Below the pieces are notes generated by a model, which was not told where the DNA came from, made no database searches, and was given only the letters and a program-made list of their open reading frames with translations. Positions 1 through 44,646 of a DNA stretch of 44,646 nucleotides are shown piece by piece. Position numbers and translations under genes: made by a program. Where the stretch lies: positions 1 to 44,646 of the IMG/VR virus record IMGVR_UViG_3300049794_000035; one strand, written 5' to 3'. This DNA comes from a virus. Numbering within the stretch: position 1 is the stretch's first letter; the number at the start of each line of letters is the position of its first letter.

Positions 1-126
1 TGACGTTCACCAACCAGAAGCTGAGCGCGCCATTGTCTGGCACGGTCGATTACGCCGACCCGGCTAACGGGGTAGAGCTTCGGGATGATTTCTTGAGCGG
101 CAGCTACGGCACCACGCCGTTTAATT
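1..126. repeat. Terminal redundancy (1-126 = 44500-44625)
   Basis: The first 126 bases are identical to 44500-44625. This shows a circular or terminally redundant molecule, most simply the overlap left by circular assembly. The last 21 bases of the window (44626-44646) match 127-147 only partly. Confidence 0.9.
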
Positions 127-767
127 CTTACATCCTGGCCGGCGGCGGTGTTGGCTACAACACCAATACCTCGCTGCAAGCTCGGGGAGTCGCTATTTTT
201 ACATTGGACGCTACAGTCCCGAGTTTTGCGATGTGGGCAATGGGCAATACCGATTCCGGTTTCGAGTACTGTATGCCGGTTGCTGCCGGCCCGTTGACCT
301 TAAAGAGCAAGTTGGCCCTCGACGTACTTTCAGATGGCACCAACACCTACACCGCGTATTGGGGTCTGATCCGGATGCAGCGCACCAGCTTCGGCACGTC
401 CCCGAGCCCGTGGGCTGGGCTCTATTTCGAATACGACCAAAGCAATTCGCCCAACTGGTTCGCATGTGTAGCGACCGGGACCGACAAATCGACTGGGGTG
501 ACCCGCGTTGATACCGGGGTCGTGGTCGCAGCCAATACCTGGATCAATGCCAAGATCGTGGTGAACGCGGCCTGGAATAATTTCCAGTTCTTTATCAATG
601 GCGTTTTGAAAGCCACGATTACCGCCGGCAACTTGCCGACCGCGAGCGCCGATACCGGACTCTCGCCAGTCTATTTCCAAAACCGCACAGCGAGCGGCGG
701 CTCGGGGAACGTGCGCACCTTTTACGCCCGCGGGTTCTATCTCAACTACCAATTCAGCGATGTCTAA
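1..767 (+). CDS. Tail fibre/adhesin, C-terminal part (continues from 43392)
   Basis: This is the downstream part of the gene that starts at 43392. The reading frame is open from the first base, and 1-126 is identical to 44500-44625, so the two pieces join into one protein of about 624 residues. The part here has a Gly/Thr/Asn-rich, beta-strand-rich composition with a stretch near the end (FQFFINGVLKATI) typical of concanavalin-A-like lectin folds that end in 'strand-G-turn' repeats. It resembles the protein at 3146-3973 in general layout (both open with DPANG followed by an acidic DD). The likely role is receptor or glycan binding at the tail tip. An ATG at 33 is internal and unlikely to be the true start. 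The function is inferred from composition and position. Confidence 0.75.
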   Translation, partial: TFTNQKLSAPLSGTVDYADPANGVELRDDFLSGSYGTTPFNSYILAGGGVGYNTNTSLQARGVAIFTLDATVPSFAMWAMGNTDSGFEYCMPVAAGPLTLKSKLALDVLSDGTNTYTAYWGLIRMQRTSFGTSPSPWAGLYFEYDQSNSPNWFACVATGTDKSTGVTRVDTGVVVAANTWINAKIVVNAAWNNFQFFINGVLKATITAGNLPTASADTGLSPVYFQNRTASGGSGNVRTFYARGFYLNYQFSDV

Positions 768-769
768 AA

Positions 770-1363
770 ATGAGCACCACCGATCCCTTCAACGTCTTTC
801 TCCAGGGCTGGCAAGGCGATCCTTTGCCATGGCAGATCACGGCGCTCAATTCCGATCAGAGCCCGCGCGACGTTTCGCTTTGGATCGTGATGTTCACCGT
901 GAAAAAGAACTATACGGACACCGACGACCAAGCCGTTTACAAGCGTGACGTCCAGATGCCAACCACGATCTTACCCATCACGCGCACAGGGACACTGACC
1001 AGCGGATCCCCGATCGTGACCGGGCTCTCGGCCACCAGCGACCTCACCTTAGGGCAGCCGGTCACTGGAACTGGCATCCCTAGCGGCACAACTCTCCTCT
1101 CGATCGATTCTGGTACCCACATCCATTTAAGCGCCAATGCAACGGCAAGCGGAACGCCGACGATTAGCTTCATCACCCAAGGAATCCTTTCTGGCGAGTT
1201 ACCCGACACCGTGACCCAGGTGATGCCGGTCGCTTCTTATCCTTTTGATCTGCGGATTATCATTCCGCCCAGCTCCAAACCGCAGCGGATCATTGCCGGG
1301 AAAATCGGGATCGGCAAATCGGTCGGAACCCGAATTGTGCCTTTCAATCTAGTTATCCTGTGA
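770..1363 (+). CDS. Tail-associated structural protein with bacterial Ig-like/beta repeat
   Basis: A 197-residue protein starting two bases after the preceding stop. Residues 1-60 resemble small tail or baseplate accessory proteins (aromatic 'WQITALNSDQ' then a strand-rich region). Residues about 70-135 are a Thr/Ser/Gly module (TLTSGSPIVTGLSATSDL...) that also occurs in the protein from 43392 just before the genome junction. 56 bases of this module are identical between the two genes (992-1047 and 44328-44383). The C-terminal third (PFDLRIIIPPSSKPQRII) looks like a beta-sandwich that could mediate assembly. Likely a tail-fibre-associated protein; no enzymatic motif is seen. Confidence 0.7.
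   Translation: MSTTDPFNVFLQGWQGDPLPWQITALNSDQSPRDVSLWIVMFTVKKNYTDTDDQAVYKRDVQMPTTILPITRTGTLTSGSPIVTGLSATSDLTLGQPVTGTGIPSGTTLLSIDSGTHIHLSANATASGTPTISFITQGILSGELPDTVTQVMPVASYPFDLRIIIPPSSKPQRIIAGKIGIGKSVGTRIVPFNLVIL
992..1047. repeat. 56-bp identical repeat shared with 44328-44383
   Basis: Both copies encode the same beta module of two different fibre-cluster genes. The identity at DNA level, with more divergent flanks, suggests recent duplication or gene conversion. Confidence 0.8.
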
Positions 1364-1719
1364 TCGATCTTGAACAAATCCTGGTGACACTGCCAGCGCC
1401 CTCGCCTATCGAGGTCAGCTTCCGGCCCGCGCCACAGGTGATCGCCAAACTGACAAGCGCACCAGTGGAGGAGGTTACTTTGCCAGCTCCTTCACCTCTC
1501 GCTCTCTCTTTCCAACCTGCGCCCCAGATAATCGCGCAAGTGGTGATCTCTTCGGCTGGGCTCAAAGGTGACAAGGGCGATACAGGGGACCGCGGCGCAA
1601 CCTTCCTTGGCGGCTATCCGAGCCTAGTCAACCTCCCGCCGATCGACGGCGTGAACGTCAAGGATGGGGATTTTGCCTTAGTCAACGACACGAGCACCGT
1701 CTACCAAATCAAGCCATGA
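1360..1719 (+). CDS. Short tail fibre protein with Pro-rich duplicated N-terminus and collagen-like linker
   Basis: A 119-residue protein with a GTG start overlapping the previous stop (GTGA). Residues about 8-60 contain an internal duplication: 'VTLPAPSPIEVSFRPAPQ' is followed by 'VTLPAPSPLALSFQPAPQ'. Then comes a short collagen-like stretch (GDKGDTGDRG) and a C-terminal module of about 35 residues (YPSLVNLPPIDGV...GDFALVNDTSTVYQI). Similar C-terminal modules end the next two proteins. It probably forms a trimeric fibre segment or adaptor. The role is inferred from the collagen-like repeats and from its place in the fibre cluster. Confidence 0.7.
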   Translation: MIDLEQILVTLPAPSPIEVSFRPAPQVIAKLTSAPVEEVTLPAPSPLALSFQPAPQIIAQVVISSAGLKGDKGDTGDRGATFLGGYPSLVNLPPIDGVNVKDGDFALVNDTSTVYQIKP

Positions 1720-1988
1720 AAGCGAGGAATCCAGTCCCGGAGTTGACACGAGTTTTCAAAGGATCTTACCAGGTTCTACCGCCGCGCAAAACCAAGGGGC
1801 GCCCCAGCGTCGATCTGGTCAAGGCCAGAGATGTTTTCCTTGTCACCTTCACGCTTAAACACCTCGTGCGCGGACAGAAATTTTTAGGGATGTATCCCAC
1901 TCGGCAGAACCTCCCCGATGCCGACAATCTGAACATCGGCGACTACGCGTTATTGGGCTCGGGAGAAATCATTCAAATAGGAAAATAG
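1716..1988 (+). CDS. Small tail fibre-cluster protein with shared C-terminal module
   Basis: A 90-residue protein whose ATG overlaps the previous stop (ATGA). The N-terminal half is basic and unlike its neighbours (PRKTKGRPSVDLVKARD). The C-terminal 35 residues (MYPTRQNLPDADNLNIGDYALLGSGEIIQI) are a divergent copy of the module ending the proteins at 1360-1719 and 1992-2525. It has no collagen-like segment. It could be an adaptor or a decaying fibre gene. The function is otherwise unknown. Confidence 0.65.
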   Translation: MKARNPVPELTRVFKGSYQVLPPRKTKGRPSVDLVKARDVFLVTFTLKHLVRGQKFLGMYPTRQNLPDADNLNIGDYALLGSGEIIQIGK

Positions 1989-1991
1989 AAA

Positions 1992-2525
1992 ATGTCAACT
2001 TGGGTAAGCCAAGGAGTTTTAAAAGGTGCAACCGGAGCCACTGGAAGCACCGGGCCAGCCGGTTCCGGTTTTCAATGGCAGGGAGCCTACAACGCGGGCA
2101 CGGCCTACGTGCTCAACGACGTGGTTTCTTACACCGACGGCTCGACCTACGTTTGCACGGCGCCCACTACCGGGCATGTACCGACAAACGCCACGTATTG
2201 GGCACTCTTTACCAGTGCTGGAGCAACGGGCGCCACCGGTGGCATAGGGCAAGGGCTCACCTTTCGAGGAGCATATGCCGGAGGTACAACTTATGCGCCT
2301 TACGACATCGTCACCATCGGGGGGGATTCCTATATTTGTATCCTGACATCCACCGGTCACACTCCACCCAATGTGACCTACTGGACGCTAGTCGCTTCTC
2401 GAGGCAGCATCTACCAAGGCGTGTTTGCTAACTTCGGCGCACTTCCCACCATCGATGGCGTTAGCGTCCGTTTAAATGACACAGCGATGACTTCTGATAC
2501 ATCCACGATGTACGCCGCTAATTAA
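1992..2525 (+). CDS. Tail fibre protein with collagen-like repeat and two carbohydrate-binding-like modules
   Basis: A 177-residue protein. It opens with MSTWVSQGVLKGATGATGS, an N-terminus shared almost exactly with the protein at 3970-5454 and followed by a collagen-like Gly-Ala-Thr/Gly-Pro-Ala tract. Two copies of a roughly 45-residue module follow (WQGAYNAGTAYVLNDVVSY...Y.C...TTGHVPTN..YW and FRGAYAGGTTYAPYDIVTI...YIC...TGHTPPN..YW). These resemble the small aromatic CBM5/12-type chitin- or glycan-binding fold. The C-terminus is the 'YQGVFANFGALPTIDGV...' module found in the two preceding genes. It likely mediates host surface binding. No SD-like purine tract other than 'aaatagaaa' is seen before the ATG. 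Confidence 0.75.
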   Translation: MSTWVSQGVLKGATGATGSTGPAGSGFQWQGAYNAGTAYVLNDVVSYTDGSTYVCTAPTTGHVPTNATYWALFTSAGATGATGGIGQGLTFRGAYAGGTTYAPYDIVTIGGDSYICILTSTGHTPPNVTYWTLVASRGSIYQGVFANFGALPTIDGVSVRLNDTAMTSDTSTMYAAN

Positions 2526-2537
2526 GGAGAATACCTG

Positions 2538-3137
2538 ATGTCCATCATCTTACGCGATAAGACCACGCCCTCGCAGCAACTAGCCATTCAATCTGATGGG
2601 AGCGCTCTCGTTCAGCCACAGGCCATCACCAAAGGCACGCAAGGGGCGAACGGATTCACTGTCCAAGATTTAAAAGACTCAGGCCGCACAACGCTCTCCT
2701 GGATCGTGGACCGGTTTGCTTCTACCGCAGCGACCGAAGCGCTCTTGACTGTGACCGAAAGCCGGAACGGTGCAGCAACGTCCACATGGACGAGCGTGCT
2801 GGTGACCAGCGGGAAACGGCTACGAATCCAACACTTGAGCGCCTTTCTGAAAGCAACCACCAGCAGCACACCTGCACTTCAGAGCTGTCACATCGGTCTG
2901 CGTTTTAATACCGCTGGGGCGGCCACTGCTTCCAGCCCCTTAGTTTGGCGTGGCGCTTTGGGGACCAATCTGACGACGGCGTTAGGATCAGTGAATCAGA
3001 ACTGGGATTTCCCAGATGGCCTGGAGTTTCTCGGTGACGGGACCAAACAGATTGGTATCTCGGCTATCTTCCCAGAATGGGTCACCGCTGCGTCAATCGC
3101 GTCGCTTACGATGGCCTGTATTGCTTTTGAATATTGA
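2538..3137 (+). CDS. Structural protein of the tail fibre cluster
   Basis: A 199-residue protein with a clear ribosome binding site (taaggag, about 8 bases before ATG). The N-terminus (MSIILRDKTTPSQQLAI) and the rest are strand-rich, with many Ser/Thr residues and a C-terminal hydrophobic stretch (WVTAASIASLTMACIAFEY). No known enzymatic motif is visible. Its position between fibre genes and its composition suggest a virion protein. It may be a beta-sandwich domain; the specific role is unknown. Confidence 0.65.
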   Translation: MSIILRDKTTPSQQLAIQSDGSALVQPQAITKGTQGANGFTVQDLKDSGRTTLSWIVDRFASTAATEALLTVTESRNGAATSTWTSVLVTSGKRLRIQHLSAFLKATTSSTPALQSCHIGLRFNTAGAATASSPLVWRGALGTNLTTALGSVNQNWDFPDGLEFLGDGTKQIGISAIFPEWVTAASIASLTMACIAFEY

Positions 3138-3145
3138 CCTGTACC

Positions 3146-3973
3146 ATGCCGAACCTCCCTCCACACGCCCTTTCGCACGGCCCTTTCGGCGGTGATTCTG
3201 TCGGGCCTTGGGATCCGGCCAACGGGATCTATATCTATGACGATATGTCCTGGGGCGGGGGAGGGGTCATGGATTCACGCTATCAAAACATTAACCACAC
3301 CAATGGAACCTTTCTTTACGGGCCTTCCCTCGGGGTCGCTGGAGCGTATGATGCTTTCCATCGTTGCCAAGGCGCGGTAGAGCTCAACACTGGGGTCAGC
3401 GGTGGCTCTGCGCTCACTCGCGGATCTCTTGGCATGTCCGCTAACCCGGGGATGAACGGTTATCAATTAGGCTACGGGCCTTGCACCTTGAAAACCCGTC
3501 TAGCGATTGGGCACGGTCTCAACCTAAAGGGCAATACCGCTCAGGTTCGCTTTGGGTTTTTTCAGCAGACCTCGGCGCTCAGCACAGCAGTTATAGCTAC
3601 TGTTCCGGCTTCTCTTACTGCGGTTGGAGCGGTGATACTAGAATACAGTCCCGACAATAATGGAGGCAATCTCCGCCTCGGCTATACCGTAGGAGGCGGT
3701 GTCGGCAATCTGGTTTCTTTGACTTACGTTAATTGTACAAACGCTGTCCCGAATTTCGGTCAATTCGAATGGTGGGAACTAGACATTGACGCCAGCTTGA
3801 ATATCACCGCCTCATTGAATGGAAACATTATCGCCACGGCGGCGACCGCAGCGCCAAACAATGTCCCGATGTGCCCCATCTGGACGAACTACCATGCTGC
3901 TACTTTTTCTCCTCCCAGCGGGCTACTGACCATTGACGATCTCTACCTGTACTATCCGTACAATCGACGATGA
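3146..3973 (+). CDS. Lectin-like tail adhesin (concanavalin A-like)
   Basis: About 275 residues from ATG 3146; a TTG at 3134 overlapping the previous stop would add four residues. The layout matches the C-terminal half of the protein spanning the genome junction. It begins with W-DPANGIYIYDD and ends with a strand-rich segment in which a short 'LNGNIIATA' turn resembles the 'INGVLKATI' turn of the other copy. It closes with LLTIDDLYLYYPY. I infer a jelly-roll lectin-like domain used for host recognition, and paralogy with the 43392/1-767 gene. No catalytic residues are evident. Confidence 0.65.
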   Translation: MPNLPPHALSHGPFGGDSVGPWDPANGIYIYDDMSWGGGGVMDSRYQNINHTNGTFLYGPSLGVAGAYDAFHRCQGAVELNTGVSGGSALTRGSLGMSANPGMNGYQLGYGPCTLKTRLAIGHGLNLKGNTAQVRFGFFQQTSALSTAVIATVPASLTAVGAVILEYSPDNNGGNLRLGYTVGGGVGNLVSLTYVNCTNAVPNFGQFEWWELDIDASLNITASLNGNIIATAATAAPNNVPMCPIWTNYHAATFSPPSGLLTIDDLYLYYPYNRR

Positions 3974-5454
3974 GTACATGGGTGTCACAGGCGGTTTTGA
4001 TGGGTGCGACCGGCCCGGCCGGCGGGGTTTTTGGGAGCGCGATTGCCGATTTCGGCAGTGCAGATAACGGCGGCGCGGACGCCATGAGCGTCACGGTGAC
4101 GGTCGCCGCGGCTTGGGTTACCTCGACCAGTTATCCCATTGTAGAGATTGGTCCCGGAGGCGATCACACTGACGCGGACGATCTCACGAGCGAAGAGGTC
4201 TATGCGCTGGTCACCAATATCGTGATTGGCGTTTCGTTCGATATAGAAGTCTTCGCGCCCAATGGCACTTGGGGGCAATGGCTGGTTAACTGGGGTGCGG
4301 CGCTGACCGGAAGCAACGATCCCACCAAGGCCAACACTTCGACCACCATCAGTGCCGGGGATGGCATGGCGGGCGGCGGTGACCTGAGCGCCAATCGCAC
4401 GCTGGCGGTCGATGGCACGGTCATTCGCTCGACTGACGTTCGGATGGCGGCGGCATGGCAACGCTATAACGCGATCCGTAACCCGGAGATGCTGGTCGCA
4501 CAACGGGGAACCAGCATTGCGACCATCGCTAACAATGCTTATGGATTGGATGGCTGGAGTATACCCTTTGTCGGGACCATGGTTGCAACAGTAACCCAGA
4601 ATGCAGCGGCGATCCCCGCCGACACTTCCGGAAACAATTGGTATCCTTACACTGCTTACGCACATCGCGTCACTTTCACCACCGGACAAAGCAGCTTGAG
4701 CGCCGGACATTATTTCTTTGCCGTGCAACACGTGGAAGGATTGATAGCAGAAAAATTAAAAAGCAATCCGACTTCCATTTCTTTACTGGTCCGCTCCAAC
4801 ATTACCGGGACTTTTACCGTTAGTTTACGCGATTCATTGAATGGCTATTCCTGTGTCAATACCGGGGTTATTACCTCGGCCAACACTTGGACTCGTATCG
4901 CGATTCCTAATATCCCAACCTTTACCGGCTCCGGAACATTTCCGGACGGCGTGGGAACCTGTTATCAGTTGGGAATCTGCATGGGTGCAGGCTCGACCTT
5001 TTTGACTTCTACGATTGGTACTTGGACGGCAGGCAACTTTATCGCAGCCACGGGACAGACAAACTTCGCGGCTACGACCAGCAACACCTTTGATTTTACC
5101 TTGGTCCAGCATGAGCCAAACCCGGTTTGCACACCGTACGTCAAACGAGAGCTGTCGGACGAGATAGCCCTAAATTATCGTTATCTTTGGATGACGAATG
5201 GAAATCCCGGAATAGGACTAACCACTACCGCAACGAATCTTTACTCCTTGGGTGTTATTGCGTTGCCTACTCTAATGCGAGCCATTCCGACAGTCGCCGC
5301 TGGTTCTGTGTATACGCCGGGAACAGGTTCGGCCGGAACAGTGGCCCTGGGCACAGCGTCGACCAATATTGTTGTTGCGTTCAATAATGGATCAGGCAAC
5401 TGGACGGTTGGCACTTCGATTCAGCTAAGCGGCGGCGTAACCGCCGAATTGTGA
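3970..5454 (+). CDS. Large tail fibre protein with C-terminal receptor-binding domain
   Basis: A 494-residue protein, ATG overlapping the previous stop. The N-terminus (MSTWVSQAVLMGATGPAGG) is shared with the 1992-2525 fibre, probably a common attachment peptide. Residues about 15-150 form a domain with 'MAGGGDLSANRTLAVDGT', a sequence common in phage fibres. From about residue 165 (RNPEMLVAQRGTSI..AYGLDGW) a domain begins that resembles the carbohydrate-binding regions of many fibres (R-N-P...QRG...DGW, later HRVTF). It is followed by a jelly-roll-like stretch and a C-terminal 'PYVKRELSDEIALNYRYLW' segment. This is probably the main receptor-binding fibre. Confidence 0.75.
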   Translation: MSTWVSQAVLMGATGPAGGVFGSAIADFGSADNGGADAMSVTVTVAAAWVTSTSYPIVEIGPGGDHTDADDLTSEEVYALVTNIVIGVSFDIEVFAPNGTWGQWLVNWGAALTGSNDPTKANTSTTISAGDGMAGGGDLSANRTLAVDGTVIRSTDVRMAAAWQRYNAIRNPEMLVAQRGTSIATIANNAYGLDGWSIPFVGTMVATVTQNAAAIPADTSGNNWYPYTAYAHRVTFTTGQSSLSAGHYFFAVQHVEGLIAEKLKSNPTSISLLVRSNITGTFTVSLRDSLNGYSCVNTGVITSANTWTRIAIPNIPTFTGSGTFPDGVGTCYQLGICMGAGSTFLTSTIGTWTAGNFIAATGQTNFAATTSNTFDFTLVQHEPNPVCTPYVKRELSDEIALNYRYLWMTNGNPGIGLTTTATNLYSLGVIALPTLMRAIPTVAAGSVYTPGTGSAGTVALGTASTNIVVAFNNGSGNWTVGTSIQLSGGVTAEL

Positions 5455-5497
5455 ACACCCCGTCAGCTAAAGCAGACGGTCCCCTGCCTTTGACCTT

Positions 5498-5791
5498 ATG
5501 GCCCGCCAAATACTCCACGCCGTTTATGTGAAACCACAAGCGCCCGACTACGCGCAGAAATTCATTTGCCTGATGAATGACGCGACCATTTGGATCTTCC
5601 GAGACGACACGCATGCTTGGATCCAAGCACCAGCCGTTCCCGGTTCCCGCGTGGTCACCTGCATTCTCGCGCCCGATTCGCAATTAGCGCCATTTGTGCC
5701 GACTTGCTACGCAGCATGTTCGGATGGGACTATCTTTGCAGCACCTATTGCAACTGGAGTCTGGACACTCGTAGCAAATACACCTCCTTGA
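5498..5791 (+). CDS. Small protein at the end of the late block, function unknown
   Basis: A 97-residue protein, the last gene of the late plus-strand block. It is rich in aromatic and hydrophobic residues (FICLMNDATIWIFRDDTHAWIQ) and suggests an all-beta repeat such as one or two blades of a propeller (two similar '..TIWIFRDD.HAWIQ' and '..TIFAAPIATGVWTLV' segments). It might cap or chaperone the fibre before it. Its end overlaps the minus-strand gene at 5745-5915 tail to tail. No good SD is seen. Confidence 0.55.
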   Translation: MARQILHAVYVKPQAPDYAQKFICLMNDATIWIFRDDTHAWIQAPAVPGSRVVTCILAPDSQLAPFVPTCYAACSDGTIFAAPIATGVWTLVANTPP

Positions 5792-5915
5792 TTGCCTGTC
5801 TTAAAACAATGAGTAGCCCAAGCCTTGAGTCCGCTTTGCCAAAGTTTTCAAACACGATCGTTTGACCAATTTCAAAAGACAGACTGGTTTCCCACGGAAA
5901 TAATGTCTCACTCAT
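5745..5915 (-). CDS. Small hypothetical protein, last gene of the early block
   Basis: A 56-residue protein starting at the ATG that overlaps the stop of 5908-6114. It resembles no family I know; the C-terminal half is basic and Leu-rich (LGLLIVLRQAIKEVYLLRVSRLQ). The last 47 bases overlap the end of the plus-strand gene at 5498-5791, so the two opposing operons meet here without a visible bidirectional terminator. Confidence 0.45.
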   Translation of the reverse strand: MSETLFPWETSLSFEIGQTIVFENFGKADSRLGLLIVLRQAIKEVYLLRVSRLQLQ

Positions 5916-6114
5916 GATGCTTTTCCCTCCATTCTTGGATGCAAAGCAATTGCTCGGTGGTCGGGAACCTCCTGAGCGACCACCAGTTGTAAACCGCAGC
6001 CGGTTTGCAGCCCAGGTACTCAGCCAGGCGCGCAGCCCGGCCTTCTTGGCCGCGGCAGAACGCACGAAGCTCAAGGATGAACTGTTCTGAGCGAGGGCCG
6101 ATGTCGCGTCTCAT
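5908..6114 (-). CDS. Small helix-turn-helix DNA-binding protein
   Basis: A 68-residue protein. Residues about 24-50 (GRAARLAEYLGCKPAAVYNWWSLRRFPT) fit a Cro/XRE-like helix-turn-helix, with a 'GxxxRLAxYLG' first helix, 'xxAVYNWWS' recognition helix and the RRFPT wing seen in small phage regulators. The C-terminal helix is charged. The ATG overlaps the preceding stop (ATGA style). It may regulate the early block or late switch; this is inferred from the fold only. Confidence 0.6.
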   Translation of the reverse strand: MRRDIGPRSEQFILELRAFCRGQEGRAARLAEYLGCKPAAVYNWWSLRRFPTTEQLLCIQEWREKHHE

Positions 6115-6317
6115 TTCCAGAAATGGTTGATGAAAACCGCAGCGATCATCAGCGCGTAGGTCCCAAAGATCAGGTTGCGGGTTGTGTCGATAGAATTGCG
6201 CAACGAGCGCTCCACGGTCATCATTTGCTGCGTCAGTCGTAACTCGAGGTTGGCAGACTGGGCCGCCAAAAAATCCTTGGTTACGACTTGGTCGTCTTTG
6301 ATTACGGGTTCGCTCAT
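6111..6317 (-). CDS. Small tail-anchored membrane protein
   Basis: A 68-residue protein with an N-terminal polar helical part (residues 1-45, heptad-like LELRLTQQMMTVERSLRNSI) and one C-terminal membrane segment (residues about 49-66, LIFGTYALMIAAVFINHF). The topology would place the coiled coil in the cytoplasm. Similar small XhlA-like or holin-accessory proteins exist in phages, but this lies in the early block, so a superinfection or membrane role is equally possible. The function is unknown. Confidence 0.55.
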   Translation of the reverse strand: MSEPVIKDDQVVTKDFLAAQSANLELRLTQQMMTVERSLRNSIDTTRNLIFGTYALMIAAVFINHFWK

Positions 6318-6318
6318 G

Positions 6319-6678
6319 CTATTCCCCGTTGACGAGCCGGCGGATTTGCTCTGGCGTCAGCGCGCCTTCGATCACGGTCACGGGGACTTCGGTTGCTACT
6401 CTCGCTGGAGCCTGGTACGCAGGCGTGACGTGGCGGGGAGCGTGCTGGGGATTAGTTGCGGCGGGGACCATGGGCGTCGGAGTAGGAATCGGAGTAGGCT
6501 TGGGCTCTTGCACAAAATGCGTGGTGCTTTTATCACGGCTGCCATCGCTGTATTTCGTATAAGCAGTTCTCGTTTCACCGTCTCCAGAGGTGGTCACCGT
6601 AGTGTAAGAGTCAGCTTGCGCGCCGATCGCGGAGAGTGCGAGCCCGAGGGCCGCGAGGAGGAGAATGTGCTTTGTCAT
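6319..6678 (-). CDS. Exported early protein with Pro-rich linker
   Basis: A 119-residue protein with a typical signal peptide (MTKHILLLAALGLALSAIGAQA, cleavage likely after QA). A Thr/Ser-rich segment follows, then a proline/threonine linker (PKPTPIPTPTPM) and a C-terminal helix (EGALTPEQIRRLVNGE). It is likely periplasmic or surface exposed. An exported protein in an early operon could act in superinfection exclusion; this is inference. No lipobox is seen. Confidence 0.6.
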   Translation of the reverse strand: MTKHILLLAALGLALSAIGAQADSYTTVTTSGDGETRTAYTKYSDGSRDKSTTHFVQEPKPTPIPTPTPMVPAATNPQHAPRHVTPAYQAPARVATEVPVTVIEGALTPEQIRRLVNGE

Positions 6679-6739
6679 ACTCTTATAGATCGACCGAAAC
6701 CCTAATCACTCAAGAGTTATTATCGTGGGCACGAACGAT

Positions 6740-6937
6740 TCATTCCTCCGCTCCGCAGAACGGGCAGCGCCCGGTCGAGCGCAGCTCTTTAGCGTATTGC
6801 TTTTCAAGCTCTCGCTTGGCGCGGGCTGCAGCGTCTTGGGCGTGCTCGAGCTGCTCGGTCAATTCCTTGATCTTGGCATCTTTAGAAATATTCAACGCGC
6901 GCAAAAACTCTGCCGAGAATCCTTTTTCTTCGCTCAC
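6740..6937 (-). CDS. Small coiled-coil protein with CPFCG end
   Basis: A 65-residue protein. Residues about 20-52 form a charged coiled coil (IKELTEQLEHAQDAAARAKREL). The C-terminus ends in CPFCGAEE, half of a zinc ribbon, so metal binding would need a second chain. The ATG overlaps the previous stop by four bases. A partner of the coiled-coil protein at 6934-7269 is plausible. Function unknown. Confidence 0.5.
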   Translation of the reverse strand: MSEEKGFSAEFLRALNISKDAKIKELTEQLEHAQDAAARAKRELEKQYAKELRSTGRCPFCGAEE

Positions 6938-7269
6938 GAGATCCTCCCGAGCGCGTCATCGCACGTCATCATGAGCCGCATCGCTTCGTTTGGCCTCTGC
7001 TCGCGCTCGTAGCCTTCTGGTCCGTCGACCACGTCAGCGCGATCGGCGAAATATTCCCGAGCCCCTTCCAACGCTTCCTCCAGGATCTCGATCTTAGCGT
7101 CTTTTTCAGCTAACTCCTGTAGCATGCGGTCATACGCCTGTACTTCGATCTTGCCCGCCGCAATCTTGAGTTCATCCTGTAATCCCGAAATCTCGGCGTC
7201 TTTCTTATCCAGCGCAGCCATGTAAGTGGCCTCCAGCCGTTCCAATTGTCCCATCAGTTCTTGGCTCAT
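6934..7269 (-). CDS. Coiled-coil protein, function unknown
   Basis: A 111-residue protein dominated by a long coiled coil (residues about 5-75, with repeated KKDAEISGLQDEL and EKDAKIEILEEAL). A polar tail ends with ALGRIS. It is charged and soluble with no enzymatic motif. Translation of the next gene is coupled through an ATGA overlap. Small coiled-coil proteins of this sort are common in phage early regions, and their roles are usually unknown. Confidence 0.5.
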   Translation of the reverse strand: MSQELMGQLERLEATYMAALDKKDAEISGLQDELKIAAGKIEVQAYDRMLQELAEKDAKIEILEEALEGAREYFADRADVVDGPEGYEREQRPNEAMRLMMTCDDALGRIS

Positions 7270-7290
7270 TTAGGTTGGTCGGTGAGATTT

Positions 7291-7362
7291 TCAGTTCGGG
7301 AACTGGCACATAAGGGCCGAGAAGCCGACGATTGAGACGATTAAAAAGAGGGCGAATAGCAT
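7291..7362 (-). CDS. Tiny one-segment membrane peptide (23 aa)
   Basis: The peptide starts MLFALFLIVSIVGFSALM and is almost entirely one hydrophobic helix. It lies four bases after the stop of 7367-7543. It is too short for firm calling, but similar tiny membrane ORFs occur elsewhere in this block (11931-12026 and 11830-11934), and it fills an otherwise empty stretch. Confidence 0.35.
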   Translation of the reverse strand: MLFALFLIVSIVGFSALMCQFPN

Positions 7363-7366
7363 ATAT

Positions 7367-7543
7367 TTATTGCTCCAAGATCCAAATTCGTTTCGGTTCC
7401 ACGGAGATCGGGGATTTAAATTGATAGCGAATCACTTCACGCGCTTCGTTGGTGTAAAATAGTTCCCGGTCATTGACTAAAGCTACTTGAGCGACTTGGC
7501 CATGGATTAGTACGAGATCACCAATTTGTATTCTGTTGTTCAC
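7367..7543 (-). CDS. Small beta-rich hypothetical protein (GTG start)
   Basis: A 58-residue protein starting at GTG (N-terminus MNNRIQIGDLVLIHGQVAQV). The pattern 'IGDLVLIHGQVAQVALVND.ELFYT' resembles a small SH3-like barrel. It ends KRIWILEQ. It was found by reading codons in a gap that has no longer ORF. The function is unknown. Confidence 0.45.
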   Translation of the reverse strand: MNNRIQIGDLVLIHGQVAQVALVNDRELFYTNEAREVIRYQFKSPISVEPKRIWILEQ

Positions 7544-7602
7544 ATCTCTACACTACGGCAGGTTAGTAGGTTTCTTAAGTCGCTCAAGGGTGAGTAGTAG
7601 GT

Positions 7603-7767
7603 TTATTTGTGCCTCGCTCGCCGAGCCTCCTGCTGAATGGATTCTCGCCTGGTCACATTCCCGACTATCCGCTCATGCGCCCGCTTAACAGCCTCTCGAA
7701 CGTCCGCCTGTCTTTCTTGCCGCGCTTTATATTTTTTCCCGATCACTTTGCGACTCCCCTTTTTCAT
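7603..7767 (-). CDS. Small highly basic protein (54 aa)
   Basis: The ATG overlaps the stop of 7764-7991 (ATGA). The product is very basic (MKKGSRKVIGKKYKARQERQ...) and mostly helical, with about 20 Lys/Arg residues in 54. It probably binds nucleic acid. The 60 bases between its stop and the GTG gene at 7543 hold nothing that I recognise. Confidence 0.5.
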   Translation of the reverse strand: MKKGSRKVIGKKYKARQERQADVREAVKRAHERIVGNVTRRESIQQEARRARHK

Positions 7768-7991
7768 AGGCTTATTATTTCCCAGTTCCAGCCAGACTCA
7801 GTTCGAAACACTTTAGCGTTCTTTCCGTTCGGAAACGTGTATTCAAAAGTCGTTGGGTCTTGTCCTTGCTCTTCCAGAAATTCGACAAATTTGACCAACC
7901 AAGACTGCTGCAATTCCGATACCTGCTCCTCATCAATGAAGACCGCCGTCGCACCATTGCCGAAAAACAGCACAATTTTCTGATTTCGCAT
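7764..7991 (-). CDS. Small hypothetical protein
   Basis: A 75-residue protein preceded by a ribosome binding site (aaggaacc just before ATG). The sequence (VLFFGNGATAVFIDEEQVSELQQSW...) fits an alpha/beta fold. A C-terminal 'YTFPNGKNAKVFRTESGWNWE' segment is strand-like. No family recognised. The 77 bases upstream, to the VRR-NUC gene, are non-coding. Confidence 0.55.
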   Translation of the reverse strand: MRNQKIVLFFGNGATAVFIDEEQVSELQQSWLVKFVEFLEEQGQDPTTFEYTFPNGKNAKVFRTESGWNWEIISL

Positions 7992-8068
7992 TGGTTCCTT
8001 ACGTTTGTTGATCCGCCCGCCTATTGGTTTTTCTTTGCTTGGGAGCTCATCCAGTAATCTGGAAACCT

Positions 8069-8494
8069 CTATTTACGGGCGAGCGGATCAAAGGCTATAA
8101 AAAAGTCCAGGGTCGCTTCGACGGCGTCTGCGTAGTTATGGAGCACGAGCACGGTAAACCCGGCCGCGCGTAGCTCCGCGATCACTTCCTCTTGCACTGT
8201 CGAGAGCGTGTTATCCCCCACCTTGAACTCTATAAAAAGCGTCTGGCTGTATCTGCTGAAGATGGAAAAGTCTGGCCAACCTGGCCGGATCGGCGATTTC
8301 TTGCGCGGGTCGGTATGGATCACAAGTCCAAATTCGTGCCGGCGGAGGAAGCCTGAGAAATCGGCGTGCAGTTTTCGCTCCAGCCGAAGATCGACGCGCT
8401 CCTGGCAATCTTCGGCCGTCCAGCCCGCGCGCCCGTACTGTTTGCGGTCGGCGGGCGACATTAATTTCAGCAAGTTCTCAGGCAAGATAGTCAT
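8069..8494 (-). CDS. VRR-NUC domain nuclease
   Basis: A 141-residue protein of the VRR-NUC (PD-(D/E)XK) family. Motif residues are visible: GWPDF with Asp75, then FIEFK with Glu89 and Lys91, followed by the Q101-centred helix (STVQEEVIAELRAAG) and the strand VLVLHN, which is the family's usual order. Phage VRR-NUC proteins act as Holliday-junction- or flap-type nucleases in recombination or packaging. The start overlaps the end of the homing nuclease at 8491-9255 by four bases. The N-terminal 45 residues form a helical extension. Confidence 0.75.
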   Translation of the reverse strand: MTILPENLLKLMSPADRKQYGRAGWTAEDCQERVDLRLERKLHADFSGFLRRHEFGLVIHTDPRKKSPIRPGWPDFSIFSRYSQTLFIEFKVGDNTLSTVQEEVIAELRAAGFTVLVLHNYADAVEATLDFFIAFDPLARK

Positions 8495-9255
8495 GCCGAC
8501 CTTTTCAATTTAGCCCTTCTAATGACCCATGCATCTCGCTGTGATTCACTCATTTTCTTACGCGTTGCAGCACTGACAAACTCTCGCGTTTTTCTCATTT
8601 TCTGGAGAGTTTCTTCGCTGTGCCTTTTTCCAAACATATGATTGTTTTCACCGCGTTGTCTCTCACTTATCTGTTGTCCAAATTCCTTAGTGCGAATCCA
8701 ACTACTCATCTTCTGCCGAGTTTCCGCGCTCCTTACTTTGCCACGGAGAGCCTTGCTCATCTTCTGGAGAGTTTCAGCGCTAGCAATTCTTCCAACATGC
8801 ACTTTCCTCAGAGCTAAGCGTGTTGTTTCCAGCATTGGCTTCCCAGTAAGTGCTTTACTTATTTTGTCACAGGATTCTTTTGAGTATACAAAACCAGACA
8901 TTCCGCCGCCGCCGTCCGTTAGATTGCAGAGAGTTTCTCTGCCAAAGGTCGTAATAAAAAACCTTTCGGAAAGAAAGCACGCTTTCTCATCCTCGCATTG
9001 AAGTAGTACCTCGTAGATAGGTGCGGAGTAGCCAGCGCGGAAAATCGAGGTCAACTTATTATGAAGTTTAGGATTTCCTCTCGGCTTACCAATAAGCATA
9101 TTCTTCCAGTGCTCGTGCATCCGCCCATTGGAACCCTTCCCGACATAGATGGGTGCGAAATTTCTCGGATCGCGCAACAGATACACGTAGAATGTCACAC
9201 TATATATATCGGTTGTTTCACCTCGTTCCTGAAAAAGATTGTCGGGGATGATCAT
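8491..9255 (-). CDS. GIY-YIG homing-type endonuclease with NUMOD3 repeats (copy 1)
   Basis: Up to 254 residues. From Val20 (FYVYLLRDP...IYVGKG) it matches the two other nucleases of this window: GIY-YIG-type catalytic domain with Tyr pairs, Arg and a catalytic Glu in SERFF, then a C-terminal array of about five NUMOD3 repeats (S-AET-QKMSKA type) for DNA binding. The homologous start would be GTG at 9198. The ATG at 9255 overlaps the stop of 9252-9452 and adds 19 residues (MIIPDNLFQERGETTDIYS) not found in the other copies. It is inserted between small early genes. Confidence 0.8.
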   Translation of the reverse strand: MIIPDNLFQERGETTDIYSVTFYVYLLRDPRNFAPIYVGKGSNGRMHEHWKNMLIGKPRGNPKLHNKLTSIFRAGYSAPIYEVLLQCEDEKACFLSERFFITTFGRETLCNLTDGGGGMSGFVYSKESCDKISKALTGKPMLETTRLALRKVHVGRIASAETLQKMSKALRGKVRSAETRQKMSSWIRTKEFGQQISERQRGENNHMFGKRHSEETLQKMRKTREFVSAATRKKMSESQRDAWVIRRAKLKRSA

Positions 9256-9452
9256 TTCTTGAACTCCAGATCGCGCGGGTCAGTCGGTCCCGCGGTGAAT
9301 TCGTCATATCGGTCCCACTGACCGTCGCATTTATAGACCACCCAGACGACGTGTTGGTTCCAGCCCTTGATGCGTCCCTCCTCAGGCCATCTATCGCCGT
9401 ACACGACCCAGCGGCCGACGTCAGAGGGTTGGAGATCGGGGATGTGGATCAT
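9252..9452 (-). CDS. Small hypothetical phage protein
   Basis: A 66-residue protein resembling the small 'GRWVVYGD...EEGRIKGWN' proteins found in many phage early regions. It is strand-rich (WVVYGDRWPEEGRIKGW and HVVWVVYKCDGQWDRYDEF), suggesting a small SH3-like barrel. It ends with the stop overlapped by the homing nuclease start. Function unknown. Confidence 0.6.
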   Translation of the reverse strand: MIHIPDLQPSDVGRWVVYGDRWPEEGRIKGWNQHVVWVVYKCDGQWDRYDEFTAGPTDPRDLEFKK

Positions 9453-9685
9453 GTTCCCCCTAGCGGATCCATCCGTTTAAGCATCCAACGTTTAGTCTTT
9501 TCTACCTCAGAGATTTGTTCTACTACTGGCGTTTCCATCTCCTCGCTCGCGTCATAGGCCGCCAGCGCGTGGCGAATCCGCATCTCTAAGAGCGCCAAGG
9601 GATCGCTCACCTTGCCCTCCGGCAGCTCCCAGATCGCGCGGATAACGTCGCGCAGCGGGGCCAAGTCAATCGTCGGTGTGGTCAT
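9449..9685 (-). CDS. Small hypothetical protein
   Basis: A 78-residue, mainly helical protein from ATG 9685 (MTTPTIDLAPLRDVIRAIW), coupled to the next gene by a four-base overlap. Charged and soluble, with no motif recognised. Confidence 0.5.
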   Translation of the reverse strand: MTTPTIDLAPLRDVIRAIWELPEGKVSDPLALLEMRIRHALAAYDASEEMETPVVEQISEVEKTKRWMLKRMDPLGGT

Positions 9686-9686
9686 C

Positions 9687-10001
9687 TTAATTCTCCCCCG
9701 GCTTGTTCCAATCTCCGTACTCTTTGAACAATGCGTTCTGTTGCAGGGTGAGGTTCTCACGCGCTCTCGTGACGAGCTCACGGAATTCGGGCGGAATATT
9801 GCCTTGTGCGCGTTCCATCCAGATTAAAAGTTGGTGCATGTAGGCGTGGCTCTCGCCGAGCCAGATAGCGAGTTTATCCTGCGCTTTCTTGAACTCTTCG
9901 AGCATCTTATCGCGGCTCGCGCATTCGGCTTCGAGCCTTGCCACTTCCGCGCTCAACTTGTTACCTACGTCGGTGAGGAATTCGATTGACTGGTCGGTCA
10001 T
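9687..10001 (-). CDS. Coiled-coil protein, function unknown
   Basis: A 104-residue protein starting at ATG 10001, which overlaps the stop of 9998-10168. Residues about 10-50 form a coiled coil (VGNKLSAEVARLEAECASRD). A helical region with 'ESHAYMHQLLIWMERA' and a Trp/Gly C-terminus follow. It may be structural or regulatory. Confidence 0.5.
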   Translation of the reverse strand: MTDQSIEFLTDVGNKLSAEVARLEAECASRDKMLEEFKKAQDKLAIWLGESHAYMHQLLIWMERAQGNIPPEFRELVTRARENLTLQQNALFKEYGDWNKPGEN

Positions 10002-10168
10002 TTTCCCTCTTTCGTTTCCGTCAATAACACCCCGATAAAACCGCCGCGCCACTGGACGCCCCATGCTCGCCGTACACGGCTAAAGGCGAGCTCCGCGCGC
10101 CGGCCGAACATAAAGTAAAGGCTCTTTTCGCGTGGCCAGTAGGTTTCAGCTTTCGCGTTTGGTTTCAT
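9998..10168 (-). CDS. Small basic hypothetical protein (56 aa)
   Basis: The product begins MKPNAKAETYWPREKSLYF and is rich in Arg and aromatic residues (GRRAELAFSRVRRAWGVQWRGG). Its ATG overlaps the stop of 10165-10353 and its stop overlaps the next ATG, so it fits the tight coupling of this block. Function unknown; nucleic-acid binding is possible. Confidence 0.5.
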   Translation of the reverse strand: MKPNAKAETYWPREKSLYFMFGRRAELAFSRVRRAWGVQWRGGFIGVLLTETKEGK

Positions 10169-10353
10169 TGCTCCAGGCGTCTTCTCGCGTTCTCGGTTGA
10201 CATCTGCTCGAGAGTTTCAGGCTCCAGCGCGCCCATTAAATACTCCATGAACTCGCCCAAGGTCAGCTCTTTGGGAGCCCGGCCTTCGGCTAAGGTCCTG
10301 GTCATTTCTGCCGCGTAGTAATTACCCGTTTTCGGGTTGTAAGTGATGGTCAT
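10165..10353 (-). CDS. Small hypothetical protein
   Basis: A 62-residue protein from ATG 10353 (MTITYNPKTGNYYAAEM). A good ribosome binding site (aaggaaac) lies upstream. The second half is helical and acidic (ELTLGEFMEYLMGALEPETLEQM). No family recognised. Confidence 0.5.
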   Translation of the reverse strand: MTITYNPKTGNYYAAEMTRTLAEGRAPKELTLGEFMEYLMGALEPETLEQMSTENARRRLEQ

Positions 10354-10366
10354 GAGTGGGGTTTCC

Positions 10367-10708
10367 TTAATCGAACGGGTAATTGGTGACCAAAACAAGG
10401 CGGGTAATCTGGATGACTGGGATCGAACTCATCGTGTCGTCGCCGCTAAACACGACGATGAAAGTAAACTTCCCGCTCGGGTTCAAAGCGATGTTGTTCG
10501 TGCTCGCAACGGTGACTTGGCTCCCGTCTTTCAAATAGATCACGAACGGTTTGTTGGCCGCTTTAGCTGCTTTGATCTTGGCCACCATGACCGAGATGTC
10601 AGGGGGCGGTGACGGGCTCGCTGTGGGCACCAGGATAGGCGTGGGCGTTTGCGCCAGTGCCAGTGCCAAGCCCGCTACACAGCATAACGTTAGTAATAAC
10701 CTTCTCAT
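10367..10708 (-). CDS. Exported hypothetical protein
   Basis: A 113-residue protein with a signal peptide (MRRLLLTLCCVAGLALALAQ). A Pro/Thr-rich linker (TPTPILVPTASPSPPP) follows, then a strand-rich domain (KPFVIYLKDGSQVTVAS...GKFTFIVVF). It resembles the exported early protein at 6319-6678 in plan (signal, Pro linker, domain), though the sequences differ. Likely periplasmic; an exclusion or envelope function is inference. Confidence 0.55.
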   Translation of the reverse strand: MRRLLLTLCCVAGLALALAQTPTPILVPTASPSPPPDISVMVAKIKAAKAANKPFVIYLKDGSQVTVASTNNIALNPSGKFTFIVVFSGDDTMSSIPVIQITRLVLVTNYPFD

Positions 10709-10724
10709 TAGTCTGTGATGTAAA

Positions 10725-10964
10725 TCATCTTGAGCGATCCATAGGATTCTGATTTTTGGCTAAGGCAGCATCGAAAAACTCTTTAGCTTCTGGGTCGTGG
10801 ACGGCCTGCAGGACCAAAGCGACCGCAAACGCCAGCGCGTTTAGCGCTTCATAGACGCGATCCTTGTGCATCGGGCCGCGACGGTAATTTTCTCTAATGG
10901 CCTGTACGATATCCATGGCCAGTTTTTGAACTCGTTCTACGTCCTCTAAGGGTTCAGCGCTCAT
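10725..10964 (-). CDS. Small helical hypothetical protein
   Basis: A 79-residue protein from ATG 10964 (MSAEPLEDVERVQKLAMD), overlapping the stop of the membrane protein before it. Mostly helical and soluble, with no motif recognised. Confidence 0.5.
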   Translation of the reverse strand: MSAEPLEDVERVQKLAMDIVQAIRENYRRGPMHKDRVYEALNALAFAVALVLQAVHDPEAKEFFDAALAKNQNPMDRSR

Positions 10965-11146
10965 ACCCGCTCCTGAATCCGCCTCCCGTTTCCGTCCCGT
11001 GCCACGACGGCGATCCGTGGCAGTTGCTTTATTTTGTGCCGAACATTGAGCAAGAGCGCGCAGCAATAGACCAGCACGCCCATGCTGGCCAGGAACATCC
11101 CGGCCGAGAGAAACAGCAGCCAGACGGTGAGATCGTCAGTGGTCAC
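10961..11146 (-). CDS. Small membrane protein
   Basis: A 61-residue protein with one long or two short hydrophobic segments (residues about 7-36, VWLLFLSAGMFLASMGVLVY...LLL). The C-terminal tail is basic (RHKIKQLPRIAVVARDGNGRR), so the tail likely faces the cytoplasm. Overlapping starts link it to both neighbours. Function unknown. Confidence 0.5.
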   Translation of the reverse strand: MTTDDLTVWLLFLSAGMFLASMGVLVYCCALLLNVRHKIKQLPRIAVVARDGNGRRIQERV

Positions 11147-11448
11147 GGAGATAACCTCCGCGCGAAATAGTGGTAAACGTATAGCCCGATAACCTCCGTC
11201 GAAACGTATTTGAGATCTTCGGTTTGCCGATCAAATTCAGTGCCGGTTGGCACCTGCATAATCCGCAGCACCTCTTTGGATGTCACTTGGGGATCGATCT
11301 CAACCCAGGCATACAATTTCCCGTTCTGCGTCCCGATCCGGCGCAAGAGCCCGTTCATCGGGATCTGGACATCATAGGTTATCGCGACGTCGAAGGGCAG
11401 AAAGTCCGTGATCAGGTACTTGTAAATCTTGGTGATGGCTTCGTTCAT
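11143..11448 (-). CDS. Hypothetical protein
   Basis: A 101-residue protein from ATG 11448 (MNEAITKIYKYLITDFLPFD), overlapping the previous stop. Alternating strands and helices, with many aromatic residues (KLYAWVEIDPQ, GLYVYHYFARRL). No recognisable family. Confidence 0.5.
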   Translation of the reverse strand: MNEAITKIYKYLITDFLPFDVAITYDVQIPMNGLLRRIGTQNGKLYAWVEIDPQVTSKEVLRIMQVPTGTEFDRQTEDLKYVSTEVIGLYVYHYFARRLSP

Positions 11449-11825
11449 AACGCTCCAACCTCCTGCAGTACCACAACGCAGTGCTCCTCTTTGTTCACAT
11501 TGCAAAGCCACTCGCTTGGTGGCTCGGCGCTTTTCCCGTTATAACCGGTGAACCCAAACAAATTAGCGATCGCAAAGACAGCGAACTCGTTGGGATAATC
11601 CTTGCCAGGGACTGATATCGTAAGATGGCGAAAGGTGCGTTTCTCAGTGGAGGAGTGAGTAAATGAAAAAACGCATCGGTAGCCAAACCAAAGGATTACG
11701 GTATGCCGGGGATCATCGCCTGGTATTGTTTCGCTCTGCCCGATTCGATACCAGTTGGATTCCGCGAACTTAACGACCTCGGCAACTGCCGCCCGAACTT
11801 GATCGTCGATAATCAAAGGTCTCAT
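11445..11825 (-). CDS. Hypothetical protein
   Basis: About 126 residues from ATG 11825 (MRPLIIDDQVRAAVAEVVKF); an upstream ATG at 11855 would overlap the previous gene by 26 bases. It is an alpha/beta protein with a strand-rich middle (HTVILWFGYRCVFSF and FRHLTISV). No motif recognised. Confidence 0.5.
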   Translation of the reverse strand: MRPLIIDDQVRAAVAEVVKFAESNWYRIGQSETIPGDDPRHTVILWFGYRCVFSFTHSSTEKRTFRHLTISVPGKDYPNEFAVFAIANLFGFTGYNGKSAEPPSEWLCNVNKEEHCVVVLQEVGAL

Positions 11826-11829
11826 GTTT

Positions 11830-11934
11830 TCATTTGGAGAGTCCCGCAAAATCATCCATGGCCACGCACGCGATCAGGACAGCCGCGCCCGCGATTAACA
11901 CTATCCATAAGAACCAGTAGAGCTTGATCATCAT
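11830..11934 (-). CDS. Tiny membrane protein (34 aa)
   Basis: MMIKLYWFLWIVLIAGAAVL opens a single membrane helix, followed by a short polar tail (MDDFAGLSK). The ATG overlaps the stop of 11931-12026. It forms a pair with the preceding 31-residue membrane peptide. Confidence 0.45.
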   Translation of the reverse strand: MMIKLYWFLWIVLIAGAAVLIACVAMDDFAGLSK

Positions 11935-12026
11935 AGGCCTGGGAAAGTAACAAATAGGTACACCACGGCAATTACGCCGATGATAAAAAAGAGAATCAGA
12001 AAGAAAGCCACGTCCTTGTCCTTCAT
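11931..12026 (-). CDS. Tiny membrane protein (31 aa)
   Basis: The product MKDKDVAFFLILFFIIGVI... is one hydrophobic helix preceded by a charged N-terminus. It overlaps the start of the next gene (ATGATG across the stop). I prefer this frame over the longer reading frame through the same bases, whose product has no such pattern. Confidence 0.45.
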   Translation of the reverse strand: MKDKDVAFFLILFFIIGVIAVVYLFVTFPGL

Positions 12027-12035
12027 GCGCAGTTT

Positions 12036-12173
12036 TCATGTTACCTTCTTCTTCCGTTTCTCGATATAAAGATGGCGCTGACATAACCCGCGCCCGGAAT
12101 GCGGGCGGCCGCAGCCCGGGATCGAGCACAGCTTGAGCCCCTTCCATTTAAGGACGATTCCTTTGTTGCTCAT
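12036..12173 (-). CDS. Small zinc-finger-like protein (45 aa)
   Basis: The product has the motif C-x4-C-x8-GLCQRH (CSIPGCGRPHSGRGLCQRH). This closely parallels the 'C-x4-C...GLC..HY' motif of the 53-residue protein at 28451-28612. Similar small Cys/His motifs occur in HNH-like and recombination-associated phage proteins. The C-terminus is basic (IEKRKKKVT). A zinc- and DNA-binding role is likely but not proven. Confidence 0.5.
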   Translation of the reverse strand: MSNKGIVLKWKGLKLCSIPGCGRPHSGRGLCQRHLYIEKRKKKVT

Positions 12174-12197
12174 AAACCTCACTCAGGATTTTCGCGG

Positions 12198-13232
12198 TTA
12201 AACTCTTCGCCGGCTTCGATCTCCGCTTCCTTGGAAATGATTATTAACCAGCGGGTGATCTGCAAGAGGATCATCGAAAAGCAACGTTTCTTGTTCGTGG
12301 TCCACGTCAGCTAAGGCCATGTTTTTAATAGCTTGCCGAAAATAAGACGCCTTCAATTCAATTCCTATACCGCGGCGCCCATTGATAATTGCGCCATAAA
12401 CCTCAGAGCCTACCCCCATGAAAGGAGTTAAAACGATGTCATTGGGGTTCGACCACAATTGCACTAGTCGCTCGATCACGTCGAGCATCATAGGGTGGCA
12501 ATGTTTTTCTTCTTCGCTCTCACGAGCTTCTCGATACGGAAGAACATGATTTGTCCTGATGTCGTCCCAGAACGCAGAGGCATACTGCTGCCAAATCCAA
12601 TGCGCCCGCTTGTTCGTCTTGTGATCTTTCCAATTCTTGAACTTCACGTCTAGGTCGCGCGGGATCTCTCGCTCACCACAGTACTTTTGCAGTCCTTCGG
12701 GATGCCGAATTGGCTCTTTGCTTTGTCCCGGTTTCCTCAACACGACAACGAAATTCGCGCCGGCGTTGTTGCAGAAGCTTGAGTCCTTCACTATCTGCGA
12801 GTGCCTCAGTCCTTTGGATCGAGTCCGTATAGCTTGGCGAAGCGGTTCCTTCCATATGGCGAATCTGGCCCAATACTTGAATCCTAGTCTTTGATGTTGC
12901 CTGATTATGTCTCCAGGAAAATCAATGTAACCTTCGCTTCCCTCTCCCACTCCCGCCTTTGGCACATCCATGCACTCAACACATGTCATTCGACCCGGCA
13001 CCGTCAGGCGATACAGTTCTTTGACCACAAAGTCGTAATGCTCGAAAAACTGTTTGTAGTTCAAGGAATTGCTCAGGTCTTCCTCCGAGCTGGAATACTG
13101 ATAAAGGCCTCCGTATGGTGGCGAGTAGATCGACAGACCGATTGAGTTAGCCGGCAAGTCTTTCATTGCTTCGACGCAATCGCCGTTTATTAACGAGTAG
13201 TGATTCTTTGTGACTTGATCTAAGATAGCCAT
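12198..13232 (-). CDS. DNA methyltransferase (beta class, SPPY motif)
   Basis: A 344-residue S-adenosylmethionine-dependent DNA methyltransferase. Catalytic motif IV is SPPY at residues 37-40 and the AdoMet-binding FMGVGS motif is at 271-276. The order (catalytic motif first, FxGxG last) is that of the beta class. SPPY is typical of N4-cytosine enzymes and also occurs in some N6-adenine ones. It overlaps the helicase gene upstream by 13 bases. It probably protects phage DNA from host restriction; the modified sequence cannot be predicted. Confidence 0.85.
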   Translation of the reverse strand: MAILDQVTKNHYSLINGDCVEAMKDLPANSIGLSIYSPPYGGLYQYSSSEEDLSNSLNYKQFFEHYDFVVKELYRLTVPGRMTCVECMDVPKAGVGEGSEGYIDFPGDIIRQHQRLGFKYWARFAIWKEPLRQAIRTRSKGLRHSQIVKDSSFCNNAGANFVVVLRKPGQSKEPIRHPEGLQKYCGEREIPRDLDVKFKNWKDHKTNKRAHWIWQQYASAFWDDIRTNHVLPYREARESEEEKHCHPMMLDVIERLVQLWSNPNDIVLTPFMGVGSEVYGAIINGRRGIGIELKASYFRQAIKNMALADVDHEQETLLFDDPLADHPLVNNHFQGSGDRSRRRV

Positions 13233-14587
13233 ACCGGAACCTCTAACTTCCTAGTAAACGCTGTTTTCCTATTGAGCGACAATTCGTTCATCATCTCGGA
13301 AACAAGGAGTGAAAACATTTTATCGGCCGCCGCTGCTTTGCGCTGCAGGTTTTTCATGACGCCTATTTCGCCTTCCGAAGTCACAATATCGATCGTCACC
13401 GGGTTCTTTTGCCCGAACCGCCAGCACCGTCGTACCCCTTGGTAATAGCTCTCGAAGGAGTGACTGGGGAAGAAGACCTCGTGCGCACAATGCTGCCAGT
13501 TTAACCCGAACGCTCCGATCTTCGGTTTTGTAATCAGAACCCTGATCTGGCCTTTGCTGAACGCGGTAAATTTCTCTTCCTTAGATTCATCCGAATCGTT
13601 CCCGCTCACCTGGACGGAGCCCGGTATCAGTTTCTCTAACAGATCCGTCTCTACATTGAGGTGCCCCCAACACACCGCATTCTCTCTATGGTTCACGAGC
13701 TCGGCCACCTTCTCGCAGCGCTGGTTGAGCGTTAGGCGCCTCTCTTCGCGCTGTTCATCCAATCGCACAGCCGGCATATCAAAGAGCATTCCGCCGCGCG
13801 GCGTGTCCGCTTTCACTACGTGCTCTCTTTCAGTCAACTCCGGCAGTATGAATCCTTCGTCCGAGAAGCCCATATCCGACGGACGTCGCATCGCTCGCGC
13901 CCATGACACTACCCATTTCCAAAATGCTTTCTCAGCGTGCGCTTTGAACCGCCAACGAGCGCCCCACCAGATCGGGTGCAAGCTGTTCTCATCATTCTTG
14001 AAGAACATTCCGAGCATATCCATCCTACCCATCTCGCCCAGGCATTCAGCCGAAGTGCCAAGTTCAATGTAATCGTTGGGGCTGGCTGTGGCCGTACACA
14101 ACAACCTGTACGGATGCGTCCGCATGAATTCGGTCACCTGAGATTTTGTCGCGCCCTCGAAATTTTTGATGATGCTCGATTCATCGCAAACGACTCCGGC
14201 GAATGTGTCCGGGTTAAAATGATGCAACCGTTCGTAATTGGTTATCACGATCCGTTTACCCTCAAATTTCCCGTCCATCGAGCGGGTACAATCAATCCCA
14301 AATTTCTCGCCCTCTTGCACCGTCTGCGACGAGACCGAGAGCGGCGTTATCACAAGTACCGGCTTATTGGTTTTCTCTATAACTTTCTGTGCATATTCGA
14401 GTTGAATGAGAGTTTTTCCCAATCCGCAGTCTGCGAAGATGGCAGCCTTTCCTTTCTTTAAGGCCCACTTCACCAGCGCCTTTTGAAAAGGAAACAACGC
14501 GTGATTCAAGTTTTCTTCAGAGACATCAAAGCCATGGTATTTGCCCTCTTGGGCTTTACTGGCCAGGAATTGGGCGTAGCGGTCCAT
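13220..14587 (-). CDS. SNF2-like DEAD/DEAH superfamily 2 helicase
   Basis: A 455-residue helicase or translocase. Motif I is ADCGLGKT (residues 52-59), motif II is CDESS (about 134-138), and motif III is TATAS (about 165-169). Motif VI is QGVRRCWRFGQ (383-393), with a preceding GLNWQ-type motif V. The domain order and size match the short phage SNF2-like helicases that commonly lie next to a methyltransferase gene. It is likely involved in replication, recombination or counter-restriction. The start is 7 bases after the stop of the gene upstream. Confidence 0.85.
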   Translation of the reverse strand: MDRYAQFLASKAQEGKYHGFDVSEENLNHALFPFQKALVKWALKKGKAAIFADCGLGKTLIQLEYAQKVIEKTNKPVLVITPLSVSSQTVQEGEKFGIDCTRSMDGKFEGKRIVITNYERLHHFNPDTFAGVVCDESSIIKNFEGATKSQVTEFMRTHPYRLLCTATASPNDYIELGTSAECLGEMGRMDMLGMFFKNDENSLHPIWWGARWRFKAHAEKAFWKWVVSWARAMRRPSDMGFSDEGFILPELTEREHVVKADTPRGGMLFDMPAVRLDEQREERRLTLNQRCEKVAELVNHRENAVCWGHLNVETDLLEKLIPGSVQVSGNDSDESKEEKFTAFSKGQIRVLITKPKIGAFGLNWQHCAHEVFFPSHSFESYYQGVRRCWRFGQKNPVTIDIVTSEGEIGVMKNLQRKAAAADKMFSLLVSEMMNELSLNRKTAFTRKLEVPVWLS

Positions 14588-14593
14588 TCCGCC

Positions 14594-15064
14594 TCACGCC
14601 TTCGCCGGCTCGGCATCGGCTTCGGCTTCCTCCGCGATCGGGAGCCGCATCTGCATTTCCATCGAAGTCATGGTTTGCACGTTCACGGTCTCACCGGTAT
14701 CGGTCCTGATCGTGGTCTTTTGCCCGGGCTTAGGCTTGTGGTACCAGACCTCGCACCGTACTTCTCTTAGCTCATACCCAGAGGTAATAAATTGCGATAG
14801 CCTGGTAATCTCGCCGCGGGCGGCTTTCACCTCGGCGCCGAAATGGCTTGAGGCGCGTTTCTTATCTTCCTCGAGCTGGTTCAACTCGGTGGCTTTATCC
14901 GCCAGGGCGCGCGATTTCTCGCGGATCTCGTCATCGGTCAAGACAACCCGCAAAAGCTGCGTGGTTTCTGAATCTGGTTTGGGCGGCTCTTGAACGACTT
15001 TCGAATCCTCGTCCGGCGGCGGCGCAAATAGCGACGATGGAGCGGGTGATTTACTCTTTGGCAT
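14594..15064 (-). CDS. Hypothetical protein with helical coiled-coil core
   Basis: A 156-residue protein. The first 35 residues are Pro/Ser-rich and disordered. A coiled coil follows (about 48-95, ADKATELNQLEEDKKRASSHFGAEVKAARG has heptad spacing), then a strand-rich segment (CEVWYHKPKPGQKTTIRTDTGE). It lies between a nuclease and a helicase. It may be a recombination accessory protein; family not known to me. Confidence 0.6.
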   Translation of the reverse strand: MPKSKSPAPSSLFAPPPDEDSKVVQEPPKPDSETTQLLRVVLTDDEIREKSRALADKATELNQLEEDKKRASSHFGAEVKAARGEITRLSQFITSGYELREVRCEVWYHKPKPGQKTTIRTDTGETVNVQTMTSMEMQMRLPIAEEAEADAEPAKA

Positions 15065-15069
15065 AAATA

Positions 15070-16332
15070 TTAGGAAGCTTCCAGTTGCTTCGGCTCCGGC
15101 CCGCCGAAGGCCGAGCGCGCGTCGATCAGCTTCGAAGCCTGCTCACGCTCTTTCTTATTCAGGGCACGAATGAAGGGCGCGTCGTGCCCGATCGTGATCG
15201 CGCCGGCAACAAGCTTATCGAACGTCTTCTCGAGGTCTTTGCCGACCAGGTGATGTTTCAAGCCCATCACTTCCTGGAGCTTTTCCAAATGAAAACTCGC
15301 GCACCCATCGACCTCCTCTGGCGTCAGGTATTGAGCCAGCGCGGCTTTGAGCTTCGCTGGGTAGGGCACCGATCGCCGTTCACGGCCTTCGGGCGGCAGG
15401 ATGTAGCCGGGCAGCGCGCCGGGCTCGGATTGGAGAATTGCCGTGTATGTCTTTTCCAAAGTTTCAAGCAACTTTTTGCCCACCTTGATCCGTTCCCAAA
15501 GCTGAACCCCGCGTTCACCGCGCGGCAGCTCGAGGATGACATCGCGCATCAGCGTCGGGTTCGGAATGCTCTCGACGTAAGCGAGCGCTTCCCGGCAATT
15601 GGCCCGAGCCGGGCAAAGGCCGCACCAGGGCCCGGCGACGCGTTTTTGAGGTTCCCGTTCGGCCCGGTCGACGATCCCGAGAATTTCCTTTTTGGCTTCC
15701 AGCAAAGAGGCGTTGGTATACCTGACTCGAACCGGGTCCCAGCTCACCAGCGGCTCGGTGATCGATCCGTCAATCTCTTCAAGGGTCGGCTCGGCTTCCT
15801 TGAGTAAGACAGCGCCAGTCCGAACCTGCAGATTGTCAGCAGCTTCTTGCGCTTCTTTCCGACCACTTTTGTAATCTGTAAGGAACGCGCGGGCGTTCGT
15901 AGTGCGATCAATTACGGCAAAATCCTGCTGCCCGCTGAAGCGTGGCCATAACCCAGCCCGGAACCACAAACGCTTTTCCAGAATCCATTCGTACTGGTTG
16001 CCTTCTAACGGCGCCCACTGGCTAAGGAGCCCCGAGCGCAATTCTACGCATTTCTGGGCCGTGCCCAGCTCGGCCGGCGACATCGCTTTTGTGGCCTCTG
16101 CCAGCTCCGCAAGCGCCTTGGCGCCCAGAGCCTCGAAGTAAAGCCAGCGATGGATCCGCGTCCCGCTCTCGGCATCCGGCGACGGGATCTCGATGTATTT
16201 GCCGGAACGCTTGAGTTCGTTGGTGAGCGCAAGCGAGCCCGGGCACTCTTTCAAGCGCGCGAGCATCGACGCTGAAGGCAGCCCGCGCCGCGGATCGCGC
16301 TCCTCACGGCTTGGGCTTCCATAAAGCGTCAT
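15070..16332 (-). CDS. PD-(D/E)XK nuclease, Cas4/AddB-like (probable Fe-S)
   Basis: A 420-residue nuclease of the RecB/Cas4-type PD-(D/E)XK group (DUF2800-like in phages). Active-site candidates are Asp137 in QQDFAV and Asp153-Tyr-Lys155 (LTDYKSG). Cys30 near the N-terminus and Cys237-x2-Cys240-x5-Cys246 after the nuclease core match the usual Cas4/AddB iron-sulfur ligand layout. The gene overlaps recT by four bases. As with lambda Exo/Beta, the pair should make a 5'-to-3' resecting and annealing recombination module. Confidence 0.8.
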   Translation of the reverse strand: MTLYGSPSREERDPRRGLPSASMLARLKECPGSLALTNELKRSGKYIEIPSPDAESGTRIHRWLYFEALGAKALAELAEATKAMSPAELGTAQKCVELRSGLLSQWAPLEGNQYEWILEKRLWFRAGLWPRFSGQQDFAVIDRTTNARAFLTDYKSGRKEAQEAADNLQVRTGAVLLKEAEPTLEEIDGSITEPLVSWDPVRVRYTNASLLEAKKEILGIVDRAEREPQKRVAGPWCGLCPARANCREALAYVESIPNPTLMRDVILELPRGERGVQLWERIKVGKKLLETLEKTYTAILQSEPGALPGYILPPEGRERRSVPYPAKLKAALAQYLTPEEVDGCASFHLEKLQEVMGLKHHLVGKDLEKTFDKLVAGAITIGHDAPFIRALNKKEREQASKLIDARSAFGGPEPKQLEAS

Positions 16333-17495
16333 GATTGGGTAGCTCCCTTCAAGCGCAGGAGCACATTTTCCCAGTCGGCGAGGGCCATCATCAAAACCTC
16401 GCGCTCTACGTGGCCAATTACGTAGTGGCCTTGGGAAATCGCTGGCTCCTTCACGTCAATGGCGCCGACATCGGCCAACAGAACCAGGAACCGTTCCTGG
16501 GAAATGTCCGCGGCTTTGAGCCGTTTCATGATTTCCCCGGCCGGCCCGTTGGTCGTGGGCGGTTCGTCGGCTACCGCCGGCTCTTCCTTTTTCTCGGGCT
16601 CAGGAAAGAGCGAAGTGCGCGCAGGAGTGCCCGTTGCCGGCGCGACGTTGGCTTGTGGCGCGTTTTCTTGGGCCCGGGCGGCTTCCATCTCGGCCTTGGT
16701 GCGCCGATGCCGTTTCTGGGCTTGGAGATCCGCGGACTCGGCCTGCTGCTGCTGCCAGGCTTTCGGGAGCGCGTTCTCCGGTTGCGCCGGAGTGCCATTG
16801 GAAAAGTTGGGCTCGACTACCCGGCCGCTGGCCCGCCTGGCGTTCTCGAAGCCGGGATCATCGACGAGTTCCCCGATCTGGAAGCCTTTTAAGACATCGC
16901 CGAAATTGTCCCGCAGATTGTAGCCGCGCGCCCTGAACATTAACATCCTTTTTGGATAAAGAATCCATGGGCCTGGCTTACCCTCCCGGCTCTTCTTGTC
17001 CCAGAGCTCGGCTCTTTTGGCGTCGGCGACCGAGAACGTCTCAGTCATCGGTTTGCGCCCTTTGCGCGTCGAGGTGACGACCGCGCGAAAATCATCGTCA
17101 AACGGCGTACCTTCGAAACTCTGCTCATAGCTTTCAAGCAGGCCGCTAGCTTCCACCAAAGCCTTCGGCGCATCGCCGAAGATCGTCGCGCGATTGTTGA
17201 CGATGTAGATATTTTCGAGGGACATAAGCGGCGACATCCCGATCTCAAGCCCTCGCGAGATGCAGATAAAACAATCCGCATCGGTAAAGTTGGGCGGACA
17301 AAACTTCGATGCGACTACCACCCGTGCGAACCGGTAGATATCATCGAAGGTGGTTAGTTTAACTCCGCGTTCCCCGACCGCGATGGGCTCGCGCTTAACG
17401 ATTTGGGAGGAGGTTTGTGCAGGCGGCGGCCCTCCGTTGGGTTCAGGAGCAGCTTGGTTACTAGTCGGGGCGTCCGGGGCAGGCGTGGTCGTCAT
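16329..17495 (-). CDS. recT: RecT-family single-strand annealing protein
   Basis: A 388-residue protein. The N-terminus is Pro-rich and disordered. Residues about 40-215 form a RecT-like core with 'CFICISRGLEIGMSPLMSLENIYIVNNRATIFGD' features and the family's 'PKRMLMFRARGYNLRDNF' stretch. The second half is low complexity (Ala/Gln/Glu-rich) and ends in a helical C-terminus. It is the first gene of the minus-strand block, preceded by an AT-rich promoter region. It pairs with the nuclease gene just after it. Confidence 0.85.
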   Translation of the reverse strand: MTTTPAPDAPTSNQAAPEPNGGPPPAQTSSQIVKREPIAVGERGVKLTTFDDIYRFARVVVASKFCPPNFTDADCFICISRGLEIGMSPLMSLENIYIVNNRATIFGDAPKALVEASGLLESYEQSFEGTPFDDDFRAVVTSTRKGRKPMTETFSVADAKRAELWDKKSREGKPGPWILYPKRMLMFRARGYNLRDNFGDVLKGFQIGELVDDPGFENARRASGRVVEPNFSNGTPAQPENALPKAWQQQQAESADLQAQKRHRRTKAEMEAARAQENAPQANVAPATGTPARTSLFPEPEKKEEPAVADEPPTTNGPAGEIMKRLKAADISQERFLVLLADVGAIDVKEPAISQGHYVIGHVEREVLMMALADWENVLLRLKGATQS

Positions 17496-17614
17496 AAAGG
17501 TGCGTCTGTTTGTTATTCTGTGTTACAGCGGAATATATTCTTAGAATGAAAAAACACAAACGAAATTCCTTATTTTTTGTTGCGCGTGACAGAAATATTT
17601 ATATTGTTCTATTT
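17496..17614. promoter_or_regulatory. Divergent AT-rich promoter region
   Basis: This region separates the minus-strand recT block from the plus-strand replication genes. It is much more AT-rich than its surroundings. Toward the minus strand are TATA-like stretches (for example 'aatatatt' near 17533), and an imperfect palindrome ATTCT-T-AGAAT lies at about 17537-17547. Toward the plus strand is 'tatattgttctattt' just before the ATG at 17615. No single promoter can be assigned with confidence. Confidence 0.5.
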
Positions 17615-17839
17615 ATGGAATTCAAACAAAATCATTTAATTCCAGTGGTTGAGCTGGGGAGGCGCGCAGGGTTGCGATCTGACGCGATCAACCGGCTGAT
17701 GGTTTTACGCGTGATTGAACCAGACGAGTTTGTTTCGCGCGGGAAAACGATACAGCCGCTGTTTTTGGCTTCGCGCGTGCCGGAGCTACTGTCTGCCATC
17801 AAGGCCCATCAAAGCTCGCTTAGCGGTGCAGTGGCGTAA
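17615..17839 (+). CDS. Small MerR/excisionase-like HTH protein
   Basis: A 74-residue protein from ATG 17615 (MEFKQNHLIPVVELGRRAG); an in-frame extension to 17510 is less likely. Residues about 8-35 (LIPVVELGRRAGLRSDAINRLMVLRVI) resemble a helix-turn-helix of the MerR/excisionase type, followed by 'GKTIQPLFLASRV'. First gene of the plus-strand replication block, it may control the divergent promoters. Confidence 0.6.
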   Translation: MEFKQNHLIPVVELGRRAGLRSDAINRLMVLRVIEPDEFVSRGKTIQPLFLASRVPELLSAIKAHQSSLSGAVA

Positions 17840-17859
17840 GGGAAGGGGATCCGCTGTTC

Positions 17860-18471
17860 ATGGATCGCTCTCCATTTCAGCTCTCCAGCCCTTTTCCGGT
17901 CACCTGTAACGGTGGCAAAGGTCCGCTTGAAAAACTTCTTAGGGAAGGCTGCTCTTGCGGCGGAGTGAGCGCAACACTAACCCAGCGCAAGCAGATCGAT
18001 GGCAAGATAGTCGCTGCATTGCAATGCGACAACTGCGGCTCGGCAAAAATGAGCGGGTTAAGAAAGTGCCACTTTCCTGCATTTGATTCTCTCCCACTGT
18101 TCGACTCCGATTTTCAAGAACGCTACTGGCGCGAACATTTCGGCCGGCAATCGGAACAGATCCAGGAAAAGCGAGAAGCCGAGCAGCTTGAATGGCAACG
18201 CCAGTACGATGAGTTTTTACAATCGCGCGAATGGCACAATCTCCGGGCGAAGGTGATCCAGCGGGATCGTTCTATCTGCCAAGCTTGTGGCGAGATTAAA
18301 AACCAGCATTACCTCCTTCGCGTCCATCATTTGAGCTACAAGTTCGGTTTCATGCCGCCTCTGTGGATGCTGCAAACCGTTTGTGTTCAATGTCACGATC
18401 GTTTGCACGCCGATAAACACGGTTTCGCGGATCCGTGGTGTCCGCCATCAACACCCTTAACTTCTCAATGA
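17860..18471 (+). CDS. HNH endonuclease with N-terminal zinc ribbon
   Basis: A 203-residue protein. Cys31/33 and Cys56/59 (CSCGG...CDNCG) form a zinc-ribbon-like pair. The C-terminal HNH domain has Cys140-x2-Cys143, the VHH motif at 155-157 (HHLSYK), Cys175-x2-Cys178 with His179 and a final His183. A basic linker with 'YDEFLQSREWHNLRAKVI' precedes it, common in phage HNH proteins. Located before the primase, it could act in replication or be a mobile HNH gene; no intron signature is seen. Confidence 0.75.
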   Translation: MDRSPFQLSSPFPVTCNGGKGPLEKLLREGCSCGGVSATLTQRKQIDGKIVAALQCDNCGSAKMSGLRKCHFPAFDSLPLFDSDFQERYWREHFGRQSEQIQEKREAEQLEWQRQYDEFLQSREWHNLRAKVIQRDRSICQACGEIKNQHYLLRVHHLSYKFGFMPPLWMLQTVCVQCHDRLHADKHGFADPWCPPSTPLTSQ

Positions 18472-18484
18472 AAGCTCTCCTCCT

Positions 18485-19609
18485 GTGGACTCCCCTCGAC
18501 GGATCGATTCAGAAGCGCTGCAGCGCGAAATCTTCGCGAACCTCGAAAGCTTCCTCCAACACTTGTACCCAAATGGGACGCTTAACCGACACAAACATCT
18601 GTTTTTTATCGGCGACCTGGATGGCAACGGTGGAAAATCCACCAAAATTAATCTCACCGGAGAGCACAAAGGTGTGGCCTACGACTGGCAGACGCAGAAC
18701 GCATCTGCGGACTGGATTGCGGTCTGGATGCGTAATAACCGGGTCGATTTCCGAAAAGCGTGCGACCAGATTTGCGAAGCGATAGGAGTTCCCCTCAGTG
18801 CAGTGGGAGAGCTCCCCGGGCCCGAGACAGAGGCGGCTCCTGATCCAACCAGACAAACTGATCGCGCGCCGGAAAAACAAAGCGACCAGATCATCTGGCC
18901 AAAGCCTGATTACATTTACGTCGATGAGGAAGTTTGCAATGCGATCTCGCTTTACGATTTAGAAGAAGCTTCGCCCATTCGTTTCACTGACGAGGATGCT
19001 CAAACCGAGACGGTGATCGACAGCCTTTTTCCTGACAATCCTTTTCTATGCGTCGGCAAAGCAGCTAACATCTTTTGCACCCGTCGCCGGGAAAAACTCC
19101 GCGGCCGGATGGAGGCCTGCCAGTTCATTGTGCCAAACCCAATGCGGCACTGGTACGGATTCAATGCCGATGGCAACCAAAGCGAGCGCTGCGCCGATAA
19201 TATCGGTCCCCGTCATTATCTCGTCATCGAATGCGATTTTACGAAGTACAAGCTCAACAAACGCACTAACCAGCTTGACGCGACTAGGTGGCTACCATTC
19301 ATCAACAAATGGTCGAGCCGTGGAATAGAAATCGCGGACGCGTGTGCTTCGCTCCTATGGGTAATCGCTGAACATCTGCCGCTGGTTTTAGTTGTCTCCT
19401 CCGGCGGCAAAAGTTTGCACGGTTGGTTTCGAACCTGCGGACTCAACGAAACGGATCTGTTGTCCTACATGAAATTCGCGGTCAGTATCGGCGCGGATTC
19501 GGCAACATGGCGCCCGTTTCAACTCGTCCGAATGCCCGGAGGGCTCCGTGACAACGGTAATCGTCAAAGCGTACTGTATTTCAATCCTGATGCTCGTTTC
19601 GACAGGTAA
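18485..19609 (+). CDS. Phage DNA primase (archaeo-eukaryotic primase-like)
   Basis: A 374-residue protein starting at GTG 18485. The N-terminal domain (about 1-100) resembles the regulatory region of phage primases ('NLTGEHKGVAYDWQT'). The C-terminal half has the catalytic-type Asp in IECDF (about 248-252) and the SGGKSLHGWF motif (306-315). Near the end it carries 'QLVRMPGGLRDNG', a signature seen in many phage primases. It is followed directly by the RepA-like helicase (TAATG overlap), a primase-helicase pair typical of phage replication. The start is uncertain because no clear SD precedes it. Confidence 0.8.
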   Translation: MDSPRRIDSEALQREIFANLESFLQHLYPNGTLNRHKHLFFIGDLDGNGGKSTKINLTGEHKGVAYDWQTQNASADWIAVWMRNNRVDFRKACDQICEAIGVPLSAVGELPGPETEAAPDPTRQTDRAPEKQSDQIIWPKPDYIYVDEEVCNAISLYDLEEASPIRFTDEDAQTETVIDSLFPDNPFLCVGKAANIFCTRRREKLRGRMEACQFIVPNPMRHWYGFNADGNQSERCADNIGPRHYLVIECDFTKYKLNKRTNQLDATRWLPFINKWSSRGIEIADACASLLWVIAEHLPLVLVVSSGGKSLHGWFRTCGLNETDLLSYMKFAVSIGADSATWRPFQLVRMPGGLRDNGNRQSVLYFNPDARFDR

Positions 19610-20769
19610 TGCACATGAGGAACGAGCATATCGATCAGAAGAAATCCTTAGAGAAGGTCAAGGCTTTCGTAGAAGACAGGCAGTACACCGAGGATGAGCC
19701 TGAACCGGTTCACGCGGTTCATATTGACCGGACCAATCTTTGGGAAGCGGGCACGGCCGAAATCGATAGGGGAAACTACCTGTTTTCGCATGGTTTTGAA
19801 CGGGGAAGCGGCGGGGTGATCGTTGCTCCCAGCGGGATTGGTAAAAGCGTACTAGCCATGCAGGCGGCCATGCATTGGGCCCTTGGTGAAACTGCTTTTG
19901 AAATTAAGGTTCCGGGCTCAATCAAGTCGTTAACGATCCAGGCCGAGGATTCAAAAAACGATATTCGGATGATTTGCAGAATGATCCGCCGATTCGATCT
20001 GAGTCTTGACCATCAAAACACACTCGCGACCAAGGCAATCATCAAAACGATAAAAGGTGCGTTTGGCCGGGATTTTTTGCGGTTTCTAAAAACTTCGATC
20101 CGCAGGGAGGAGCCCGACCTCGTCATTATCAACCCTTTGAGCGCGTTCATTGTCGATTTGAATCGGACTGAGCTTTTTCAGCCTTTTCTTTACGGTGACC
20201 TCGCAGGGATCATTGCTGAGTTTAATATCGGCCTAATCCTCATTCATCACACGCCCAAGTACGGGCGGACAGTACGGGGTGAAACCGGGAATGATCCTAT
20301 GTATGCCGGGGCCGGGCCGGCCCTTCTGACCAACTGGGCACGCTTCTACCTCACGATTGAGCCAGTTCGTGGCATCGAGGGGCTTTATCGTTTCACGGCG
20401 GGCAAAGGCAAAGACAAGCTCGGATGGCAAGAAAAGAGTCAATATTTTCAACACAATTTTGACGGCCACTCCTTCTATTGGGAAAAAGCGGAATTGCCTC
20501 CGAACTCGACGATTGAGAAAAAAGAAATGCAAACAAAGCTCACGGTCGACGATCTGGTGACCAAGCTGCATTTTACGCAGCCAATGCGGAAGACGCTTTT
20601 TGAGTCCGTTTGTCTTGAGGCTGGTTTTACGAAGCGCAAGTTCGAGGTGCTCTACGCTGATGCGATCGAAAACGAGAGAATTTTCGAGTTTCGGTTGAAG
20701 GAATCTGGCTACAAAACCGGCCAGCCGCCGGTCATGGTCAGCCGGAATAAACCAACGGAATATTGCTAA
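19609..20769 (+). CDS. RepA-like replicative helicase (AAA_25)
   Basis: A 386-residue RecA-fold ATPase of the RepA/DnaB-like hexameric group. Walker A is APSGIGKS at 73-80, Walker B is DLVIINPLSAF at 170-180, and the 'LILIHHTPKYGRTVRG' motif follows at about 215, which is characteristic of the AAA_25 family. Its start overlaps the primase stop. With the repeat array right after it, this suggests an origin-helicase arrangement. The C-terminal 90 residues are basic and may bind DNA or the primase. Confidence 0.85.
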   Translation: MHMRNEHIDQKKSLEKVKAFVEDRQYTEDEPEPVHAVHIDRTNLWEAGTAEIDRGNYLFSHGFERGSGGVIVAPSGIGKSVLAMQAAMHWALGETAFEIKVPGSIKSLTIQAEDSKNDIRMICRMIRRFDLSLDHQNTLATKAIIKTIKGAFGRDFLRFLKTSIRREEPDLVIINPLSAFIVDLNRTELFQPFLYGDLAGIIAEFNIGLILIHHTPKYGRTVRGETGNDPMYAGAGPALLTNWARFYLTIEPVRGIEGLYRFTAGKGKDKLGWQEKSQYFQHNFDGHSFYWEKAELPPNSTIEKKEMQTKLTVDDLVTKLHFTQPMRKTLFESVCLEAGFTKRKFEVLYADAIENERIFEFRLKESGYKTGQPPVMVSRNKPTEYC

Positions 20770-20787
20770 GTAAGACAGCGCAATAAG

Positions 20788-21197
20788 AAATAGTTCTTTC
20801 CCACTTTTTTGACTACTGGGAAAGAACTCGGTCTCAACAGGTCTCTTTTTACCCGGTTTTCCCTCGTAAGTAACCACTGTCAGAGTTCTTCAACGGTTAC
20901 TGGGAAAGAACTATTTACGCAAAATGCGGATTTAACCCCTGTTTTCCCTCGTAAAATGCCGCCTAGACAGTGGGTGAAATAGTTCTTTCCCATCACCCCC
21001 TCTTCTTAAGAAGAAGAAAGAGGGGGGGGTGAAGGTAAACAACTCTTCACCCCCAACGTCCTTACCCTACCCTAAAAGAGAACAAACACAAAAGAACTCG
21101 GGAAAGAACTCGGGAAAGAACTCGGTTTCTATAGGGAGAAAGAGCCAAATGGAAAGACTTAGAATAAATTACGCGGGAAAGAACTCGGGAAAGAACT
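20788..21197. repeat. Array of AAAGAACT-centred repeats (putative origin and/or operators)
   Basis: The core AAAGAACT occurs at 20821, 20905, 21091, 21103, 21115, 21178 and 21190 on the plus strand, and inverted (AGTTCTTT) at 20792 and 20981. Extended forms are GGGAAAGAACTCGG and its inverse. Two runs are phased at exactly 12 bases: 21091-21125 (three copies) and 21175-21197 (two copies, next to the RHH gene). A 16-base form (AAATAGTTCTTTCCCA) occurs at 20788-20803 and 20977-20992, and inverted at 20901-20916. A second direct repeat (gttttccctcgtaa) lies at 20856 and 20941. The roughly 490 bases between the helicase and the RHH gene hold no convincing ORF. Confidence 0.8.
20994..21054. other. 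Mutually exclusive hairpins (attenuator/terminator-like)
   Basis: The C-rich segment at about 20994-21000 can pair with the G run at 21022-21030, closing a stem around the palindrome tcttcttaagaaga (21001-21014). The same G run plus 'tgaag' can instead pair with cttcaccccc (21045-21054). The two folds exclude each other. A G-rich/C-rich hairpin without a T run is not a classic terminator, so replication or transcription pausing is an equal possibility. Confidence 0.5.
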
Positions 21198-21262
21198 AAT
21201 GTTTGGAAAATATTCTAAAGATTTTCTTGCTTTGTAAGGAATTTATTCTACGCTCCAGCGGA

Positions 21263-21478
21263 ATGAATCTTTCGCCTGAGTTTATGCCACAACACAACAA
21301 ACCACGCGTCAGGGACGGCGAAACCCTGGCCGTTTACCTAGACACTGCTGAGTATCTGGAGATACGTGCGGAAGCGGAAAGCTACGGGATGCGCCGGTCT
21401 GATTTTGCGCGCCGTCTCATTCGTATCGCCAGAAAACTCGTTAAACAAAATCCAGAATTACTCTTGAGCCGCGATTAA
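21263..21478 (+). CDS. Ribbon-helix-helix DNA-binding protein
   Basis: About 71 residues from ATG 21263 (MNLSPEFMPQ); ATG 21284 or TTG 21203 are alternative starts. A strand (ETLAVYLDTAE) is followed by two helices (YLEIRAEAESYG and RRSDFARRLIRIARKLV), the layout of Arc/MetJ-type RHH repressors. It sits directly after an array of AAAGAACT repeats phased by 12 bases, so it may regulate itself or bind the repeats as an origin- or partition-like protein. Confidence 0.65.
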   Translation: MNLSPEFMPQHNKPRVRDGETLAVYLDTAEYLEIRAEAESYGMRRSDFARRLIRIARKLVKQNPELLLSRD

Positions 21479-21507
21479 AAGCGAGCTTTCAAGAGGTTCT
21501 AAACTTC

Positions 21508-21569
21508 ATAACTCGTAACATCATACAATAGATGATGTCTCTATAAGTGCCTCAGCACTAACGAGTTAT
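21508..21569 (+). ncRNA. Putative structured element: perfect three-way junction
   Basis: A 9-bp outer stem (ATAACTCGT 21508-21516 with ACGAGTTAT 21561-21569) encloses two inner hairpins: a 7-bp stem with 7-base loop (ACATCAT 21518-21524 / ATGATGT 21532-21538) and a 5-bp stem with 4-base loop (AGTGC 21546-21550 / GCACT 21555-21559). All three stems are perfect. It lies between the RHH gene and the terminase. It could be an RNA (regulatory or packaging), a DNA cruciform or a pac/cos-associated site. Pairing also allows an alternative hairpin (aagtgc with gcactt at 21571). No tRNA-like features were seen. Confidence 0.5.
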
Positions 21570-21605
21570 AGCACTTTCTCCGAGCGATTCCAGTTATTTT
21601 TTTCT

Positions 21606-21622
21606 AGCTATTTTAAATAGCT
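21606..21622. promoter_or_regulatory. Palindrome AGCTATTT-T-AAATAGCT (operator-like)
   Basis: A perfect inverted repeat with 8-base arms and a single central base, in the AT-rich stretch upstream of the terminase genes. It is of the size and symmetry of a dimeric repressor site. Direct evidence is the palindrome only. Confidence 0.35.
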
Positions 21623-21654
21623 CTGAAGGCTGGAAGTAATTCGATTCTAAGGAT

Positions 21655-21675
21655 TGTTCCGCGCGGAACATTTTT
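21655..21675 (+). terminator. Palindrome TGTTCCGCGCGGAACA followed by T5 (terminator- or operator-like)
   Basis: A perfect 16-base palindrome (6-bp stem plus GCGC) followed by five T residues, about 45 bases upstream of the small terminase ATG. It could be a short intrinsic terminator ending transcription from the RHH gene side, or an operator. A direct repeat GTTAGAT occurs twice at 21677 and 21686. The stem is short, so it remains a candidate only. Confidence 0.35.
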
Positions 21676-21715
21676 CGTTAGATTTGTTAGATGTTCTTGG
21701 TTTCTAAATAACCTT

Positions 21716-22228
21716 ATGGTATTTCCAGTTCTCAGAATGCCTGAGAGCCCCGAGCCTGAGCCGTTACCAGTTCGTAAACGTCAGGCAGTAAGAGCGCCCG
21801 CGATCCGAGGGCATCGGTTCGGCGAGAAAGATTTCGAGGTTTTGATAGGTTCTCTTTCCGAGGGCATGACCATCACTGAGGCGGCTAAAACCACCGGGTT
21901 CGCGCGTAGTGCGGTCTATGATTGGTTCGGGCGCAATACAGACAAACTGGACGAACTAAAAAGGCGGATGAAGCCCGTTTACCTCGCCCGCGTCCAGGAG
22001 TTGGGCGAAGTCAAAGAGGATTGGCGCGCTTACGCCTGGATGCTCGAGCGGATGTTCCCCAACGAATTCGCGCTTACGGAGGTTCACCGGGTGGAGCACT
22101 CCGGCGCCGTGGAGCACCAGGTCAAGATGCTGCCTGAGAGCGAGCTCCTTCGCATGGTAGAACGCGCCGCGGCCGTGGACGCGTCGATCGATGCCGAAGT
22201 CCATTTGAACGGAAACGGGGCCATGTAA
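21716..22228 (+). CDS. terS: Terminase small subunit
   Basis: A 170-residue protein just before the large terminase (separated only by the homing nuclease). It has an HTH-like DNA recognition domain (EGMTITEAAKTTGFARSAVYDWF at about residues 44-66), then helices with a charged oligomerisation core. It is of the size and position expected of small terminases. It presumably binds the packaging site; the structured region upstream is a candidate for that. Confidence 0.75.
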   Translation: MVFPVLRMPESPEPEPLPVRKRQAVRAPAIRGHRFGEKDFEVLIGSLSEGMTITEAAKTTGFARSAVYDWFGRNTDKLDELKRRMKPVYLARVQELGEVKEDWRAYAWMLERMFPNEFALTEVHRVEHSGAVEHQVKMLPESELLRMVERAAAVDASIDAEVHLNGNGAM

Positions 22229-22236
22229 GCCTCTAA

Positions 22237-22277
22237 AGAATGTCATGAAATAACCGATTTATAAAGTGTGACATTCT
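22237..22277 (+). promoter_or_regulatory. Hairpin covering the homing nuclease start codon (copy 2)
   Basis: AGAATGTCA (22237-22245) is the inverse of TGACATTCT (22269-22277), with 23 bases between. The GTG start codon at 22268 is partly inside the 3' arm. The loop carries the TATA-like CCGATTTATAAAG (22254-22266). Comparable translational hairpins in T4 delay homing endonuclease synthesis until late times; here the idea is inference. A nearly identical leader precedes copy 1. Confidence 0.5.
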
Positions 22278-22900
22278 ACACATACCTGCTGCGTGATCCG
22301 AGAGACTTCGAGCCGATTTATGTCGGGAAAGGCAATGGCCGAAGGATATTCAGGCATTGGATAGAAATGCTGGGAGGCAGATCAGATAAGAACCGAAAGC
22401 TGTACAACAAGCTGACCACCATCTTTCGAGCCGGGTATGCAGCGCCGATCTACGAGAAATTGCTGCAATGCGAGGACGAACAAGCCTGCTTCGTAGTGGA
22501 GCGGTTTTTCATTAAAGCGATTGGGAGGGAGAACCTTTGCAATCTGACGGACGGTGGCGATGGAGCGTCTGGGGCTATTCGATCCGCTGAGACTCGTCAA
22601 AGGATGAGCAAAAAAAAGAGTGTGGATCACAATCGTAAAGTTGCCGACGCACTCCGCGGAAGAATATTCACCGCCGAGCATCGCCAAAATATAAGCAAAG
22701 GTTCCCGCGGCAAGATTATCACTGCTGAACACCGTCAAAATATCAGCAAGGCAGGTCTTGGACGAATAAAGAGTGCTGAAGAGTGTCAAAAACTGAGTGT
22801 AGCATTGCTTGGTCATGTCCACAGTCCTGAGACTCGGCAAAAAATGCGAGAAGCGTGGGTTGTCCGAAGAGGTAGAGAGGAACGGGCAGTATGCATCTAG
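22268..22900 (+). CDS. GIY-YIG homing-type endonuclease with NUMOD3 repeats (copy 2)
   Basis: A 210-residue protein starting at GTG. The N-terminal catalytic domain has YTYLLRDP and IYVGKG (residues about 4-22), Arg25/26 and a catalytic-type Glu78 in VERFF. From about residue 102 there are five NUMOD3-like repeats (S/T-AE-RQ-.SK, for example GRIFTAEHRQNISKG) that bind DNA. It is wedged between small and large terminase genes and overlaps the latter by 10 bases. Free-standing homing endonucleases near terminase genes are known in phages. It likely cleaves terminase-region DNA of a rival phage. Confidence 0.85.
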   Translation: MTFYTYLLRDPRDFEPIYVGKGNGRRIFRHWIEMLGGRSDKNRKLYNKLTTIFRAGYAAPIYEKLLQCEDEQACFVVERFFIKAIGRENLCNLTDGGDGASGAIRSAETRQRMSKKKSVDHNRKVADALRGRIFTAEHRQNISKGSRGKIITAEHRQNISKAGLGRIKSAEECQKLSVALLGHVHSPETRQKMREAWVVRRGREERAVCI

Positions 22901-24258
22901 CTCGCCCAAAACCGAAAGTGCATTTTTGGCTTTTTGCTAGCCAATATCTCGGGCTTAGCCTTTACGATTGGCAACTGGACATCCTGGCGGCGCTGGAGCG
23001 TAAACACGTCTCGGCGTTAGTGTGCAACGGGGGCGGCAAATCCAGCGTAATCATCGCGAGCGCGATTCTGGCGTTTCTCTACAACTGGCCGAGCGGGCGC
23101 GGCGCGATTACGAGCGGTTCCTACATCCAGCTCGAATCGATTCTGTGGCCAGCCATCGAGCAATACCGATCGCTCCCCTATTTCGCTGGCTGGACCTGGA
23201 ACCAGACCGAGATAAAGACGCCGGCCGGCGGGAAGGTGACCGGGTTCTCTACCGATGACCCGTTGCGGCTGGAAGGCTGGCACCAGTCTCCGGAAAGTCC
23301 GCTGCTTTACATCGTCGACGAAGCCAAGGCCATCAGCGATGACAAGTTCCAGGGGATCGGCCGTTGCACGCCCACCTTCTATTTGCAGGTGAGTTCGGCC
23401 GGCGCCGCGCAAGGCGAGTTTTATCATTCGTTTAACAAACACAAAAAGTTCTTTTGGACGATCAAGGTCCGTTCGAAGGACTGCCCGCATATCACCGATG
23501 AACAGCGGGCCTTTGATAAGGCCAAGCTCGACCGTGCGGTCTACGCTTCCAAGCACGAGAGCGAGTTCGATGAGGACCTGTCGGGCGCGGCGATTCCTTT
23601 GCGGATCGTCAACGCAGCCTTAGAGCGCCAGGCGACCATGATTCATCACCCGGGCGGGATGCGGGTAGCCGCGTGCGATTTTGCGGCCGGTGGCGCCGAG
23701 AACACTATCGCCCTCAAAGACGGCAACCGAGTCGAGCTAGTGGCCGCCTGGCGCAATCCGGATCCGACCCAAGCTTGCCGCGAGTTCATTGAACATTTCA
23801 AACGGCTCAAGTTGCATCCGAGCGAGATCTTTGCCGATGTCGGCGGGCTCGGAGTCGTGATGTGCTCGAACTTGAAAGATGCCGGGTGGCCTGCGGTTGA
23901 GGTCAATAACGGCTCCGCGGCCGAGGACGACGTCCATTACGCGAACCGCGGGAGCGAGATCTGGTTCAAGGCCGCGCACATGATCGAGTTCGGGATCGGG
24001 CAAGGTCAGCACATCATCATCCCGGAGGACAAGCTGTTTATCGAGCAAGCCACTAGTCGCCGCCGCGAGTATGATGCTAAGCAGCGGCTCAAGATTGAGA
24101 GCAAGAAAGATCTAGTCGAACGCAACATTCCAAGTCCCGACCGGGCGGACGCGATTTTCATGGCCATGGTCTGCCGGGCGAGCCAGTGGAATACTCAACG
24201 GGTGGCTCAAGTGCATCTGCCCAAGAACCCATTTGCGCCCGGGTTTGTTAGGTTCTAG
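22891..24258 (+). CDS. terL: Terminase large subunit
   Basis: A 455-residue packaging ATPase/nuclease. Walker A is a deviant CNGGGKSS (45-52), Walker B is LLYIVDEA (138-145), and the nuclease aspartates lie in ACDFAAGG (Asp263), FADVGGLG (Asp316) and the C-terminal SPDRADA (about 415-421). The length and order match phage large terminases. The start overlaps the end of the upstream nuclease. The ATP-binding loop lacks the usual GxxxxGK spacing seen in classical loops, a variation found in some terminases. Confidence 0.85.
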   Translation: MHLARPKPKVHFWLFASQYLGLSLYDWQLDILAALERKHVSALVCNGGGKSSVIIASAILAFLYNWPSGRGAITSGSYIQLESILWPAIEQYRSLPYFAGWTWNQTEIKTPAGGKVTGFSTDDPLRLEGWHQSPESPLLYIVDEAKAISDDKFQGIGRCTPTFYLQVSSAGAAQGEFYHSFNKHKKFFWTIKVRSKDCPHITDEQRAFDKAKLDRAVYASKHESEFDEDLSGAAIPLRIVNAALERQATMIHHPGGMRVAACDFAAGGAENTIALKDGNRVELVAAWRNPDPTQACREFIEHFKRLKLHPSEIFADVGGLGVVMCSNLKDAGWPAVEVNNGSAAEDDVHYANRGSEIWFKAAHMIEFGIGQGQHIIIPEDKLFIEQATSRRREYDAKQRLKIESKKDLVERNIPSPDRADAIFMAMVCRASQWNTQRVAQVHLPKNPFAPGFVRF

Positions 24259-24290
24259 GGAAATTTAGAAAGGAATATGCCAGCGTTCGG

Positions 24291-25043
24291 ATGCCAACAC
24301 AGAGAGAAATGGAGTCGGATATCAGGCATGCCATTGAAGATGAAGAGGATAGGCATCGGCATCCAGCTCCTATTGATCCGACTAAAAATGTTCTCGATCT
24401 TGTGGAGGCCGAATCCAGATATCAGAATGGGATGCGGGATCAATCTGAGAAATTCCAAAACGCTATCCGAGACGCTGAGAACAGGAGATTAGAAGCCGAG
24501 AATAGGAGACTGGAAGATTTAAGTTTAGCGGACACTAGGAGACTTAAGGATTTAGCTGAAGCCGAGACAAGACGTGTTGATGGTTTGGACCTGCAGCGTG
24601 TGCGATACGAGGCAAGAATTGCTGAAGACCTGCGAGTTAACGTTAAAACTACATCCGATCAATTAGCCGGACAATTAATTAAAGAAACGGGCGCACTTAA
24701 CAATCAGATCACGACTTTAACTACTTCCGTTGCGAATCAGGTAACTACCCTGACAGCTTCTTTAACAAATCAGATTAGCGCCATGACCGTTGGACTTAAT
24801 ACTCGGATTTCAGATTTAGAGAAATTCCGTTGGGAAACGGGAGGTAAATCTGCGGTAGCTGATCCTGCTCTTACATTAGCCTTATCTCAGATGACGGAAC
24901 AAATTGCATCGTTGAAAGACGTAGCGACGCGAGGTGTCGGCCGGCAAGAACAAACAGTTGAGCAGAAAACTAACTATAGTTTGATTCTTGGTTGGATTGT
25001 GGCGGCGGCTGCGATAATCGGATTGATCCTTAAATGGCATTAG
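24291..25043 (+). CDS. Coiled-coil membrane-anchored protein
   Basis: About 250 residues. Residues about 30-110 are charged with repeated 'ENRRLEAENRRLED' and 'ADTRRLKDLAEAETRR' heptads. A Thr/Leu-rich helical segment (residues about 120-165) carries a near repeat (NQITTLTTSVANQVTTLTASLTNQ). A C-terminal membrane helix (YSLILGWIVAAAAIIGLIL) anchors the protein. It is probably a late membrane-associated factor, although a structural role is possible. The best start is unclear because AAAGGA at 24269 lies close to an out-of-frame ATG at 24277. Confidence 0.6.
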   Translation: MPTQREMESDIRHAIEDEEDRHRHPAPIDPTKNVLDLVEAESRYQNGMRDQSEKFQNAIRDAENRRLEAENRRLEDLSLADTRRLKDLAEAETRRVDGLDLQRVRYEARIAEDLRVNVKTTSDQLAGQLIKETGALNNQITTLTTSVANQVTTLTASLTNQISAMTVGLNTRISDLEKFRWETGGKSAVADPALTLALSQMTEQIASLKDVATRGVGRQEQTVEQKTNYSLILGWIVAAAAIIGLILKWH

Positions 25044-25063
25044 AACATTTTTAATTATGATGT

Positions 25064-25252
25064 ATGCGTCCCCCAAAGCATCCGGTTGTATTTTTGTTTG
25101 CTGCGAGCGTTGCGCTCATGCTCGGCTTCGCGGTTCTCTCCAAGCTTTACGGGTTCACCATGCCAGTCCGGCCGCCGCTCCGGCAGGGGCACCACCATCA
25201 CCATTGTCACGATGATCGACCCCCACCGCCATGCACACCGACTGGAAATTAA
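25064..25252 (+). CDS. Small membrane protein with His-rich tail
   Basis: A 62-residue protein with one membrane segment (residues about 8-30, VVFLFAASVALMLGFAVLSKL). A basic loop follows, then a C-terminal GHHHHHCHDD, an unusual metal-chelating tail. The gene overlaps the start of the next one (25231). Metal binding is suggested by the residues; function unknown. Confidence 0.5.
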   Translation: MRPPKHPVVFLFAASVALMLGFAVLSKLYGFTMPVRPPLRQGHHHHHCHDDRPPPPCTPTGN

Positions 25253-25578
25253 CCGAGGATACTCAAAACCAATTTTTGCTTCTCACCCTGCAACAAATCT
25301 CGACGAGTCTCGCGCAGCTCGTCCTGATCGAGCAACAGCGCCTATCCTTAGAAAAACAAAATATGCCTCCTAATGTCATCCAAGCCCTCATTGATCTCTT
25401 AAACAAGTTTGTCGCGCTGGTCCAAGCTGAAGCGGGGAACGCGCAAGCGTTGGCTGATGCCCAAGCGTCGCTAGCCGCTTTGCAAGCATCCGACGCGAGC
25501 GCCGCGGCCCTGGTCCCATCGGCTCAGGCTGCGATTGATGCTGCCAACGCGGCTGTGCCTCCAACACCAGCACCCTAA
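25231..25578 (+). CDS. Small helical protein with Ala/Gln-rich C-terminus
   Basis: A 115-residue protein overlapping the preceding gene. It is helical and Leu/Gln-rich at the N-terminus (TLQQISTSLAQLVLIEQQRLSLEKQ), then Ala-rich with repeats (ALADAQASLAALQASDASAAAL). It resembles small structural or scaffold-type phage proteins. Function unknown. Confidence 0.5.
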   Translation: MHTDWKLTEDTQNQFLLLTLQQISTSLAQLVLIEQQRLSLEKQNMPPNVIQALIDLLNKFVALVQAEAGNAQALADAQASLAALQASDASAAALVPSAQAAIDAANAAVPPTPAP

Positions 25579-25582
25579 ATAA

Positions 25583-26026
25583 ATGGCTGATCCAGTCCCG
25601 AGCGCGTGCCCCTTTGACGGGTACGCGAGCCCGATCCTGCAACAGTACGGGCACAATAACCAGGGGTTAGCAACCTACCGGGTGCAATGCCCGATTTGTC
25701 GCAATGCGACGGTTGAACACCTAACCAAGCAATCGGCGGTCGACGATTGGGGCGCACGGGCGACACCGGCCACGCCGACCTATGTCACGTGGCTGGCGGC
25801 TTTCGCTGCTCGGCAGGTCGCAAGTCCGCCGACGGCAGATGTTGCTCCGTCCTATACGGCTTGGCTCGCGAGCGCCGAGACTGAAGCCGGGGTTGCGGCG
25901 GATGTGGCGGCATTTGAGACCTGGATCGTCGCCCATCCGCCGGCGGCCGACGTCGCGCCAAGCTATGTGACTTGGGAAGCGGCGTTAGCAGCGTGGCTCG
26001 CGGCCCATCCGCCGGTCGCCGATTAG
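25583..26026 (+). CDS. Lar-like zinc ribbon protein with Pro/Ala-rich repeats
   Basis: A 147-residue protein. The N-terminus (CPFDG...VQCPIC...AVDDWGAR) resembles the Lar restriction-alleviation family (CPFCG...C..C...A...WN.R), although the second Cys of the first pair is Asp, so metal binding may be altered. The rest repeats Trp/Tyr-containing motifs (PTYVTWLAAF, PSYTAWLAS, PSYVTWEAAL) separated by Pro-rich links (AHPPAADVA). The Lar fold suggests interference with host restriction; this is family inference. Confidence 0.55.
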   Translation: MADPVPSACPFDGYASPILQQYGHNNQGLATYRVQCPICRNATVEHLTKQSAVDDWGARATPATPTYVTWLAAFAARQVASPPTADVAPSYTAWLASAETEAGVAADVAAFETWIVAHPPAADVAPSYVTWEAALAAWLAAHPPVAD

Positions 26027-26028
26027 AG

Positions 26029-26316
26029 ATGAGCATCCTCAAAAAACGCAAGCGGATTATTGGCGAAAAGTTCCCGATGACGCGGCCGATTGCCCAGATC
26101 CGGGAGGAACTGAAACAGAAGCCCCTTGACAGCAAGCAGCCTGGGAATGCCCGCGGCCAGAGCGGCATAGTGTCGGTCGATGAGGCCGAACGGGTTTGTG
26201 AAATAGACCTATTTAAACACGCCCTGGCTGTGCCTGATTCCCAAAAAAACGATGTTGGTCAGCCCGGTGACGGTCCTAGTTCAGCCGTTGCCGGGCGACG
26301 GGCGGGAGCCTCTTGA
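26029..26316 (+). CDS. Small basic hypothetical protein
   Basis: A 95-residue protein from ATG 26029, which follows the previous stop by three bases. The N-terminus is highly basic (MSILKKRKRIIGEKF). No motif recognised. A TTG start for the next gene overlaps its stop. Confidence 0.45.
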   Translation: MSILKKRKRIIGEKFPMTRPIAQIREELKQKPLDSKQPGNARGQSGIVSVDEAERVCEIDLFKHALAVPDSQKNDVGQPGDGPSSAVAGRRAGAS

Positions 26317-26489
26317 CCACCGACGAACAGCTCAAAATGTTAGGCGACTCGATCGTTGAACTGGTTGAGAAAAACGCTGCGCTCGAAGAGCGGATTCGTC
26401 TGCTGGAGGGGTGGGCGCGCCAGGTTCGTAGAAGTCCCACCGTTTTTACACAAGACCCGAGCAGCGTGGAATGGGAGCCAAGACGATGA
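26313..26489 (+). CDS. Small coiled-coil protein (58 aa, TTG start)
   Basis: TTG overlapping the previous stop opens a reading frame of 58 residues. Its middle (LGDSIVELVEKNAALEERIRLLE) is a clear short coiled coil, and its stop overlaps the next ATG. No homolog was recognised. The frame continuity and overlap pattern favour a real gene. Confidence 0.45.
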   Translation: MTTDEQLKMLGDSIVELVEKNAALEERIRLLEGWARQVRRSPTVFTQDPSSVEWEPRR

Positions 26490-26707
26490 ACGAACGAATA
26501 GATTTTGATAGCGACAAGCTCCGCGGCTGCGAATGCGGTAGCAAAACGATTACGGTCGAGTTCTTCGCTGATGGTAAGTGGCGGATAGATTGCCCGGTTT
26601 GTCACCGCTATTGGCCAGGACCTCCCTACCCGTACGAGACACCATACTTCATGCGTCCGACCGTGCTTGGGCCTTCCGGCGGTTCAATGGTAGCTACGAT
26701 ACAATGA
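26486..26707 (+). CDS. Small zinc-ribbon protein
   Basis: A 73-residue protein from ATG 26486 (MNERIDFDSDKLRGCECGSK). Two Cys pairs, C-x-C (CECG) and C-x2-C (CPVC), lie about 20 residues apart, with the rest strand-rich. Zinc binding is likely; the role is unknown. It follows the coiled-coil gene in a chain of overlapping starts. Confidence 0.5.
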   Translation: MNERIDFDSDKLRGCECGSKTITVEFFADGKWRIDCPVCHRYWPGPPYPYETPYFMRPTVLGPSGGSMVATIQ

Positions 26708-27078
26708 ACGCCGTTCTCATATGGCTCGGGCAGAATCCGCAAGCTGTGAAGGCGTTCGCCGTTAGTATTTTAGCATGGGTAGGCAAGGGAATTTTAGCGG
26801 CAACTGGGAAGACCGCTGATCTAGGCAACTGGTCCGCATTTGTGGACGCGACGATCGATATTTTGGTTGGTTGTCTAACGGGTTACGGAGTTGGCATAGG
26901 GATTTTGCACATGTCGAGAGGGCCGGCGCTGACACCGACTGAGTCCGCATCAGTGATTGTGGCAGCGCTCGCGCCCGCTCCGGTGGCCTTGGCGGTTGAA
27001 CAGGTGAAAACCATCGCCGCGGAGGTTGTGATCAAAGCGCCCGTGGTGTCGGAAATGCCGGAAAGCCACCGATTCTAA
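26704..27078 (+). CDS. Holin-like membrane protein
   Basis: A 124-residue protein from ATG 26704. It has two predicted membrane segments (residues about 14-37, AVKAFAVSILAWVGKGILAATG, and 45-67, FVDATIDILVGCLTGYGVGIG), then a helical C-terminus with a basic end. It precedes a lipoprotein and a muramidase. This lysis-cassette position and topology make it the best holin candidate of the genome. Sequence similarity to a named holin is not claimed. Confidence 0.6.
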   Translation: MNAVLIWLGQNPQAVKAFAVSILAWVGKGILAATGKTADLGNWSAFVDATIDILVGCLTGYGVGIGILHMSRGPALTPTESASVIVAALAPAPVALAVEQVKTIAAEVVIKAPVVSEMPESHRF

Positions 27079-27371
27079 TGAAAAGGCTTGCGCTACTTCT
27101 CTTCCTCTCGCTCGCTGGGTGCGGCACACCATTCAGCGTCAGCGGTGGATTCTTCGGTGCTAGCGTTACTGCAAACTTTCCCGAGGGGATAAATGTCCCG
27201 GCTCAGGTGGTTGCTGACCCTGATGTTACTGTTCCAGTGCTGAAGGTTCCAGCAAATGCGCCAGTTACCTCTGGGACTGTGCCCGTGACTACGGCGAATG
27301 GAACGACGACGACCATTCCTGTGGTTGTCGCGCCGGTCGCTGCGCCAATTCTCGCAGTGCCTGCTAAATGA
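27078..27371 (+). CDS. Lipoprotein (possible outer spanin or lysis accessory)
   Basis: A 97-residue protein with a lipoprotein signal peptide. A hydrophobic MKRLALLLFLSLAGC stretch gives a lipobox ending at Cys15. The rest is Val/Thr/Pro-rich, predicted extended. Located between holin-like and endolysin genes, it may be an o-spanin-like protein, but no partner i-spanin was found. The ATG overlaps the previous stop. Confidence 0.6.
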   Translation: MKRLALLLFLSLAGCGTPFSVSGGFFGASVTANFPEGINVPAQVVADPDVTVPVLKVPANAPVTSGTVPVTTANGTTTTIPVVVAPVAAPILAVPAK

Positions 27372-28087
27372 AGACGACGTATGAATTAGGTCCCGCTCGG
27401 CTAAAGCTAGCCATCGAAGCTTATATGGCGTCTATCGGCAAGCCCGTGACCGATGCGGACGTGTTCACGGTAGCGGCTGACGGGACGGTTACGGTGGTGA
27501 TTACCGATCCGGACGATGCGCCAATTACTAATCCGGTACAAAATGGTACGAAATTAGTAGTTGCCTCCCCAGCGGTCGCCGTTCCTGCGCCGTCTCTAGG
27601 CAATTTCGAGAAAGCGTTCGACTTCGTCATCAAATGGGAGGGCTCGGAATACGAGGATGTGTCCGGGGATCCCGGCGGCCCGACCAAGTACGGAATTGAT
27701 TCCAAGGATCATCCAAGCGTCGATATCAAAGGGCTGACGCTCGATATGGCCAAAGCGATTTATCTCACCGACTATTGGCAAGCTTCGAACTGCGACAATT
27801 TGCCGTCACCGGTCGCTGAAACGCATTTCAATTTTGCGGTCAATACGGGGCGCGAACAATCGATCAAATTCATGCAGCGCGCGCTCGGCCTAGATGGCGA
27901 TGGGCAGTTTGGATTAGTAACTTCGGAGGCACTGGCGAAAGCCGATCCGCACGTCGTAGCGCTCGGCATGGTCGATCAGGCGGATGGGTTCTATAAGTCC
28001 TTAGCCATCAATAAAGGCATGGACAAGTTTTTAAAAGGCTGGCTTTCAAGAAATATTGATTTGAGAAAGTTTATCATAAAAATATGA
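27368..28087 (+). CDS. Endolysin: glycosyl hydrolase family 108-like muramidase
   Basis: A 239-residue protein. From residue about 83 there is a GH108-type N-acetylmuramidase domain: the catalytic-type Glu91 in KWEGSEYEDVSGDPGG followed by GGPTKYGID (103-111), then 'NFAVNTGREQSIKFMQRALGL' (peptidoglycan-binding-3-like helices). The first 75 residues are an extra domain with strand-rich sequence (TVTVVITDPDDAP) that may bind cell wall or act as a signal-less extension. No signal peptide is seen, so export would be through the holin. Confidence 0.8.
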   Translation: MKTTYELGPARLKLAIEAYMASIGKPVTDADVFTVAADGTVTVVITDPDDAPITNPVQNGTKLVVASPAVAVPAPSLGNFEKAFDFVIKWEGSEYEDVSGDPGGPTKYGIDSKDHPSVDIKGLTLDMAKAIYLTDYWQASNCDNLPSPVAETHFNFAVNTGREQSIKFMQRALGLDGDGQFGLVTSEALAKADPHVVALGMVDQADGFYKSLAINKGMDKFLKGWLSRNIDLRKFIIKI

Positions 28088-28446
28088 GAACACTGTTGCT
28101 GCTTTTACTCAGTGCCGGATTTGGGTTTGCCCAGCCGTTCATAGTCTGCAACCCGGTTCCTAAGACTGATCCGAGTATGCCGATTACGAGCTATACGCTG
28201 ACCGGGCTTCTGGCAGCGCCCTTGACTGTCCCGGCCACCATCAACGCGGACGGCAGCGCTCAATTGCACCTCGATCTATCGAAGGCCAATGCCGGGCTCC
28301 CGCTGGCCAATGGCACCTACACGATCACAGCCACAGCCACTAACGCGCGAGGTACGGGCTTAGCCTCCGGCCCTTTTACCTTTCCTTTTACCTATCCCGC
28401 CAACCTGCCCGGGGCACCGGGATCTTTATCTTTATCCCCATTATAG
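28084..28446 (+). CDS. Exported Ig-like protein
   Basis: A 120-residue protein with an N-terminal signal peptide (MRTLLLLLLSAGFGFA, cleavage near residue 17). A domain of beta strands resembling fibronectin/Ig folds (SYTLTGLLAAPLTVPATI...GTYTITATATNARG) follows. It comes directly after the endolysin and may be a periplasmic or surface protein of the lysis region, or a decoration factor. The function is unclear. Confidence 0.5.
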   Translation: MRTLLLLLLSAGFGFAQPFIVCNPVPKTDPSMPITSYTLTGLLAAPLTVPATINADGSAQLHLDLSKANAGLPLANGTYTITATATNARGTGLASGPFTFPFTYPANLPGAPGSLSLSPL

Positions 28447-28450
28447 TTTT

Positions 28451-28612
28451 ATGAGTCTCTGGAAAAATTGTCGCGTGAAAGGATGCGTTCGAACGGTTAA
28501 AGCCAGAGGACTCTGTGACGTGCATTATAAGCGCTTAATGAAAAGCGGCGATCTGCGTCCGGAGCTGCCGATTCGGAGCATGGAAAAGAAACATCTATGG
28601 ACCAATCACTAG
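28451..28612 (+). CDS. Small zinc-finger-like protein (53 aa)
   Basis: The reading frame begins MSLWKNCRVKGCVRTVKARG and contains C-x4-C...GLC-x2-HY, a Cys3His motif also found at 12036-12173. Such motifs occur in many HNH-like and small phage proteins. It lies in a gap between longer ORFs. A zinc-binding role is inferred. Confidence 0.45.
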   Translation: MSLWKNCRVKGCVRTVKARGLCDVHYKRLMKSGDLRPELPIRSMEKKHLWTNH

Positions 28613-28764
28613 GAGAACAGGCGTACAACGCTTACTGCAAAGCGATGGGCTATCAATCGGAACGCGGCGAGACATTACCAATCTGGGAAGATCAATCCGA
28701 GCGGGTGCAAGAGATTTGGGAACGCGCGGCGGAAGCGGTCGCCGACTTTCTGGAAAAATCATGA
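28597..28764 (+). CDS. Small acidic hypothetical protein (55 aa)
   Basis: The ATG is within the end of the preceding gene. The product (MDQSLGEQAYNAYCKAMGYQ) is helical and acidic, with a C-terminal amphipathic helix (VQEIWERAAEAVADFLEKS). Its stop overlaps the start of the next gene. It is a supported small frame; function unknown. Confidence 0.4.
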   Translation: MDQSLGEQAYNAYCKAMGYQSERGETLPIWEDQSERVQEIWERAAEAVADFLEKS

Positions 28765-28982
28765 AGAGACTCCAATGGTTCATCTGCGGGCTCTGGTTCT
28801 GGCATGATATCGACCCGCTGACTTGCCGCTGCAAAAATTGCGGTATTGGCGATATTGATGTTCAGGAGCATGGAGAAACCCCTTGCCTGGAATTATGGCT
28901 CTGCTGGCTCCAGTGGCAGATTTTGTTTCGGCAACAATACGGATTGTGGTCTTGGAAAATTACACCGATCGGGCCGCTCTAA
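28761..28982 (+). CDS. Small aromatic/Cys-rich hypothetical protein
   Basis: A 73-residue protein from ATG 28761 (MKRLQWFICGLWFWHDIDPL). It is rich in Trp and Cys (CRCKNCGIGD and CLELWLCWLQWQ). The CRCKNCG pair is zinc-like. No family recognised. Confidence 0.45.
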   Translation: MKRLQWFICGLWFWHDIDPLTCRCKNCGIGDIDVQEHGETPCLELWLCWLQWQILFRQQYGLWSWKITPIGPL

Positions 28983-28987
28983 AGTAA

Positions 28988-30790
28988 ATGACGCCCCGCA
29001 CCAAATCCAAAGTCAAAGCTAAGGTCCAACCGCCACCTGTGCCTACCAACGGCCATGCCCCGACCGGCAAACTGGTAGCGTCCACGGCGATGATCCAGGT
29101 CACCAATCGTGACCGGATGCTGTTCGAGCTCACGGGCGAGCTCAGGCCTGACCAGCTAGCCGGGATCCTTAGGCAAGCGCTGTTGGGTTCTTTAATTTGG
29201 CAAGAGCGCTTGTTCGAAAAGATGGTCGATTCCTGGCCGCGGCTGGAAAAGAACCTCCTCAGCCTCAAGAACGATGTGGCCGACCTTGATTGGACCGTTA
29301 AACCCTATGCGGACAAGGATGCAGAGCCCTCCGATTCCGCGATCGAAAAAGCGGCACTGGTCGAACGCGCGCTCCTTGGCATGGAAGGCGATCCCACGCT
29401 CGATACTTCCGATTTCAGTGGGATGGTCAAAGACGTGGTCGACGCGATTCCGTGCGGGTTTTCGATCTCGGAAATCTATTGGACGATTGTCGATGGGGAG
29501 ATAGTGCCGCAGTACACCAAGAAGCTGCCGGCCCGGTTTTTCGGTTACAGCCTTTCCCCTGATCAAGCCGATCAGTTGATGTTGAATCCCAAAGGCAATC
29601 TGGCGTTTACTTGGGAAGCCTTACAGCAATTTCCGCCTAACAAGTTCTTAGTTGGTGTCTACAAAGGCAACCTTTCACATCCGACGATCGGCGCGAAACT
29701 CCGCTGTCTGACGCCGTACTGGCTTGCGCAAAAGTACGGGCTCAAATGGCTGATGGTGTTCGCCCAAGTCTTCGGGAGCCCGACCCGGATCGCGCACTAC
29801 ACACCCGGCGACCAGGAAACATTCAACTCGCTTTGCACCATGCTCGAGCAGATGGGGAACGCCGGCTGGGGGGCCTTCCCGGTTGGTGCGGAAGTGGAGC
29901 TGTTGGAGGCCAAATCGACTGCCGGAACCCTGCTCCCGCAACGGACACTAATCGGGGACGCGAACGAAGAATGTGATCTGACGATTCTCGGCCAAGTGTT
30001 GACTAGTACCGCGGGCCGTGCGGGCGGGAATCGGGCGCTGGGCGAAGTCCACGCCGATACCGAGCGCAAGGTGCTTAACGGAACGGCCAAGTTTGTTAAG
30101 AGCGTTTTAAAGCAGCTCATCAAAGCGATCCTGGTGCTCAACTATGGCGAGACCAGCGAGCTCCCGACTCTTGAGGGTGCGACGGAAGAACCGCAAGACG
30201 AGCTCGCGCTCGCGCAGCGTGACGCGGTTTTGTTTGGTTCGAGTGTCGGTCAGATGCAATTACCGGTCGCCAAAGATTTTCTTTATTCCCGGCACTCGGT
30301 GCCCGAACCGGCTGATGACGCGGATTTGTATATCCCGACGGGCGTGGGGAAAGACGAAGCCTTTGACGATGTCGAGCCAGAACTTCCGCCAGTACCGCCA
30401 CCAGGCGCGGTCCCGCCGCCGGGAGGGATAGCGCAGCCCCCGGCCGATAAAAGCGCGCCAGGCGTAGCCACACCGCCAGCTAAGGCCACCGCCAGCGACA
30501 CGGGAACTTGCACACCGTCGATGCAGATGGCGGCCGCGGTGAAACGCGCGCTGGATCTGCGCAAGAAAATGGGGCGAGGCGGTTCGCTCTCGGCGGTCAC
30601 CCGGGCCCGCGACATCGGTCAGCGCAAGCCGATGAGCGTGTCGACCGTTCGGAGGATGCAGATCTATTTCGACCAACATTTGGAGGACGGCAAAGCGGCG
30701 CCGGAATCAGCCGCGGGGATCGCCTGGGCACTGCATGGCGGCAACGCGGGGAAAAGTTGGTGTGAGAGCATTGTGAGAGGACAAGCCTAA
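28988..30790 (+). CDS. Portal protein (Mu gp29/DUF935-like) with C-terminal extension
   Basis: A 600-residue protein. The core (about 30-460) matches the DUF935/gp29 portal family: DWTVKP early, then 'VFGSPTRIAHYTPGDQE' in the middle and the helical 'TERKVLNGTAKFVKSVLKQLIKAILVLNYG' stem or wing region. Residues about 460-510 are a Pro-rich linker (PPVPPPGAVPPPGG). The last 95 residues form a separate module ('ARDIGQRKPMSVSTVRRMQIYFDQH...WALHGG.AGK.W') often found in other phage morphogenesis proteins. The fusion is notable. It forms the dodecameric DNA entry channel. Confidence 0.8.
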   Translation: MTPRTKSKVKAKVQPPPVPTNGHAPTGKLVASTAMIQVTNRDRMLFELTGELRPDQLAGILRQALLGSLIWQERLFEKMVDSWPRLEKNLLSLKNDVADLDWTVKPYADKDAEPSDSAIEKAALVERALLGMEGDPTLDTSDFSGMVKDVVDAIPCGFSISEIYWTIVDGEIVPQYTKKLPARFFGYSLSPDQADQLMLNPKGNLAFTWEALQQFPPNKFLVGVYKGNLSHPTIGAKLRCLTPYWLAQKYGLKWLMVFAQVFGSPTRIAHYTPGDQETFNSLCTMLEQMGNAGWGAFPVGAEVELLEAKSTAGTLLPQRTLIGDANEECDLTILGQVLTSTAGRAGGNRALGEVHADTERKVLNGTAKFVKSVLKQLIKAILVLNYGETSELPTLEGATEEPQDELALAQRDAVLFGSSVGQMQLPVAKDFLYSRHSVPEPADDADLYIPTGVGKDEAFDDVEPELPPVPPPGAVPPPGGIAQPPADKSAPGVATPPAKATASDTGTCTPSMQMAAAVKRALDLRKKMGRGGSLSAVTRARDIGQRKPMSVSTVRRMQIYFDQHLEDGKAAPESAAGIAWALHGGNAGKSWCESIVRGQA

Positions 30791-30791
30791 A

Positions 30792-31001
30792 ATGGAATCG
30801 ATCATCCAGAAGTTAATCAAAACGCTCATCGGCGCGCTGGTGTTCGGCCTGCTCTATTGGGTTGTGGTGTTGATCATCGGCGCGCTCGGCGCCGCGCTCC
30901 ACGTCGCGATCCCGGCCTTTGTCGGGATCATCATTCTGTGCCTGTTCATTCTCGGGTTCATCCTTTTTCTGTTGCGGGTCTGGGGGCCGCTGAATATTTG
31001 A
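30792..31001 (+). CDS. Small membrane protein between portal and head genes
   Basis: A 69-residue protein with two hydrophobic segments (about 12-33 and 41-62), e.g. ALVFGLLYWVVVLIIGALG and GIIILCLFILGFILFLL. Its place inside the head operon is unusual. A holin-like or membrane-anchoring role is possible; no further evidence. Confidence 0.5.
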   Translation: MESIIQKLIKTLIGALVFGLLYWVVVLIIGALGAALHVAIPAFVGIIILCLFILGFILFLLRVWGPLNI

Positions 31002-31002
31002 A

Positions 31003-31833
31003 ATGACCCGTTACAAGAAGGAGTACAAAGAGCCTCACGACGCGCTTAAAACCGCGCTAGCCGCTCTGCTTTTTCTGGCGTTAACTGAGAAGCGCAAGCT
31101 GATCCTTGCGTTCGTCTCCGAGAACGGCACCGATGGCCTCCTCGATTACGCCGAGACGATTCTTGACTCCGGGTGGGATGCCCACTTTAGCGAAGCCGCG
31201 GCGATCTTGGCGGCGGCCGCAGTCGATAGCACGCTCGAAGTCCTCGATGCCTCCGGGATCAAGTTCACGGAAGCGTTCGTTGCCAACCTCGAGCGCCATA
31301 ACGACCTGATCGCTAAATACGAGGCGGCCTCGTTGCTCGGGCTCGCCTATGATGTGGCTCACGATGTCGCCGTGCCGACGGTAGCCGGGTTTAGCCCGGC
31401 CGAGCCTGCACTCAAGCAATTGGGCGAGGTGATCGAGCGCACCGAGCAACAATCCGAACTCCTCCAACAACAACAGGAAACGCTTGTCTCGCTCCCGATC
31501 GATACCGCGATCGAGGATCTTTCTTTGTTCAGTGGCGATCGGGCCGCGCAGCTCGCCCACAACGCCATCACGTTCGTTTCCGGGCGCTCAGCGCGCGCAT
31601 CTGCCACCGCACTCGGGGCGACCTTGAAACGCTCGGAGACGGTCGGTGACGACCGGGTCTGCGACGATTGTGACCAGAACGAGCGCGACGGCTGGATAAA
31701 CATCAATGACGCGTTTTCAGGAAGTGATACCGAGGACGTGCCCCATCATCCCAACTGCCGGTGCGGGGTCGAGTACGAGTGGGGCGAGAACATGCAAGGC
31801 GGGCTGGAGCCGGAACTGGAGCAAGCGGCATGA
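31003..31833 (+). CDS. Minor head protein, Mu gpF-like
   Basis: A 276-residue protein of the Mu-F/SPP1 gp7-like head morphogenesis type. Its C-terminus has the family's conserved cluster: Cys220-x2-Cys223 in VCDDCDQNE, then GW.NINDAF and HHPNCRCGVEY (His248/249, Cys252, Cys254). The N-terminal region is helical with coiled-coil-like parts (about 143-160, EVIERTEQQSELLQQQQET). It likely acts in head assembly with the portal. Confidence 0.7.
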   Translation: MTRYKKEYKEPHDALKTALAALLFLALTEKRKLILAFVSENGTDGLLDYAETILDSGWDAHFSEAAAILAAAAVDSTLEVLDASGIKFTEAFVANLERHNDLIAKYEAASLLGLAYDVAHDVAVPTVAGFSPAEPALKQLGEVIERTEQQSELLQQQQETLVSLPIDTAIEDLSLFSGDRAAQLAHNAITFVSGRSARASATALGATLKRSETVGDDRVCDDCDQNERDGWININDAFSGSDTEDVPHHPNCRCGVEYEWGENMQGGLEPELEQAA

Positions 31834-32060
31834 ACTACGGCGTGATTAAAGCGTTCGCCAGCACCTGGTCCGGCCCGTGGCCGCTTTTCCGGATCCTGGT
31901 CTTGCGGGACAATTCGTTTACCTACCTGTATATCGGGGCGTGCAACTACCGGTTCGGGATCGGCGATATCGTGAGCTGGGGCGAGGGCGTCCTCTACTGG
32001 CACGCCGAGACGCAGACGATCAAATTTGACCTACTGCAAACCGGAGTGGAGGCCAAATGA
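31830..32060 (+). CDS. Small hypothetical protein in the head operon
   Basis: A 76-residue protein from ATG 31830, overlapping the previous stop. It is strand-rich and aromatic (LFRILVLRDNSFTYLYIGACNYRF). No known motif. It overlaps the next gene by four bases, indicating translational coupling with head genes. Confidence 0.5.
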   Translation: MNYGVIKAFASTWSGPWPLFRILVLRDNSFTYLYIGACNYRFGIGDIVSWGEGVLYWHAETQTIKFDLLQTGVEAK

Positions 32061-32191
32061 GCCTGATCGAAAAAGCGCATCTACTGACACAGATGGCCGA
32101 GAACGCTCAGGCAGCAGGAGACGTACAAGCCAGTTTAGAGTTGGCGATCCACGCTGCAAAATTACTTCAACTAGTCAGATTACTCCAATGA
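32057..32191 (+). CDS. Small helical protein (44 aa)
   Basis: The frame begins MSLIEKAHLLTQMAENAQA and is fully helical. Its start and stop overlap both neighbours by four bases. It may act with the protease or scaffold; function unknown. Confidence 0.45.
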   Translation: MSLIEKAHLLTQMAENAQAAGDVQASLELAIHAAKLLQLVRLLQ

Positions 32192-33171
32192 GTGAAAACT
32201 ATCTAATTACTAGTGCCTATGCCGTCCCTTTGAACGGCGAAACGCCTGCGAAAATCATGTATATGCCGGCCGGCAAATCCACGATCCGCGCCAACGTCAA
32301 CGGCAAACCGAAAGAGATCAGTGTCAACGTGACGTCGAAAACGGCTGACATTTTGCAAGCCAGTCTCACTGAATTAATGGCTGAACCGGTGGAGCCGTTT
32401 GTCGATTTCGATCACAAAAGCGAAGCCTCGGCTGCGTTACCGACTTGTTTTAAGTGGACCGACCAAGGCGTCTGGATGGGGGTGGAATGGACGAGCGCTG
32501 GCAAGTCGGCTATCGAAGGCAAAGCTTACCGCTACTTTAGCCCGACCTTTCTCTTAAGCGAAGCCGGCGAGCCCTCGGCGCTTCCGGACTCGGGGCCAGT
32601 CGGCGCTTTGACTAACAACCCAGCTTTCAGGAAAATGAAACGAATTACCGCGGCTAAAGCCGCAAAAACCGCTGACGACGAGCCAGCGAACACAAAGGAA
32701 AAACACATGGCTGAAGAAGCTACAGAACAAGTGACGGCTGCGCTCAGATCCGAAGTGGAAACTCTGCGCGCCGAAAACAAGACGTTGCGCGAAACCGCGG
32801 AAACCCAGCGCGTGGAAGCGATTAACCGCGATGCCGATCTCCTGATCGAGGCGGCCGTAAAAGACGGAAAAATCGCGCCTAAAAATGAAACCGTGAAAGC
32901 ATCTTTGAAAAGGTGGGCAATTACGGATTTGGCTGGGGCAAAAGCTCATATCGAGTCGTTACCGGTTAACCCGGCGTTTAAAACGGTGGTTACCGTGACG
33001 AGCGCGCATCGGGATGTCGGGAGCCCGGCGGGAACGGCTAGTGGCGATGAATGCAAGGCGATCGTGAAAAAGATCCAGGCTTCGCACGAAGGTATGAGCT
33101 GGGATGACGCTTGGAGCATCGCTGAATCGGAGTATCCCGAAAAATTCGGTAAAATCAAAGTGGCAGCCTAG
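32188..33171 (+). CDS. Capsid maturation protease with scaffold (Mu gpI-like)
   Basis: 327 residues from ATG 32188 (MSENYLITSAYAVPLNGET). The N-terminal domain resembles the Mu gpI protease family: a conserved-looking FVDFDHKSEA segment with candidate His76 and a 'YRYFSPTF' segment with candidate Ser118. The C-terminal part (from about residue 174) is a charged, helical scaffold-like region (EQVTAALRSEVETLRAENKTL) carrying an internal start and SD (see next entry). It acts in prohead assembly, with the scaffold cleaved by the protease. Confidence 0.75.
   Translation: MSENYLITSAYAVPLNGETPAKIMYMPAGKSTIRANVNGKPKEISVNVTSKTADILQASLTELMAEPVEPFVDFDHKSEASAALPTCFKWTDQGVWMGVEWTSAGKSAIEGKAYRYFSPTFLLSEAGEPSALPDSGPVGALTNNPAFRKMKRITAAKAAKTADDEPANTKEKHMAEEATEQVTAALRSEVETLRAENKTLRETAETQRVEAINRDADLLIEAAVKDGKIAPKNETVKASLKRWAITDLAGAKAHIESLPVNPAFKTVVTVTSAHRDVGSPAGTASGDECKAIVKKIQASHEGMSWDDAWSIAESEYPEKFGKIKVAA
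32707..33171 (+). CDS. Nested scaffold protein (internal start in the protease gene)
   Basis: ATG 32707 (MAEEATEQVTAALRSEV) is in frame with the protease gene and preceded by AAAGGA at 32694-32699 with seven bases' spacing. This would produce a separate 154-residue scaffold, as with Mu gpI/gpZ. The product is coiled-coil and acidic at first, then has a compact helical C-terminus (AIVKKIQASHEGMSWDDAWSI). The internal SD is the main evidence. Confidence 0.6.
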   Translation: MAEEATEQVTAALRSEVETLRAENKTLRETAETQRVEAINRDADLLIEAAVKDGKIAPKNETVKASLKRWAITDLAGAKAHIESLPVNPAFKTVVTVTSAHRDVGSPAGTASGDECKAIVKKIQASHEGMSWDDAWSIAESEYPEKFGKIKVAA

Positions 33172-33216
33172 TCACATCTAACTTTAACAAAATTTGAGCA
33201 AAAGGAAAAATAACTA

Positions 33217-33597
33217 ATGAGTACGTATGGAGGGGTGGTGCGGCCGGATCCGGTTATCGTCACGTTCCCGGTGGCGGCAGCGAGCACCTTGCTGGCCGGA
33301 ATGGTCGTCGAAATGAACTCTAGCACGCACGTCGTGCAAGCGTTCTCGGTTAATAGCCATGTAGTAGTCGGCGTCTGCACCGACGACGCTGATCTGGACC
33401 GCTTAATCGTAGCAGTCTATTGCGGAAAAGGATCAAGCGTCCGGATCAAATGCGAGGCCTCAATTGTCCCGCTAGCCGGCGATCTGCTCTATTTCAGCAC
33501 CACGCTCGGGAGCGTGACGAACGTAGCGAGCGGCACCGCAATCGCGAAAGCGATCGGGACCGGTATGAACGGATACGTCGAAGCAATCTTAATCTAA
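33217..33597 (+). CDS. Capsid decoration protein (DUF2190/HK97 gp5-associated type)
   Basis: A 126-residue beta-rich protein (VIVTFPVAAASTLLAGMVVEM..VVVGVCTDDADLDRLIVAVYCG) between protease and major capsid genes. Decoration proteins occupy this slot in Mu-like and many other phages. The SD is aaaggaaaaa before ATG. The repeated strand-turn pattern supports a small trimeric beta-tulip-like fold, which is an inference. Confidence 0.65.
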   Translation: MSTYGGVVRPDPVIVTFPVAAASTLLAGMVVEMNSSTHVVQAFSVNSHVVVGVCTDDADLDRLIVAVYCGKGSSVRIKCEASIVPLAGDLLYFSTTLGSVTNVASGTAIAKAIGTGMNGYVEAILI

Positions 33598-33598
33598 G

Positions 33599-33616
33599 GA
33601 GCCGAACGGCTCTTTC
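33599..33616 (+). terminator. Short hairpin before the major capsid gene
   Basis: GAGCC-GAAC-GGCTC (33599-33612) followed by TTTCT. A 5-bp stem with a G-U/A-T extension is weak as a terminator. It might moderate read-through or protect the capsid mRNA 5' end. The SD of the capsid gene (aaagga) follows directly. Confidence 0.35.
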
Positions 33617-33634
33617 TAAAGGAAAACAAATTTT

Positions 33635-34519
33635 ATGGCATACGACGTAACACAACTTTTGACTTACAGCCAAGGGCTGGTCGCGGACTGGGCACAGAAA
33701 AACAAAATCGCCAAATGGCTGATCCCCGAGGTATTAGTCACCTCTAAGAAGGTGTTTTTCAAGATTTACGATTCCACCGATGGCTTTCAGGTAATCGATA
33801 CCCGAAGAGCAATCGGCGGGACATCGGCGCGAACACAATTAAAGGTCACTGACTCCACCATCGTTTTGGATGACAACTCGTTTGAGACAACGATTGACGA
33901 CCAGGAACGGCGCGATAATCCGGAGACGGGAACGGTCTTGGAGAAGATCAAAGTGCGCAACCTAACGCTGAAAGTTTTAAATAACTTTTTAGCGCAGGTT
34001 TTTAAGTTTATTTACGATAACGTTTCGGTAACCGGCACCTTCGGTGTGTGGTCCGGGGCGAGCACCGTTGATCCGGTTGCCGAGTGCGATGCGATTATCA
34101 AAGCACAGGTTGATACTGGGATACCGCCGAACAAGCTCTACTTTGATCTGACAAGCTGGATTCAGGCGAAAAACAACAAGCAAACGCTTGCCCGGCTTGT
34201 CTATAGCGGGGTTCCTACGCAAAATGTCACGCTGGAAGCGTTTCGAAATATGCTTTCCATCCCGCTGGATATCCAGATTGGCGGTGGCTTGAAATATGAG
34301 GGAACGTCCCAAAACAACGTGCTGATCTTCCGCGCGGATGACGGGGTGGCTCAGGAAGACCCGAGTTTTGCCAAATGCTTCACGCTCAATCCCGACCGGT
34401 TCGCTAACCTGATGCAGTACCGTCAGGAAGAAATTCAGAGTGATGTATATCGGCTTACATGGTCCCAAGACCTAGTTTTAACAGGACCAGCTCTAGCCAC
34501 TAGAATACAGACAAGCTAG
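33635..34519 (+). CDS. Major capsid protein (HK97-fold)
   Basis: A 294-residue protein following protease and decoration genes, with a strong SD (aaaggaaaac). Features include an N-terminal helix (MAYDVTQLLTYSQGLVADWAQKN), an E-loop-like charged stretch, and long spine-helix-like segments (LTLKVLNNFLAQVFKFIYDN). A 'TGTFGVWSG' insertion and C-terminal strands (LMQYRQEEIQSDVYRLTWSQ) follow. This fits the HK97 fold of Mu gpT-like/P22-coat-like capsid proteins; position is the strongest evidence. Confidence 0.75.
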   Translation: MAYDVTQLLTYSQGLVADWAQKNKIAKWLIPEVLVTSKKVFFKIYDSTDGFQVIDTRRAIGGTSARTQLKVTDSTIVLDDNSFETTIDDQERRDNPETGTVLEKIKVRNLTLKVLNNFLAQVFKFIYDNVSVTGTFGVWSGASTVDPVAECDAIIKAQVDTGIPPNKLYFDLTSWIQAKNNKQTLARLVYSGVPTQNVTLEAFRNMLSIPLDIQIGGGLKYEGTSQNNVLIFRADDGVAQEDPSFAKCFTLNPDRFANLMQYRQEEIQSDVYRLTWSQDLVLTGPALATRIQTS

Positions 34520-34530
34520 TTATGATGATT

Positions 34531-34553
34531 CAGCCTATCGATCTGGTAGGCTG
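34531..34553 (+). terminator. Hairpin after the major capsid gene
   Basis: CAGCCTA (34531-34537) and TAGGCTG (34547-34553) form a perfect 7-bp stem with a 9-base loop. No T run follows, so it may be a processing or stabilising hairpin rather than a true terminator. It separates the capsid gene from the homing nuclease. Confidence 0.35.
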
Positions 34554-34576
34554 AGTCCGCAAACGGTCGATTATAT

Positions 34577-34593
34577 AGGTATGGATAATACCT
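34577..34593 (+). promoter_or_regulatory. Hairpin over the start codon of homing nuclease copy 3
   Basis: AGGTAT (34577-34582) and ATACCT (34588-34593) form a perfect 6-bp stem with a 5-base loop, placing the ATG at 34581 inside the structure. A TATA-like element GTCGATTATATAGG (34566-34579) is adjacent. It resembles the arrangement at copy 2 and may delay translation; inference only. Confidence 0.45.
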
Positions 34594-35354
34594 TTTACGT
34601 CTACGCGATATCGGACCCGAGATCGACGGAAGTCATCTACATCGGAAAGGGCCAGGGATTGCGTATGCTGGATCATTGGAAGAAAATGATGGCCGGGAAA
34701 CCGGGGAAGAATTTGAAGCTTTACAACAAGCTGACAGCCATTTTCCGAGCTGGCTACCTCGCGCCCATCTACGAGAAGTTGATAGAAAACGTTGAGGAAA
34801 CGCTAGCGTTCTGGGCAGAGCGTTTTTGGATCAAGACTTTCGGACGCAAGAATCTCACAAACCTGACAGACGGTGGCGAGGGACCATCCGGCTGGACGCA
34901 TTCAGAAGAAACTCTCAAAAAGATGAGCGCAGCTTCGAGCGCCAAGACTCACACTGCCGAGACTAGGCAAAAGATGAGTTTGGTACAAACTGGACGAACA
35001 TTCAGCGCTGAGAGTATCCAGAAGATGTGTCTGTCTCAACGTGCAAGAATACGCGTACCCTTTACTCCTGAGCACTGTGAAAAAATAAGTAAGGCTGCTC
35101 GCGGAAGAATCTTTAGCGCTGAACACTGCTCGAACTTAAGCAAGGCGTTAGTTGGTAAAAAAATGAGTCCCGCATGGTGTGAAAAACAGAGCAACAGATG
35201 CCTTGGTAAACCTGCGCATCCGAATTCCCGATTAGCACTGCTTAAAGCTAATATTGGAAAGCCTTGCAGTGCTGAAAAACGGCAAAAAATACGTGAAACG
35301 AGGCTGAAGTACGAGGCTCGCCGTCGATTGGAGGCACTATGTGGAACACCCTGA
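34581..35354 (+). CDS. GIY-YIG homing-type endonuclease with NUMOD3 repeats (copy 3)
   Basis: A 257-residue protein, paralogous to copies at 8491-9255 and 22268-22900. The catalytic domain has FYVYAISDP and IYIGKG, then Arg and a catalytic-type Glu in AERFW. After it there are several NUMOD3-like repeats (about 110-245, such as GRTFSAESIQKMCLSQ), with an extra segment (PFTPEHCEKISKAARGRIF) and SAEKRQKIRE at the end. Inserted between the major capsid gene and the gp36-like gene. It overlaps the next gene start by 16 bases. Confidence 0.85.
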   Translation: MDNTFYVYAISDPRSTEVIYIGKGQGLRMLDHWKKMMAGKPGKNLKLYNKLTAIFRAGYLAPIYEKLIENVEETLAFWAERFWIKTFGRKNLTNLTDGGEGPSGWTHSEETLKKMSAASSAKTHTAETRQKMSLVQTGRTFSAESIQKMCLSQRARIRVPFTPEHCEKISKAARGRIFSAEHCSNLSKALVGKKMSPAWCEKQSNRCLGKPAHPNSRLALLKANIGKPCSAEKRQKIRETRLKYEARRRLEALCGTP

Positions 35355-35812
35355 ACGCCGATGACCTTTTGTCAGCTCTGACGCAACCTGAGCGGGATCT
35401 GTTTGGGAGCGGCGATAGCGGCCCGGGCTCCAGCGACCGGCTCGATAACATCGTGGTTTGGGTCGTAGATCAAGTGAGGGGAAAAGTAGCGGCTTGCGCG
35501 AAAAACCGCGACGCGATGGGCCCGAACGGGACCATTCCCGCTGAGCTCTACGGCGACGCAATCGCGATTGCGCGGTTCCAGCTCCTGACGAGTTTCCCTG
35601 CCGGCAAGATGTTCCTCGATGACGCCCGGATGCGCGCCTACACCGACGCGCTCAAGCACCTCGACGATGCGGCGGCCTGCACGTTGGCCGTTGAGCCCTT
35701 CGGCACGGTGACCTTTGCCAGCGACAAGAGCGCGTTCGGGACCCGGGACGATTACCTGCATGATCGGACGAAGCCCAAGAATCGGAACGTGATGGATTTC
35801 GGGTTCTGGTGA
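35339..35812 (+). CDS. Mu gp36-like head-tail connector (DUF1320)
   Basis: A 157-residue protein that overlaps the homing nuclease end. It resembles the DUF1320/gp36 family: a leading 'DDLLSALTQPERDLFGSG', an internal 'DNIVVWVVDQVRGKVAACA', and 'IPAELYGDAIAIARFQLLTSFPAG' with 'DDARMRAYTDALKHLDDAA'. These are hallmarks of head-completion or connector proteins. The position right after the capsid region agrees. Confidence 0.7.
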   Translation: MWNTLNADDLLSALTQPERDLFGSGDSGPGSSDRLDNIVVWVVDQVRGKVAACAKNRDAMGPNGTIPAELYGDAIAIARFQLLTSFPAGKMFLDDARMRAYTDALKHLDDAAACTLAVEPFGTVTFASDKSAFGTRDDYLHDRTKPKNRNVMDFGFW

Positions 35813-35813
35813 A

Positions 35814-35951
35814 ATGACAACTAAGCCAAAGAAACTTCGTCGATTGCTCACTGCAGGTACGATTTGCTTGAGCGATATCAAAGTTACCCGCAGCCGAAGA
35901 CAGGCGAGAAAGATGGCTCATTGGGCCGCTATGCTCTCTAAATCTCCGTGA
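35814..35951 (+). CDS. Small basic protein (45 aa)
   Basis: The frame begins MTTKPKKLRRLLTAGTI and is highly basic and helical; its stop overlaps the GTG start of the next gene. It follows the gp36-like gene by one base. No known family; a DNA- or head-associated role is possible. Confidence 0.4.
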   Translation: MTTKPKKLRRLLTAGTICLSDIKVTRSRRQARKMAHWAAMLSKSP

Positions 35952-36523
35952 ACATCTCCGTCAAAATCACGCCCTCGGCCGGTCTCCAGCGCATCTTGCG
36001 CGGGAGCGAGATCGTGGCCAGTGCCGCGGTCCTGCAACGGGCCGGGCAAGCGGTGACGGACTATCTGCGCCGGTATCACGCCAATTTCGCCAGCGGCTGG
36101 AAAGGGGCGCACTGGATGAGCCCGTCTCTAGGGTTCGCCGGTCAAGTGGTCAAAGGGTGGCAACCGCCGGTCGTGTCCGGGAACCGGGTCACAGTGACCA
36201 ACACGTTCGGGCTTTTGAAACATAAGGTGACCGGGGGAACCATCACGCCGATCCGGGCGCAGTACCTCACGATCCCGTTGATAAGCGAAGCCAAGGGCAA
36301 GAGCGTAGCCGAGTTTAAAGCTGGGAGTTCAGAGCCATTGTTCCGTGCTGGGAACGCTCTTTGTCGCCGACTCGGTAAACGGCTCGAGGCGGTTTATGCG
36401 CTTTCGAAAGGCGTCAGCCAAGCGCCGTGGCCGGGAGCGTTGCCGCCGGATGAGGCGATGGCGCTGGTGTTCACGACTGCGGTTCAATTGGAGCTCGAGC
36501 GATCCTTGAGGACGGCAGCATGA
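35948..36523 (+). CDS. Virion morphogenesis protein (Mu gpG/gp31-like)
   Basis: A 191-residue protein from GTG 35948. Middle residues (VTNTFGLLKHKVTGGTITPIRAQYLTIPL) match the family's 'K-x-TGGTI-P' region found in phage virion morphogenesis/head-tail joining proteins. The N-terminus (MNISVKITPSAGLQRI) and C-terminal helices fit. It overlaps the start of the tail terminator-like gene by four bases. Confidence 0.65.
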   Translation: MNISVKITPSAGLQRILRGSEIVASAAVLQRAGQAVTDYLRRYHANFASGWKGAHWMSPSLGFAGQVVKGWQPPVVSGNRVTVTNTFGLLKHKVTGGTITPIRAQYLTIPLISEAKGKSVAEFKAGSSEPLFRAGNALCRRLGKRLEAVYALSKGVSQAPWPGALPPDEAMALVFTTAVQLELERSLRTAA

Positions 36524-37023
36524 GCACTCCCGCCGTTTATGCTCTGGAAACGCTTCAGTCGCTGATGGTCTCAACGTTGACCGTCGACCCGATGTTCGAC
36601 GGGAGCCAGAGCGCTAACGGTGCGGCGGTGCCGATCCTGACTGAGGCGATCGGTGATCTCGTCACGCAGCTCGGGATTTCAGTTGGCAAGATGGGGCTCT
36701 GCCTGGTCGTGCGCACGCCGTTATTCAAGTTCGAGCGGAACCTCGCGCCCTCGCTGGACGGCTGGGCCCTGATCAGCGTCGATGTATTTGAGGATGTCAC
36801 GCTGAACCAATCAACCAGCGGCACCCGGATCGGTGCTTTGACTGCTGCCCAACGGATCCTCGCGTTGATGCATCATTTCAGAATCGGTGACCCGGATACC
36901 GAAAACAACCCCTCTAAATTCATCGGGACCGATAGCCCGCTCACACTTGCTAATGAAGGCCCACCTTTAAACTACACTGTGCTGTTTCAGGCTCATTTGG
37001 TTTTGAGCACGCCACAGCCTTAA
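36520..37023 (+). CDS. Tail terminator/completion-like protein
   Basis: A 167-residue protein with the size and position of Mu gp37/lambda gpU-like tail completion proteins. It is alpha/beta, with strands (MGLCLVVRTPLFKFERNL and WALISVDVFEDVTLNQ) and helices (RIGALTAAQRILALMHHF). The exact family is not certain. Confidence 0.6.
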   Translation: MSTPAVYALETLQSLMVSTLTVDPMFDGSQSANGAAVPILTEAIGDLVTQLGISVGKMGLCLVVRTPLFKFERNLAPSLDGWALISVDVFEDVTLNQSTSGTRIGALTAAQRILALMHHFRIGDPDTENNPSKFIGTDSPLTLANEGPPLNYTVLFQAHLVLSTPQP

Positions 37024-37039
37024 TGAAAGAAAACTAACA

Positions 37040-37414
37040 ATGCCATCTTTTACCCAATACCCGGCCGCTTCGGCGTTCACATTCGGGTGCGTGCTGGAAA
37101 CCGGCATCGCGGTTTCAAGTTACGAACAGAACGATACGGTCGATATTTTCGAGCAGAAAAACGAAATTAACGAAACTATAGAAGTGCGCGCTTCCAACGC
37201 GCGGGCCGAGATCACGATTACCGGTGAATTAACGGCCCCAGCTAGCCAAATTTTAGGCAAGGTGATGAGCCCGGCTAACTTGATTACGGCGCAGTTCGGT
37301 ACGCTCTCGGGCACCGGCCTCATGATCGTAAAAGGGGTCAACCATAGTGCCGGCCGTGCCAAGAACACCGAGATCAAGATAAACGGGACTTTTTACCCAT
37401 TGCTAACCGAGTGA
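37040..37414 (+). CDS. Tail tube-like structural protein
   Basis: A 124-residue beta-rich protein with a good SD (aaagaaaac). Features such as 'NETIEVRASNARAEITITGELT' and 'GRAKNTEIKINGTFYPL' resemble the beta-barrel of tail tube proteins. Its size is small for a tube protein, so an Ig-like or tube-associated protein is an alternative. It lies between head-tail joining genes and the tape measure. Confidence 0.55.
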   Translation: MPSFTQYPAASAFTFGCVLETGIAVSSYEQNDTVDIFEQKNEINETIEVRASNARAEITITGELTAPASQILGKVMSPANLITAQFGTLSGTGLMIVKGVNHSAGRAKNTEIKINGTFYPLLTE

Positions 37415-37421
37415 TGCCGTT

Positions 37422-37799
37422 ATGTTTAATCACCAAATAACCAGCACTTATGCAACCGACGAAGGCAACGCCGTCTCGGCCATCAGCAAATACACCGGCA
37501 CGACGGAGGTGGCTTACGACGGGACGGTTGCTGCGACCACGGATCTGCAAGAAGTCGATATCGCGTGGATCAGAGCGAACGTCCACGCGCTGCTCCTCTA
37601 CTCGAGCCAGGCGCTTACCATCAAAACCAACAATTCCGGCACGCCGATTGACACGATCGTTTTAGCGGCCGGGCAAGCGATCGTTTGGGGAAGCGATCAC
37701 ACGGAAGCGAATCCGGTGGCGCATGACGTCACCAAAATCTTCTTGAGTAACGACACTGCTAACATCGCAACCGTGAAGATCCGTGTGTTGATCGCTTAA
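37422..37799 (+). CDS. Beta-rich tail/virion protein
   Basis: A 125-residue protein (ATSTYATDEGN-type start) with many Thr/Ala strands ('ALTIKTNNSGTPIDTIVLAAGQAIVWGSD'). Probably a small Ig-like or tube-like virion component paired with the preceding gene. The function is inferred from position. Confidence 0.5.
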   Translation: MFNHQITSTYATDEGNAVSAISKYTGTTEVAYDGTVAATTDLQEVDIAWIRANVHALLLYSSQALTIKTNNSGTPIDTIVLAAGQAIVWGSDHTEANPVAHDVTKIFLSNDTANIATVKIRVLIA

Positions 37800-37817
37800 A
37801 GAAGTCTCTCTCGCGGA

Positions 37818-38342
37818 ATGGAATCCAACGGCTACACTGAGCGCGTATTCGTGACCGACAACACGAAGAAGGCTGCCGTGTTGCTCGCGTTCGGGGCGCA
37901 GTTGCGCCGGCATCAGCCGCTTACTTGGATCTGCGATTTCCCTGATAAGACAGCCTTTTTTGCCTATCGTCGGAACCCGGCGAACAAGCCACGAGTAAAT
38001 GTGTCGTTTCACTTCGAGCCGGATGGTGTGGACGCGAAAGGCATCATCAAGGCGTACGACACCACAGGCGCCGAGGACGAGTTTAACGGGCTCGTCAAGA
38101 GCTTGGGGCTGGATCCTGACATCCTTAAAAATCTGCTGGCGCTCCATTCTAAGGCTGCCGTGCAAGCCTGCCGAGAAGCGCTGGAGGCGCGCGAGTACCT
38201 GGTCAAAGAGCATATGCAGAAATACCCGGAGAGCGCCAAGATCAACATGGTCCGGGGTAAAGACAAGACGTTTGCGATGTTCGGCACCCAAGCATCGAAA
38301 GAGACGATCGCCGAGCATTTATCCAAAATAGAAGATGTATGA
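37818..38342 (+). CDS. Hypothetical protein upstream of tail assembly chaperone
   Basis: A 174-residue alpha/beta protein (MESNGYTERVFVTDNTKKAA). The first part has strands (TWICDFPDKTAFFAYRRN), and the second is helical (LKNLLALHSKAAVQACREAL). It overlaps the tail chaperone gene by four bases. No recognised family; possibly a tail-associated protein. Confidence 0.5.
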   Translation: MESNGYTERVFVTDNTKKAAVLLAFGAQLRRHQPLTWICDFPDKTAFFAYRRNPANKPRVNVSFHFEPDGVDAKGIIKAYDTTGAEDEFNGLVKSLGLDPDILKNLLALHSKAAVQACREALEAREYLVKEHMQKYPESAKINMVRGKDKTFAMFGTQASKETIAEHLSKIEDV

Positions 38343-38749
38343 CTACCAGCACTATAGAAGATGAGATTCGGGACACCGATGACGCGTTCTTGAGCGCGGT
38401 GACGCCAAAGACCGTCAACGGCCAGGAGCTTGAGCCCTTTAGCTTGATGCGGCAAACGGTCGCAATGGAGATCGTTGGCCAGGATGCCAGCGCGTTCTTT
38501 GATGCTGTCGTCCGGGTTTGGCTGTGTACGCTCAAACCCAGAGAGGTGGTCAAGGCGCGTCTTGATAAAGAGCAAGCGTCGATTACGGCGTTTGATTGGG
38601 CTGAGTCCGTGGGCTACTCGTTCGAGAACTGGCAGCCGCTCCTGGATCTGTACAAGCAGATCAATGACGAGATCCGGCAATCGACTAACGCCGTGAACGA
38701 CAAACATGGCGAACCGAGCCCAAACTCTGGCGGGCAGCCGGAATCTTGA
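38339..38749 (+). CDS. Tail assembly chaperone, first frame (lambda G-like)
   Basis: A 136-residue helical protein just before the tape measure. Features: acidic N-terminus, 'VNGQELEPFSLMRQTVAMEIVG', then 'FFDAVVRVWLCTLKPREVVKA'. The C-terminal region contains the slippery heptamer CCCAAAC (38719-38725) in the right frame for a -1 shift, yielding a longer product (see next entry). This matches the gpG/gpGT arrangement of siphoviruses. Confidence 0.7.
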   Translation: MTTSTIEDEIRDTDDAFLSAVTPKTVNGQELEPFSLMRQTVAMEIVGQDASAFFDAVVRVWLCTLKPREVVKARLDKEQASITAFDWAESVGYSFENWQPLLDLYKQINDEIRQSTNAVNDKHGEPSPNSGGQPES

Positions 38750-38910
38750 GCGTGGCGACGACCGTTCATAAGATGACTGGGTTGCCCTGGAACGATTGTT
38801 TATGGAACTTGCCGGTGGCGATCGCGTATCAAATCGAGCTCCTCTACTGGCAACGAGAGGGCAATGTTTTTAAGCGCGATTCGAAGGCTGAGATCATGAA
38901 AGAGCTCTAG
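38689..38910 (+). CDS. Tail assembly chaperone extension read by -1 frameshift
   Basis: Frame -1 relative to 38339-38749 is open from 38689 to TAG at 38908-38910. A slip at CCCAAAC (38719-38725) would replace the last 10 residues with LWRAAGILSVATTVHKMTG and a further 48. The extension includes 'LPVAIAYQIELLYWQREGN', aromatic and helical, typical of the T part of lambda GT proteins. A GTG at 38752 could alternatively start a separate protein of 52 residues. The mechanism is inferred from the heptamer and gene order. Confidence 0.6.
   Translation, partial: RRERQTWRTEPKLWRAAGILSVATTVHKMTGLPWNDCLWNLPVAIAYQIELLYWQREGNVFKRDSKAEIMKEL
38719..38725 (+). other. Slippery heptamer CCCAAAC
   Basis: It has the X-XXY-YYZ form in the zero frame of the chaperone gene: C CCA AAC becomes CCC AAA C after a -1 slip. 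It is 22 bases before the first stop. No obvious pseudoknot was traced downstream; a GC-rich stretch follows (ctctggcgggcagccgg). Confidence 0.6.
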
Positions 38911-39059
38911 GAATTAGCGCCAGCCATCGAAGTAAACACCAGTTTTAAGATGGCCATAACGAGCGGGAATAAAGTGATGGCAAAATAGATGAACAAGCCA
39001 AGGCAAAGGGTGTTAAGCAGCAACTTGAGCGTTAATATTATCAGATCGAGCGTTTTCAT
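38907..39059 (-). CDS. Small membrane protein on the opposite strand (50 aa)
   Basis: A minus-strand frame within the plus-strand late block, in a 240-base gap between chaperone and tape measure genes. The product (MKTLDLIILTLKLLLNTLCL...) has one or two hydrophobic helices and ends MAGANS. Its stop overlaps the stop of the chaperone extension. Weak SD-like bases (agaag) precede the start, and GAGGAG is farther away. No promoter can be assigned, so the call is tentative. Confidence 0.4.
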   Translation of the reverse strand: MKTLDLIILTLKLLLNTLCLGLFIYFAITLFPLVMAILKLVFTSMAGANS

Positions 39060-39150
39060 AAATTGTTCTTCTATTTGTTTCTCCTCTAACTACGACAACT
39101 CCTGCCCTAAACTGAAGGACTGGTTTTAACTAAATGGAAGCCAAACTCTA

Positions 39151-41433
39151 ATGCCGGACAACGTCGTCCATATCCAGTTCATCGCCGAGACCGGGCAGCT
39201 GAGCTCGGCATTCCAAGCCGTTAACTATGAGCTTTTGAAGTTGTCATCCAGCGGCGGGAAATTTGGTGCGCCGATCGCGGAAGGCGCCAAGAAGGTCACC
39301 GCAGCTAGTAAGGAAGGGGCTGAACATCTTGGGCTATTCGGTAAACAGGCCGATAAAGTTAGGGAGCAATTCAAGGATTTCGGTAAGGAAGCGCTCTCGA
39401 CCGCGACCAAGTTTATAGGGTTAGCGGCTGCGTTCGAAGTTGTTAAGCACGCGTTCGAAGCCGCGGGCTCGCTCGAGAGCGCGCGGATGCACCTGAAAAA
39501 TATCCTAGGGGGTGAAGATAAAGCTAAGGAGGTTATCGAGAGTTTAGAAAAGCAGCATGTCGCGAGTCCGGCAATGATGGAGCAAGCTGGACGCATGGCG
39601 GCGGCCGGGGTGTCGACTGACAAGCTGGCCGAGTCGTTGCGGAGTTTGCGCAACATCTCAAAATCGACCGGCTCGGATCTCGGAGAGCTGGTCGATATTT
39701 ATGATCGGATCCAACTCCGGGGCGAAGTGACATCGCGCGAGATGATCCGGCTTACGATGGCATCTGGGGGGGCGACTCGGGCGCTGGCGCAGGAATACAG
39801 TCATCTCAAGCCGAACCTCGAACTTCAAAATCTGGCGATTGAAAAGGCAGCGCTCGAACAAGAGAACCTCTTTAAAAAGAACGAAAAACAGATTGCGGCC
39901 GTTGATTCATTGAACGCGAAAGTTGGCTTTAGTGCGGCGGTCTTTAAAGAGTGGGAAAAGAACATGAACCGGACCTCGCTCGCAAGTGTGGCCGGTTTCG
40001 GCGGGACGGCCGTGCTCGGGATGAGCACCAAACAGATTGCCGAGTTTGATGAGGGGATAAAAGCGATTGCGGAAGAGTGGGGGTTAAGCGAGGCGGCGGT
40101 TAAAGCGTTTGTCAAAGCTGGCACGTTAGGAATGGCCGACGTGACCGAGGCAGCCACCAAACATCGCGCCACGGTCCAGGAGTTGAGCGCTCAACAGTCC
40201 AAGGCGACTGAGGTCGCCAATACCGCGAATGAAAAACTGGCCGAGGTCGACATCTTTAAAAAGATTCAGACTGCGCTCGGCGACGCGACCACGACCGAGG
40301 CGGCATTTGCTGAGTATCAGAAGACGTTTGCCGGCCAAGTCGCGTCGCAGCAGAAAAAGCTTGAAGAATTGTTCGAACAGGTCGGGAAACCGCTCATTGC
40401 CAATTTTAAAGCGATTGAGATAGCTGGTGGCGCAGTCGTTGCAATTTGGACAACGCTAAAAGGGATTGAGCTCTTTAAGGGGGTAGTCGGAATCCTTACG
40501 GGCGTTGCCAAGGGGTTCGGTCTGATTCAGGTCGCCGCGGAAGCAGCCGCGGTGGCTGAGACCGCTGCAGCAGCAGCGGCAAAGGCTGTCGTCGTATCAA
40601 CAGCAGCGGCCCCAGCGGTTGGTGCTGCAGAAACAACCGGCCTTCTTATTGCGAAAGCGCTGCCTGTTTTCGGTGCTGTCGCTACTGGGATCGTATTAGC
40701 ACATCAAATTTCGGTGGAGGGACACAAGCCCGAAGTAGCGGCTAAATGGGTCGATGAGATGCGAGCCAAACAAGCATCCAAATGGGGGCATGGAGGCACG
40801 GTTGAGGGCGACTTTAACCCCGCAAACTTCCCGAGCAGTCCGGCATTGCTCCAGCACGGACAAGCGGCGGCAGCAAAAGTGCCTGAAAAACCTCCTTGGT
40901 CGCCTATCTGGAATCCGATGGGCCCGAGCCCAGGAGCATTTGCGCCGGTCGGAGCTCCAGCGGCAGTATCTCCGGCGCCGTTTGGCGGCGTGGAGGGCGC
41001 GTTCACGAACGAGCGTGGCGAAACCCAGTTGCCTCCTCAGGCTCGTGGAGCAGGAACCGGCGGCGGTTCTGATCTGTACGCTGCACCCGTAACGGATTTT
41101 TTGAAGGCGCCACCCAAGGATTTTAAAGCCCAAGGGATGGCGCAAGCCAAACAAGAGGCCGCGGTGCATGAGCAGTTTACGGCGCAGCAGGAAGCCGACA
41201 GATCCAAAGCAGACGAACTGCGGGAGGCGTGGGGACGCAGCAAAAGCAAAGACGCAGCCTATTTTACCTCCGGCTCTGACGCAGAGGTTTTAAAAAAGAG
41301 CGGGATTACACCACAAGCTCCGGATAAAGAGCCCGGGAAAGGCGGCCCGGAGCTCGCAAAGCTTGATGCGATCGAGAAACGGGCCGCCGAGATCACGCAA
41401 AAGCTGGAAGAGATCTTTGGGAAATCAAGCTGA
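39151..41433 (+). CDS. Tape measure protein
   Basis: A 760-residue protein, the longest in the genome. Early regions (about 10-120) are helical with 'AAFEVVKHAFEAAGSLESARMHLKNILGG'. Then a charged helical stretch follows. Around residues 425-535 there is a strongly hydrophobic Ala-rich region (VVGILTGVAKGFGLIQVAAEAAAVAETAAAAAAK), typical of tape measures, and the C-terminal third is Pro/Gly-rich and disordered. By the usual 1.5 angstrom per residue rule, tail length would be about 110 nm. A five-codon ORF (39134) overlaps the start by TAATG, perhaps a leader. Confidence 0.8.
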   Translation: MPDNVVHIQFIAETGQLSSAFQAVNYELLKLSSSGGKFGAPIAEGAKKVTAASKEGAEHLGLFGKQADKVREQFKDFGKEALSTATKFIGLAAAFEVVKHAFEAAGSLESARMHLKNILGGEDKAKEVIESLEKQHVASPAMMEQAGRMAAAGVSTDKLAESLRSLRNISKSTGSDLGELVDIYDRIQLRGEVTSREMIRLTMASGGATRALAQEYSHLKPNLELQNLAIEKAALEQENLFKKNEKQIAAVDSLNAKVGFSAAVFKEWEKNMNRTSLASVAGFGGTAVLGMSTKQIAEFDEGIKAIAEEWGLSEAAVKAFVKAGTLGMADVTEAATKHRATVQELSAQQSKATEVANTANEKLAEVDIFKKIQTALGDATTTEAAFAEYQKTFAGQVASQQKKLEELFEQVGKPLIANFKAIEIAGGAVVAIWTTLKGIELFKGVVGILTGVAKGFGLIQVAAEAAAVAETAAAAAAKAVVVSTAAAPAVGAAETTGLLIAKALPVFGAVATGIVLAHQISVEGHKPEVAAKWVDEMRAKQASKWGHGGTVEGDFNPANFPSSPALLQHGQAAAAKVPEKPPWSPIWNPMGPSPGAFAPVGAPAAVSPAPFGGVEGAFTNERGETQLPPQARGAGTGGGSDLYAAPVTDFLKAPPKDFKAQGMAQAKQEAAVHEQFTAQQEADRSKADELREAWGRSKSKDAAYFTSGSDAEVLKKSGITPQAPDKEPGKGGPELAKLDAIEKRAAEITQKLEEIFGKSS

Positions 41434-42146
41434 TGCCGTTGATCTTCAATAGTGTAACTCGCTTTATCGAGACAATTGGCCGGCGGCGCACCCACGTCTC
41501 ACGACCCGATCAACTCGATTCGTTGGAATGTATTTTTACTGGGCCGACTGAGTTAGCGACCGACTTTGTGCCGGGCGACCTGGCGCGCCACCCGGATTTC
41601 CCCGGGATGCAATGCTCTAGCTGGGAGATTACCAATAAAGAAGCGCTGATGGCCGAGGCTCGCGCACGGTATAGCGGCAAATTCGCGGCTGGAGCCGGGC
41701 TTTACGTCGGCGTTCCCTTGATTACGACCTCGCGGCATCTGGGATCGGTTTCATGGACGACGAGCGCTAATACATCATCTACAACCACGGTTGGTGGTGT
41801 AATAATTACAGCCTTCGAGCTTGTTCTCACTTCTTTTGCCGCGAGGTTTACGCTGAAGTCTGCCACCTTTAAATATCTTACTAATCGAGCGCCGGCACCC
41901 GATTTTGATGGGCGCTTTTTGAGCGAGGCGACGCCCTATTTAGGAATGGATAACTTTCTTCAATTTACAACCGCCCGTACCTATGCTCCGGGCATTCCCC
42001 CCTCTGCATTAATCAGAAACTTGAATCAAACTCTGGTATTTGAAAATGATCTCACCGATTTGCAGGTAAACGATCTAGGAAACGGCTGGTTTGACGTGTC
42101 GGAGGTCTATATGACGCAGGCCCTGATCAATTCCAGCCTGATATAA
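41433..42146 (+). CDS. Tail tip protein, function unknown
   Basis: A 237-residue protein starting right at the tape measure stop. The first half is alpha/beta (MPLIFNSVTRFIETIGRRR), the second beta-rich with 'GNGWFDVSEVYMTQALINSS'. Its location after the tape measure is that of distal tail proteins. No specific family was recognised. Confidence 0.55.
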   Translation: MPLIFNSVTRFIETIGRRRTHVSRPDQLDSLECIFTGPTELATDFVPGDLARHPDFPGMQCSSWEITNKEALMAEARARYSGKFAAGAGLYVGVPLITTSRHLGSVSWTTSANTSSTTTVGGVIITAFELVLTSFAARFTLKSATFKYLTNRAPAPDFDGRFLSEATPYLGMDNFLQFTTARTYAPGIPPSALIRNLNQTLVFENDLTDLQVNDLGNGWFDVSEVYMTQALINSSLI

Positions 42147-42147
42147 A

Positions 42148-42501
42148 ATGACCGCGCTTAAACCAATCAAAGGTTGGAAGTCACTTATTGCGCGGCTCAA
42201 TGAGATGATAGCGGGGATCAACGCGCGAACCATCAGCGTCCCGTTAGGTGGCGGGATCGATCTTCAAGAGACTACCAGCGGAACGCATATTGCGCTTTCG
42301 TCTTCGCATGTATTGCCCCCTGGAACAACTTCGACAATCGGCAGCGGCGGTGGTGGTGGTGGTGGCTCCACTGATCTTTCTGCACTCTCGGCTAGGGTCG
42401 CTGCCCTGGAAGCCATCCTATCGACCAGCGGATGGATGAGTGTCGACGTGATGAGCGCGTCTTGTGTCCGCACGACGATCAACGTGCTGACCAAACCATG
42501 A
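42148..42501 (+). CDS. Small tail fibre-associated protein with Gly linker
   Basis: A 117-residue protein. After a short helix (KGWKSLIARLNEMIAGIN) comes a strand-rich part, a long Gly linker (GSGGGGGGGS at about residues 66-75) and a C-terminal coiled coil (LSALSARVAALEAIL) ending in a Cys-containing tail. It could be an adaptor or trimerisation linker in the tail tip. Overlaps the next gene. Confidence 0.55.
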   Translation: MTALKPIKGWKSLIARLNEMIAGINARTISVPLGGGIDLQETTSGTHIALSSSHVLPPGTTSTIGSGGGGGGGSTDLSALSARVAALEAILSTSGWMSVDVMSASCVRTTINVLTKP

Positions 42502-43247
42502 TTTCCGAGCTTACAATAATTAATTGGTGCTCGAGCCCGAGCGATACATGCGATCCCTGCCATTGCCGTTGGGAGACTTTGCCAGTCAGCTCAACCTGGA
42601 TTTATGACGGAGGCGGATCACTAGCCGACTCTAATTTCTGCGGAGAACTGCTACTGGCCGAAGGCGCGAATTGCCTGGTCACCACAGGGCATACGCTGGG
42701 CGACATCGTCACTGGCACAGTCGATATTTTTATTAGCGGATCCTGGGCGCAATTTTCGCCTAGCACTGCTCCTACTGCCGTTCCTTCTTACGCTGTGCCT
42801 CCAGACGTCAATATCTCGGTCAACGGCGTCGTGGTTGCCAGCGTCACGCCTGACCTGAGTAACATGTTGGATTTCACTTCGAGTGTGTCGGCTTTCAGCC
42901 CTGGGCATGGAATAGGCGGTGTACTCCTTTATTTTGGAACCTGGTCAGGACATTGCAGGACCAGCGTACCTAACTGCATCTTGCGCAACCTCGGCATGAC
43001 GGCGCTACTCAACAGCCCGGGCAATTGCGTTTTGCCTATTATCGGCATCGCCAGACCGACAAGCACTGCCGGTGTCACACTCATCACGCCAACTTGGACA
43101 GACAACCCGACAACACCCGCTGTGCCTTTTGCCGAGGAATATTCGTTTAGTGGCGGGACTTGGCACGACACCGGTACCCAGCTTTTTTACAACGAGAACA
43201 ACGCCCATGTCGAAGTCAACCAACCCTGGATTTACAAACATTATTAA
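42498..43247 (+). CDS. Large Cys/Gly-rich tail adhesin-like protein
   Basis: A 249-residue protein from ATG 42498 (MISELTIINWCSSPSDTCDP). The first 25 residues are Cys-rich (CSS...CDPCHC), followed by a long strand-rich, Ser/Thr/Gly region typical of extracellular or fibre proteins. Likely part of the tail tip. No enzymatic motif was recognised. Confidence 0.55.
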   Translation: MISELTIINWCSSPSDTCDPCHCRWETLPVSSTWIYDGGGSLADSNFCGELLLAEGANCLVTTGHTLGDIVTGTVDIFISGSWAQFSPSTAPTAVPSYAVPPDVNISVNGVVVASVTPDLSNMLDFTSSVSAFSPGHGIGGVLLYFGTWSGHCRTSVPNCILRNLGMTALLNSPGNCVLPIIGIARPTSTAGVTLITPTWTDNPTTPAVPFAEEYSFSGGTWHDTGTQLFYNENNAHVEVNQPWIYKHY

Positions 43248-43248
43248 A

Positions 43249-43395
43249 ATGAGGATCGACATCTGCCGCGAGTGCGATCAACGACGCCCGGGCTGGGTCT
43301 GCGCTCGGTGCAGTTGTCCGCTGGCAATCAGGATCCACATAACCGACGCCAAATGCCCGTTAGGTAAGTGGGTGGAACTAGGATTAGCATCATGA
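43249..43395 (+). CDS. Small zinc-ribbon protein (48 aa)
   Basis: A 48-residue protein from ATG 43249 containing CRECDQRRPGWVCARCSCPL then CPLGKW, a Cys-rich pattern seen in small phage zinc ribbons. Start one base after the adhesin's stop and stop overlapping the next gene (ATGA). It probably helps folding or assembly of neighbours; function unknown. Confidence 0.55.
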   Translation: MRIDICRECDQRRPGWVCARCSCPLAIRIHITDAKCPLGKWVELGLAS

Positions 43396-44646
43396 TTTTG
43401 TACCTCGACGTCAATAGCCATACCGTAATCCAGAGCCTCGGGTCGCGTTCGCCCGCCAATGCGTTTGCCATTAAGATGCATGACACGCCCTCGCTCGATA
43501 TTTATCTGATCAGTGGCGGCAACGTGGTAGATGGCGGCGCTGGCACGGCGATTCATTTCGCACTTAACCTGGCGCAGCCAGCCGCAATATCGATTCTGGT
43601 CGACGACCCGACCTTTACCTACCTGACCGATGCGAACGGCAACCCGTATTACCACGGAATTCCTAGCTTCGACACGACCCTACTGCTGGCCGCGCTCGGC
43701 TCATCCTACTCGATTCAATGTGCTGGGGAGATCCGGTATCAGACGCCTGGAGGCGAGGTCGCTAGGACATTGGACATTGGATTTGTGATCTACAGGTCGA
43801 TCATAAGCGAGGTCACCTTTGACACCCTCGCCGCGGATTTTACGGTTCCGGCAATCGCAGCCAACGTGACAGTGCAGATCGGCGCGACGGGCTGGCTCTA
43901 CGTCGGTAAACTGCTCTCGATTGCTACGGCCGGCCAGTACACGGTCGCCTCAATCATCGACGCCACCCATTTCAGCGCCACTAACACGGGCGCGAGTGGG
44001 AATGCCGTGGCGACGACCGTGATCACGCATCCGCAAGTTGTGAGCTCCACACCGCCGAGCGTCCCGGCGACTTACCCGGACGTTTCCACGCTTGAGCTAC
44101 TGGTTCATAAAGGTGTAGCGAACGGGTACGCGCCGTTGGACTCGGGCGGCAAACTTCCTTCTGGAATGCTGCCAAGCGGGATCACCACCGGGGTTGAACT
44201 CGTCGCCAATAAGGACGTTGCTGGCGGCTATCCGAGCTTGGATTCGCAATCGCTCCTGGATGCCGATGAGATCCCGGTCGACGGGACCACGCTCACGGTT
44301 ACGACGGCGACGATCACGCGGGCCGGCACACTGACCAGCGGATCCCCGATCGTGACCGGGCTCTCGGCCACCAGCGACCTCACGCTCGGGCAACCGGTCA
44401 GCGGCACCGGGGTTTCCGGCGGCGCCACAGTGCTATCGATCGATGCCAGTAACCAGATCCATCTGAGCGCCAACGCGAGTGCTAGCGGTTCGCCGCTACT
44501 GACGTTCACCAACCAGAAGCTGAGCGCGCCATTGTCTGGCACGGTCGATTACGCCGACCCGGCTAACGGGGTAGAGCTTCGGGATGATTTCTTGAGCGGC
44601 AGCTACGGCACCACGCCGTTTAATTATTAAAAACATGCCGGCGGCG
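43392..44646 (+). CDS. Tail fibre/adhesin, N-terminal part (continues at 1-767)
   Basis: ATG 43392 (MILYLDVNSHTVIQ) starts a protein that runs off the right edge. The apparent stop at 44628-44630 lies in the last 21 bases, which differ from the equivalent bases 127-147 at the left edge, so it is probably not real. Joined with 1-767 the product is about 624 residues. Residues about 300-385 contain the beta module shared with 770-1363 (TLTSGSPIVTGLSATSDL), and 'VSTLELLVHKGVANGYAPLDSGGKLP' resembles fibre repeats. The C-terminal half is lectin-like. Confidence 0.7.
44328..44383. repeat. 56-bp identical repeat, second copy
   Basis: Copy of 992-1047 in the gene from 43392. The flanking 60-80 bases on each side are similar but not identical. 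Confidence 0.8.
44500..44625. repeat. Terminal redundancy, second copy
   Basis: Identical to 1-126. Beyond it, six mismatches fall in 11 bases (44626-44636), and the final 10 bases match again. Five of the six mismatches have A in this copy. Confidence 0.9.

Follow-up and report, generated by a model that had tools for sequence, protein, structure and literature searches.

The window, that is, the whole of the 44,646-base viral contig IMGVR_UViG_3300049794_000035, contains at 20788-21250 what is probably an iteron replication origin, lying directly 3' of the phage's own primase and helicase genes. Three features by which iteron origins are recognized are found together here: specific short repeats, an adjoining replication gene, and an AT-rich segment of low stability. 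The original prediction had proposed a combined origin and operator for this segment, and the origin half of that proposal is supported by its position, by the AT-rich flank, by the pattern of GC skew and, above all, by the presence of arrays behind other primase-helicase genes.

The two ends of the contig (1-147 and 44500-44646) overlap by 147 bp and match at 96%, with mismatches only near the extreme end, so the genome map is probably circular or circularly permuted. The overlap falls inside a tail-fibre-like gene. Among named phages, the best match to the TerL of the window is that of an Akkermansia phage (38% identity), which suggests a verrucomicrobial host. No similarity of the window to phages and plasmids was found at the DNA level, and no integrase was found in it.

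The repeat array and the replication genes upstream

The core AAAGAACT occurs nine times in 20792-21197, seven times on the plus strand and twice on the minus strand, exactly as first counted. In the whole window there are 13 matches to this core against 1.48 expected, a number reached in 0 of 100 shuffles. Eight of the nine array copies extend to an identical 11-mer, GGGAAAGAACT, all eight exact copies of which lie within 406 bp of non-coding DNA, with zero elsewhere in the genome and a genome-wide expectation of 0.02 from base composition. A position-weight scan gave eight matches of at least 20.98 bits, the next best scoring 14.86, and no other part of the genome is as rich in short repeats as the array segment, with 173 equal 9-mer pairs compared with 15 for the runner-up. 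When viral and bacterial genome collections were searched with the paired repeat, exactly and with gaps, only chance or coding matches and no array elsewhere came back; conservation in other genomes, which the original prediction had offered as a check, is thus seen for the architecture, as described below, but not for the exact repeat.

The more useful repeat unit is the 12-bp CGGGAAAGAACT, found on the plus strand as three tandem units at 21088-21122 (copy 5, which is degenerate, ACAAAAGAACT, and copies 6 and 7 at 21100 and 21112) and as two at 21174-21197 (copies 8 and 9 at 21175 and 21187). The 12-base phasing noticed earlier is present as tandem units, but its equation with one helical turn has to be given up, as 12 bp correspond to 1.14 turns. 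The left half departs from a simple array, being built of inverted pairs and an 84/85-bp duplication. Copy 1 (20792-20802, minus strand, an exact match to GGGAAAGAACT) pairs with copy 2 (20818-20828, plus strand, also an exact 11-mer) in a 12-bp stem with a 13-nt loop (fold z=-4.96), while copies 3 (20902-20912, plus strand) and 4 (20981-20991, minus strand), again both exact 11-mers, make up the perfect 16-bp stem of a large stem-loop at 20901-20992 with a 60-nt loop (z=-5.58). The duplication carries twice a second, degenerate box, CCCNGTTTTCCCTCGTAA, on the minus strand, the first copy at 20856-20869 (GTTTTCCCTCGTAA on the plus strand, equal to TTACGAGGGAAAAC on the minus strand) and the second, 85 bp from it, at 20941-20954. 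Between the left and right repeat groups is a C-run/G-run tandem double hairpin (20996-21052, composed of 20996-21026 and 21027-21052; z=-4.33). Among the copy spacings, 63, 84, and 189 bp are divisible by 21 and 198 bp is not; a 21-bp phasing of the copies was considered and dropped for that reason, and because part of the pattern stems from the 84/85-bp duplication. Adjoining the tandem copies is the AT-rich segment 21190-21249, which ranks second among the 60-mers of the genome for low stability (z=3.57) and is a candidate duplex-unwinding element or, otherwise, a candidate promoter of the RHH gene; the 60 bp of lowest stability lie at 17.5 kb. No DnaA boxes were found, and the only Rfam matches, microRNA-like ones to the G-rich hairpin, are due to chance.

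The first copy of the array lies 23 bp past the stop codon of a RepA-like (AAA_25/RecA-fold) helicase gene (19609-20769, plus strand, 386 aa), in keeping with the position initially assigned to it. The product matches Pfam AAA_25 (E=1.3e-13), its best solved relative is the RepA of RSF1010 (PDB 1g8y, E=1.4e-5), and it aligns with a Shewanella Prim-Pol/PriCT-2/AAA_25 protein (23% over 341 alignment columns, E=8e-11). It also bears an extra C-terminal domain of ~100 aa, and its C-terminus aligns weakly to that of the Shewanella protein (E=3e-5). In a low-confidence single-sequence model (pLDDT 47), the extra domain has a helix-helix-strand pattern and is possibly a winged helix; a fold search with this model gave no fold match. 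The preceding gene (18485-19609, plus strand) encodes a primase-like protein of 374 aa, whose N-terminal domain is common to fused primase-helicases (NCBIfam PRK07078, E=5.6e-10, residues 7-103) and shows 31-34% to the N-termini of the Agarilytica and WO phage primase-helicases. Pfam returned no match for this protein, and we infer its AEP assignment, the AEP-like motifs VIECD, SGGKSLHGWF, and RMPGGLRDN having been recognized by eye in its C-terminal part. Family scans recognized no RepC-like iteron-binding protein in the replication region, and no close relatives of the helicase or of the primase were found among viral contigs.

The curve of cumulative GC skew is lowest at 17.2 kb, remains flat to about 21 kb and reaches its maximum at 41.8 kb, nearly opposite on the circle, with an amplitude matched in 0 of 2000 block permutations. 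The minimum coincides with a change of gene strand at 17.5 kb, which keeps the skew from fixing the origin at the array and blocks a finer placement. Third-position skew, taken from plus-strand genes only, is negative at 0-5.5 kb (-0.21), 41.8-44.6 kb (-0.14), and 17.5-20.8 kb (-0.05) and positive at 21.2-41.8 kb (+0.04). The skew agrees with bidirectional replication that starts in the 17-21 kb region.

Arrays behind primase-helicase genes in other replicons

The N-terminus of the primase-like protein and the helicase match fused primase-helicases from WO phages, from the Agarilytica plasmid pSU2, and the Shewanella protein mentioned above. With the pSU2 protein as a bridge, we reached Rhizobium phage RHph_Y3_1, P8625, AcaML1, Azospirillum, Eleftheria, and Singulisphaera, all comparators being picked by protein match before their gaps were inspected. 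Singulisphaera (plasmid pSINAC02) was reached via the primase region only, and the helicase of AcaML1 is of the D5_N/D5 type and is analogous, not closely homologous, to that of the window. In RHph_Y3_1, P8625, AcaML1, pSINAC02, and pSU2, the gene is a primase-helicase fusion and is followed by five to eight short repeats, whereas the window has split genes and different repeats.

The number of equal 7-mer pairs in the gap behind the gene exceeded the shuffle maximum (given in brackets) in RHph_Y3_1, with 118 (21), P8625, with 79 (6), AcaML1, with 50 (9), Azospirillum, with 44 (27), pSU2, with 33 (21), and Eleftheria, with 26 (21), the last being a weak array. Behind the related primase-helicases of WO phages and of two plasmids, one from Acinetobacter and one from Shewanella, no array was found. 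When the 300 bp past the stop codon of each ORF of at least 90 aa were ranked by repeat density, the primase-helicase stop came first of 121 in the window, first of 130 in RHph_Y3_1, second of 90 in P8625, second of 193 in AcaML1, and fifth of 55 in pSU2; in Singulisphaera and Azospirillum, the gap behind this gene is the most repeat-dense of its locus. The distance from stop codon to first copy, 23 bp in the window, is 3 bp in Rhizobium, 5 bp in P8625, 20 bp in AcaML1, 2 bp in Singulisphaera, and 15 bp in pSU2, and in all six of these replicons the copies are in mixed orientation. The repeat sequences themselves are lineage-specific and unlike one another between replicons. Strong hairpins are also present in the gaps of pSU2, Eleftheria, and P8625; since those of RHph_Y3_1 are not significant, we do not claim that the double hairpin is kept in all comparator gaps.

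Two of these arrays deserve a description of their own. In P8625 (KP792622), eight TATCGGCA repeats lie behind the primase/helicase gene across the junction of the record (32780-32894 and 1-75) and end in a strong hairpin; this array is a candidate origin of replication. The genome paper of P8625 mentions no such repeats (PMC4642752). In RHph_Y3_1 (MN988490), eight GGGAACG-type repeats at 12936-13225, behind the primase/helicase gene, have the top repeat density of the genome.

Phage relatives and alternative readings

Searches guided by TerL, TerS, and portal led to the two closest phage relatives, IMGVR_UViG_3300012926_000036 (66.5 kb; hereafter G001) and IMGVR_UViG_3300012203_000001 (65.1 kb; G002), which share with the window TerL (74-80%), portal (60-66%), and head genes. 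In both, the HNH, primase, and RepA-like helicase genes of the window are replaced by a DnaB-like helicase, a call that is based on a weak DnaB_C match in G002 only and was made by eye in G001. Both carry an integrase with a small RHH-like gene, recognized by eye, just before it, and neither contains a repeat array or an exact copy of GGGAAAGAACT. As they keep the RHH-like gene and TerS in the absence of the array, the array goes with the primase-helicase, and not with the RHH gene or the terminase.

Among the other explanations of the repeats, the least improbable, although we consider it unlikely, is the operator half of the original prediction, according to which the RHH protein binds the array to repress its own promoter and, perhaps, the late operon for packaging. 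The gene in question (21263-21478, plus strand, 71 aa; ATG at 21263, with alternative starts at 21203, TTG, and 21284, ATG) is itself a probable rather than a certain call, its match to the NikA-like family of Pfam (E=6e-4) being below the curated cut-off. RHH proteins often bind short tandem sites, the right-hand repeats stop 66 bp before the ATG, and the AT-rich segment could serve as the promoter of the gene. However, half of the sites are 270-470 bp upstream, near the helicase stop, and a sigma-70-like promoter was not found. The RHH-like genes of G001 and G002 occupy an equivalent place and have no repeats, albeit with proteins to which the RHH protein of the window does not align, and no RHH domain was recognized in the gene after the array in five comparator replicons. 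Both of these observations count against the operator; the RHH protein may nonetheless bind here as well.

The RHH-like genes of the relatives (locus L027, 2723-2887, minus strand, in G001; locus L043, about 2050-2230, plus strand, in G002) lie upstream of the integrase and of a tRNA-gene 3' end, an apparent attP, and their products are possible excision or lysogeny regulators. Pfam gave no match for the G001 protein. Also in locus L027 of G001, ~300 bp of non-coding AGCNN pentamers in 5-bp phase (AGCGTAGCCGAGCAGAGCC...) are present between early genes (7210-7505).

After the array, the gene order is the probable RHH gene, a structured gap, terS (21716), and terL. The array thus sits between the replication module and terS, a usual place of cos, and could be a packaging site (pac or cosB) at which TerS binds the repeats and packaging starts. 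The pac of P1, where repeats are found on both sides of the cut, provides a precedent. We regard this reading as very improbable: the TerS of the window is 66% identical to that of G001, most of the helix-turn-helix region included, and yet GGGAAAGAACT is absent from both relatives. Moreover, the distance from array to terS grows to about 2.4 kb in RHph_Y3_1 and about 8 kb in AcaML1, and no physical end is visible at the array, the contig ends overlapping in the tail-fibre-like gene instead. The non-coding stretch that separates the RHH gene from terS has structures of its own, namely a three-way junction at 21508-21570 (z=-6.4), a hairpin at 21586-21645, and the palindrome GTTCCGCGCGGAAC at 21656-21669, and could act as a terminator or as a site of packaging or recombination.

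In the circularized maps of both relatives, a block of ~20 kb of conjugation genes lies between terS and terL (loci L027-L030, 44.9-64 kb, in G001; loci L040-L043, 2-21.3 kb, in G002). According to Pfam, the G001 block encodes a TrwC relaxase-helicase, a TraG/TraD-type coupling protein, TrbI/VirB10, and a TraG/VirB4-type P-loop protein, and the G002 block is collinear with it. The window has no such block, and at this spot it carries one of its three related GIY-YIG/NUMOD3 homing-endonuclease-like genes (8491-9255, minus strand; 22268-22900 and 34581-35354, plus strand). An apparent type IV transfer module in tailed-phage genomes from two separate metagenomes merits its own study.

Just as improbable as the packaging site is a transcription stop or RNA structure, in which the inverted repeats would be hairpins that end the replication operon. 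The hairpins at 20792-20828, 20901-20992, and 20996-21052 are indeed very stable, but they are not followed by a U-run, the one terminator-like site listed in the array is weak, and the five same-strand tandem copies and the use of GGGAAAGAACT in both orientations would be left unexplained. A partition centromere of the parS/parC kind, to which an RHH partition protein would bind, is the least probable reading of all, since, although such proteins bind tandem repeats of about the size of the array unit and the phage, having no integrase that we could find, might persist as a plasmid, no ParA-type ATPase was found by an AAA_31 search that detects 14 of 14 controls, nor by Pfam and PHROGs scans.

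Proposed mechanism and comparison with known systems

For the iteron origin, we propose that the phage's own replication protein binds the GGGAAAGAACT copies, the likeliest reader being the C-terminal domain of the RepA-like helicase (20449-20769). That the helicase itself reads the repeats is the version we prefer, with a chance that we put at about even; the reader could instead be an unrecognized RepC-like protein or the RHH protein. The helicase would load on the array and melt the AT-rich segment 21190-21249 beside the tandem copies, and the primase-like protein (18485-19609) would then prime the exposed strand, perhaps at the hairpins in 20792-21052. More tentatively, and with somewhat less confidence than for the choice of reader, replicons with AAA_25 primase-helicases may form a broad class, in which lineage-specific iterons less than ~25 bp past the stop codon are read by a fast-evolving helicase C-terminal domain, and in which repeat and reader are exchanged as a module, here replacing the DnaB-type module of the relatives.

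If the proposal is true, the origin of an uncultured soil phage will have been placed from sequence alone, and a simple rule would follow, namely that the origin is to be sought just behind the stop codon of the primase-helicase. For P8625, which has been described as the first lytic phage infecting Verrucomicrobia, the rule flags a candidate origin not reported before, and small origin cassettes could become available for vectors in such bacteria.

An iteron origin behind a primase-helicase gene is already known from the SaPI, SCCmec Cch2, and P4 replicons; what is new is the sequence GGGAAAGAACT, the split pair of primase and RepA-like helicase in a phage lineage, and the candidate arrays of P8625 and, probably, of RHph_Y3_1. 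In the SaPIs, the C-terminal domain of Rep acts on iterons directly downstream of its own gene, and the same holds for Cch2 of SCCmec (PMC7581432). Both of these Staphylococcus systems (Rep/ori and Cch2/putative ori) resemble the window in having iterons directly 3' of the initiator-helicase gene and a helicase with an extra C-terminal domain, and SaPIs also encode an AEP-type primase (PMC7581432). They differ in that their helicase is of the DUF927 or D5 type, and not RepA-like AAA_25, and in that they are a satellite and a chromosomal cassette, respectively, whereas the window is a tailed phage in which binding is predicted.

Replication of the IncQ plasmid RSF1010 depends on RepC, RepA, and RepB' (PMC4234260). 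Its oriV shares with the window a homologous RepA helicase, a separate primase protein, and the combination of iterons and hairpins, while the window has no recognized RepC-like initiator, an extra helicase C-terminal domain, and repeats of 11-12 bp. The alpha protein of phage P4, in which a winged helix binds the origin repeats (PMC4234260), likewise belongs to a primase-helicase replicon with repeats at the origin, but it is a single protein with a TOPRIM primase, where the window has two polypeptides. In the Sulfolobus plasmid pRN1 (orf56/orf904), primase, helicase, and a C-terminal winged helix are again combined, the winged helix of the window being a possible one modelled with low confidence; unlike the window, its origin has no iterons and its helicase belongs to SF3. 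The stem-loop that forms the pRN1 origin lies downstream of the replication gene and has a 21-nt stem and a 58-nt loop (PMC4234260), to be compared with the 16-bp stem and 60-nt loop formed by copies 3 and 4 of the array.
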